A stretch of DNA of 40,660 nt from positions 1-40,660 of the forward strand of contig DYRG01000025.1 of NCBI GenBank assembly GCA_020718845.1, given 5' to 3'. Below are positions 1-40,660 of the stretch, in pieces (positions within the stretch are counted from its first letter, which is position 1; every line of letters begins with the position of its first letter). A program made the translations under genes and the position numbers. The notes beneath the pieces were generated by a model. It was not told the DNA's origin. It did no database searches and saw only the letters and a program-made list of their open reading frames with translations. This stretch comes from Thiomargarita sp. GTDB lineage: Bacteria > Pseudomonadota > Gammaproteobacteria > Beggiatoales > Beggiatoaceae.

Positions 1-1
1 A

Positions 2-679
2 CAATGTTTTCCTTTCTATGTTTATGATGAAGAAGGAAATAATCGACAAGAAAATATTACCGATTGGGCATTAGAAAAATTTAAAGAACAGTATTCAAAC
101 TTAGATAGGACTGGTAGTCCTCAAAGGACTGCCAGTCCTGAAGAAATAACTAAAAGAGCTATTTTTTATTATGTGTATGGTTTGTTGCACGCGAAAAACT
201 ATCGAGAAAAATATGCGCAAAATCTCAAAAAAGAATTGCCGCGCATTCCCTTTGTCAAAGATTTCTGGTTTATTTCAAATATTGGAAAAGAACTTGCGGA
301 ATTACATTTGAATTATGAAAGCGCACAACCTTTTGATTTAGAAATTGAAATTAACGAACCCATCGATTGGAAAGTTGACAAAATGCGCTTATCAAAAGAT
401 AAGAAAACGCTTGTTTATAATCAAAGCATTACCTTTTTAAACATTCCAGAAAAAACCTTTGATTACAAATTAGGAAATCGGGCGGCATTAGAATGGATTA
501 TTGATCAATATCGGATTAAAATAGATGAACGCAGCGGGATTATTAACGATCCCAATCAAGTCGATAATGAAAGATATATTATTGATTTAATTGGTAAAAT
601 TATCACTGTAAGCATTAAAACTGTTGATTTAACTGAACAATTAGATTGCTCGTTAGCAAGTTCTGTAGTGTTTGTGTAA
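2..679 (+). CDS. Type ISP restriction-modification enzyme, C-terminal part (5' truncated by window)
   Basis: The frame is open from the first bases of the window, so this is the 3' end of a longer gene; 225 residues are visible. The segment around positions 170-310, with residues like YGLLHAKNYREKY, then LPRIPFVKDF, then GKELAELHLNYE, matches the C-terminal target-recognition region of large adenine-specific methyltransferases of the type ISP (single-polypeptide helicase-methylase-nuclease) family. The closing block with IIDQYRIK, ERSGIINDPNQ and IGKIITVSIKTV is also typical of that family's end. Helicase, nuclease and methylase motifs would lie upstream, outside the window, so whether the enzyme is whole cannot be judged. 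It stands beside two toxin-antitoxin pairs, as expected of a defence island. The linker carries an in-frame tandem palindrome at 107-139. The family call is confident; completeness is unknown. Confidence 0.82.
   Translation, partial: QCFPFYVYDEEGNNRQENITDWALEKFKEQYSNLDRTGSPQRTASPEEITKRAIFYYVYGLLHAKNYREKYAQNLKKELPRIPFVKDFWFISNIGKELAELHLNYESAQPFDLEIEINEPIDWKVDKMRLSKDKKTLVYNQSITFLNIPEKTFDYKLGNRAALEWIIDQYRIKIDERSGIINDPNQVDNERYIIDLIGKIITVSIKTVDLTEQLDCSLASSVVFV
107..139. repeat. Two tandem short palindromes, AGGACTNNNAGTCCT, inside a coding region
   Basis: Positions 107-121 and 125-139 each hold a 15-bp unit of the form AGGACT-NNN-AGTCCT (centres GGT and GCC). They are separated by CAA, so the period is 18 bp, or six codons. 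They read in frame as a repeated RTGSPQ/RTASPE hexapeptide in the linker of the methyltransferase C-terminal region. I noticed no other copy in this window. They look like a short dispersed palindromic repeat that landed in, and is tolerated by, a flexible protein linker. Confidence 0.75.
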
Positions 680-695
680 GAAGCTCCATTAATTT

Positions 696-950
696 ATGAC
701 ATACCAAATAGAATTTAAACCCCGATCAATTAAAGACTTAGCTAAATTAGCAGCTAAAGATCGTGCAAAGATTCTTGCTCGGATTGAGCAATTACAAACC
801 AATTTATCAGGTGACATTAAGAAACTCACTAATTTTACGCCAGAATATCGTTTGAGAGTTGGAGATTATCGAGTATTATTTGAATTGCAAGAACAAACGG
901 TGATTATTTATCGTATTGCACATCGTCGAGAAATTTATCAACAGAGGTAA
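696..950 (+). CDS. RelE/ParE family type II toxin
   Basis: This 84-residue protein has the compact fold and end signature of RelE/ParE-type toxins: an N-terminal YQIEFKPRSIKDLAKL helix region, then YRLRVGDYRVLFEL and a terminal IIYRIAHRREIYQQR. The basic residues in those last two strands are those that contact mRNA and ribosome in RelE relatives. Members usually cleave mRNA on the ribosome or, in the ParE branch, poison gyrase; the sequence alone does not decide which. The gene starts 17 bp after the upstream restriction gene and is followed 5 bp later by the antitoxin gene, so the order is toxin first, as in higBA-like pairs. No frameshift or truncation is seen. Confidence 0.85.
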   Translation: MTYQIEFKPRSIKDLAKLAAKDRAKILARIEQLQTNLSGDIKKLTNFTPEYRLRVGDYRVLFELQEQTVIIYRIAHRREIYQQR

Positions 951-955
951 TGTAA

Positions 956-1156
956 ATGATTGAATTACATCCAGAAATTTTGACAAAACGAGGCAAAAAA
1001 GAATTTGCTATTTTACCTTATGAAGAATTTGAAGAGTTGGTTACTTTATTAGAGGAATTTGAAACACTAAAATTACTTAGAGCAGCAAAACAGCAAGAAG
1101 CGCATTTGCCCACTACATCGCTCGAAGAAGTAAAGCAACTCTTTAAAATAACTTAG
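956..1156 (+). CDS. Antitoxin partner of the RelE/ParE-type toxin
   Basis: This 66-residue acidic protein begins 5 bp after the toxin gene. Its segment KKEFAILPYEEFEELVTLLEEFETLKLLRAAKQQ resembles the C-terminal part of Phd/YefM-type antitoxins: a short strand, a helix rich in E and L, then a flexible tail that would wrap the toxin. The N-terminal half is short for a full Phd DNA-binding domain, so it may be a minimal member or belong to a neighbouring family of small antitoxins. Its role is inferred from position and composition; the family is less certain than that of the toxin. Confidence 0.72.
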   Translation: MIELHPEILTKRGKKEFAILPYEEFEELVTLLEEFETLKLLRAAKQQEAHLPTTSLEEVKQLFKIT

Positions 1157-1207
1157 CTTATTTCGCTTGCTCTTCCATGAAACGAGAAAAGATAGGAAAA
1201 TTCTTAT

Positions 1208-1491
1208 ATGAAATTTGAGTGGAATGAACAGAAAAATCAATTAAATAAAAATAAACATGGCATTTCATTTCATTTGAAGAAGCTAAAGAGATATTTGATG
1301 ATCCTTTTCAGCTTTCCAAGTTGGATTGTCGATTTAATTATGGTGAGGAAAGATGGATTACGATTGGTGCAACTAAAAAAGGACATCTTTTAGTGGTTGC
1401 AAATTTATTTTTTTCTGATGGAAACGTGATTAGAATTATTTCGGCTAGATTAGCGAATTTACAGGAGAAAAAATATTATGAAACCTCTTAA
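1208..1491 (+). pseudogene. brnT: BrnT toxin gene, frameshifted by a 5-bp tandem repeat
   Basis: The start at 1208 gives MKFEWNEQKNQLNKNKHGISF, the typical BrnT (DUF497) opening, and then leaves frame. At 1261-1275 there are three copies of CATTT. Removing one copy joins the opening to a frame that runs from 1276 to a stop at 1489-1491 and reads EEAKEIFDDPF, then GEERWITIG, then LLVVANL and IRIISARLA, a complete BrnT of about 93 residues. As it stands, translation ends at 1393 with an unrelated tail. The restored frame overlaps the brnA start by 14 bp, the usual tight coupling. BrnT is a ribonuclease toxin, so this copy is probably inactive, or switchable by repeat slippage. The missing identity is confined to the repeat; the rest of the frame is undamaged. 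Confidence 0.88.
1261..1275. repeat. (CATTT)x3 pentanucleotide tandem repeat
   Basis: Three perfect copies of CATTT lie at 1261-1265, 1266-1270 and 1271-1275 in the early coding part of brnT. Two copies would keep brnT in frame; three shift it. This is the kind of short tandem tract that expands or contracts by slipped-strand mispairing. Confidence 0.9.
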
Positions 1492-1723
1492 ACAAGCAAT
1501 AACAGATGATGACTTTGAATTAGAAGATAATTATGATTTTAGTGATGGCATTCGTGGACGGTTTTATGTTGCTGAAAAAATGACTGAAACCATTCAAATA
1601 GACAAAGATATTTTGTTATTTCTTAAAAAACAAGCAGATGAAAAACATACAGATTACCAAATTTTATTAAATACTTTATTGCGCGATTATATGAGCAACC
1701 AATTACTCATTTCTCATTTATAA
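1478..1723 (+). CDS. brnA: BrnA family antitoxin
   Basis: This 81-residue protein ends with IQIDKDILLFLKKQADEKHTDYQILLNTLLRDYM, the ribbon-helix-helix-like DNA-binding region of BrnA/CopG-type antitoxins. BrnA binds BrnT and represses the shared promoter. The start overlaps the end of the repaired brnT frame by 14 bp, which fits the standard brnT-brnA order. The antitoxin frame is intact although its toxin gene is frameshifted, so it may persist as an orphan antitoxin or keep control of a switchable toxin. Family assignment rests on the helix pattern and the gene pair. Confidence 0.85.
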   Translation: MKPLKQAITDDDFELEDNYDFSDGIRGRFYVAEKMTETIQIDKDILLFLKKQADEKHTDYQILLNTLLRDYMSNQLLISHL

Positions 1724-1782
1724 ATTGAGCAATCTGGCATTATAGAATTTGGTAACAAAACAACGAGAGGAAAGTTAAAAAA

Positions 1783-2358
1783 ATGCAATTAGTTATTTTG
1801 GATCGAGATGGGGTAATTAATTATGATTCAGATGATTACATTAAATCCCCCGAAGAATGGAAAGCAATTCCAAATAGTTTGGAAGCGATTGTGAAATTAA
1901 ATCAAGCGGGTTTTCGGGTGGTAATTGTGTCGAATCAATCGGGTTTGGCGAGGGGGTTTTTTAATATAGATACCTTAAACAAAATTCATGCAAAAATGTA
2001 TCGAGAACTCGCTGAATTGGGAGGAAATATTGAAGCAATTTTCTTTTGTCCGCATTCTCCACGGGGCGCTTGTAATTGCCGCAAACCAAAGCCGGGGTTG
2101 TATAATGAAATTGCGTTACGATTAGGTATTCATTTGACGGGTGTTCCGTCGATTGGCGATTCCTTGCGCGATATTCAGGCGGCGGTTGCGGCGGGAGCAG
2201 TTCCTATATTGGTTCGTACTGGAAAAGGGCTAATGACAGAAACCCAATTAGCTCAAAATGGCTTTGATCGCATTCAAGTATTTGATGATTTGGCTAGCGC
2301 TGCGCAAGCTGTTATTTATCAACAACAATTAAAACAAGATAAACTGGATAACAAATAA
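1783..2358 (+). CDS. gmhB: D-glycero-beta-D-manno-heptose 1,7-bisphosphate 7-phosphatase
   Basis: This HAD-superfamily phosphatase of 191 residues removes the 7-phosphate from heptose bisphosphate in ADP-heptose synthesis for the lipopolysaccharide inner core. The nucleophile/acid pair is visible as D7-x-D9 (ILDRDGVI), the second motif as VIVSNQSG, and the zinc loop as C89, H91, C97 and C99 (CPHSPRGACNCRKPKPG). The length is that of typical GmhB. A GGAAAG-type ribosome site lies shortly before the ATG. The stop codon overlaps the plsC start (TAATG), implying translational coupling, and gmhB-plsC is a common gammaproteobacterial pair. A related histidinol-phosphatase function is unlikely given the zinc loop and neighbour. 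Confidence 0.93.
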   Translation: MQLVILDRDGVINYDSDDYIKSPEEWKAIPNSLEAIVKLNQAGFRVVIVSNQSGLARGFFNIDTLNKIHAKMYRELAELGGNIEAIFFCPHSPRGACNCRKPKPGLYNEIALRLGIHLTGVPSIGDSLRDIQAAVAAGAVPILVRTGKGLMTETQLAQNGFDRIQVFDDLASAAQAVIYQQQLKQDKLDNK

Positions 2359-3065
2359 TGTTAGTATTACGTTCTTTACTTTTTGGAATCGGAATGTGGG
2401 GAGCAACTTTTGTTGCGGGAATGCTGAGTTTGTTCATTTGGGTATTTCCTTATGAACGTCGTTACGCGATTTTAAATTTTTGGGCAACTTTTATCATTTG
2501 GTGGGCAAAAACCATTTGTCGACTTGATTATCAGGTCGAAGGTATGGAAAATGTACCCTCTTCGCCCGTCATTGTGTTGAGCAAACATCAATCCGCATGG
2601 GAAACCATTTTTTATCAAGTGCTTTTTCCGCGCCAAGTGTGGGTGCTCAAAAAAGAGTTACAATGGTTGCCGTTTTTTGGATGGGCGTTGGCGTTGATGC
2701 GTCCGATTGTGATTGATCGGTCGAAAAAACGTAGTTCTCGAACCCAAATCGTCGAACAAGGCACGCAAGCCCTCAAAGACGGACATTGGGTGGTGATTTT
2801 CCCCGAAGGAACACGCGTGCCCGTCGGCGAAAAAGGGCGTTACGGCATCGGCGGGGCTTTATTGGCGCAACAAAGCGGTTTCCCAATCTTACCCGTCGCA
2901 CATAACGCGGGTTATTTTTGGAAACGGCGCGGTTTTCTCAAACATCCAGGCACAATCCACGTTAAAATCGGTCATTTGATCGATCCAAAAGGAAAAAGTG
3001 CCAAAGAAATCAATGCGTTAAGCGAAGCATGGATTGAAGAAACCATGAAAACCTTAACCCCTTAA
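2358..3065 (+). CDS. plsC: 1-acyl-sn-glycerol-3-phosphate acyltransferase (PlsC/LPLAT family)
   Basis: This 235-residue protein transfers an acyl chain to lysophosphatidic acid to make phosphatidic acid at the inner membrane. The N-terminus (residues about 1-55) is hydrophobic and probably spans the membrane. The catalytic block is KHQSAWET, with H77 and E82 in the HX4D/E pattern usual in one gammaproteobacterial branch, and the substrate block is FPEGTR at 148-153. The gene starts on the last base of the gmhB stop. Downstream lies an intergenic stretch with a 10-bp inverted repeat, so this probably ends the two-gene unit. Some relatives acylate other lysophospholipids, so the exact substrate is inferred. 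Confidence 0.9.
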   Translation: MLVLRSLLFGIGMWGATFVAGMLSLFIWVFPYERRYAILNFWATFIIWWAKTICRLDYQVEGMENVPSSPVIVLSKHQSAWETIFYQVLFPRQVWVLKKELQWLPFFGWALALMRPIVIDRSKKRSSRTQIVEQGTQALKDGHWVVIFPEGTRVPVGEKGRYGIGGALLAQQSGFPILPVAHNAGYFWKRRGFLKHPGTIHVKIGHLIDPKGKSAKEINALSEAWIEETMKTLTP

Positions 3066-3072
3066 AAATTTT

Positions 3073-3113
3073 AATATACTCTTCTGTTAATTTTTGATAC
3101 GATAGAGTATATT
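3073..3113. repeat. 10-bp perfect inverted repeat upstream of the SCP-2-like gene
   Basis: AATATACTCT at 3073-3082 is mirrored by AGAGTATATT at 3104-3113, with 21 bp between. It sits between plsC and the gene at 3151. It is not followed by a T-run long enough for a good terminator, so an operator or promoter-overlapping dyad is as likely as an RNA hairpin. Confidence 0.5.
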
Positions 3114-3150
3114 AGTTTTCGTTAATATACATTATCAAAGGAGATTTATC

Positions 3151-3549
3151 ATGAGTGAATTATTTTCAGACGACTGGATGAAAGGCTTTCAAGGTGCATG
3201 GAACGCCGAGAAAGATTTAGCTGCAGCATTGCAAGCGATTGGTTTTAATAGCAATATTGGCTATGGCTATAAAGGCGAAGCACAACCTCGCGGCGTGATT
3301 GTGGTTGAAAATGGTCAAGTCACTTCAGCGGGCGCGTACAACGGCGAAACCTTGAACTGGGATTTGCGCGCCGACCCAGATAGTTGGGCTAAATGGGTCA
3401 AAGATGGACTCGGCATGATGGGCTTGGGCATGGCGTACACCACAGGCAAAATCAAATTCCAAGTCGGCGATTACACCGCAATGATCAAAGACCCACGCAT
3501 GGCGGGTCCTTTCATTAAAAGTTTCTCGGTCATGGGGCGAGTAAGCTAA
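3151..3549 (+). CDS. SCP-2 sterol-carrier-like domain protein
   Basis: This 132-residue soluble protein has the SCP-2-like lipid-binding pattern. GVIVVENGQVTSAGAY is followed by LNWDLRADPDSWAKW, and the end reads GKIKFQVGDYTAMIKDPRMAGPFIKSFSVMGRV, the usual SCP-2 close in which the hydrophobic tunnel is capped. It has no signal peptide or membrane segment. An AAAGGAG site lies 8-12 bp before the ATG. It stands alone between plsC and an RND efflux pair, each separated by non-coding DNA. Family members carry or sense lipids or acyl groups; the ligand here is unknown. Similar short SCP-2 proteins are, to my knowledge, common in sulfur-oxidising proteobacteria. Confidence 0.75.
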   Translation: MSELFSDDWMKGFQGAWNAEKDLAAALQAIGFNSNIGYGYKGEAQPRGVIVVENGQVTSAGAYNGETLNWDLRADPDSWAKWVKDGLGMMGLGMAYTTGKIKFQVGDYTAMIKDPRMAGPFIKSFSVMGRVS

Positions 3550-3559
3550 TTTCAAAATC

Positions 3560-3600
3560 AGGGGCGTTTCAAAAGCGCTCCTTGTCGTTTTCTATCTTGT
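3560..3600 (+). terminator. Probable Rho-independent terminator after the SCP-2-like gene
   Basis: AGGGGCG (3560-3566) can pair with CGCTCCT (3576-3582), seven pairs with one G-U, over a short loop. A T-rich stretch follows from 3586. The T-run is interrupted, so the strength is uncertain. Confidence 0.5.
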
Positions 3601-3628
3601 TTTATCCTGTTGAATTGGTACATAAAAT

Positions 3629-4798
3629 ATGCAAGCACGCAACCGAATACCAACTAAATTGCTATGGATTGGGCGCATCGCACTTGGAGTCACCCTTTGC
3701 TTAAACAGTAGCGGATTGCTTGCACAGCCCAATGCGTATGTGATTCAAGCCCGCCCCGTGATCAGCGCTTCAGTGTTGGGTGGCACAGTTATCCCCGCCA
3801 AAGAAGTCACTTTATCTGCGCAAGTCCCCGGAAGAATTGAAAAAATCTCCGGCGAAGAAGGCAGCAGCTTCAAAGAAAATACCTTATTAATCAGCATTAC
3901 CACCGAAGAATTACACGCGCAACGTCGTGCGGCAATGGCTGAATTTGCAAGTGCAGACGCGGCTTTACGCAATGCTGGCGTGCGTTATCAACAAGAATTA
4001 TTTACCCCCGATTCCATCAAAAAAGCCCCCGGCGGAATGGGTTTACCGTTTTTGCTCGACGAAATGATGACCGAGCCAATGTCAGAAGTGCTTGGCAAAT
4101 CCGATTCAAAACTCGATCGTCGCACCAATTTGCACAATATGGGTACGCAAATCGATCAGGCTCGAGGCACTTTGATGCGCGCCCGTTCACAAATCGATGC
4201 CATCGACGCAAAATTACGCGACGCACACGGTTTAGCCCCTTTTGATGGTGTAATTACCAAAAAATTGGTCGAAGTCGGTGACACCGTTCAACCCGGCACA
4301 CCTTTATTAAAATATGCCGACACCTCGAGTTTGCAAATCCAAGTCGAAGTTCCCGCACGTTTAGTGAGTGGTTTGCAAGCGGGAATGGTTTTAAATGCAA
4401 AATTAGATGTGGGTGGTTGGGTGCAAGTTCGAGTTGCCCAAGTTTTCCCCATCGCCGACGCACAACGTCATACTGTCACCGTAAAATTTGATTTACCGCC
4501 GAACACTCGAACCGGCGCGGGACAATATGCGCAAGTCGAAATTCAAGACGTGAATACCCCCGCGAAATATATGCCGATCATTCCCACAGCGGCGATTGTG
4601 TGGCGCGGAAGTTTGCCCGGTGTGTATGTATTGAATAACGGCAAACGTGAATTACGTTTATTACGGCTGGGCAACAATTACGGTCAAGAAGTCGCGGTGT
4701 TAAGCGGCTTAAAACATGGCGAAACCATTGAAATAAATCCCGCCCCCGGCACCACCTCTGGTTGGGTGCAAAACGGCTCCGATCCTGCTCATAAATAA
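3629..4798 (+). CDS. RND efflux periplasmic adaptor (membrane fusion protein)
   Basis: The 389-residue adaptor links an inner-membrane RND pump to an outer-membrane channel. Residues 1-32 are an uncleaved or cleaved signal segment (basic start, then WIGRIALGVTLCLNSSGLLA). The first half-lipoyl segment AQVPGRIEKISGEEGSSFKENTLL is followed by an alpha-hairpin region, and the second lipoyl half reads APFDGVITKKLVEVGDTVQPGTPLL. A beta-barrel and membrane-proximal domain follow. The hairpin contains an unusual glycine/proline and acidic stretch (KKAPGGMGLPFLLDEMMTEPM), so it may not be a plain coiled coil. It lies 11 bp before the pump gene. No TolC-like gene is in the window. The substrate is unknown. 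Confidence 0.88.
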   Translation: MQARNRIPTKLLWIGRIALGVTLCLNSSGLLAQPNAYVIQARPVISASVLGGTVIPAKEVTLSAQVPGRIEKISGEEGSSFKENTLLISITTEELHAQRRAAMAEFASADAALRNAGVRYQQELFTPDSIKKAPGGMGLPFLLDEMMTEPMSEVLGKSDSKLDRRTNLHNMGTQIDQARGTLMRARSQIDAIDAKLRDAHGLAPFDGVITKKLVEVGDTVQPGTPLLKYADTSSLQIQVEVPARLVSGLQAGMVLNAKLDVGGWVQVRVAQVFPIADAQRHTVTVKFDLPPNTRTGAGQYAQVEIQDVNTPAKYMPIIPTAAIVWRGSLPGVYVLNNGKRELRLLRLGNNYGQEVAVLSGLKHGETIEINPAPGTTSGWVQNGSDPAHK

Positions 4799-4809
4799 TT
4801 AAAAAAGCC

Positions 4810-7800
4810 ATGACCGATCACCAACAACCTCCTCTTACCCCTGAACAAATGCCACATCCCGGTATCGCTGGATCGATGGCGCATTCGTTTATTCATTCGC
4901 CGCTCTCCCCATTGTTTTTTATGGCAATGTTGGCGATGGGCATTTTGGGTTTATTTTTAACGCCTCGTCAAGAAGACCCTCAAATTTCTGTGCCAATGGT
5001 CGATATTTTTGTCCAATATCCAGGCGCATCTTCCGATGAAGTCGCAAGTTTGGCGATGGAACCATTGCAACGGATTTTAAGCGAAATTCCCGCCGTCAAA
5101 CACGTTTATGCGGCTTCCGAACGCGGACAAGGCATGATAACGGTTGAATTTAAAGTTGGCGAGCAACTCGAAAAATCTGTCTTTAAAGTTCACGACAAAC
5201 TCCAATCCAACCTCGACAAAATGCCCCCTGGCGTGATGCCTCCTTTAGTGAAACCCAAAGGCATCGATGACGTTCCCGTCGTAAATTTAACGCTGTGGTC
5301 AAATGATGTTGATGATGGAAGTTTGCGCACGTTAGCGTTTGATGTGTTGCAGTCGATTAAAGAAATTCCTAATACTGGTCAAGGGTTTGTGGTGGGTGGT
5401 CGCGCCGAACAAATGCGCGTTGAAATCATGCCCGAACGTTTGAGCGGTTTCAAAATCGGTTTAGATCAAATCGCCAACACCATTCGAACTGCAAACAGCG
5501 AAGTAAATACGGGTTCGAGCGAAAGCGGTGATTCATATTACACAGTTTATAGCGGCTCTTTTCTTAGAAAAACCAATGACTTAGAACAATTAGTCGTGGG
5601 TTCGTTTAATAATTCCCCCGTTTATTTACGCGACGTTGCGCAAGTAACTTTAGGACCTGAAGACCCTAAACACATGGTGTCTTATTACACGGGTCCCGCG
5701 TATCGTTATGATCAACCCGATGCAGGAAAACATAATGCAATCAACGCTGCGCCTGCGGTCACGATTGCGATTGCGAAGAAAATCAGCACCAATGGCGTGG
5801 CGGTTGCGAATGATATTTTGGCGAAAGTCGAACAATTAAAAGGTCGGCTCATTCCCGATAATATTCATGTTGAAGTGACTCGTAATTATGGTCAATCCGC
5901 CAACGACAAAGTCAATGATTTAATTAAGAAATTGTTCATCGCAACAGGCGCGGTGACGATTTTAGTATTGTGGAGTTTAGGTTGGCGACCCGCTGTCGTG
6001 GTGACGCTCGTTATTCCCGTCGTAATCTTAGTGACTGTTTTTTCTGCCTTTATTTTAGGATTCACCATCGACCGCGTAAGTTTATTTGCGTTGATTTTCT
6101 CGATTGGAATTTTAGTCGATGACGCGATTGTGGTGGTTGAAAACGTCTATCGACGATGGCTTTTACGCGGCGAAACCGATACTTTAACGGCGGTCGATGC
6201 GGTTCGTGAAGTCGGCAACCCCACGATTTTAGCCACTTTTACGGTCGTCGCGGCATTGCTTCCGATGGGATTCGTCAGCGGAATGATGGGACCTTACATG
6301 ATGCCCATTCCCGTATTGGGATCGGTGGCAATGGTGTTTTCGTTATTTGCCGCATTTGTATTCACGCCTTGGCTTGCGATGGCAATGTCGCCGCCGATTT
6401 CTGTGTTGCACAAAGCCGAACAACAAGAGCACGCTTTTAATGAAAAATTAGAGAGATTCTTCCGCAGATTATTAATGCCGTTGATTTCTAGCCGAAAGAA
6501 AGGTTGGTTATTTTTAATCGGATTAGTGATTTCATTTTTCTTAGCAATGTCAATGTTTTACACGCGGACGGTCGAAGTTAAAATGCTTCCGCTTGATAAC
6601 AAACCTGAATTCAATGTGTTTATTGATTTGCCTGAAGGAACAGCATTACCTGTCACGGCGAATTTGACATTTCAACTCGCAGAGAAACTTCGTGAAATTC
6701 CTGAAGTGACGGCATTGCAAACTTATTCAGGCACATCGCAACCCTTTGATTTTAATGGAATGGTTCGGCATTATTATTTGCGCGGCAAACCTTGGCACGC
6801 CGATATTCACGTTCAATTGAAAGACAAAAAAGATCGGGCGCGTTCAAGCCATCAAATTGCGACGGATGCGCGTCGAATGTTAAAAGAATTCCTTCAAAAA
6901 CAACAATCTAACGCAAAAATTACGATCGTGGAAATGCCCCCTGGTCCGCCTGTTTTGCAATCGATTGTCGCGGAAATTTACGGACCTGACGATGCAACTC
7001 GCCGTCAAGTCGCGCAAAAAATGACCGAAACCTTCCAACAAGCCAAAATCCTCGACGATGTCGACAATTACATGACTCAACCCCACGAAGCGTGGACATT
7101 TGAAGTCGACCTCGAAAAAGCAGTGCGACGCGGGATTTCGGTCGATACGATTAACCGTAATCTAACAATGGCAATGGGCGGGCAAAAACTCGGCGATGTT
7201 AAACATGGTCCAGTATTAGAACCGACTTACATTGTGTTGCAAGTTCCTTTAAACATCCGTTCTCAATTAAGCCATTTGTACGATTTACCCATTCCTACCA
7301 TGGATGGGAAAGGAACTATTCCTTTAGCTGAATTAGGGCGTTTCATTAATCGACAAGAAGATCAAACCATTTATCACAAAGACTTACGTCGACTTGATTA
7401 TGTGGTTGGGGATTCGGTGGGATTATATCTAGGCGATAACAAATACAAACAGGCTTCTCCGATTTATGGGATGTTTGAAATTGAGGAATTGCTCAAAAAT
7501 TATAAAACTCCCGATGGCGTTTCTTTATCGGGTCATTATTTGGGCGCACCACCTGCCGATGGCAAATCTTCCTTTGAATGGACGGGCGAATGGACGGTCA
7601 CTTATGAAACCTTCCGCGACATGGGTTTAGCATTCATGGTTGCAATGGTTTTAATTTACCTTTTAGTGGTTTGGTTGTTTGGAAACTTTTTAGTTCCCGC
7701 GATCATTATGGCTCCTATCCCGTTGACTTTATTAGGAATTGTGCCTGGGCATTGGTTGTTGCACGCTGAATTTACCGCAACCTCGATGATTGGTTGGATT

Positions 7801-8541
7801 GCATTGGCGGGAATTATCGTTCGTAATTCAATTTTATTAGTGGATTATTCCATTCACGAATTACAAAAAGGCACGCCCATTCAAGATGCGGTGATTTTAG
7901 CCTGCAAAACCAGAACGCGCCCGATTATGATTACCGCATTTGCTTTAGTGGGAGGTTCGGGAGTTATCCTTTTTGACCCGATTTTCCAAGGCATGGCGAT
8001 TTCATTGTTGTTTGGGGTATTGGTTTCTACGTTATTGACTTTAGTGGTTATTCCGCTCGGATGTATTAGCGCGGGTGCTCACGCATTAGCGGGCGTTGAT
8101 CCAGACAGTTGCTTAGATTGTTATGTTGAATCTGAAACGACTGAACAACAAACCACAAATGCCCCTCACAAAGCATCTTTAGTGGTGCGAATTTGGGCAA
8201 AAACGGTTGAATGGATTGCGATGGCGTTTTATATCATTCGTGCGATGTGGATGATGGCGATGATGGGTTTGCAAGCGTTGTGGGCAAAATTCACCAAACC
8301 CAAATCGCCCGCGCCCATTCCACCTGCCGCATCGACACCACCGCCAACTGCGCCACCTAAACCAACGCCGCCACCTCCAGCTGCGCCCGTTGCCCCAGCG
8401 AATGAAACGCCAGTTGCTTCTGCCGCTGCGCCAGAAACGGATTTACCGCCACCTCCTTCACCCGTTGCGCGTACCATTCGCCCAACTACTGGAAATCGAG
8501 GAACACGTGGCATTCGTTTGGACGATCAAAACAACGATTGA
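4810..8541 (+). CDS. RND efflux pump permease with an extended C-terminus
   Basis: This 1243-residue inner-membrane antiporter is longer than most RND pumps (about 1030-1050). TM1 is near residues 33-51, followed by the porter domain segment DIFVQYPGASSDEVASLAMEP. The proton-relay aspartates are D437 and D438 in GILVDDAIVVVEN. In TM10 the usual Lys of AcrB is Arg (GIIVRNSILLVDY). After the expected last helix there is a CLDC pair, then an extra hydrophobic/aromatic segment at about 1122-1163 and a proline/alanine-rich tail from 1164 to the end. It works with the adaptor just upstream. It resembles the drug/heavy-metal-like pump group with the R-N TM10 motif rather than true AcrB. The substrate cannot be told from sequence. 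Confidence 0.9.
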   Translation: MTDHQQPPLTPEQMPHPGIAGSMAHSFIHSPLSPLFFMAMLAMGILGLFLTPRQEDPQISVPMVDIFVQYPGASSDEVASLAMEPLQRILSEIPAVKHVYAASERGQGMITVEFKVGEQLEKSVFKVHDKLQSNLDKMPPGVMPPLVKPKGIDDVPVVNLTLWSNDVDDGSLRTLAFDVLQSIKEIPNTGQGFVVGGRAEQMRVEIMPERLSGFKIGLDQIANTIRTANSEVNTGSSESGDSYYTVYSGSFLRKTNDLEQLVVGSFNNSPVYLRDVAQVTLGPEDPKHMVSYYTGPAYRYDQPDAGKHNAINAAPAVTIAIAKKISTNGVAVANDILAKVEQLKGRLIPDNIHVEVTRNYGQSANDKVNDLIKKLFIATGAVTILVLWSLGWRPAVVVTLVIPVVILVTVFSAFILGFTIDRVSLFALIFSIGILVDDAIVVVENVYRRWLLRGETDTLTAVDAVREVGNPTILATFTVVAALLPMGFVSGMMGPYMMPIPVLGSVAMVFSLFAAFVFTPWLAMAMSPPISVLHKAEQQEHAFNEKLERFFRRLLMPLISSRKKGWLFLIGLVISFFLAMSMFYTRTVEVKMLPLDNKPEFNVFIDLPEGTALPVTANLTFQLAEKLREIPEVTALQTYSGTSQPFDFNGMVRHYYLRGKPWHADIHVQLKDKKDRARSSHQIATDARRMLKEFLQKQQSNAKITIVEMPPGPPVLQSIVAEIYGPDDATRRQVAQKMTETFQQAKILDDVDNYMTQPHEAWTFEVDLEKAVRRGISVDTINRNLTMAMGGQKLGDVKHGPVLEPTYIVLQVPLNIRSQLSHLYDLPIPTMDGKGTIPLAELGRFINRQEDQTIYHKDLRRLDYVVGDSVGLYLGDNKYKQASPIYGMFEIEELLKNYKTPDGVSLSGHYLGAPPADGKSSFEWTGEWTVTYETFRDMGLAFMVAMVLIYLLVVWLFGNFLVPAIIMAPIPLTLLGIVPGHWLLHAEFTATSMIGWIALAGIIVRNSILLVDYSIHELQKGTPIQDAVILACKTRTRPIMITAFALVGGSGVILFDPIFQGMAISLLFGVLVSTLLTLVVIPLGCISAGAHALAGVDPDSCLDCYVESETTEQQTTNAPHKASLVVRIWAKTVEWIAMAFYIIRAMWMMAMMGLQALWAKFTKPKSPAPIPPAASTPPPTAPPKPTPPPPAAPVAPANETPVASAAAPETDLPPPPSPVARTIRPTTGNRGTRGIRLDDQNND

Positions 8542-8557
8542 GAGTAGTTAGATAAAG

Positions 8558-8592
8558 AGAGGAAATCTATTTAAAACAGGTTTCCTCTTGAC
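8558..8592 (+). terminator. Candidate terminator hairpin after the RND pump
   Basis: AGAGGAAA (8558-8565) pairs perfectly with TTTCCTCT (8581-8588) across a 15-nt loop. The following T-run is weak (TTG), so it may act as a hairpin with Rho rather than as a strong intrinsic terminator. Its 3' arm abuts the trxA promoter -35. Confidence 0.4.
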
Positions 8593-8617
8593 ATTTGATA
8601 AATAAACCACTGATAAT
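8588..8617 (+). promoter_or_regulatory. Sigma70-type promoter for trxA-rho
   Basis: TTGACA at 8588-8593 is a perfect -35 box. It is followed after 18 bp by GATAAT at 8612-8617 (five of six to consensus). A start near 8624 would leave an untranslated leader of about 200 nt before trxA, in which I recognise no known riboswitch. Confidence 0.6.
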
Positions 8618-8827
8618 TTGCTGGCGAGGCATTCCCCGCCCCATCAAGACTGACCATCATAAAAAAACTGCGTGAATAATTTCAACTACCTTTGTTATCC
8701 CACATTTGATAGTCCACAGACACAACCATACGACAATTCTCTATTCCACTAACTGTTTGGAATTTATTTGTAATCTATCGTTTTTATTCAGTAATTTCAC
8801 GCCTTCACTTCAAGGAGAAACATTTCA

Positions 8828-9154
8828 ATGAGCGAACATATCATCAATGTAAATGATGACACTTTTGATCAAACTGTATTACAATCACAACTACCTGTTT
8901 TAGTTGACTTTTGGGCGGAATGGTGCGGACCTTGTAAGCAGATCGCTCCCGCTTTAGAAAGCCTCGCTGTCGAGTACGAAAACCGCCTCATTATCGCCAA
9001 ACTCAACATCGACGATAGCCCCAATACCCCCGCCAAATACGGTGTTCGTGGCATTCCTACCTTAATGTTGTTCAAAAACGGGGCTCTCGAAGCAACCAAA
9101 ATCGGCAACGAACCTAAATCAAGATTAGCTGCTTGGTTAGAACGGTTGCTCTAA
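8828..9154 (+). CDS. trxA: Thioredoxin
   Basis: This 108-residue thioredoxin 1 reduces protein disulfides and supplies electrons to ribonucleotide reductase and peroxiredoxins. The active site is W32-C33-G34-P35-C36 within [14 protein letters not shown], and the cis-proline is in RGIPT (I76-P77-T78). The length and order match E. coli Trx1. AAGGAG lies 9-14 bp before the ATG. Directly downstream is rho, and trxA-rho synteny is conserved in gammaproteobacteria. The Bcp peroxiredoxin encoded in this window is a likely client. Confidence 0.96.
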
Positions 9155-9225
9155 AATTATCATGTCTATTTTCTCTACGCTTTTTTCTCTCACTTCCTCA
9201 CATTTCTAATACGCCGAACAACCTC
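9155..9225 (+). promoter_or_regulatory. C-rich, G-poor leader between trxA and rho
   Basis: By my count this 71-nt stretch holds 22 C and 4 G and is pyrimidine-rich, the composition of a Rho-utilisation site. It has no Shine-Dalgarno sequence before the rho ATG. It contains a 16-codon frame (9162-9209, [15 protein letters not shown] plus stop). E. coli rho is autoregulated by Rho-dependent attenuation in its leader, so a similar role is plausible but inferred. Confidence 0.45.
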
Positions 9226-10491
9226 ATGAATCTCACCGAATTAAAAACACAAAGTGCCATCGAATTAAACCGTATTGCTCAAGAACTTAATTTAGAAGGT
9301 ACTGCCCGCTCTCGTAAGCAAGATATTATTTTTGCTCTCCTCAAAGCCCACGCTAAAAAAGGCGAAGACATTTTTGGTGACGGCGTTTTAGAAATCCTCC
9401 AAGATGGGTTTGGCTTCCTGCGTTCTGCTGATAGTTCTTATCTCGCGGGACCTGATGATATTTACGTTTCTCCGAGCCAAATTCGACGTTTTAATTTAAG
9501 AACGGGCGATACGGTTTCTGGAAAGATTCGTCCTCCCAAAGAAGGCGAGAGATATTTTGCGTTGCTCAAAGTCAATGAAATCAATTACGAACCCCCCGAA
9601 AACGCTAAAAATAAAATCCTTTTTGAAAATCTCACGCCTCTCTTTGCAAATGATCGTTTCTCTCTCGAACAAGGTAATGGTTCTACCGAAGATTTAACCC
9701 CGCGCATTATTGATTTAGTTGCCCCAATTGGAAGAGGACAACGCGGTTTAATTGTTTCTCCGCCCAAATCGGGTAAAACCATGATGCTCCAAAGTATTGC
9801 TCAATCAATTGTGAGCAAATACCCCGAATGTTATTTAATTGTTTTATTAATTGACGAACGTCCCGAAGAAGTCACAGAAATGGAACGTTCTGTTAAAGCA
9901 ATTCATGGTGAAGTGATTTCTAGCACCTTTGATGAACCCGCGACTCGTCATGTGCAAGTCGCTGAAATGGTTATAGAAAAAGCAAAGCGTTTAGTAGAAC
10001 ATAAAACCGATGTGGTGATTTTATTAGATTCAATTACTCGTTTGGCGCGCGCTTACAATACGGTTGTACCTTCCTCTGGAAAAGTGTTAACTGGCGGCGT
10101 GGATGCGAACGCATTACATCGTCCAAAACGTTTCTTTGGTGCGGCGAGAAATATTGAAGAAGGTGGAAGTTTGACCATTATTGCAACTGCGTTAGTTGAT
10201 ACGGGTTCAAAAATGGACGACGTAATTTATGAAGAATTTAAAGGAACGGGTAACAACGAAATCCATTTAGATCGCCGAATTGCTGAGAAAAGAACGTATC
10301 CCGCGATTAATATCAATCGTTCGGGAACAAGACGTGAAGAACTTTTAGTAACAAGTGCGGATTTACAAAAGGTTTGGATTTTAAGAAAATTATTGCAACC
10401 AATGGATGAATTAACCGCGATGGATTTTTTATTAGAACGCTTAAAAGTTACCAAAACCAACGCTGAATTCTTTGATTCCATGAAACGTTAA
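9226..10491 (+). CDS. rho: Transcription termination factor Rho
   Basis: Rho is the hexameric RNA-dependent ATPase that ends transcription at Rho-dependent sites. The start MNLTELK at 9226 is chosen because it matches the Rho N-terminus and gives 421 residues, close to the 419 of E. coli; the upstream open frame is non-homologous. The cold-shock-like RNA-binding part is visible as [23 protein letters not shown]. The Walker A motif is SPPKSGKT, Walker B is [14 protein letters not shown], and the Q/R loops are in [21 protein letters not shown] hairpin terminator follows 5 bp after the stop. No unusual residue is seen. Confidence 0.97.
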
Positions 10492-10496
10492 ACTTT

Positions 10497-10538
10497 AAAA
10501 CCGCAATATTATTTGATTTAAAGGTTGCGGTTTTTGTT
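10497..10538 (+). terminator. Rho-independent terminator after rho
   Basis: CCGCAA (10501-10506) pairs with TTGCGG (10525-10530), extended by flanking A and T runs (10497-10500 with 10531-10535), and runs into TTTTTGTTTT. It lies just after the rho stop, before the convergent cytochrome gene. Confidence 0.8.
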
Positions 10539-10567
10539 TTCTATAAAGAATATGTGATGTAGTTCTA

Positions 10568-12391
10568 TCATTTCTTTGAAGAATTTTGGGAAGGAATTTT
10601 TAATTTTTCATCTGATTTTTTCTCTTCTTTTTTCATTAAATGCTCAGAGACGTGAAATCCATGACAATCGACGCAAGTTGATTGTAATTTATCAGGAGAA
10701 TGAATTCCTTGATGGCAGCTTTGGCAAAGTCCAAGATCGGGTAATAAAATGTCGCTGCTATTATTAGATTCTTGCGCTAAATGACAACTTCCACAATTCA
10801 TTGTCAAATGCTTAAGATGAGAGAAACGCGCTTTAGGAAACCATTTCTGATTAATGCGTACAGGTGCAACCATCCAACGTGGTGGATTTTCTTTTTCTTT
10901 CTTTACAACGTGACATTCAACGCACAAACTAAATTCAAATATTTCTTCGGCAACTTTCTCTGCTTTATTATGCGCCCAATCTAATGCAATCATTCGGTCT
11001 TCAGCTTGTAATGTTTCATTAGGAAAACGCCCTTGTTTTACAATGGCTGGTGCGTTTGAATCACTATGATAATCACCTTTTAACGCCCGTTCTCCATAAT
11101 ATTCTTGTAATTGAAACATGATTTCACTGACTTTGCCATGTGGAACAGTTCGAGAAACATCTGATGCTTCAAAACTCAATGGGTGGCATTCCATGCAATG
11201 TTTCTCAAAATTAATTTTCTCAAAGCCAACGCCACCATTATCTAAAGCATGGCAGTTTTCACATTTCAAATATTTGATTTCTTCATTAAAGGTTGCTAAA
11301 CCTTTTTTGGTTACATGAACATCGTGAGGAAATTCTAAATTGGATTCTTCTCGATAAATATCATGATTTTCTTTATCGTCCATTGAGATGCGGGTTTTAG
11401 TTTCTTTACCATTTTTGAAACCCATTAAGGTTGGTTTAAATTGAGGATGTTCTAATCCAAAATCCCACGCATTTCCTAACTCAGTTGTAATGCCTTGTTG
11501 TTTAGTTAAATCACGATGACAATCGCTGCACAATTTGTCTTCACGGTTAATTAAAGCTCGTTTGCCATTATGTTCAACGTGGCATTCAACGCAGCGGGTG
11601 TGAATTAATTTGTCGAGCTTGAAAAATTCGGGATCGGTGTGAGAATGGGTCTTTTTGTGGCAACCCAAACACGCCGCATCGGTGACGCGCACAAATGGTT
11701 TTTGATGGCAAGACGTGCAATCTTTGCGAAAGAAAAGGTGCGCCGACGAAGTTTCACCCGATGCCCAAAATTTATCCGTCAAAATTTCAGGCATTTTGGG
11801 TAAAGGAGGAGGCGCAGGTGTTTGATCTAGCTTGATATTTTCATCGATGGGATTAAAAAATAACAACACTTGCTCAAAAATCGGTCGATAATAATTTTCT
11901 AAATAAACTGAAATGCTCGGAATTGCTAAGAAAATCAACAAGATACCAATAAAAAGACCCCACGCGACGGGACGAACTTTTAAACTCGTTTCGCTCAAAC
12001 GCATTTTGGCGCGAATTTGGGCTTGATTTTCAATCGCACGGGCGGGCGTGTGGCGAGTTTCGACTTCTAAAACAAGATCATAGCCGTGCCGAGGCGTTAA
12101 AACACGAATCAACGCATTTCCCACGCGAATCACGTCGCCGACTTGGATCAACGAATTTTGCACCAGCCGATCATTAATCCGAATCCCCGACGCGGGCTTC
12201 GCATCAATCCAAAACCGCCCACGCCCTAAATCGCTAATCACCGCATGCTGCAACGCAACCCGCAAATCTGGCAAAAAAACGTGCTGATCAACCGCCCGTC
12301 CTAATGTCAAAACTTCAACATTCACAATTCGGTCGTGATAAACCGCGCCTGTTTTCCCGTGTCGACTAATGGTACTAATTAAACAAAGCAT
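10568..12391 (-). CDS. FHA domain fused to a membrane-anchored decahaem cytochrome c
   Basis: This 607-residue protein has three parts. Residues about 25-105 form a forkhead-associated domain: the GR of LTLGRAVDQ, then DLRVALQHAVI, and GIRINDRLVQNSLIQVGDVIRV. FHA domains bind phosphothreonine. Residues about 141-164 are one membrane helix (VAWGLFIGILLIFLAIPSIS). The rest would be periplasmic and has ten CXXCH haem-binding motifs (CTSCH, CLGCH, CVECH, CSDCH, CENCH, CMECH, CVECH, CGSCH, CQSCH and CVDCH) with many extra histidines as distal ligands. So a cytoplasmic phospho-binding module is joined to a periplasmic electron-transfer module. It lies 86 bp after the SemiSWEET gene on the same strand. 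The electron partner is unknown. The C-terminus is lysine-rich. Confidence 0.85.
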   Translation of the reverse strand: MLCLISTISRHGKTGAVYHDRIVNVEVLTLGRAVDQHVFLPDLRVALQHAVISDLGRGRFWIDAKPASGIRINDRLVQNSLIQVGDVIRVGNALIRVLTPRHGYDLVLEVETRHTPARAIENQAQIRAKMRLSETSLKVRPVAWGLFIGILLIFLAIPSISVYLENYYRPIFEQVLLFFNPIDENIKLDQTPAPPPLPKMPEILTDKFWASGETSSAHLFFRKDCTSCHQKPFVRVTDAACLGCHKKTHSHTDPEFFKLDKLIHTRCVECHVEHNGKRALINREDKLCSDCHRDLTKQQGITTELGNAWDFGLEHPQFKPTLMGFKNGKETKTRISMDDKENHDIYREESNLEFPHDVHVTKKGLATFNEEIKYLKCENCHALDNGGVGFEKINFEKHCMECHPLSFEASDVSRTVPHGKVSEIMFQLQEYYGERALKGDYHSDSNAPAIVKQGRFPNETLQAEDRMIALDWAHNKAEKVAEEIFEFSLCVECHVVKKEKENPPRWMVAPVRINQKWFPKARFSHLKHLTMNCGSCHLAQESNNSSDILLPDLGLCQSCHQGIHSPDKLQSTCVDCHGFHVSEHLMKKEEKKSDEKLKIPSQNSSKK

Positions 12392-12477
12392 TGAAATATC
12401 CGTGACTTATCATTTCTAAATGGGCGAAAAACAATAACATCCCTTCAAATACAATAAGCAAGATTAGTACCTTTTGT

Positions 12478-12732
12478 TTAACCAAATTTGATTTTGAGAA
12501 CTAAGATAAGTAAGTTGAGAACTAAAGTAAGGCTATTTGCAAAAATAATCGGTAAAGAACCAATTAAAAAACCGTAAATCAACCAACATAACACGCCAAA
12601 GGAAAAAATGAGCAACATTGCATAAGAAATATCTTTTGCTGAACGATTTTTCCACACTTTAATCAACTGCGGTAGAAATGCCACAGTCGTTAAAGTTGCT
12701 GCTAAATATCCAATTAAAACAACATGATCCAT
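12478..12732 (-). CDS. SemiSWEET-type sugar transporter (PQ-loop)
   Basis: This 84-residue membrane protein has three predicted helices and the PQ-loop signature FLPQLIKVWK with P21-Q22. The middle reads AKDISYAMLLIFSFGVLCWLIYG. SemiSWEETs dimerise to pass sugars down their gradient, but bacterial members are diverse and the substrate here is unknown. It begins 1 bp after the end of the upstream metallo-hydrolase gene, so the two are co-translated. Length and helix number are those of complete SemiSWEETs. Confidence 0.88.
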   Translation of the reverse strand: MDHVVLIGYLAATLTTVAFLPQLIKVWKNRSAKDISYAMLLIFSFGVLCWLIYGFLIGSLPIIFANSLTLVLNLLILVLKIKFG

Positions 12733-12733
12733 T

Positions 12734-13705
12734 TTATTTCACAATCGTTTGGGTTTTATCCCACCAAAATTCTAATCCTTGCGCATTTAATTCAATATCC
12801 GATGCTAATAATTCACGGCATTTTTTATCGGATAATCTGCAATCATTTGCTCGAATTTGTTTGAGAAACAACGCAAAGATTTTTTCTATTAAAATTTGAT
12901 GACGCACAGTTTTATCTGAGGTTTCTTGAGAACTTTCTCTCACTAAATTAACCATGTCGTCAATTGTTTTGATTAAATAATCGATATAAAAAACAGGATT
13001 AGAAATCTCTGCAAAATGGGTTAAATAAATCTTTTCTGGTTGATAAGAAACTAAACGTTTCATTGACGCTTGCAATGCACCAGGATCAAATTGCGTTGGC
13101 GTAGTGGTTGGGAAAATAAAAATGCCTTTCTCCGTATCAAATTCACGATAAGAAAGTCCGTAAGTATCTCCCGTAAAAATACTTTTGCTTTTTTCATCTA
13201 AAACACAGAAATGATGATTTGCATGACCAGGGGTATCCCAAAAAGTTAAAGAACGTCCTTGAAAATTTAATTCAAATTCATCTGACGCTTGAATAACACG
13301 ATTCGCATCAATCGGCGGTAATTCTCCATATAATTCAATAGTTTGTTTTTTACCATACACTTCAATAGTTGCTGCCATTAAACGACTTGGATCGATCAAA
13401 TGTCGAGCACCACGCGGATGAACAACTAATTGAGCATTTGGACAAACTTGCATTAATGCACCTGCCCCACCCGCATGATCTAAATGAACGTGCGTGACAA
13501 TAACAAAATCAACATTTTCTAAAGGAACTTTTTTAGCATTTAGGGTTTCTAGCAATCGAGGAAGTGTTTTAGTTGTACCTGTATCAATAAAGGTTGCATG
13601 ATTGTTTTCAATAATCAAATGACTTGCAACCATTTGTGGTCGCATATAACCCGTATCAATGGTTGTAATTCCGTGCGCCCAATCTTGAAAGAAATGGTTT
13701 TCCAT
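12734..13705 (-). CDS. MBL-fold metallo-hydrolase
   Basis: This 323-residue protein carries the metallo-beta-lactamase metal site H72-x-H74-x-D76-H77 (THVHLDHAGG). Later metal ligands lie in DTPGHANHHFCVLD and FTGDTYGLSYREFD. The fold covers residues about 10-230, and the C-terminal 90 residues are helical and of unknown role. It is not a glyoxalase II or RNase Z by motif order. It belongs to a widespread environmental MBL group with unassigned substrate. It is 25 bp after yrfG and 1 bp before the SemiSWEET gene in a run of same-strand genes. Confidence 0.82.
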   Translation of the reverse strand: MENHFFQDWAHGITTIDTGYMRPQMVASHLIIENNHATFIDTGTTKTLPRLLETLNAKKVPLENVDFVIVTHVHLDHAGGAGALMQVCPNAQLVVHPRGARHLIDPSRLMAATIEVYGKKQTIELYGELPPIDANRVIQASDEFELNFQGRSLTFWDTPGHANHHFCVLDEKSKSIFTGDTYGLSYREFDTEKGIFIFPTTTPTQFDPGALQASMKRLVSYQPEKIYLTHFAEISNPVFYIDYLIKTIDDMVNLVRESSQETSDKTVRHQILIEKIFALFLKQIRANDCRLSDKKCRELLASDIELNAQGLEFWWDKTQTIVK

Positions 13706-13730
13706 TATTTATAAACTCCTTTGAGAAAAT

Positions 13731-14393
13731 TTATTTATTAGGGATTATCTGTGCAAAACTTTCTAATACATCAAAATCATCTAAGTTTCTTGGAGGTTGT
13801 TTGGTATCTGGATTACGCACAACTAACAAATGTTGAAATCCATATTCTCGAGCAGCATTTAACACTGACAAACTATCATCAATTAACAAAGTATGCGCAA
13901 GTTCAAAGGGATAAATTGTTTGTAATTTATGCCAAAATTCAGGTGTTTCTTTAGGAAATCCCAAATCATGTGAAGAAATCACTTGATCTAAATATTCACC
14001 AAACATTGTTTTACGCATTTTCAAATCAATACTCTTTTGATGCGCATTGGTTACTAAAATAATTGGACGTTGCGTTTTTTTAACCGCTTGTAAAAACTCA
14101 ATGACAAAAGGATGTTCAGCAATTAAATGTGCCACTTCTTCTTTTAATAATGCAATATCTAAACCGAGTTTTTCTGTCCAAAAATCAACACAATACCAAT
14201 TCAATGTTCCTTCAACTGCTTTACATTCTGCATAAAATTGTTCTTTCGCAATTTCTAAAGAAAGATGCTTGTATTTTGCGTAATGCTGCGGAACGTGTTC
14301 TCGCCAGAAATAATTATCAAAATGTAAATCTAGCAATGTCCCATCCATATCTAAAAATACGGTATGAATATCCGACCAATTTAAGTTGTTCAT
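13731..14393 (-). CDS. yrfG: GMP/IMP nucleotidase, HAD family (YrfG-like)
   Basis: This 220-residue HAD hydrolase has catalytic D15 and D17 in FLDMDGTLLDL. The YrfG-like opening is DIHTVFLDMDGTLLDLHFDNYFWREHVP, motif II is ILVTNAHQKS, and motif IV is TLLIDDSLSVLNAA. E. coli YrfG dephosphorylates purine nucleotides such as GMP and IMP. The start overlaps the bcp stop by 4 bp, which indicates coupling. Substrate specificity is carried over from the family, not shown by the sequence. Confidence 0.85.
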   Translation of the reverse strand: MNNLNWSDIHTVFLDMDGTLLDLHFDNYFWREHVPQHYAKYKHLSLEIAKEQFYAECKAVEGTLNWYCVDFWTEKLGLDIALLKEEVAHLIAEHPFVIEFLQAVKKTQRPIILVTNAHQKSIDLKMRKTMFGEYLDQVISSHDLGFPKETPEFWHKLQTIYPFELAHTLLIDDSLSVLNAAREYGFQHLLVVRNPDTKQPPRNLDDFDVLESFAQIIPNK

Positions 14394-14842
14394 GTTAAAG
14401 ATTTCAATTTTTCTAAGACTTCCTCAACATGATGATCGATTTTTTTGATGCCGCGCCATTCGTGTTTTAATTCACCGTTTTTGTCGAACAAAAAGGTGCT
14501 GCGATCAATGCCGCGTGCGGGTTTTCCAAACATCATTTTTGATTTCATGACACCAAAATGATTACATAATTCTTCTTTTGAATCGGATAATAAATCAAAA
14601 GGGAAGTTGTATTGTAATTTGAAAGCCTCATGTTTCTTTATTGAATCTCTTGAAACTCCTAAAATAGTTGCACCCAAATTTTGAAACTCAGAGAAATGAT
14701 TTCTGAAATCTTGACCTTCTTGAGTACAACCAGGGGTATCGTCTTTGGGGTAGAAATATAAAATAACGGGTTGTCCTATTAAAGTAGACAAATCAATGTT
14801 TTTATTACCTGTTGCGGGTAAGCTCATGTTTGGTAAGATCAT
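14390..14842 (-). CDS. bcp: Thioredoxin-dependent thiol peroxidase (peroxiredoxin Bcp/PrxQ)
   Basis: This 150-residue peroxiredoxin has the peroxidatic cysteine C39 in YPKDDTPGCTQE. The Cys found five residues later in E. coli Bcp is absent (GCTQEGQDF), so it is a one-Cys type or uses another resolving Cys, such as the one in EELCNHFG. It reduces hydrogen peroxide and organic peroxides with thioredoxin. The gene overlaps gcvR upstream and yrfG downstream by 4 bp each. The gcvR-bcp order is conserved from E. coli. Confidence 0.93.
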   Translation of the reverse strand: MILPNMSLPATGNKNIDLSTLIGQPVILYFYPKDDTPGCTQEGQDFRNHFSEFQNLGATILGVSRDSIKKHEAFKLQYNFPFDLLSDSKEELCNHFGVMKSKMMFGKPARGIDRSTFLFDKNGELKHEWRGIKKIDHHVEEVLEKLKSLT

Positions 14843-15366
14843 TTTAGAGGTCCCATCACTGCATCTAAATTCAAATCATCACACATATCCATAAACTCAT
14901 TACGCAGTTTTGCAATGGATAAATCGGCAGGAATACTAATGGTCATATTCATTGAAAACATTTGCGTTCCAGTGTGAGGAGCAGCATAACTAGAAGTCGA
15001 TAAATCCTCAATGTTAATTTGATAATCCGACATGAATTTTGCAATGTCGTGAACAATGCCGGGATGATCCATTGAAACCACTTCAACGATATAAGAAAGT
15101 TGGTTTTTGGTAATAGAACGATTTTCAGTGCGTTTAGAAACAATAATCAAATCAAGTTTCTTTTCCAAACGAGGCAAAGAATTTTCTAATTTAACGATTG
15201 CATCCCAAGTTCCGCCGAGCAACATAATGACGGCAAATTCACCGCCGAGAACGGTCATGCGGCTGTCGGTGATATTACACCCACAATCAGTAATGGAATG
15301 ACTAATCGATTGAACGATGCCAGAGCGATCTTGACCGATGGCGGATAAAACGAGTAGGCTTTGCAT
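14839..15366 (-). CDS. gcvR: Glycine cleavage system transcriptional repressor (double ACT)
   Basis: This 175-residue protein consists of two ACT domains. The first opens with LLVLSAIGQDRSGIVQSISHSI and the second with YIVEVVSMDHPGIVHDIAKFMSD; both carry the D-x-G-I turn that binds small ligands. GcvR acts by binding the activator GcvA and blocks gcv expression when glycine is low. Its partner GcvA is not in the window. AAAGGAG lies 7 bp before the ATG, it is 25 bp from pdxH, and it is coupled to bcp. Confidence 0.9.
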   Translation of the reverse strand: MQSLLVLSAIGQDRSGIVQSISHSITDCGCNITDSRMTVLGGEFAVIMLLGGTWDAIVKLENSLPRLEKKLDLIIVSKRTENRSITKNQLSYIVEVVSMDHPGIVHDIAKFMSDYQINIEDLSTSSYAAPHTGTQMFSMNMTISIPADLSIAKLRNEFMDMCDDLNLDAVMGPLK

Positions 15367-15391
15367 AATTTTCTCCTTTTTTTGTTTTAAA

Positions 15392-15988
15392 TCAGGGGTT
15401 TAGTAGTGAAGAAGTCCATTCACCGTCTTTTTTAACATAACGCACGCGATCATGCAAACGAAACGGACGTTCTTCCCAAAATTCAATGAGTTGCGGCGTT
15501 AAACGATAACCCGACCAATGTGGCGGACGCGGAATATTTGAATCGGTAAATTGACGGGCAAAATATTCATAACGATCTTCTAAAACTTTACGATTTTCAA
15601 TGGGTTGCGATTGTTGAGAAGCCCACGCGCCGATCCGACTTTCTAGTGGACGAGTTCGCCAATACGCATCGGCTTCCTCATCGCTGACGATTTCCACCGT
15701 TCCTTCGACACGCACTTGAGTTTTCAAGGTTTCCCAATAAAACAACAACGCCGCTCGGGGATTTTCTTTTAATTCATCACCTTTGCGACTTTGAAAATTC
15801 GTATAAAAAACAAAGCCTTGCTCATCGGCATCTTTGAGCAAAATCACCCGCGCCGAAGGTTTTCCGTTCGCATCGGCGGTCGCAACCGTCATCGCATTCG
15901 GATAAGTGAGTGGTAATTGTTTGGCTTGCTGCATTAAAGTGTAAAATCGTTGCAACGCTTGCGTATATAAAGACATCTTGTTTTCCAA
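15392..15988 (-). CDS. pdxH: Pyridoxine/pyridoxamine 5'-phosphate oxidase
   Basis: This FMN enzyme oxidises PNP or PMP to pyridoxal phosphate, the cofactor used by HisC and GlgP in this window. The protein is 198 residues from 15988; an in-frame ATG four codons on (15976) may be the true start. Diagnostic blocks are PNAMTVATADANGKPSARVILLKD, FYTNFQSRKGDEL, ALLFYWETLKTQVRVEG and RIGAWASQQSQPI. The usual C-terminal R-L-x-P is altered to SSLLNP, which is worth noting but common as a variation. It is first in a run leading to gcvR. Confidence 0.94.
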   Translation of the reverse strand: MENKMSLYTQALQRFYTLMQQAKQLPLTYPNAMTVATADANGKPSARVILLKDADEQGFVFYTNFQSRKGDELKENPRAALLFYWETLKTQVRVEGTVEIVSDEEADAYWRTRPLESRIGAWASQQSQPIENRKVLEDRYEYFARQFTDSNIPRPPHWSGYRLTPQLIEFWEERPFRLHDRVRYVKKDGEWTSSLLNP

Positions 15989-16002
15989 AAAAGGCTAAAA
16001 TA

Positions 16003-16017
16003 GCGTTATTGTAACGC
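16003..16017. promoter_or_regulatory. Perfect 6-3-6 palindrome between divergent pdxH and yhbY
   Basis: GCGTTATTGTAACGC is an exact inverted repeat (GCGTTA / TAACGC, loop TTG) in the 45-bp gap between divergent pdxH and yhbY. On the minus strand it contains TACAAT, a fair -10 for pdxH. It could be an operator over both promoters; no known regulator is assigned. Confidence 0.5.
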
Positions 16018-16033
16018 AAACTTAGGACACACA

Positions 16034-16318
16034 ATGCTCACATCTCAAAACATTCGCAAATTACGCGGTTTGGCGCATCACCTCAAACCCGTTTTAATGG
16101 TTGGACAACAGGGAATTACCGATAAGCTATTGAATGAATTAAATATTGTTCTCGATACGCATGAACTCATCAAAGTCACCATTTCGAGCACGGAACGCGA
16201 GGATCGTCACGCGATGACCACGATTTTATGCGAAAAAAGTGGCGCAGAATTAGTCCAAAATATCGGTAAAATCAGTATCTTATATCGTCCCGCTAATCCC
16301 CCTCGCTTGATGTTATGA
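16034..16318 (+). CDS. yhbY: Ribosome assembly RNA-binding protein YhbY (CRM domain)
   Basis: This 94-residue protein is a single CRS1-YhbY domain, which binds pre-50S ribosomal RNA. The start LTSQNIRKLRGLAHHLKPVLMVGQQGITDKLLNELN and the RNA-binding GxxG-like loop are clear, as is the end KISILYRPA. It is divergent from pdxH here, whereas in E. coli it neighbours greA and rlmE. Its stop overlaps the next gene's ATG by 4 bp. Confidence 0.92.
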   Translation: MLTSQNIRKLRGLAHHLKPVLMVGQQGITDKLLNELNIVLDTHELIKVTISSTEREDRHAMTTILCEKSGAELVQNIGKISILYRPANPPRLML

Positions 16319-16737
16319 TTGTTATTTTGGCGTGCGGCAATCCCAGTCGTGGCGACGATGCGCTAGCCCCTTGTTTAATCTCACAATTACCGCATTTTGA
16401 CGATGTGGTGATCGTTGAGGATTTTCAATTACAAATCGAGCACGCTTTAGATTTGCAACACGCAAAACAAGCCATTTTCATCGACGCATCGGTTTCTGGA
16501 GAAAGCCCTTTTTCATTTTATCCCATTCAACCTTCCAATCAAGTTTCTTATACCAGTCACGCATTATCTCCAGAAGAAGTTTTAGGGGTTTATCAAAAGA
16601 CTTTTCAAACCCTTCCTCCTCCAAGTTTTGTTTTAGCGATTCGAGGAACTTCTTTTGAATTAGGCGATCCATTAAGTAATGTTGCTCAACAAAACTTACA
16701 AGCCGCTTTAAGTTTTCTGCGCCGTTTTTTGTCTTAA
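16315..16737 (+). CDS. Hydrogenase maturation protease family protein
   Basis: This 140-residue protein has the HycI/HyaD/HoxW pattern: VILACGNPSRGDDALAP with the Ni-sensing Asp near D14, a second acidic site in AIFIDASVSG, and YTSHALSPEEVLGV with the conserved His. Such proteases trim the large subunit of NiFe hydrogenases after nickel insertion. No hydrogenase gene is in the window, so its client must lie elsewhere, or it serves another role. It is coupled by a 4-bp overlap to yhbY, an odd partner. Confidence 0.82.
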   Translation: MIVILACGNPSRGDDALAPCLISQLPHFDDVVIVEDFQLQIEHALDLQHAKQAIFIDASVSGESPFSFYPIQPSNQVSYTSHALSPEEVLGVYQKTFQTLPPPSFVLAIRGTSFELGDPLSNVAQQNLQAALSFLRRFLS

Positions 16738-16822
16738 AAGTCAAGTTATGCTAATATCCCCTTTTCATTATTTTGCGTCGATTTATGCGAATATAGTGCT
16801 TTAAAAGGGAGGACACGGCATT

Positions 16823-17032
16823 ATGAGAAATTTTTTGCCAACATTATCGGGCAAAGATTATGTGAAACTATTTGCTATCTTGTTGATAACGCTAGAGTTT
16901 ATTGCATTGTATGGATTAATTCGTGCGTATCCTATGTTACATTGTTTAGGATACGATGTCATTGAAATTGCTAAGAATTTATTAGTTGAAGAAGTGTTAA
17001 TTTGGTTACAAGAATGGTTTAGTTTCTTTTGA
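16823..17032 (+). CDS. Small membrane protein of unknown function
   Basis: This 69-residue frame has one clear hydrophobic helix (KLFAILLITLEFIALYGLI) and an amphipathic, acidic-then-aromatic C-terminus ending in WLQEWFSFF. A GGGAGG lies 11-16 bp before the ATG. It ends on the base before the convergent panB stop, so the space is fully used. I do not recognise a family. Support is the ribosome site and the protein-like composition. Confidence 0.5.
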   Translation: MRNFLPTLSGKDYVKLFAILLITLEFIALYGLIRAYPMLHCLGYDVIEIAKNLLVEEVLIWLQEWFSFF

Positions 17033-17833
17033 TTAATTAAAGCTATGTTCTAAGTCGGGAAAGGTTTTATTCTTCACAGTTTCTACAAAATTTTGTAATG
17101 CTGATTTAATAGAATCTTGCCCGATTAAAAAGTTTTTTGAGAAACTGGGTGTTTTGCCCATTGTAATGCCTAACATATCATATAAAACAAGTACTTGCCC
17201 ATCACAATCTACGCCCGCACCAATCCCAATCGTGGGGATTTTTAAAGCATTTGTAATGCGTTTTGCTAAGTCACTCGGCACGCATTCTAAAACCAATAAA
17301 CTTACGCCCGCTTTCTCTAATGCTAAGGCATCATTTAAAATGCGTTGCGCATCGATTTCAGAACGTCCTTGCACTCGATAACCACCTAATTGATGCACGG
17401 ATTGCGGAGTTAAACCCAAATGCCCGCACACAGGGATTCCGCGTTCGGTAAGCATTTGAATTGACGGCAATAACCACTCGCCGCCCTCGACTTTGACCAT
17501 CGTTCCCATGCCTTCGCGCATCAATTTTCCCGCATTTTTTAAAGTGGTTTCGGGTGTGGCATACGTCATGAACGGTAAATCCATCATAATCAATGCGTTA
17601 GGTGCACCACGACGTACCATTTTTGAGTGATAAATCATGTCGTCCAACGTCACTGGCAACGTGCTGTCCTGACCTTGCACGACCATGCCGAGCGAATCGC
17701 CCACCAACAAAATATTCACGCCTGCTGCCACCGCTTGCGCCGCAAAACTCGCATCATAAGCCGTCACACAGGTGATTTTCTCACCTTTTTCTTTCATGAG
17801 TTGTAATTGGGTTAAATTACGCGGCGTTGTCAT
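17033..17833 (-). CDS. panB: 3-methyl-2-oxobutanoate hydroxymethyltransferase
   Basis: PanB adds a hydroxymethyl group from 5,10-methylene-tetrahydrofolate to alpha-ketoisovalerate, giving ketopantoate for coenzyme A. The 266-residue protein has TCVTAYDASFAAQA, then LLVGDSLGMVVQG with the metal-binding Asp, GAPNALIMMDLPFMTY, and VCGHLGLTPQSVHQLGGYRVQGR. It starts 3 bp after folK, which supplies the folate branch. The aspartate decarboxylase PanD of the same pathway is at 26.7 kb. PanC is not in the window. Confidence 0.96.
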   Translation of the reverse strand: MTTPRNLTQLQLMKEKGEKITCVTAYDASFAAQAVAAGVNILLVGDSLGMVVQGQDSTLPVTLDDMIYHSKMVRRGAPNALIMMDLPFMTYATPETTLKNAGKLMREGMGTMVKVEGGEWLLPSIQMLTERGIPVCGHLGLTPQSVHQLGGYRVQGRSEIDAQRILNDALALEKAGVSLLVLECVPSDLAKRITNALKIPTIGIGAGVDCDGQVLVLYDMLGITMGKTPSFSKNFLIGQDSIKSALQNFVETVKNKTFPDLEHSFN

Positions 17834-17836
17834 TTT

Positions 17837-18337
17837 TCAAATCCTTGTTAATTGTTGTTTCATATCGTCAGAAATAAAATCTTTTACTACTTTTCCATTC
17901 GGTAAGATCAAATCGGGATTGCAATCACACAAAGGAATCAAAACAAATGCACGTTCTAATAAACCTTTATGAGGAATTGTTAAAGATGGAGAATCAATTT
18001 TCAAATCACCATATAATAAAACATCTAAATCTAAGGTTCGAGAAGACCAAATTTTCTCAGTTCTTTGGCGACCTTGCTGAGTTTCTAAGGTTTGTAAATG
18101 TTTTAATAAAAGTTCGGGTTCTAATGTTGTTTGAATCCAAGCAACTGCATTAATATAATCAGGTTGAGGCGTAGCATTTTCCTCTGCTAACATCGCTGGA
18201 TTTTGATATAAATGAGAGCTTTTAATTAAGCTGGTGTGTGGTAACGTTTGTAATAAATCTAACGCAGCTATAATTTGTTGCATCGGTTGATGCAAATTGC
18301 TCCCAATTCCAATATAACAATCAAAGGATGATTGCAT
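17837..18337 (-). CDS. folK: 2-amino-4-hydroxy-6-hydroxymethyldihydropteridine pyrophosphokinase
   Basis: FolK (HPPK) pyrophosphorylates the pterin precursor of folate. The 166-residue protein has the opening CYIGIGSNLHQPMQQI. The ATP/pterin block WIQTTLEPELLLKHLQTLETQQGRQR is followed by WSSRTLDLDVLLYGD with the metal-binding D-x-D. LTIPHKGLLERAFVLIPLCD is the usual C-terminal half. It is paired with panB, a frequent gammaproteobacterial operon, as PanB uses a folate cofactor. Confidence 0.95.
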   Translation of the reverse strand: MQSSFDCYIGIGSNLHQPMQQIIAALDLLQTLPHTSLIKSSHLYQNPAMLAEENATPQPDYINAVAWIQTTLEPELLLKHLQTLETQQGRQRTEKIWSSRTLDLDVLLYGDLKIDSPSLTIPHKGLLERAFVLIPLCDCNPDLILPNGKVVKDFISDDMKQQLTRI

Positions 18338-18358
18338 ATTTTTATTCCGTATTACAAT

Positions 18359-20809
18359 TCATAATTGCCAAATTTCCTTTGCATAATCTTGAATGGTTCG
18401 ATCAGAGGAAAATTTTCCCATTTGCGCAACATTCAAAATCGCTCGACGTGTCCATTCTAAAGAATTTTGATATAAATCATCAACTTGTTGTTGGCAATTA
18501 ATATACGCTTCATAATCTGCTAAATTCAAAAACGGATCGCCATTTAATAAACTTTCTACAATAGGTTTGAAACGAGCGGGTTCTTCTACGGAGAAATATC
18601 CTTCATTTAACATATCCAACACTTGTTTTAATTCTGGATTGCTATGATATAAATCAATTGGATGATAATGCCCTTTCAAATGCGCTATTTCATCGCTGTT
18701 TAAACCAAACATAAAGATATTTTTTTCTCCCACTTCCTCACGAATTTCTAAGTTTGCACCGTCCAAAGTTCCAATGGTTAATGCTCCATTTAAAGCGAGT
18801 TTCATATTACCCGTTCCAGAAGCCTCTGTTCCCGCCGTAGAAATCTGTTCAGATAACTCCGCCGCTGGCATAATTCTTTGTGCCACAGAAACATCATAAT
18901 TAGGAATAAAAACCACTTTTAAACGATCGCCGATAATTATATCATGATTAATCACGTCAGCTACATCATTGATTAATTTGATAATTCTTTTTGCTTGCAC
19001 ATAACCGGGCGCGGCTTTTCCTGCAAAAATCATTACGCGCGGAACAATCGGCGCATTTGGATTAGCGCGAATCCGATTATAACGGGTAATAATGTGCAAC
19101 ACATTCAATAATTGGCGTTTGTATTCATGAATGCGTTTGACTTGCACATCAAATAAAGCGTGCGGATTGATTTCAAGTTGCAAGCATTTCTTAATAAATA
19201 AAGCGAGCTTTTCTTTATTATGTTTTTTAACATCTTGAAATGATTTTTGAAATATTTGATCTTCCGCAAAGGGAATGAGTTTCTTCAATTGTGATAAATC
19301 TGTCAACCATGCTTGATTTCCTAATCGATCTGAAATCAAATGTGCTAATTGTGGATTGGCTTCATTTAACCAACGGCGTGGGGTTATCCCATTTGTTTTA
19401 TTGATAATTCTCCCTTCAAATAAACGATTAAAATCTGAAAATAAAGTCTTTTTCATCAATTGCGTGTGAATTTCTGCAACGCCATTAACTTTATGACTTC
19501 CAACCACTGCCAAATGCGCCATTCTTAAATGTTTCTCGCCGTCTTCTCCATAAATAGAAACCCGCCGAATCAAATCTAAATCACCTGGAAAACGATAACG
19601 CACTTGCTCTAAAAAACGTCGATTGATTTCATTAATTAATTGGAAATGTCGAGGCAAAAGTTTTTCCACTAAATGCGCTGACCAAGTTTCTAATGCTTCT
19701 GGCATTAGTGTATGGTTTGTATAACCAAAGATTTTTACGCAATTATTCCATGCAGAATCCCAATCTTGACGGTATTTGTCGATTAGTAAATGAAGCATTT
19801 CTGGAATCGCTAATACAGGGTGAGTATCATTTAATTGAATCGCTATTTTATCCGATAAATGAAACAGTTGAGGATCGTCTGGATGTGTGCTTTGATAACG
19901 ACGCACAATATCTTGAATGGATGCTGAAACAAAAAAGTATTCTTGTTTTAAACGTAATTGTCGACCTTCTGCTGTCGTATCATCAGGATATAACACTTTA
20001 GAAAGCGTTTCAGATTGGGATTTTTCCTCGACCGCTTTCAAATATTCACCTTGATTAAAACATTGCAAGTTGAAATCACGCGATGATTTCGCCGACCATA
20101 AACGCAAGGTATTCACTGTGTCGGTATTATAACCCGTAATTGGTAAATCATAAGCCATTGCCATTACGTCTTGCGTATTGCTCCATTCGTGATATAACAA
20201 ACCCTTATGATCACGGTATTCAATGACATTTCCACCGTATTGCACGGGATAGAGCAACTCTGGTCGAGGAAATTCCCAAGGATTTGCATAACGTAACCAG
20301 TTATCGGGTTGCTCGACTTGCATTCCATCTTTAAGTCGTTGATAAAACATCCCAAATTCGTAACGAATCCCGTATCCATAACCCGCCAAATTTAAGGTCG
20401 CCATTGAATCCAAGAAACACGCCGCCAAACGCCCCAATCCTCCATTTCCTAACGCGGGATCATTCTCCATTTCATAAATAGTTTCTTCAGGTAAATTAAG
20501 CTCTTTTAAAACTTCTCTACATGACTCTAACATATTGAGATTTAAAGCATTATTAACAAGTGCTCTTCCCAATAAAAACTCCATCGACAAATAATAAATG
20601 CGTCGTGCATCTTCTTCATAATAACGATGCGTTGTTTTCAACCAATTTTCAGCTAAATAATCGCGCAAAGTATGCGCTAAAACATTAAACCAATCGCGGT
20701 CTGTAACTCGCGCAGGGTCTTTGACAACCGTGTGCAACAAATGATGCAACATTCGTTGATAAATCGCTTCTGGCGTGCGTTCTAACGGCTTGGTTTCTAA
20801 GTTAATCAT
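18359..20809 (-). CDS. glgP: Glycogen/maltodextrin phosphorylase
   Basis: This 816-residue PLP enzyme releases glucose-1-phosphate from glycogen. The PLP lysine is K670 in EASGTGNMKLALNGALTIGT. The opening includes RRIYYLSMEFLLGRAL and PALGNGGLGRLAACFLDS. The length fits E. coli GlgP/MalP. It stands alone on the minus strand, between folK and phoU, with 134 bp upstream that include the phoU terminator. No glgABC is near, so its regulation is separate. Glycogen and maltodextrin forms cannot be told apart by sequence alone. Confidence 0.96.
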   Translation of the reverse strand: MINLETKPLERTPEAIYQRMLHHLLHTVVKDPARVTDRDWFNVLAHTLRDYLAENWLKTTHRYYEEDARRIYYLSMEFLLGRALVNNALNLNMLESCREVLKELNLPEETIYEMENDPALGNGGLGRLAACFLDSMATLNLAGYGYGIRYEFGMFYQRLKDGMQVEQPDNWLRYANPWEFPRPELLYPVQYGGNVIEYRDHKGLLYHEWSNTQDVMAMAYDLPITGYNTDTVNTLRLWSAKSSRDFNLQCFNQGEYLKAVEEKSQSETLSKVLYPDDTTAEGRQLRLKQEYFFVSASIQDIVRRYQSTHPDDPQLFHLSDKIAIQLNDTHPVLAIPEMLHLLIDKYRQDWDSAWNNCVKIFGYTNHTLMPEALETWSAHLVEKLLPRHFQLINEINRRFLEQVRYRFPGDLDLIRRVSIYGEDGEKHLRMAHLAVVGSHKVNGVAEIHTQLMKKTLFSDFNRLFEGRIINKTNGITPRRWLNEANPQLAHLISDRLGNQAWLTDLSQLKKLIPFAEDQIFQKSFQDVKKHNKEKLALFIKKCLQLEINPHALFDVQVKRIHEYKRQLLNVLHIITRYNRIRANPNAPIVPRVMIFAGKAAPGYVQAKRIIKLINDVADVINHDIIIGDRLKVVFIPNYDVSVAQRIMPAAELSEQISTAGTEASGTGNMKLALNGALTIGTLDGANLEIREEVGEKNIFMFGLNSDEIAHLKGHYHPIDLYHSNPELKQVLDMLNEGYFSVEEPARFKPIVESLLNGDPFLNLADYEAYINCQQQVDDLYQNSLEWTRRAILNVAQMGKFSSDRTIQDYAKEIWQL

Positions 20810-20888
20810 CTCTCTGTCCTCTTTTTTTGATTCGTTTTATTAATGGTTTTAGCATAGCATAAACTTTAGCGCTTATTTAAAATCGCAT

Positions 20889-20922
20889 AAAAAAAGCGAT
20901 ATATCTCAATAAGATACATCGC
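20889..20922 (-). terminator. Rho-independent terminator after pst-phoU
   Basis: On the minus strand GCGATGTATCT pairs with AGATATATCGC (arms at 20912-20922 and 20896-20906) over a 5-nt loop, and is followed by seven T (20889-20895). It lies just downstream of the phoU stop and ends the pst operon before glgP. Confidence 0.9.
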
Positions 20923-20944
20923 AATATTTGGGAGCTGTGGTTGT

Positions 20945-21709
20945 TTAGGGATTTGTTTGAGGAAGTTTTTGAGAATCGGGATCGGTTAAACCGATTTCTT
21001 CTCTTACTTTATCTAAATTAACGTGACGAATGTCTTTTCCTTTCACGAAATAAACGACATATTCACAAATGTTTCTCGACCGATCACCAATGCGTTCTAA
21101 TGCTCTCGCTGCCCACATAATATCTAATGCGGCAGGAATAGAACGCGGGTCTTCAATCATATAGGTAATTAACTGGCGAATTAAGCCCGAATATTCAATA
21201 TCAACTTTATCATCATCTCGAGCAACTTTGACGGCAGTTTCTACATCCATTCTTGCAAACGCATCTAAAGAACGTTGTAACATTTCTTGGGCTTGTTTTC
21301 CTAAATGTTGCACACCTGTTACAATAGGCGCTTGCAATCGATAAATTTGATCGGCTTTATTTGAAGCCATTCGAGCAACGCGCTTCGCTTCATCACCAAT
21401 GCGTTCTAAGTCTGTAATGGTCTTTACCACCGCGATAACCATTCGTAAATCGCCCGCTGCGGGTTGTCGACGCGCTAAAATTTGCACACAAGAATCATCA
21501 ATTGATGATTCTATACCATTAATGACTTCATCATTGTTAATAACTTTTTCAGCTAAAACAGAATCACTATCCGTTAATGCGTGCAATGCATCGGCAAGTT
21601 GCTTTTGAACTAATCCACCCATTTCTAACACTCGAGAATGAATGTTTTGTAATTCTATATTGAATTGGCGAGAAATGTGTTTATGCCGAATATCTAAGTT
21701 TTCATCCAT
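20945..21709 (-). CDS. phoU: Phosphate signalling complex protein PhoU
   Basis: This 254-residue protein has two three-helix PhoU repeats, with metal-binding clusters E/D-x-x-x-D: NDEVINGIESSIDDSC, TDLERIGDEAKRVARM, and MWAARALERIGDRSRNICEYV. PhoU links the Pst transporter to PhoR and prevents signalling when phosphate is plentiful. It follows pstB by 15 bp and is the last gene of the operon. Confidence 0.96.
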   Translation of the reverse strand: MDENLDIRHKHISRQFNIELQNIHSRVLEMGGLVQKQLADALHALTDSDSVLAEKVINNDEVINGIESSIDDSCVQILARRQPAAGDLRMVIAVVKTITDLERIGDEAKRVARMASNKADQIYRLQAPIVTGVQHLGKQAQEMLQRSLDAFARMDVETAVKVARDDDKVDIEYSGLIRQLITYMIEDPRSIPAALDIMWAARALERIGDRSRNICEYVVYFVKGKDIRHVNLDKVREEIGLTDPDSQKLPQTNP

Positions 21710-21724
21710 TGTTTTTCTTATCCT

Positions 21725-22561
21725 TTAACCGTAACGTCCAGTAATGTAATCTTCGGTTTGTTTTTCTTTGGGATTTGTAAAGAGTTTATCTGTACGATCA
21801 AACTCAATTAATTTACCCATATACATAAACGCCGTGTAATCCGAAACCCGCGCTGCTTGTTGCATATTATGGGTAACAATTACAATGGTGTATTTTGTTT
21901 TGAGTTCATTAATCAGTTCTTCAATTTTTAACGTTGAAATCGGATCAAGCGCAGAAGCAGGTTCATCTAATAAAACCACTTCAGGTTCAATTGCAATTGC
22001 TCTCGCAATCACTAAACGTTGTTGCTGACCACCCGACAAACCTAACGCATTATCGTTCAAACGATCTTTTACTTCATCCCACAAAGCCGCACCTTTTAAA
22101 GAAGATTCTACCACTTCGTCTAATACTTTGCGACTATTGATACCTTGAATGCGCAAACCATACGCAACATTCTCATAAACTGATTTAGGAAAAGGATTGG
22201 GTTTTTGAAATACCATTCCAACCGATCTTCTCAAATCTGCCACTTTCAAATCTTTGCGATGAATGTCTTGACCTTTTAAAAGAATCTGACCTTCAATTCT
22301 AACGCCGTCTACCAAATCATTCATTCGGTTAAAACAACGCAATAAAGTGGACTTTCCACAACCACTGGGTCCAATAAAAGCTGTTACCCTTTTTTCAGGG
22401 ATTTCCATGTTGACATTAAAAATCGCTTGCTTAGAGCTATAAAACAAATTCATTCGTTGAACTTGCAAACAGATTTTCTCATCTTCAAGATTGAAATTAT
22501 CTTGAGCTCGCCCTAAGGAACTCATATCAAAACTATGTGAGGGAATATTCGCTGTTGTCAT
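21725..22561 (-). CDS. pstB: Phosphate ABC transporter ATP-binding protein
   Basis: This 278-residue ATPase drives phosphate import. Walker A is GPSGCGKST at 64-72, the signature is [16 protein letters not shown], and Walker B is [13 protein letters not shown]. It has a somewhat long N-terminal lead (about 30 residues) before the nucleotide-binding domain. It is 10 bp after pstA and 15 bp before phoU. Confidence 0.97.
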
Positions 22562-22571
22562 TGTGTAATCT

Positions 22572-24227
22572 TCAAACCGTTTCCAAAGATTTATATTTTT
22601 CGCGTAATCGATTGCGAATCCAAATAGCTGTTAAGTTCAAAATGATAATCACCAGAACTAAAAGAAATGCCGTTGCATATACCAAAGGACGTGCTGCTTC
22701 AACGTTGGGACTTTGAAATCCTAAATCATTGATATGAAATCCTAAGTGCATGAATTTTCTCTCTAAATGTAAGAAAGGAGCATTCATATCTAATGGCAAT
22801 GAGGGAGCAAGTTTCACTACGCCAACTAACATTAACGGTGCAACTTCTCCAGCGGCTCTTGCAATCGCTAAAATTAAGCCAGTCATCACTGCTGGACTTG
22901 CCATCGGTAAAATGGTTCTCCACAACGTTTCTGCTTTAGTTGCTCCCAATGCTAAACTCCCTTCTCTAATTGATTTAGGAATTCTCGACAAGCCTTCTTC
23001 GGTTGCAACAATTACAACGGGAACGGTGAGCAATGCTAATGTTAATGAAGCCCATAATAAACCGGGTGTTCCAAACATTGGCGCGGGAGAAACTTCAGGG
23101 TAGAAAATTCGATCAATGCTCCCTCCCAAGAAATATACGAAGAAACCTAAACCAAATACGCCATATACAATGGAAGGAACGCCCGCCAGATTATTGACAG
23201 CAATCCGAATTGTTCTGGTTAAGAAACCTTGTTTTGCATATTCGTGCAAATACACTGCTGTAATTACACCAAATGGGGTCACAATTAACGACATCATTAA
23301 TACCATAATGACTGTTCCATAAATTGCTGGAAATATCCCGCCTTCGGTATTTGCTTCACGCGGTTCATCCGTCATAAACTCCCAAACTTTACCGAGGTAG
23401 AAAGCAATTTTTTGAGGAAATGACAAACTATTTGGACGGTAAGCTGCAACTACTTTTGCTAAGGTAATTTCAACCTCTTTTCCACCCATTTCCTTTACGA
23501 CGATGCTATCACGATTGATTTCTTTGTACAAATCAGTTAATTGCTTTTTATGCTCTTCCGATTGTTTATGATAACTTTGACGTTGTTCTTCAATCTCAGC
23601 TTTCTTTTTCGGATCGGAATCATTTTGCAATTGTAATCGACGTTCTTTTAAGCGCAGTTTCTCTAAATTATAGTTAATCGCGCCCATTTCGCCTTTTTCG
23701 ATGTGATTGATTTTGCTAAATAAATCATGCGCACGACTTAATTCACCTGAGAGTTTTTTCCACGCTTCTTCACCCGTTGAAACCACTTGACCATTTTGTT
23801 TTAACGCTTGCAAATAACCGTAGAAATTACCCCATTCGCGGCGTTCAACCACTAACACATTCTCTGGATAACGGATTTCTTTCAATGCGGGAGCAACTAC
23901 CCAACGAAAATCCAAACCATATAATTCACGATTACCCGTTTTGATTAAAGAACGTTTAATAAATTCCTCACCATTTGCTAAGGGTTGAAGATTTTTCGAC
24001 AAACGTCTCGTTAATACCTTTTCGTAATCGTAAATTTCACCGAGCATTGTAATGGGTGGTACATTTGGTTCTTCATAACGTGCTTCAATGATCGTAGCGG
24101 GCCAGAAATACCCTAATCCACGCGCCATAATGATTATAACTAAACTAAAGACCACAATTAAACTTAAACTAACCGATGCTGCCGTTAGCCAAATCCAAGG
24201 ATCACCACTTTTAAACCAATTTTTCAT
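22572..24227 (-). CDS. pstA: Phosphate ABC transporter permease PstA, long form
   Basis: This inner-membrane permease is 551 residues, almost twice the E. coli PstA. TM1 is near residues 14-36. A large, mostly charged segment follows (about 40-290), including a coiled-coil-like run of E, K and Q around 190-250. The canonical five-helix permease begins near residue 300 and has the ABC loop [25 protein letters not shown]. The long form is known in other gammaproteobacteria. It is 9 bp from pstC and 10 bp from pstB. Confidence 0.93.
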
Positions 24228-24236
24228 AGCTTTTCC

Positions 24237-26516
24237 TTACAAAGAACCATAACGTTTACGCAACCGATGACGCACAACTTCTGCGGCGGTATTTACCAAA
24301 AAGGTAAAGGTGAACAATACTAATGCTGCGAGAAATAAAACTCGATAATGAGTACTATTGTGTTCAGATTCAGGCATTTCTACCGCAATATTTGCCGATA
24401 ATGTTCTCATACCTTGAAATAAATTGAAATCCATCACAGGGGTATTTCCAGTCGCCATTAACACAATCATGGTTTCTCCAACGGCTCTACCCATTCCAAT
24501 CATCACCGCAGAAAAGATTCCGGGGCTGGCAGTTAAAATAACCACTCGAGTCATTGTTTGCCAAGGCGTTGCTCCCAATGCTAAAGAACCCGTCGTCAAA
24601 TGTTTTGGAACACTAAACACTGCATCTTCAGTAATTGAAAAGATCGTTGGAATTACCGCGACTCCCATTGCAAATCCAACCACTAATGCGTTACGTTGAT
24701 CAAAAGTAATTCCAACTTTATTTAACCACAATCGCATATCACCGTCAAATAACAGTTGCTCTAATGGTGCACTTAAATAAAATGAAATTGCTAATAAAAT
24801 CAATACGATGGGAATTAACATCGCGGCGTGCCAACCATCGGGCAACCAATTGGTAAAACGTTTGGGTGTAATGTGCCACAACCACGCAAATAATAGAACA
24901 CCAAGAGGAATAATTAGAAAGACTGCAAAAGTACCGGGAAGGTTTTTCTCTAAAAAGGGTGCTAACCACAAACCCGCTAGAAATCCTAACACAACCGTTG
25001 GAATTGCTTGCATGACCTCAATCGAAGGTTTGACAATTCCTCTCATTTTTGGTGACATAAAATAAGCCGCATAAATACCTCCAAAAATCGCTAAAGGTAC
25101 TGCAATGAGCATTGCGTATAATGCCCCTTTTAATGTTCCAAAAGTTAAAGGTGTTAAACTAAATTTTGGTTCAAAATCATTTGAAGCCGATGAGGATTGC
25201 CAAATATAGTCTGGTTTAGGATAACTTTCATACCAAACTTTACCCCATAATGCTGTCCAAGAAACCTCTGGATGCTCATTATGGACTTTCCATAAATAAA
25301 TCTGACCTTTCACATCTTCTGCTAAAAGATTATCTGCACGCGGAGAAATCACTAATTGCTTTAATGAAACATCGCTGATTTTCTCAACTAATAAGGTTCG
25401 ATGGGCGGTGCTATTATAAATCCCGATTTTACCCTCAGAATCCGCTGCGACAAATCCTTTTCGGCGTTGTTCAGTGCTAATTTGAATGATAGAAGCGTTT
25501 TGACTGGTGAAATCACGAATATGAGTTAAAGGTTGTTCGTTTTTCTCATTACGAACGGGAAACCATTGACTGACTTTTCCTTCGCTATTTCCAACCAATA
25601 AAGAAATCCCACCCGTTAAGATTTTTAAGGTGGTAATTTGCCCTTTTTCAAATGCGGGAACGGTTTGCATTAACAAAGGTTTTTCTTTGTCTTTAACGTT
25701 GTATTGAAGGATTTGACCGTGTTTATTGGCGAGATAAAGATTTTCTTGGTTTTTATCTAACACCATAAACTGAATATCAGAACCTTCAGATAGATGAATT
25801 TCTGAGGCAGTTCTTTCTAAGGTTTTGTCGTCTTCTAAAAAGGATTCTTTCTCTTGATAGTTTGCAACAATTAAACGTTGATCTTGAGTGATTCCCGTTA
25901 AAGTAGTTGATTTGCTGTCACGTTGCAGGCTTAATGCAATAAGTGATTGATTTTTCTCATCTAATACAACAGGATTATCGCCTAATGGATAAGTAATTTC
26001 AGGTTTAATAACTCGACGTTGTCCTTCAAAAGATTCTCTAAAATGACGTTGAATTAAAACCACATGACCATTACTTAAACCATAGAGCATTAAACCGTTT
26101 TCTTCGTTGGCGTTGTAACTGGTAATTTGTACATCGGAAGGGAGTTTGAGGGTTTCATCAGAAATCACCGCACCGTTTTTCGCATTGAAAAACACCACGT
26201 GACCCAAATGGGTGAATCGCACACCTAAGTCAGCTTTTTCATCGACATCCAAAAATAGCGTATTGCCAGCATCGGGGGCTGGAAGCGCGTAATCGGCGGT
26301 TCGAGTGGCGGACGCTGGAACTAACAGCGGATACACCACATATAAAAGGTAGAAAAAAATCAACACAATAGCGATAATAACGCTAATGCCACCCAACGTC
26401 ATACTGTAAGTTGCAAGGCGATCTTTGAGCATTCGCCAATTTCGACGTCTGATGCTTTCGGGGGCATCGAGGGCTGGAACGATTCTGGGAGTATTTAATT
26501 GCATATTGTCATTCAT
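24237..26516 (-). CDS. pstC: Phosphate ABC transporter permease PstC, long form
   Basis: The permease is about 759 residues from the ATG at 26516, much longer than E. coli PstC (319). TM1 is near residues 35-60. A large periplasmic part follows (about 60-410), rich in beta structure and with WD-like repeats. The permease helices then include the ABC loop [25 protein letters not shown]. The start is not certain: a TTG frame extends to 26537, and an ATG at 26504 (MQLNTPR) is the alternative. A Pho box with a -10 at 26523-26528 would place transcription start near 26516, so longer starts are unlikely. No pstS is in the window. Confidence 0.92.
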   Translation of the reverse strand: MNDNMQLNTPRIVPALDAPESIRRRNWRMLKDRLATYSMTLGGISVIIAIVLIFFYLLYVVYPLLVPASATRTADYALPAPDAGNTLFLDVDEKADLGVRFTHLGHVVFFNAKNGAVISDETLKLPSDVQITSYNANEENGLMLYGLSNGHVVLIQRHFRESFEGQRRVIKPEITYPLGDNPVVLDEKNQSLIALSLQRDSKSTTLTGITQDQRLIVANYQEKESFLEDDKTLERTASEIHLSEGSDIQFMVLDKNQENLYLANKHGQILQYNVKDKEKPLLMQTVPAFEKGQITTLKILTGGISLLVGNSEGKVSQWFPVRNEKNEQPLTHIRDFTSQNASIIQISTEQRRKGFVAADSEGKIGIYNSTAHRTLLVEKISDVSLKQLVISPRADNLLAEDVKGQIYLWKVHNEHPEVSWTALWGKVWYESYPKPDYIWQSSSASNDFEPKFSLTPLTFGTLKGALYAMLIAVPLAIFGGIYAAYFMSPKMRGIVKPSIEVMQAIPTVVLGFLAGLWLAPFLEKNLPGTFAVFLIIPLGVLLFAWLWHITPKRFTNWLPDGWHAAMLIPIVLILLAISFYLSAPLEQLLFDGDMRLWLNKVGITFDQRNALVVGFAMGVAVIPTIFSITEDAVFSVPKHLTTGSLALGATPWQTMTRVVILTASPGIFSAVMIGMGRAVGETMIVLMATGNTPVMDFNLFQGMRTLSANIAVEMPESEHNSTHYRVLFLAALVLFTFTFLVNTAAEVVRHRLRKRYGSL

Positions 26517-26522
26517 TTTTTT

Positions 26523-26557
26523 AGTATAACGACCCAATCATGACAACCGTGTGACAA
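26523..26557 (-). promoter_or_regulatory. Pho box and -10 of the pst operon
   Basis: On the minus strand TTGTCAC-ACGG-TTGTCAT (26557 down to 26540) has the 7-4-7 direct-repeat spacing of a PhoB box (half-site CTGTCAT). After 11 bp it is followed by TATACT (26528 down to 26523), five of six to the -10 consensus. In PhoB promoters the box replaces the -35. The predicted start is at or near the ATG of pstC. Confidence 0.82.
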
Positions 26558-26594
26558 TCGGATGATTGGAGGGGATTTAAATGTGTTTTGCGCA

Positions 26595-26623
26595 TTGCAG
26601 CATAGAACTGAATCCCGCATAAT
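26595..26623 (+). promoter_or_regulatory. Sigma70-type promoter for panD
   Basis: TTGCAG (26595-26600), a 17-bp spacer and CATAAT (26618-26623). The gene start is 41 bp further on. It lies back to back with the Pho box. Confidence 0.55.
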
Positions 26624-26663
26624 TTTGGTTTATCGTTCTTACCTCAAAAGCAAGGAGTTTTTT

Positions 26664-27047
26664 ATGCAATGCACACTCTTAAAAACGAAACTGCATCGTG
26701 CCTGTGTCACCCACGCCGAACTCGATTACGAGGGTTCTTGCGCCATTGACAGCCAATTGCTCGATGCGGCTGGTATTCACACTTATGAACAATTGCACAT
26801 TTACAACGTCACCAACGGCGAACGCTTTTCGACTTATGCGATTCGTGCGGAAGCGGGGTCGCGGGTAATTTCGATCAACGGCGCAGCCGCTCACAAAGCA
26901 AACGTCGGTGATCGTATCATTATTTGCACATATATTGCACTCACGCCGCAAGAAATTGCCATTCACAAACCTACTTTGATTTATCTCGATGAAAACAACC
27001 ACATCACCGGTGCGCGTCACGCTATTCCTATCCAAGCCGCCGCCTAA
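26664..27047 (+). CDS. panD: Aspartate 1-decarboxylase
   Basis: PanD makes beta-alanine for pantothenate. It is a self-processing pyruvoyl enzyme: cleavage between G24 and S25 in YEGSCAID makes the active group. The start at 26664 is chosen over a longer frame from 26562, as it has AAGGAG before it and gives [16 protein letters not shown] and 127 residues, like other PanD. The terminal part [21 protein letters not shown] is typical. It is monocistronic, with a promoter upstream and a terminator downstream. PanB of the same pathway is at 17.0 kb. Confidence 0.96.
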
Positions 27048-27098
27048 TTCCTCTAAAAAACTTTGCACACAAGCATTAACGGAATAGCATAAAAGCAC

Positions 27099-27125
27099 GG
27101 TGCGATTAAAAATGTCGCACCTTTT
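27099..27125 (+). terminator. Rho-independent terminator after panD
   Basis: GGTGCGA (27099-27105) pairs with TCGCACC (27115-27121) over a 9-nt loop, followed by TTTT. It separates panD from the glycosyltransferase. Confidence 0.8.
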
Positions 27126-27147
27126 AAAAAATAAGGAGTAGCAACTA

Positions 27148-28029
27148 ATGTTAAGCATTGTCTTTCTTAACTATAATCGTCTTTCAGAAACTCGCCACAC
27201 CCTCGACCAATTACAAAAAGTCTGTGCAAATCGCTCCGATATTGAAATCATCGCGGTTGATAATGGTTCAACGGATGGAACATTAGAATTTTTAAACACC
27301 CAAACCAATTGGATTAAAGTTATTTCAACGGGTGCAAATTTAGGCATCGCGGGTTATAACATTGGATTTGAGCAATCTAGTGGAAAATATATTTTAGTTT
27401 TAGATGATGATTCGTATCCAGCCGATCAAAAAACTTTAGATAATTTAATAAGTTATTTAGATCAAAATCCACAAATGGGTGTGGTCGCGTGTCAAATAGA
27501 AAATCCCGAAGGAGAAATCGTTCATACTTGGCATTTGCCCTTAGAAGATCAACCTCAAAATTCTTTAGCATTTATTGGATGTGGCTTTGCAATTCGGCGG
27601 GATTTGTTTAAAGAAGTGGGTTGGTATCCAGAAGACTTTTTCTTATATCAAAATGAAATCGACGTTGCAATCAAAGTTCGTCGCGCAGGATTTCAAATTT
27701 TCTATGCGCCAAATTGTCGAGTTGTTCATCGTGGAAAACCTTCAGATCGTCCAAATTGGCGACGCATTTATTATCCCACCAGAAATACCATTTGGTTAAT
27801 TCGCCGTTATTTTCCATTATCGAGCAGTTTTTATTTGATTTTCTCAAGATTATGTATTGGATTAATTCGGGCGTTGCAATGTCGTGAATTAGGCTGGTAT
27901 TTCAAAGCTGTTCGAGAAGCCTTTCAAACCCCGATTCCCGTTCAAGTTCTTTCAAAACCTTTACGCCGTGAATTAAATCCTTTTTGGCGACAAAATAGCC
28001 TTTGGCATCAACTCACGGGTCATTTGTAG
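27148..28029 (+). CDS. Glycosyltransferase family 2
   Basis: This 293-residue protein has the GT-A fold of family 2: SIVFLNYNRLSETRHTL, then AVDNGSTDGT, and a D86-D87-D88 metal motif in ILVLDDDSYP. The acceptor region FLYQNEIDVAIKVRRAGFQIFYAPNCRVVHRG is like that of rhamnosyl or other O-antigen/exopolysaccharide transferases. No membrane helix of note is present, except a hydrophobic region near 225-250 that may lie on the membrane. AAGGAG lies before the ATG. It is followed by a MotB-like gene 18 bp on. The sugar is unknown. Confidence 0.88.
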   Translation: MLSIVFLNYNRLSETRHTLDQLQKVCANRSDIEIIAVDNGSTDGTLEFLNTQTNWIKVISTGANLGIAGYNIGFEQSSGKYILVLDDDSYPADQKTLDNLISYLDQNPQMGVVACQIENPEGEIVHTWHLPLEDQPQNSLAFIGCGFAIRRDLFKEVGWYPEDFFLYQNEIDVAIKVRRAGFQIFYAPNCRVVHRGKPSDRPNWRRIYYPTRNTIWLIRRYFPLSSSFYLIFSRLCIGLIRALQCRELGWYFKAVREAFQTPIPVQVLSKPLRRELNPFWRQNSLWHQLTGHL

Positions 28030-28047
28030 AAATAAAGGTTAAAAAAG

Positions 28048-28884
28048 ATGAATCAAGAAGAGAATTATTTAGCGTCGTTGAGCGATTTAATGATTGGCTT
28101 ACTCTTTGTTTTTATTATTATTTTGATGAGTTTTGCGCTGCATTATCGACAAGCATCGTGGGAGCAAACGCAACAAAATAGCCGTTTGATCGCTGAAACC
28201 GCCGAACAACGCCTCGAAAAACAAAAACTCCAAAACGAAACCGATGCACAACGTCTTGAAAAACAACGACTTGAAAAAGTCCTCACCCGTTTAACTGATA
28301 ACGAAAGTGTGCGCCGTGATTTGTTGAAAGACATTGAAAAACTCTTATTATCCAAAGGGTTGCGCGTGTTAATCGATGAGCAAAATGGTGTTTTAAGGCT
28401 TCCTGAAGCGTTATTGTTCAATTCTGGCGAAGCGGACTTTCGTCCCGAAGGCGTGCAGGCAATGCAACAAGTCGCCGCCGCATTGTTGGATATTTTGCCG
28501 TGTTACAGCGTGTCGCCGCCCGATTTTCGTCGCCATTGCCCGCCAAATAGCGAAGCCCGCCTCGAAGCTGTGTTAATTGAAGGACATACCGATAATAAAC
28601 CCATCAAAACCGATCAATTTCACGATAATTGGGCGTTGGCGGCTGCGCGATCTTTGCATACTTTTCAAGCACTTAACCGTTATGCTCCGATATTGGAAAA
28701 TCTCAAAAATCTCAATCAACAAGCCCTATTAAGTGTAAGTGCTTATGAAGCGCGTCGCCCCGTTGCAAATCAAGAAACAGAGGAAAATCGCCGTCAAAAT
28801 CGTCGAATTGATTTGCGTTTTCTAATGGCTGCGCCGCCGCCCGATTGGATGGAAAAAGCTAAAACCGCCGTTGAAACAAAATGA
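28048..28884 (+). CDS. MotB/OmpA-domain inner-membrane protein
   Basis: This 278-residue protein has a single N-terminal helix (residues 14-31, LMIGLLFVFIIILMSF) preceded by D13 in SLSDLM. That is the position of the ion-channel Asp in MotB- and ZorB-like stator proteins. A Q/E/K-rich coiled coil (about 35-95) follows, then an OmpA-like peptidoglycan-binding domain with IEGHTDNKPI, WALAAARS and RRQNRRIDLRFLM. Two cysteines (CYSVSPPDFRRHC) may form a disulfide in an insert. No MotA/ExbB/ZorA-like partner is next to it. Its stop overlaps the gspJ-like start by 4 bp. A cell-envelope anchor function is also possible. Confidence 0.8.
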   Translation: MNQEENYLASLSDLMIGLLFVFIIILMSFALHYRQASWEQTQQNSRLIAETAEQRLEKQKLQNETDAQRLEKQRLEKVLTRLTDNESVRRDLLKDIEKLLLSKGLRVLIDEQNGVLRLPEALLFNSGEADFRPEGVQAMQQVAAALLDILPCYSVSPPDFRRHCPPNSEARLEAVLIEGHTDNKPIKTDQFHDNWALAAARSLHTFQALNRYAPILENLKNLNQQALLSVSAYEARRPVANQETEENRRQNRRIDLRFLMAAPPPDWMEKAKTAVETK

Positions 28885-29495
28885 AATCACGCGGCTTTAC
28901 CCTTTTAGAAATCTTAGTTGCAATCGTTATTTTTAGCATTATGGCGGTATTTGCTTACAGCACTTTGCAACAAGTTCTTTCCACCAATCAACACCTTCAA
29001 AAACAAGCTGATGAATTAGCACAATTACAATTTTTGTTTGGACGTTTTTTAGAAGATGTTGCTCAATTAACCCAACGATCAATTCGTGATGAATTTGGTG
29101 CAACTGAACCTGCTTTAATTGGTTCATCACAACTCTTAAAATTAACGCGAAGTGGATGGGAAAATCCTTTAGAATCAAAGCGTAGTAATTTACAGCGCGT
29201 CGAATGGATTTTAGAAGGAAAAACGCTTTATCGACAATATTGGACGGTTTTAGATCGAACCCGTTTCAATCAACCCATTAAAACCGCTTTATTAAAAGAT
29301 ATTGAAATGCTTGAGTTTCGTTATTTAGATAGCAATAATGTTTGGCGAAAAGAATTTCCACCCAAACCGCCTGCTCAAACTACCATTAAAGCCGTTGAAA
29401 TGTCTTTTTCTCTTAAAAATTGGGGCAAACTTAATCGCATCGTAGAAACCACTCAAGCCTTTGTTCCTAAACCAGTTGACAAACCCAAATCTTGA
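28881..29495 (+). CDS. gspJ: Type II secretion minor pseudopilin GspJ
   Basis: This 204-residue protein has a type IV prepilin peptide MKSRG/FTLLEILVAIVIFSI (cut after G5, with Glu at mature position 5). The body has YSTLQQVLSTNQHLQKQADELAQLQFLFGRFLEDVAQL, then the usual GspJ RVEWILEGKTLYRQYW. GspJ sits in the tip of the type II pseudopilus with GspI and GspK, and neither is here. It is coupled to the MotB-like gene. It is a stand-alone copy away from a gsp operon, which is seen in some gammaproteobacteria. Confidence 0.88.
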   Translation: MKSRGFTLLEILVAIVIFSIMAVFAYSTLQQVLSTNQHLQKQADELAQLQFLFGRFLEDVAQLTQRSIRDEFGATEPALIGSSQLLKLTRSGWENPLESKRSNLQRVEWILEGKTLYRQYWTVLDRTRFNQPIKTALLKDIEMLEFRYLDSNNVWRKEFPPKPPAQTTIKAVEMSFSLKNWGKLNRIVETTQAFVPKPVDKPKS

Positions 29496-29596
29496 GCAAT
29501 TGCAACAAAAAAATCATATCCTTCAATGTGGTCAATGTGAAGAATGTTGAAATCAATTTAACCTCACTTTGCTCTTATTTTTATTTACTATCAAGA

Positions 29597-30352
29597 TTAT
29601 TGGCAACCAAAAGCCATTGATTTATCTGTAAATTCTACGGAAATATTATTTTCAGAAACAAAGGCTTGGCGACCATCGGACGCGATTGAGCTGCTCGATG
29701 TCACGGGTTTTAAGCATTTTGGATAGCTGGTGCTAATAGGTGCTTGATTTGCAAGCGTTTGCCACGCAGTTTTGCCATCGTCGCTTGCCAAAACAAAAAA
29801 GCCATCGTTTCGCCATGTTGCGGTAGCTGGTTGATTTAATTCAAGATTATAATTGCCGACGCTCATTAAATCCGACGCTTGCAAAAAGTCGATGGTCACT
29901 TCGCCGCACCCTTGGCTGCCGACATTCGCCAAAATCCGTCCGTTGGGTGAGGGAATGATGCTTTGTTCAACGACAGGTGGCTTATTTGGTTTGTCTTTGC
30001 ACAATTTGGCGGCGGGCATTTTCGTTTCTAAGATAGTGATTTCTTTACCATTTAACGATAATTTATCGAATTTTGAACCGCCTTCAGGCAAAGTCGTTTC
30101 AACGATTAAATAATCTAACCCTTTGATAAAAAAAATATTTTTGACTGGCAAATCCCGAACGTCGCCGACGGGTTGTCGAGATTGAAGATTGTCTGGAATT
30201 TGTATATAAATCTGATACTTAGATTTTTCTGGCAACACAAACGCCACCGCCGAATCATCGTTTGCCCACACAGCGGGTGTTCCAGTTGACGACTCTTTCA
30301 CAACTGTCGAACATCCTTGTAAAATCAATAAGATAGCAAATAACCAACGCAT
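29597..30352 (-). CDS. Lipoprotein of unknown function
   Basis: This 251-residue protein has a lipoprotein signal MRWLFAILLILQGC, with lipobox LILQGC and lipidated C14. The rest is mostly beta, with two stretches each ending in a Cys near lysine or glycine (AAKLCKDKPNKP, GSQGCGEVTI, YPKCLKPV, AFGC), perhaps in disulfides. Repeated DDG/DDS-type turns suggest a beta-propeller-like fold. I recognise no family. It is the last gene of the pap-his operon, 15 bp after nif3. Confidence 0.7.
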   Translation of the reverse strand: MRWLFAILLILQGCSTVVKESSTGTPAVWANDDSAVAFVLPEKSKYQIYIQIPDNLQSRQPVGDVRDLPVKNIFFIKGLDYLIVETTLPEGGSKFDKLSLNGKEITILETKMPAAKLCKDKPNKPPVVEQSIIPSPNGRILANVGSQGCGEVTIDFLQASDLMSVGNYNLELNQPATATWRNDGFFVLASDDGKTAWQTLANQAPISTSYPKCLKPVTSSSSIASDGRQAFVSENNISVEFTDKSMAFGCQ

Positions 30353-30367
30353 TTTAACCCCCTTAAT

Positions 30368-31117
30368 TTAGACTGGATTATCAATATCAATAAAGTAATG
30401 ATTTAATTGAAATTTTTCCGCTAAATGCTCACCCAATGCTTTCACGCCATAACGTTCAGTCGCATGATGACCTGCGGCAAAATAATGGATTTCGGCTTCA
30501 CGAGCGATATGAACAGTCGGTTCGGAAATTTCACCACTAAAATAGCAATCAATTCCAAGAGTTAGCGTTTTTTCAAAAAAACTTTGTCCACCGCCCGAAC
30601 ACCACGCGAGTTTCTTGATCTTTCGAGCCGTTCCCGCGATATGTAGCGGCAACCGCCCTAATTTTTCAAAAATCCTCTGAGAAAACTCTTCTGCACTGAT
30701 CGGTTCAGCAAATTCTCCGAACCAAACGTAAGGTTCTTCAATGAGTTGCCCTTCAACTTTAATACTCAAAAACCTTGCCAACTGTGCATTATTTCCCAAT
30801 TCCAAATGCGAATCGAGCGGCAAATGATACGCCATCACGTTGAGATCAGCATTGAGAATCTTTTGAAAACGCGCCTTTTTTAGCCCAACAATCGGAAAAG
30901 GGTCTTTTTTCCAAAATAATCCATGATGAACTAGCATCAAATCAGCAGGTTGCGCAATCGCTTTTTCAATTAAAGCCAAGTTTGCCGTCACACCCGTCAC
31001 AATCGTTTGAATCGAGGGTTTTCCTTCGATTTGCAGCCCATTTGGACAATAATCATGAAAAATGTCTATTTTAAGCAGTTTATTAACGTAACTTACTAAT
31101 TCATCGCGGTTTATCAT
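30368..31117 (-). CDS. Nif3-like dinuclear metal-centre protein (YbgI family)
   Basis: This 249-residue protein has the Nif3 pattern: DYCPNGLQIEGKP, LMLVHHGLFWKKDPFPI with metal-binding HH, and NVMAYHLPLDSH. The C-terminal metal block is HYFAAGHHATERYGVKALGEHL. It was once called GTP cyclohydrolase type 2, but its true reaction is unsettled. It overlaps hisC by 4 bp. A toroidal hexamer with two metals per unit is known for relatives. Confidence 0.9.
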   Translation of the reverse strand: MINRDELVSYVNKLLKIDIFHDYCPNGLQIEGKPSIQTIVTGVTANLALIEKAIAQPADLMLVHHGLFWKKDPFPIVGLKKARFQKILNADLNVMAYHLPLDSHLELGNNAQLARFLSIKVEGQLIEEPYVWFGEFAEPISAEEFSQRIFEKLGRLPLHIAGTARKIKKLAWCSGGGQSFFEKTLTLGIDCYFSGEISEPTVHIAREAEIHYFAAGHHATERYGVKALGEHLAEKFQLNHYFIDIDNPV

Positions 31118-32187
31118 TTTAAAATTTCCAATAATGCGGTTAAAAAGGCGTGATTTTCTTCAGGTGTTCCAATCGTCACGCGCAAACAGTTTTCTAAAAG
31201 CGGATGCGATCCGTGTAAGTTTTTAATGAGGATTTTATGATCTTTTAGGGCATTGAACACTGAAATTGCATTTTCGACCCGAAAAAGTATAAAATTCGCT
31301 TCGCTCGGATAAACTTTCACATTTTTGAAACCCGATAACATTTCAAAAACCTTTGCGCGTTCTTCTTTAATTCGAGCAGTTTGCTCTAAAAAAACGTCGT
31401 AATATTGCAAAGCAAATTCAACCGTTGCTTGCGTCAACACATTGATATTATAGGGTAATTTGGTTTTCTCAATTTCATGCAACCAATCCGCCGAACCTGC
31501 TAAAAAACCTAATCTCAAACCCGCCAAACCCACTTTTGACAACGTGCGCATCACCAATAAATTCGGATATTTTGGCAAATCCGAAATAAAACTATCTTCC
31601 GCAAATGCACAATAAGCCTCGTCGATGACTACAATTCCTTTTGAAGTTTTTAAAATCTCTTCAATATCAGAGCGTTGAAACGCATTGCCCGTTGGATTAT
31701 TGGGATAAGCTAAAAAAATTAAAGCGGGTTGATGCTCTTCAATTGCTTGCAAAAATTGCGCTAAATTTAAAGAAAAATCATTAGCTTGCAAAGGAATACC
31801 CACATAATTTAAGCCCGTGATTGTTGCAAGCATTTTATACATCACAAAACTGGGTTCGACGGAGAGCAAAGTATGATTTTTGCCGCTAATTGCCAAACAA
31901 AGCATCTGAATCAGCTCATCTGAACCATTTCCTAAAATAATATCTGCTAAATCAGGGATTTGCATGGTTTGTCGAAGCATTTTTTTAATCCCAGTCGCCG
32001 ACGGTTCTGGATAACGATTAATTGCAACCCGTTCTAATACTTTCAACCATTGCTGTTGTAATGCGTTGTTCCACTGATAAGGATTTTCCATTGCATCCAA
32101 TTTTATAAATCCTTGTGCGGGAGGAACATGATAGGCTTTTAAATCCAAAATCTTTGGATTAATTAGTTGTGAAACGGTCGTATTCAT
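31114..32187 (-). CDS. hisC: Histidinol-phosphate aminotransferase
   Basis: HisC is the PLP transaminase of step seven in histidine synthesis. The 357-residue protein has DAMENPYQWN near residue 31, LGNGSDELIQML, and YPNNPTGNAF at 161-170. The PLP Lys is K218 in RTLSKVGLAGLRLGFLAG, followed by a final NCLRVTIGTPEEN. It is downstream of hisD but is separated from it by a nuclease-like gene. It overlaps nif3 by 4 bp. Confidence 0.96.
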   Translation of the reverse strand: MNTTVSQLINPKILDLKAYHVPPAQGFIKLDAMENPYQWNNALQQQWLKVLERVAINRYPEPSATGIKKMLRQTMQIPDLADIILGNGSDELIQMLCLAISGKNHTLLSVEPSFVMYKMLATITGLNYVGIPLQANDFSLNLAQFLQAIEEHQPALIFLAYPNNPTGNAFQRSDIEEILKTSKGIVVIDEAYCAFAEDSFISDLPKYPNLLVMRTLSKVGLAGLRLGFLAGSADWLHEIEKTKLPYNINVLTQATVEFALQYYDVFLEQTARIKEERAKVFEMLSGFKNVKVYPSEANFILFRVENAISVFNALKDHKILIKNLHGSHPLLENCLRVTIGTPEENHAFLTALLEILK

Positions 32188-32204
32188 ATAATCGTTCTTA
32201 TCTT

Positions 32205-32813
32205 TTAATTAGTTAAAATTCCAATCATTACTTGTAATAAATCCTCAACATCTTCAGGAATACGAAATAAATTCAAATCCTGAACAATTAATTGAGTTTT
32301 TCTCTGTAATAAACCAAATCGCCAAATCTGCCCCGTAGAAACCGCCCCATAAATAATTTCAGTATCATTATTTAACCACTTATCTAATGCAATTAATTCC
32401 ACTGCTAATTGTACAAACCCATGTTCTAAATCACCTTGTTTGGCTTCGACAATTAGAAAATTTTGTTGAGCTTGCAATAAATAATCTAATGTTCCTTTAA
32501 GCTGTGGATTAACGTTAAGTGGATATTCTACACGAACTTTTGCTTGTGTGTGGCGCACCGTTTCTAAAACAATCGGGGCAATTAAAAACTCACGCTTTGC
32601 CATTTCACTATTCAAACCAATATAAGCTAATCCCTCATCCCATCGCAGCAATACATCATCTAACCTATTTAAAAGAATATTTGCTCTTGGTAATTGGCAA
32701 CGTTGTCGTTCGAAGTGATAACCTAGTTCTTCTACTATTTCATCGGGTTCATTGTTTAATTTGAAATAGTCAGAAAAGGTGTAATTATCGGTTTGAGAAA
32801 TTAGCTTTTGCAT
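32205..32813 (-). CDS. PD-(D/E)XK nuclease-like protein within the his cluster
   Basis: This 202-residue protein has the restriction-like nuclease core: E75 in REFLIAP, D110 in GTLDYLL, then E123-x-K125 in FLIVEAKQGD. The following helix ELIALDKWL is also typical. The C-terminal part has YGAVSTGQIWRFG. Similar proteins are, to my knowledge, widespread in cyanobacteria and filamentous sulfur bacteria and of unknown role. It lies between hisD and hisC with 4- and 17-bp gaps, so it should be co-transcribed with both. It may be a recent insertion, as its neighbours are a conserved pair. Confidence 0.75.
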   Translation of the reverse strand: MQKLISQTDNYTFSDYFKLNNEPDEIVEELGYHFERQRCQLPRANILLNRLDDVLLRWDEGLAYIGLNSEMAKREFLIAPIVLETVRHTQAKVRVEYPLNVNPQLKGTLDYLLQAQQNFLIVEAKQGDLEHGFVQLAVELIALDKWLNNDTEIIYGAVSTGQIWRFGLLQRKTQLIVQDLNLFRIPEDVEDLLQVMIGILTN

Positions 32814-32817
32814 TGGC

Positions 32818-34116
32818 TTATTTAATCCGATATTCGGCGGAGCGAGCGTGAGCAGTTAAACCTTCACCGTGCGCTAAAATAGAAGCGATTTTTCCTAACT
32901 CACTTGCTCCATTTTCAGAACAATGAATAATAGAAGAACGTTTTTGGAAATCATACACCCCTAAAGGAGAGGAAAAACGCGCACTTCGAGAAGTCGGTAA
33001 AACATGATTAGGTCCAGCGCAATAATCTCCTAATGCTTCCGCCGTGAAACGTCCTAGAAATATCGCTCCCGCATGACGAATTAACGGTAAAAGGGTTTCT
33101 GGATTGTCAATCGATAATTCTAAATGCTCTGGCGCAATGTAATTTGAAACTTCGGTGGCTTGCTCTAAATTTTCTACCAAAATAAAGGCACTTCTATTTT
33201 GAATTGAAACCGAAATAATGTCTTTTCTCGGCATAGCTTCTATCAAGTTTTTCATTGAATTTTGCACTTGATCGAGAAATGCTGAATCTTGAGCAATTAA
33301 AATCGGTTGTGCTAATTCATCGTGCTCGGCTTGTGAAAACAAATCCATTGCAATCCAATCGGGGTTTGTTTTGCCATCACAAATCACTAATATTTCAGAA
33401 GGTCCCGCAATCATATCGATGCCGACCGTTCCAAAAACCAAACTTTTCGCGGTTGCAACGTAAATATTGCCGGGTCCGACGATTTTGTCGACGGCGGGAA
33501 TGCTTGGCGTGCCGTAAGCTAATGCCGCGACCGCTTGTGCGCCTCCGATTGTAAATACTTGATTTACCTCAGATAAATGTGCCGCCGCTAAAACCATATC
33601 GTTTAAAACCCCGTCGGGAGCGGGGACAACCATGATGATTTCAGCAACGCCCGCAACTTTGGCAGGCAGCGCGTTCATTAAAACAGAGGATGGATACGCG
33701 GCTTTTCCGCCAGGGACGTACAAACCCACGCGATCTAAAGGGGTGATTTTTTGACCTAAAATTGTGCCATCAAGTTCTTGATATTGCCAAGAATTTTGTT
33801 TTTGATGTTGATGATAAGCCACAATTCGATCGCGGGCTTGTTTGAGCGCGGTTTGTTGTTCTAACGAAAGTTTCTCCCAAGCATTCTTTAAATCTGTTTG
33901 AGAAAGTTTAATTTGATCAATATGTTGCAAATTACGTCGATCAAAACGATTGGTGTATTCTAAAACCGCCGCATCGCCATTTGTTTTAACATCGTGAAGA
34001 ATTTCTTTCACTTTTTGAAAGATGGTTTCTTCTGCGGTACTTTCCCATGCTAATAACTGTTTCAAACGATCCCAGAAATCAGCATCTTTAAAAGATAATC
34101 TTTGAGGTTGTAACAT
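32818..34116 (-). CDS. hisD: Histidinol dehydrogenase
   Basis: HisD oxidises histidinol to histidine in two NAD steps. The ATG at 34116 gives 432 residues, MLQPQRLSF, and is 2 bp after the pap stop; a longer frame to 34149 would overlap pap. Clear blocks are [54 protein letters not shown] with the catalytic/zinc His, and GPNHVLPT. Length matches E. coli (434). It follows pap and precedes a nuclease-like gene and hisC. Confidence 0.96.
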
Positions 34117-34118
34117 AG

Positions 34119-35645
34119 TTAATCCAACATTTTTTCTAAGGCGTGACAAAGGGTTTTGAGGATTTCAATGCGAGCATATCTTTTATCGTTGCCAGAAATC
34201 AATGTCCAAGGTGCATAATTGGTACTCGTTCTTGCAATCATATCATTAACTGAGTGCGCATAATCATCCCATTTCTCACGATTACGCCAATCTTCATCGG
34301 TTATTTTATGGCGTTTATAAGCAATTTGCTCACGTTCTTTGAAACGATTTAATTGCTCTTCTTTTGAAATATGCACCCAATATTTGGCAACCAATGTTCC
34401 ATGATTGACGAGCATTTCCTCAAAATCATTGATTTCCCAATACGCCCGCCGCCATTCACCTTCAGAAGCAAATTTTTCTACCCGTTCGACTAACACTCTT
34501 CCATACCAAGAACGATCATATAAAGTAAATGTTCCCGCGTGAGGAATATGTCGCCAGAAACGCCATAAATAATGATGCGCCCGTTCTTCATCCGTTGGGG
34601 CAGCCGTAGAAATCACTCGATACAAACGTGCGTCTAATGCTTGTGTAATGCGGCGAATCGCCCCGCCTTTGCCCGCCGCATCAGGTCCTTCAAAAACAAC
34701 TACGCTGGAAATTCTTTTCTCATTTGCTGCCCACGCTAAACGATTCAAACGGGCTTGCCAGATTTCTAGTTGCTTACGATAATCACGTTCATTAATATGC
34801 AAGTTGAAATCAATTTGATCTAAAATTGTCAAACGCGCTCTCGACAAATCAACATCCGAAGGCAACAAATCTTCTTTTGCAATGAGTTTTTGTTCTGTTT
34901 CTGGCGAAGGTAATGCAATGTTTTTCTCAACAGGCAATTGCACTAAATGTTTGCGCAACACATCTAAAAGCGTTTGACCAATGGTAATATCACGATAACG
35001 TTTATCTTTAGATTCAATAAGATACCAAGGAGAGTCGCCCGTATCGGTTAAACGAATGGTACGTTCAGCGGCTTGTAAAAATTCTCCATATAAATCAACG
35101 TGTTTCCAATCCCGTTCAGAAACTCGCCGCATCGAATTAGGGTCTTTTTCCATTTTTTTCAAACGTTTAAGCTGATCTTCTTTCGATAAATGCAGCCAAA
35201 ACTTCAAAATAATCGCGCCGTCCGCCACTAACATCGATTCAAAGCGTTGATTAATCGCCAACGCATCGTCCAAATCAGCTTGCCGCGACTCACCGTACGC
35301 AAATTCTCTAATTGGATCAACGTACCAGCCGCCAAAAAACACCCCAATCCGCCCGCGTTCTGGCAAACGTCGCCAATAACGCCAAAACTCTGGGCGTTCA
35401 CGTTCTTCATCCGTAAGTCTTTCAAAAGAAATGGTTTCTAGCCCACGCGGATCGAGCCATTCATTTAACGCATTCACCACGTCACCGCGCCCCGCGCCGT
35501 CCACGCCAGTAATTAAAATAATCACTGAGCGTTTAGTTTTACTCAACGCGAACTGCATTTGTAATAATTCTGCTCTTAATTCAGGGAGTTGCGCTTTGTA
35601 TTGTTCTTTAGTGAACTTGCGCCCTAATTCAACGGTTCTAAACAT
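34119..35645 (-). CDS. pap: Polyphosphate:AMP phosphotransferase (two-domain PPK2)
   Basis: This 508-residue protein has two fused PPK2 domains. The first has a weak Walker-like motif, GVDGAGRG at 47-54, with Arg in place of Lys. The second has the full GPDAAGKG at 320-327, as well as lid-region residues FYDRSWYGR-like ([15 protein letters not shown]). In two-domain PPK2 the C-terminal domain is the active one. The enzyme makes ADP from AMP with polyphosphate. It is first in the operon with hisD, hisC, nif3 and a lipoprotein. About 270 bp of non-coding DNA lies upstream, including the phaB terminator, with no clear promoter box. Confidence 0.94.
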
Positions 35646-35835
35646 AACTCATCCTTTCAATTTATTTTATGCCACTAATTATCCATTATGTGGACTTTTT
35701 TTTCCACCATGTGTTTTATTTTTAATTCATTTGGTTTATTTCTACACGTTTGTCCAGAAACCATGATTTAAACATTAAGAACTCATAATTGGTTTTTAAA
35801 AAGTTTTGTTCAGGTCGATATTTTAGCATTATGTG

Positions 35836-35880
35836 CATAAAAAAAGATTTGCCTAACTTTGAATTAAGCAAATCTTTGTT
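35836..35880 (-). terminator. Rho-independent terminator after phaB
   Basis: On the minus strand GATTTGC-type arms AAAGATTTGC and GCAAATCTTT (35868-35877 and 35843-35852) form a perfect 10-bp stem, followed by TTTTTTT. It lies 35 bp after the phaB stop. Confidence 0.88.
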
Positions 35881-35912
35881 TTATTAAATCACTATTTTTT
35901 TAATATTAGTGA

Positions 35913-36662
35913 TTAGGGTCCCATATGCAAGCCGCCGTTGATGGCGATATTTGCACCTGTGATAAAACCAGAACGCTCATCCGCTAGAAATGCAACCGTG
36001 TGAGCAATTTCAGAAGGTTCTGCTAAACGTCCAACGGGTACAGTTGCAATGATTTTGTTACGCACTTCTTCAGGAATTGCCATTACCATTGCGGTTGCAA
36101 TATAACCTGGAGAAATGGTATTGACGGTAATCTTTTTCTTTGCAACTTCTTGCGCTAATGCCATTGTAAAACCGTGCATTCCCGCTTTCGCCGCAGAATA
36201 GTTAGTTTGACCTAATTGACCTTTTTGACCATTCACCGAAGAAATGTTAATAATTCTTCCATTTTCTACGCCACGATCTAACATACTATCAATGACGGGT
36301 TTGGTGACGTTGAACACACTGTTTAGATTGACATTAATCACATCGTACCATTGTTCTTTCTTCATTTTTTTCAATGTGCCATCTTTAGTAATTCCAGCAC
36401 AGTTGACTAAAATATCAATCGCTCCCAGTTGCTCAGTGACTGTTTTGACCATTTCAACAGATGAATCAAAGTCAGAAACGTTTCCAGCAACCACCATGAA
36501 ATCAAAACCTAACTCTTTTTGTTTAGCTTGCCAACCTAAGCCGTCATCAACGCCTTCCAAATAGTTTGCGGCAATTTTACAACCACGATTTGCTAACTCT
36601 TGACAAACGGCAGTTCCAATACCGCCAACTCCGCCAGTAACGAGTGCTACTTTTCCTTGCAT
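35913..36662 (-). CDS. phaB: Acetoacetyl-CoA reductase
   Basis: This 249-residue short-chain dehydrogenase reduces acetoacetyl-CoA to (R)-3-hydroxybutyryl-CoA with NADPH. The cofactor loop is TGGVGGIG at 9-16, and the catalytic set is S141/S142, Y155 and K159 in NYSAAKAGMHGFT. The C-terminus GFITGANIAINGGLHMGP is that of PhaB. GGAGG lies before the ATG. It is the last gene of phaA-phaR-phaB and is followed by a strong terminator. phaC is not in the window. Confidence 0.95.
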   Translation of the reverse strand: MQGKVALVTGGVGGIGTAVCQELANRGCKIAANYLEGVDDGLGWQAKQKELGFDFMVVAGNVSDFDSSVEMVKTVTEQLGAIDILVNCAGITKDGTLKKMKKEQWYDVINVNLNSVFNVTKPVIDSMLDRGVENGRIINISSVNGQKGQLGQTNYSAAKAGMHGFTMALAQEVAKKKITVNTISPGYIATAMVMAIPEEVRNKIIATVPVGRLAEPSEIAHTVAFLADERSGFITGANIAINGGLHMGP

Positions 36663-36712
36663 ATCAAATCCTCCAGAATAAAATGAATGTTGAGTAAAAA
36701 ATGGATAAAAAA

Positions 36713-37183
36713 TTATTTCTTTTCCTTGTCTTCTTTTTTGATGACGGAAGCGGTTGCTTTAAAGAAAGTTTCCTGCATTTCTTTCCACATTTTGAAATTG
36801 CGATCCGTCACTTCAGACATCAGACTTAAAGGGTTTTGTTTTTGTATTTGTTCTTGGACTTTTTCTTGTTGTTGCGCAAATAGTTTAAAAGAGTTTTCTA
36901 AATAATTCCCCATCATCCCCTGAAAAGTCCCGCCATAAAAACGAATTAACTCTTCTAATGCCCCGTTGCTAAACAAATGTTCTCCACCGCGTTCTTCTTG
37001 TTCAACAATGATTTGTAATAAAACTAATCTTGTAATATCTTCGCCAGTTTTTGCATCTTGAATCGTAAAGGGTTCATTGTCTATCACCAATCGTTTTATA
37101 TCTGCTAAAGTAATGTAACTACTCACAAACGTATCGTATAAGCGACGATTAGGGTATTTTTTGATAATTCTTAGTTCAGCCAT
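36713..37183 (-). CDS. phaR: Polyhydroxyalkanoate synthesis repressor PhaR
   Basis: This 156-residue protein has the PHA-accumulation regulator N-terminal domain (RIIKKYPNRRLYDTFVSSYITLADIKRLV), followed by the second domain (LVLLQIIVEQEERGGEHLFSNGALEELIRFYG). A Q/E-rich coiled tail (about 108-125) and a basic end follow. PhaR binds both DNA and PHA granules and represses phasin genes or its own gene when granules are absent. It lies between phaA and phaB. A dyad 47-59 bp before phaA is a candidate site for it. Confidence 0.93.
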   Translation of the reverse strand: MAELRIIKKYPNRRLYDTFVSSYITLADIKRLVIDNEPFTIQDAKTGEDITRLVLLQIIVEQEERGGEHLFSNGALEELIRFYGGTFQGMMGNYLENSFKLFAQQQEKVQEQIQKQNPLSLMSEVTDRNFKMWKEMQETFFKATASVIKKEDKEKK

Positions 37184-37201
37184 TTCTGTTAATTCCTAAA
37201 A

Positions 37202-37235
37202 GATTTCCTTTCTCAATCCATTAAGAAAGGAAATC
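37202..37235 (-). terminator. 12-bp hairpin between phaA and phaR
   Basis: GATTTCCTTTCT (37202-37213) and AGAAAGGAAATC (37224-37235) form a perfect 12-bp stem with a 10-nt loop, followed on the minus strand by TTTTAGG. It lies 9 bp after the phaA stop and 18 bp before the phaR start. It may partly terminate phaA transcripts or stabilise the phaA mRNA end. Confidence 0.72.
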
Positions 37236-37244
37236 AGCAATTTA

Positions 37245-38423
37245 TTAGCGTTCGATCGTCATTGCAACGCCCATTCCACCGCCAATACAAAGGGTTGCTA
37301 AACCTTTGTGTGCATCGCGACGCATCATTTCAAATAATAACGTCACTAAAATTCTTGCACCCGACGCACCAATCGGATGTCCAATTGAAATTGCACCACC
37401 ATTGACATTGACTTTGTTTAAATCCCAATTCATTTCTTTGTTCACAGAAATCGCTTGAGAAGCAAAGGCTTCATTTGATTCGACTAAATCTAAATCATTC
37501 ACTGACCAATTCGCTTTTTCTAAGCATTTTTTAGAAGCGGGAATCGGACCCGTTCCCATAATTTTTGGATCAACGCCCGCGCTTGCATAAGAAACGATTT
37601 TTGCTAAGATTGGCAAACCGAGTTCTTTCGCTTTTTTCTCACTTGCCAAAATGACTGCTGCCGCGCCATCGTTAATTCCAGAAGCATTTCCAGCGGTGAC
37701 TGTTCCAGCTTTATCAAAAGCGGGACGTAATTTTCCTAACGCTTCTTTAGTTACGCCAGCACGAGGAAATTCATCCTTATTGAAAACTAACGGATCGCCT
37801 TTTCTTTGAGGAATAATGACGGGGATAATTTGAGCATCGAAAGCGCCCGCATTTTGAGCGGCTTCGGTTTTCTGTTGAGAAGTTGCTGCAAACGCATCTT
37901 GTTCATCACGAGAGATTTCAAATTGTTTCGCAATGTTTTCTGCGGTTACGCCCATATGGTAATTGTTGAAAGCATCCCACAAACCGTCTTTGATCATGGT
38001 GTCGACCATTTGCCAATCGCCCATGCGTTGACCTTTGCGCGAACCCGCTAAAGCGTGAGGAGAGGCGCTCATGTTTTCTTGACCACCCGCAATCACGATG
38101 TCAGCGTCGCCACAACGAATTGCCTGTGCCGCGAGGTGCATTGCTTTTAAACCGCTTCCGCAAACTTTATTGATGGTCATGGCGGGGGTGTCGGTGGATA
38201 AACCCGCTTCGATGACGGTTTGTCGCGCGGGGTTTTGACCAACGCCAGTAGTTAGAACTTGTCCGAGGATAACCTCATCAATTTGTTCGGGTTTTAATCC
38301 CGCCCGTTCGAGCAAGCCTTTGATAACGATAGCCCCCAAAGTGCTGGCGGGAATATCTGTGAGCGAACCATTAAAACTACCAACTGGGGTACGTCCAGCA
38401 GCGACGATGACGACATTTTCCAC
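37245..38423 (-). CDS. phaA: Acetyl-CoA acetyltransferase (beta-ketothiolase)
   Basis: This 392-residue thiolase condenses two acetyl-CoA to acetoacetyl-CoA for PHA synthesis. The nucleophile is C88 in [14 protein letters not shown], the base is C379 in [10 protein letters not shown], and the conserved His is in [12 protein letters not shown]. It starts with GTG at 38423 after AGGAG, 8 bp apart. It is the first gene of phaA-phaR-phaB, with a 13-bp palindrome 47-59 bp upstream. Degradative thiolases share these motifs, but the context supports PhaA. Confidence 0.95.
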
Positions 38424-38962
38424 GAAAAGTTCTCCTGTTTATGAGCCTAAAATCCAAAACCTGCGCGTGTGTGCAGTGCACAAAATCGTAACAAATAAAT
38501 TACTTTTATGCCAGTCGAACCATCATGTTTTTTAGGAGTCGCGCGTTGACAAATGCTGTATATTTGTAAAATCAATACGTTATAAGAAAATTTGCATCTC
38601 GATATAGTATAATACCTAAAAATAAATGAACACCTGCGGCAATGGCATTAAGTTAAGGGAATTTAGAAAGAGATTTTGCGTAGTCGTTTGAAATAGTTTA
38701 AAAGGTTTTTTGAAGAAGAATTTTTTTTAGGTGGAGGCGGTTTATCAAAACGATAACGTGTCGGATTTGTTAGAAAAAGTTTCTCTAATTTATTAATAAA
38801 TTTATCGCTATTTTTTTCTCTATACAAAATAATTCTAAAGCGTGATTTTTAATAGCATTAATGATTGTATTTTTAGTGTTTAAAAAGGTTACAAATTATA
38901 ATTTTGAATTTTATACAGGAACTCGACTATACAAGGTTTATCACTTGCAAAGAATCTCCAAA
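38424..38962. other. Intergenic stretch upstream of phaA, with a possible decayed coding end
   Basis: This 539-bp stretch holds no intact gene. It contains the phaA leader and palindrome (38424-38482). On the minus strand a frame without an ATG, open from 38848 to a stop at 38663-38665, reads RIILYREKNSD and then RYRFDKPPPPKKNSSS, a basic, proline-rich tail. That looks like the eroded 3' end of a gene, but I cannot name it. The base composition is strongly AT-rich, unlike phaA. Short unconnected TTGACA and TATAAT strings occur on the plus strand with nothing to transcribe. Confidence 0.5.
38470..38482. promoter_or_regulatory. 13-bp perfect palindrome upstream of phaA
   Basis: TGTGCAGTGCACA is a perfect dyad (TGTGCA-G-TGCACA), 47-59 bp before the phaA start. 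TGC/GCA-rich dyads are the usual kind of PhaR site in other proteobacteria, so an operator is a reasonable guess. The regulator is not shown. Confidence 0.5.
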
Positions 38963-39100
38963 TTAAAATGTTTCTGCACCTAAATCAGCAAATAAACGTT
39001 TCTTTCCTGTTTGCAATAAAAAAGGATCGTGAGTAATTACCCAACCATCCTTTTCTAAAGCATTTCTAACTGTCTTATGATGAATATCTAATCTTGGCAT
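38963..39100 (-). pseudogene. Truncated XisH-like gene (N-terminal 45 residues)
   Basis: The minus-strand frame from ATG at 39100 reads MPRLDIHHKTVRNALEKD and then GWVITHDPFLL, GKKRLFADLGAETF, and stops at 38963. This is the N-terminal part of XisH (the fdxN-element excision controlling factor family, a nuclease-like protein), which normally runs to about 130-140 residues and is followed by XisI. The rest, including the E-x-K nuclease core, is absent, and no xisI is seen downstream. It begins 21 bp after the antitoxin-like gene stop. It is likely a remnant of a mobile or defence locus. Confidence 0.8.
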
Positions 39101-39121
39101 TTTATAATCTCTATTTGAAAT

Positions 39122-39331
39122 TTATAATTGTCGAATTTTTCTTTGCCAGATTAACGCATCTCCAAATTTTTTAGAAATGTTTTTTGTTCGTAATTCTTCA
39201 AAAATAGCGAGCCTACGTTGTGGTTTTTGCAATTTTTTATAATTTAAAAACTCAATAAAATCAATAAGTTTTAGTAATTCAGCCTCACTGAGTTTTTCTA
39301 TTTGCTGTTGAACTTGTTCATAGCTAGTCAT
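39122..39331 (-). CDS. Small antitoxin-like protein
   Basis: This 69-residue protein opens with EQVQQQIEKLSEAELLKLIDFIEFLNYKK, an amphipathic helix pair seen in many VapB/DUF2281-like antitoxins. It continues with AIFEELRTKNISKKFGDALIWQRKIRQL. The FGD-xxx-WQR-x-IRQ end resembles antitoxins paired with PIN-domain toxins, which usually continue for a few more residues. No PIN gene follows: the next gene is the truncated xisH. It may therefore be an orphan antitoxin. The class is inferred from pattern and not certain. Confidence 0.62.
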   Translation of the reverse strand: MTSYEQVQQQIEKLSEAELLKLIDFIEFLNYKKLQKPQRRLAIFEELRTKNISKKFGDALIWQRKIRQL

Positions 39332-39354
39332 ATTTTTATTTCTTTAAAAAACCA

Positions 39355-40494
39355 TTATTTTATTATGATCAGTTCATTCCAAAATTCTGTATTTTTGTTT
39401 ATATCTTTTTTAATTCTAAAATATTGGCAATCTATAGCTTCATTTGATGAACTACATTCTGTTTCTGATTTTTTACAAAAAATAGGATTTTTCGACTCCT
39501 TCTTTATTACATCCCCTGCATATCTACATATAAAACAATTTCTTAATTTAATTTTAGACAAATAGGCTTTTTGTATACATCGAATAAATAATTCTTTTCC
39601 TTGCATTCCATGCTCAAATTCAAACTCAATATCTTTAATTTTATATCCAATAATATGTCTAATATTTACTCTATTTATTACATCCGCTATATCGTTTGAG
39701 TAAACCCAGTCAAAACCACATTTTCCTAAAATTTGATTATTATTTTTATTTTCGTAAATAATCAACAAGTAATATAAGCTGTTATCACAATCACATTTAA
39801 AATGATTTTGTTTCTTTATTTCTCTATTAAGATTAAAAAACTCTACTTTTAATTCAGATAGCTGTTTTTTATCACTAGAATATCTATCATCAAATTCAAT
39901 TAATTTTTTAGTTTCTATTTTTCGAATATCTTCTTCAGAAGAAATAGAAATCTCTATGATTTTCTCATTAGATTTTTGCTTTTCCTCTGAAATTCCATGA
40001 GTTACTTTAATTTCGACATAGATTTTTTCATTAGGTTTATTTTCATCTTTGTGAATTAATAGTAAATCAGGTTTCAAATTACCAACTCGTTGCTCCATTT
40101 TTATATTATTGTAATATTTGGTTAAATCATATTGTTGCTTTTTTTCACAATTTATTTTACAAGGAACGTTATTATTTAATGTGAGCCATTTATCACAATA
40201 ATAATGTTGCTCAATCTCAATGTAAAAAGGCTCATTATTTTCTAAGCAAGATTTATAAGTTTGATAGAAAGTTTCTTTTGCTAACCTATGAAAATAAGTC
40301 TCGCCTGAACAAACTATATGTTTATGTCTAAAGTGTTTCTTTTTAACTTTTCCTAATGCTGGGATAAGTTCAGAATTACATCCAATACAAGTATATATTG
40401 TTTTTCTTTTTTGTTCTCTTTCTAAATTATTCACATTAACTAAATTTTGATTTTCATCAAAAGCAAAGAGAAACTCAGGCTCTTGTTTTTTCAT
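39355..40494 (-). CDS. CoiA-like nuclease with two zinc-binding segments
   Basis: This 379-residue protein, from the ATG at 40494, has the N-terminal pattern of competence protein CoiA-like proteins: YTCIGCNSELIPALGK, KKHFRHKH, then GETYFHRLAKE. The nuclease-like core follows: D of LKPDLLLIH and E-x-K in IYVEIKVTHG. The C-terminus is rich in Cys, with CFICRYAGD and FCKK, a probable second zinc site. A TTG nine codons upstream lies inside a hairpin and lacks a ribosome site, so the ATG is preferred. It is very AT-rich, unlike phaA. The function is likely DNA or RNA processing linked to competence or defence; the target is unknown. Confidence 0.72.
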   Translation of the reverse strand: MKKQEPEFLFAFDENQNLVNVNNLEREQKRKTIYTCIGCNSELIPALGKVKKKHFRHKHIVCSGETYFHRLAKETFYQTYKSCLENNEPFYIEIEQHYYCDKWLTLNNNVPCKINCEKKQQYDLTKYYNNIKMEQRVGNLKPDLLLIHKDENKPNEKIYVEIKVTHGISEEKQKSNEKIIEISISSEEDIRKIETKKLIEFDDRYSSDKKQLSELKVEFFNLNREIKKQNHFKCDCDNSLYYLLIIYENKNNNQILGKCGFDWVYSNDIADVINRVNIRHIIGYKIKDIEFEFEHGMQGKELFIRCIQKAYLSKIKLRNCFICRYAGDVIKKESKNPIFCKKSETECSSSNEAIDCQYFRIKKDINKNTEFWNELIIIK

Positions 40495-40507
40495 ATAAAC
40501 TAAATAG

Positions 40508-40532
40508 CCTCCTCTAAGCAATTTAGAGGAGG
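40508..40532 (-). promoter_or_regulatory. 10-bp hairpin between pntB and the CoiA-like gene
   Basis: On the minus strand CCTCCTCTAA-ATTGC-TTAGAGGAGG (40532 down to 40508) is a perfect 10-bp stem with a 5-nt loop. The 3' arm holds the only GGAGG before the ATG at 40494, 13 nt upstream, so folding would hide it. The T-rich tract after the stem is weak, so it is a poor terminator for pntB but a possible translational switch. Confidence 0.65.
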
Positions 40533-40547
40533 AATATTGAAAATAAA

Positions 40548-40660
40548 CTAACTATCTAAGGATTTCACGCCAGAAATAAGTTCGGCGACCATTTTTTGAC
40601 CATCACCGTAGAGCATTCGGGTATTGTCAGCATAGAACAAATGATTTTCTACACCAGAGA
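40548..40660 (-). CDS. pntB: NAD(P) transhydrogenase subunit beta, C-terminal end (truncated by window)
   Basis: The last 36 codons before a TAG at 40548-40550 read SGVENHLFYADNTRMLYGDG, then QKMVAELISGVK. That matches the C-terminus of PntB (E. coli: ENPLFFKDNTMMLFGDA, then KKM), in the NADP(H)-binding domain III. The enzyme uses the proton gradient to make NADPH, which PhaB would draw on. The rest of the gene is beyond the window. Confidence 0.88.
   Translation of the reverse strand, partial: SGVENHLFYADNTRMLYGDGQKMVAELISGVKSLDS

Follow-up and report, generated by a model that had tools for sequence, protein, structure and literature searches.

An FHA-decahaem cytochrome of Thiomargarita sp. 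and its two protein partners: a candidate three-component electron-transfer module

What would an FHA domain, a fold associated with the reading of phosphorylated threonine, do at the inner end of a membrane-anchored cytochrome? The question is raised by a gene in a stretch of 40,660 nucleotides of Thiomargarita sp. (contig DYRG01000025.1; here called the window, always at its full length). On balance we think that its product, anchored in the membrane with its ten haems in the periplasm, is one of three components of a module that transfers electrons across the inner membrane. The features of the gene are the following:

10568..12391, (-): FHA-TM-decahaem cytochrome gene, a single intact open reading frame of 607 aa plus stop
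12056..12391, (-): predicted cytoplasmic FHA beta-sandwich, residues 1-112 (Pfam, AlphaFold model, Foldseek)
12119-12307, (-): Pfam FHA core (PF00498), residues 29-91
11903..11977, (-): single transmembrane helix, residues 139-163 (hydropathy and AlphaFold model)
10643..11779, (-): predicted periplasmic decahaem part, residues 205-583
11705..11719, (-): CXXCH 1
11657..11671, (-): CXXCH 2
11579..11593, (-): CXXCH 3
11516..11530, (-): CXXCH 4
11249..11263, (-): CXXCH 5
11183..11197, (-): CXXCH 6
10910..10924, (-): CXXCH 7
10781..10795, (-): CXXCH 8
10712..10726, (-): CXXCH 9
10661..10675, (-): CXXCH 10

A sequence-only reading of this DNA had described a protein that combines an FHA domain with a single membrane helix and ten CXXCH motifs, and the open reading frame, Pfam, the structural model and the alignments all confirm that layout. 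The FHA domain scores 29.8 bits against PF00498, for which the cut-off is 20.7. In an AlphaFold model built from 36 sequences, residues 1-110 have block pLDDT values mostly of 90-97, whereas the haem part, built without haems, is modelled with lower certainty. A Foldseek search of the PDB gives the FHA structures of GarA and OdhI as top matches. Hydrophobicity in 19-residue windows peaks at residues 142-164, and the model puts the helix at 139-163. The ten CXXCH motifs (residues 225, 241, 267, 288, 377, 399, 490, 533, 556 and 573) are invariant in two alignments, of 10 and 36 sequences with the window's protein in both, so the pattern is not due to chance. The window's genome has no second FHA match at E 0.001, and homologues spanning most of the length were found in 10 of 94 other related genomes; in genome G004 a run of N splits the gene into pieces with four and six CXXCH. 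An identity with YscD-like proteins of type III secretion was rejected, the Pfam match to Yop-YscD_cpl being weak (E 4.4e-4, under the cut-off).

For the family as a whole, a census was made at the window and 90 loci, wherever ORF calling found the gene, of open reading frames that have 10 or more CXXCH; 74 were found, and dropping seven whose last 300 residues matched another's exactly left 67 members. Exactly one helix lies between FHA and haem parts in 64 of them, and in 59 of the 67 the N side of the helix is the richer in K/R (in the window's protein, three such residues on the N side and one on the C side). No signal peptide was seen in the window's protein, which starts directly with the FHA domain. 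These features fit an N-in/C-out topology, with the FHA domain in the cytoplasm and the haems in the periplasm, and they bear out the earlier placing of the N-terminus in the cytoplasm rather than in the periplasm.

The strongest guide to function comes from two other proteins, here labelled c1 and c8. Of 95 genomes, the window's included, the same 11 contain the FHA-cytochrome, a strong c1 match (E <1e-57) and a full c8 match (>900 bits), and the remaining 84 have none of the three; the thresholds were chosen after the score gap was visible, the next best values being 3e-22 for c1 and 202 bits for c8. For one pair the hypergeometric probability over the 95 genomes is 1.3e-14, with kinship ignored. 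A class-wide sample of 321 genomes contained the FHA-cytochrome in 14, and both partners were present in 14/14 (the c8 gene of G253 being truncated where its contig stops). Both partners without the FHA-cytochrome were met in only one of the other 307 genomes, G268, which is 88% complete and whose c1 match lies close to where a contig stops.

Gene order tells the same. Linkage was counted at the best 80 of 196 loci, the denominators being loci with enough flank or a hit; neither these loci nor the genomes sampled are independent. On the same strand, c8 lies upstream of the FHA-cytochrome at 70 of 76 loci, and neighbours include c1 (73/78), an HbpS-like gene (58/75), a predicted barrel, c6 (63/73), and an LVIVD-decahaem gene (53/62); a c554-like tetrahaem gene is a neighbour on either strand at 34 of 56. 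The usual cluster has haem counts of 10 (FHA), 10 (LVIVD) and 4 (c554-like). The barrel call for c6 was made by eye and has no Pfam match, and a 'porin-like' label is weak, since NCBIfam DESULF_POR1 gives it 21.9 bits where the cut-off is 250. Not every carrier has the LVIVD-decahaem protein: it occurs in 10 of the 14 class-wide carriers, plus G268, and was not found in the window's genome, where a weak match covers the LVIVD-repeat part only.

Five exceptions to the linkage are relatives of the window (L042-L045 and L113), with genes mostly scattered. The window's own genome (G000) carries c8 at C13:47024-49420 (-) and c1 at C92:15255-16139 (-), both on contigs other than the window's. In this genome and five relatives the three genes are mostly scattered and all are retained; in Ca. 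Venteria c1 is still close to the FHA-cytochrome gene. In all three gene trees these six members of the window's family group together as a single clade (support 1.0, 0.983 and 1.0). Moreover, over 42 genomes or loci carrying all three genes, tree distances correlate with r of 0.81, 0.81 and 0.78, values reached by 0 of 999 permutations. Judged by gene content, linkage and trees, c1 and c8 are obligate partners of the FHA-cytochrome.

According to record titles, the carriers include relatives of Ca. Venteria and Thiomargarita, Lysobacterales, Nitrosomonas, Steroidobacter and Woeseiaceae, a sporadic distribution in the Gammaproteobacteria. The titles of L072, L074, L077, L095 and L104 (Klebsiella, Marinimicrobia, Rheinheimera, Bordetella) are unlikely for the sequence and were not used as taxonomy. 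Two neighbourhoods deserve a separate mention. At L036:7693-9333, titled Thiomargarita, a NuoE-NuoF fusion gene stands in front of the FHA-cytochrome gene in the same orientation, with 5 bases between the two. On contig C13 of the window's genome (L168:9016-17425), dsrAB, dsrEFH and dsrC-like genes, recognised by eye, lie about 2 kb from c8; by eye, no such run is seen in the other relatives listed.

The first partner, c1, is a probable membrane dihaem cytochrome b of the PCC3/PCC4 type. All 51 distinct c1 open reading frames have two WX3HX13H motifs, 50 of them have SGxxG, and both kinds of motif are present in the protein of the window's genome. For proteins of this type, five membrane helices are expected, the third and the fifth bearing the His pairs. 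Hydropathy of the protein of the window's genome shows four segments, and its AlphaFold model has helices at 12-30, 44-67, 77-99, 107-140 and 239-300, of which the third bears H84 and H98 and the last H279 and H293. A fold search with this model gave helical bundles with poor superposition and no cytochrome-b match. Two WX3HX13H motifs and SGXXG in about 300 aa are the marks of the inner-membrane proteins of PCC3 and PCC4 in the available text of He 2017 (PMC5566968), where the motif pairs are interpreted as binding two b haems.

The second partner, c8, joins a Pyr_redox FAD/NAD(P) oxidoreductase with a thioredoxin-reductase-like fold, two cNMP domains and Fer4 in one chain according to Pfam, and matches PF13247 as well. 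In the protein of the window's genome, PF00027 covers two stretches with 113.6 bits, and by domain content c8 belongs with predicted cAMP/cGMP-binding proteins. Sixteen cysteines in four ferredoxin groups are invariant in 10 aligned c8 sequences and are arranged for four predicted [4Fe-4S] clusters. A thioredoxin reductase was considered and rejected: the protein of the window's genome has no redox CXXC before the ferredoxin part, and TIGR01292 gives 71 bits against a cut-off of 343. No hydrophobic anchor was found in the first 100 residues of any of 53 distinct full open reading frames, and an internal 19-residue stretch exceeds the hydropathy threshold in 11 of the 53; by its sequence, c8 is a soluble cytoplasmic protein.

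We infer that the three proteins bind one another and carry the cofactors that their motifs predict. Electrons would then pass from NAD(P)H to FAD, along the Fe-S wire of c8 to the two b haems of c1, and through the ten c haems into the periplasm, an order proposed because of the order of the cofactors. In lineages with the LVIVD-decahaem and outer-membrane-barrel genes, they would go onward, towards the outer membrane. Electron transfer across the envelope, which the sequence-only reading had proposed, is therefore the part of that proposal that gains from c1, c8, the multihaem neighbours and the barrel; its control by phosphorylation, as discussed below, does not.

The direction of flow is where the best surviving alternative lies. 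The module could instead trade with the quinone pool and might run inward, for uptake from, e.g., Fe(II), with c8 in a minor or regulatory role. We think this unlikely. Electrons that leave NAD(P)H for the periplasm move downhill both chemically and electrically, which counts against it, as do the co-inheritance of c8, as strict as that of c1, and the full NAD(P)-FAD-Fe-S set that c8 has by sequence. In its favour, a quinone-active cytochrome b is proposed for the inner-membrane proteins of PCC3/PCC4 in the available text of He 2017 (PMC5566968). Iron oxidisers speak for it too: in the accessible parts of Hoover 2023 (PMC10734462), a 'Forkhead-associated protein' with 10 CXXCH (MMSeqs2 cluster 403) is reported from 27 of 87 iron-oxidising Gallionellaceae genomes. 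It has a table row there under 'Other' and one main-text mention, with no partners, topology or function given in those parts. Likened by name and haem count, cluster 403 is probably the same family as the FHA-decahaem protein.

The role of the FHA domain within an outward-running module depends on its binding site. Residues were assigned by alignment to FHA structures and read from two agreeing alignments, in which single positions of the most divergent members may be misaligned. We take it that in canonical FHA domains Arg, Ser and the Asn of NG contact the phosphopeptide, the His being structural. The equivalent positions in the window are:

12296..12298, (-): Arg32, the retained FHA Arg, kept in 58 of 67 members
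12254..12256, (-): Ala46, at the canonical phosphate-contacting Ser; Ser in 3 of 67
12245..12247, (-): His49, the retained structural His, kept in 63 of 67
12188..12190, (-): Ser68, at the canonical Asn of NG; Asn in 1 of 67

Arg, Ser and Asn occur together in 0 of the 67, whereas ordinary FHA proteins of related genomes are canonical at every position in 11 of 11 cases (13 control loci were taken, of which L016 and L025 did not align). As read from these alignments, the canonical phosphothreonine site is absent throughout the members examined, and the earlier idea that this domain reads threonine phosphorylation loses its footing. Loss of the contact residues from most homologues, which that reading had itself named as evidence against it, is largely what is seen; of the residues on which it depended, only the Arg and the structural His largely stay.

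The rest of the domain has not gone the same way. G31 is kept in 67 members, H49 in 63, A50 in 62, R32 in 58, N73 in 57, Q36 in 55 and L47 in 54. Because the fold and several loop positions stay conserved, a binding role other than phosphothreonine recognition, or a kept binding face rather than decay, is suggested. We think that the domain, needing no phosphate, would be a cytoplasmic dock that holds c8 against c1.

A comparison with cousin clusters points in the same direction. Four PCC3-like clusters (L169, L183, L185 and L186) have 21-haem and 19- to 52-haem cytochromes and a WX3HX13H membrane protein, and each is adjoined by an oppositely oriented flavo-ferredoxin protein (spread over two ORFs in L186). 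That flavoprotein is absent from the PCC3 components given in the available text of He 2017 (PMC5566968). In all four it has an N-terminal hydrophobic stretch, with best 19-residue means of 1.71, 1.59, 2.03 and 2.34, and FHA matches to the nine cytochromes are all unconvincing (one reaches E 0.52). Since the cousin flavoproteins have a putative N-terminal anchor and their cytochromes no convincing FHA domain, whereas here c8 is soluble and the cytochrome carries an FHA domain, the FHA domain may replace the membrane anchor.

Instead of holding c8, the domain could be a structural leftover or a module for self-association, as in the ring proteins of secretion systems. The weak Yop-YscD_cpl match and the loss of the phosphothreonine site lean that way, but the seven positions conserved in 54-67 of the 67 members suggest a kept binding face, and we consider this alternative rather improbable. 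Least probable is a phosphothreonine-binding FHA through which a Ser/Thr kinase would control or localise electron transfer, which can appeal to a real FHA fold with its phosphate-contacting Arg, to five Pkinase matches in the window's genome, to a Pkinase gene that adjoins the FHA-cytochrome gene in G004 and to kinases near 6 of 80 loci, but which meets the lost Ser and Asn, the canonical controls and a distribution of kinases that is irrespective of the gene.

That distribution also bears on the kinase neighbours that the earlier reading had named as something to look for. Of 49 related genomes, 46 have Pkinase (PF00069) whether or not they carry the FHA-cytochrome gene, so that its presence is uninformative, and among the 80 loci nearness to the gene is confined to those six. 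The G004 case is L040:8052-11727, where the gene right after the FHA-cytochrome gene encodes a Ser/Thr protein kinase and the FHA domain is broken by short repeats.

A cyclic nucleotide acting through c8 is a likelier regulatory input than a kinase. Its binding by c8 would be the control of the module, a suggestion made because c8 has two cNMP domains and class III cyclase genes lie near the cluster at 12 of 80 loci. Ten of these are at one fixed upstream place, four of the ten in records titled Woeseiaceae, and the ten may be one event; cyclase and kinase neighbour counts alike come without a background rate and from loci that are not independent. At L038:402-1385 (a contig of a Chromatiales MAG shared with L052) a class III cyclase gene is convergent with the FHA-cytochrome gene, end to end; the C-terminal part of this cyclase looks FHA-like by eye, and Pfam reported no FHA there. 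In its most specific form, the proposal is a new class of respiratory complex, an NAD(P)H:multihaem-cytochrome oxidoreductase gated by a cyclic nucleotide: the FHA domain, blind to phosphate, would clamp c8 onto the dihaem b protein, and a second messenger would switch the export of electrons from the cytoplasm to the periplasm or the cell surface; we offer this form tentatively, as possible rather than probable.

The immediate neighbourhood of the gene in the window adds little. At 12478-15988 there is a tight same-strand run of PQ-loop, metallo-beta-lactamase, HAD, AhpC/TSA-type peroxiredoxin and ACT-domain genes, with a pdxH-like gene, recognised by eye, following the ACT-domain gene. The run is probably an operon that has nothing to do with the redox module. 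When the window and 10 homologous loci were compared all against all (links >70 bits), no relative of these genes was found beside the homologues. The position behind a peroxiredoxin and other stress-type genes, pointed out earlier, is real but weak: the PQ-loop, metallo-beta-lactamase and HAD genes intervene, and the neighbourhood is not conserved at the 10 homologous loci. Promoter and terminator scans of the window gave numbers of sites not above those of shuffles, an Rfam search of it gave no match, and a plasmid search with an unrelated stretch of it found nothing.

Several known systems resemble parts of this construction. GarA and OdhI, whose solved structures come nearest to the FHA part, bind metabolic enzymes even when these carry no phosphate; they are soluble, free of haem and membrane, and keep the canonical phosphothreonine residues. 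Hmc, Tmc and Qrc of sulfate reducers combine an Fe-S protein, a membrane cytochrome and a periplasmic multihaem cytochrome, as the present module does, but with other membrane and Fe-S subunits, and they are not known to include a cNMP flavoprotein or an FHA domain; NCBIfam HmcA and QrcA score far under their cut-offs. Among NCBIfam families of the Geobacter ext operon (selenite/tellurite reduction), ExtM, ExtN and ExtO resemble stretches of the LVIVD-decahaem protein, each under its cut-off, whereas the FHA-cytochrome and c1 have no match to ext proteins.

The closest likeness is to PCC3 and PCC4, with which the module shares multihaem c cytochromes and an inner-membrane protein bearing SGXXG and a pair of WX3HX13H motifs (available text of He 2017, PMC5566968). 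In PCC4 subgroup II a pfam13247 Fe-S gene lies upstream of the membrane protein, and c8 matches PF13247; the PCC4 gene is described there as separate, unlike the fused cNMP-flavo-Fe-S arrangement of c8. The same text gives medians of 21 and 34 haems for the periplasmic and extracellular cytochromes of PCC3, which come with a porin, and 4, 5 and 10 haems for the periplasmic cytochromes of PCC4, which come with a porin, a membrane protein and an Fe-S gene. PCC3 is not matched: the FHA protein has 10 haems, and no gene for a 21- or 34-haem type of cytochrome is among the window's ORFs. At two of 80 loci, L069 and L072, proteins with 5, 4 and 10 haems around c8 and c1 equal the PCC4 counts; most full clusters have 10, 10 and 4 haems, and the copies in the window's genome lie scattered. 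At these two loci (L069:390-3853, L072:483-2219) the 5-haem cytochrome is upstream of a run of tetrahaem, c8, c1 and FHA-decahaem genes, preceded likewise in L069 by a gene for a 545-aa protein without a Pfam match, and despite room there is no downstream c2 or c6 (in L069 no c7 either). To judge from the descriptions, some PCC4 clusters in print may have as their decahaem protein a relative of the FHA protein or the FHA protein itself. The PCC accounts in the available text of He 2017 (PMC5566968) mention neither an FHA fusion nor a cNMP-flavo-Fe-S protein.

The literature searched gave no description of an FHA-multihaem fusion or its partners beyond the Hoover 2023 row, and the passages of the Sideroxydans literature searched contain neither 'forkhead' nor 'FHA'. 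The earlier statement that no function is described for this arrangement stands for the fusion and its partners in the literature searched; the membrane component is of a published kind. What is new here is the FHA-cytochrome with its cNMP-flavo-Fe-S partner.

In our opinion, the main gain is that an orphan fusion becomes a defined three-subunit module with testable partners, sporadic in Gammaproteobacteria and probably present also in Gallionellaceae. The FHA domain would be a case of a fold retained for another purpose after the loss of its phosphate site. For bacteria of this kind, whose extracellular electron transfer is otherwise mostly guessed from lists of cytochromes, the module may let electrons pass straight from NAD(P)H to acceptors in the periplasm and perhaps outside the cell, and a second messenger may be the switch on that route.
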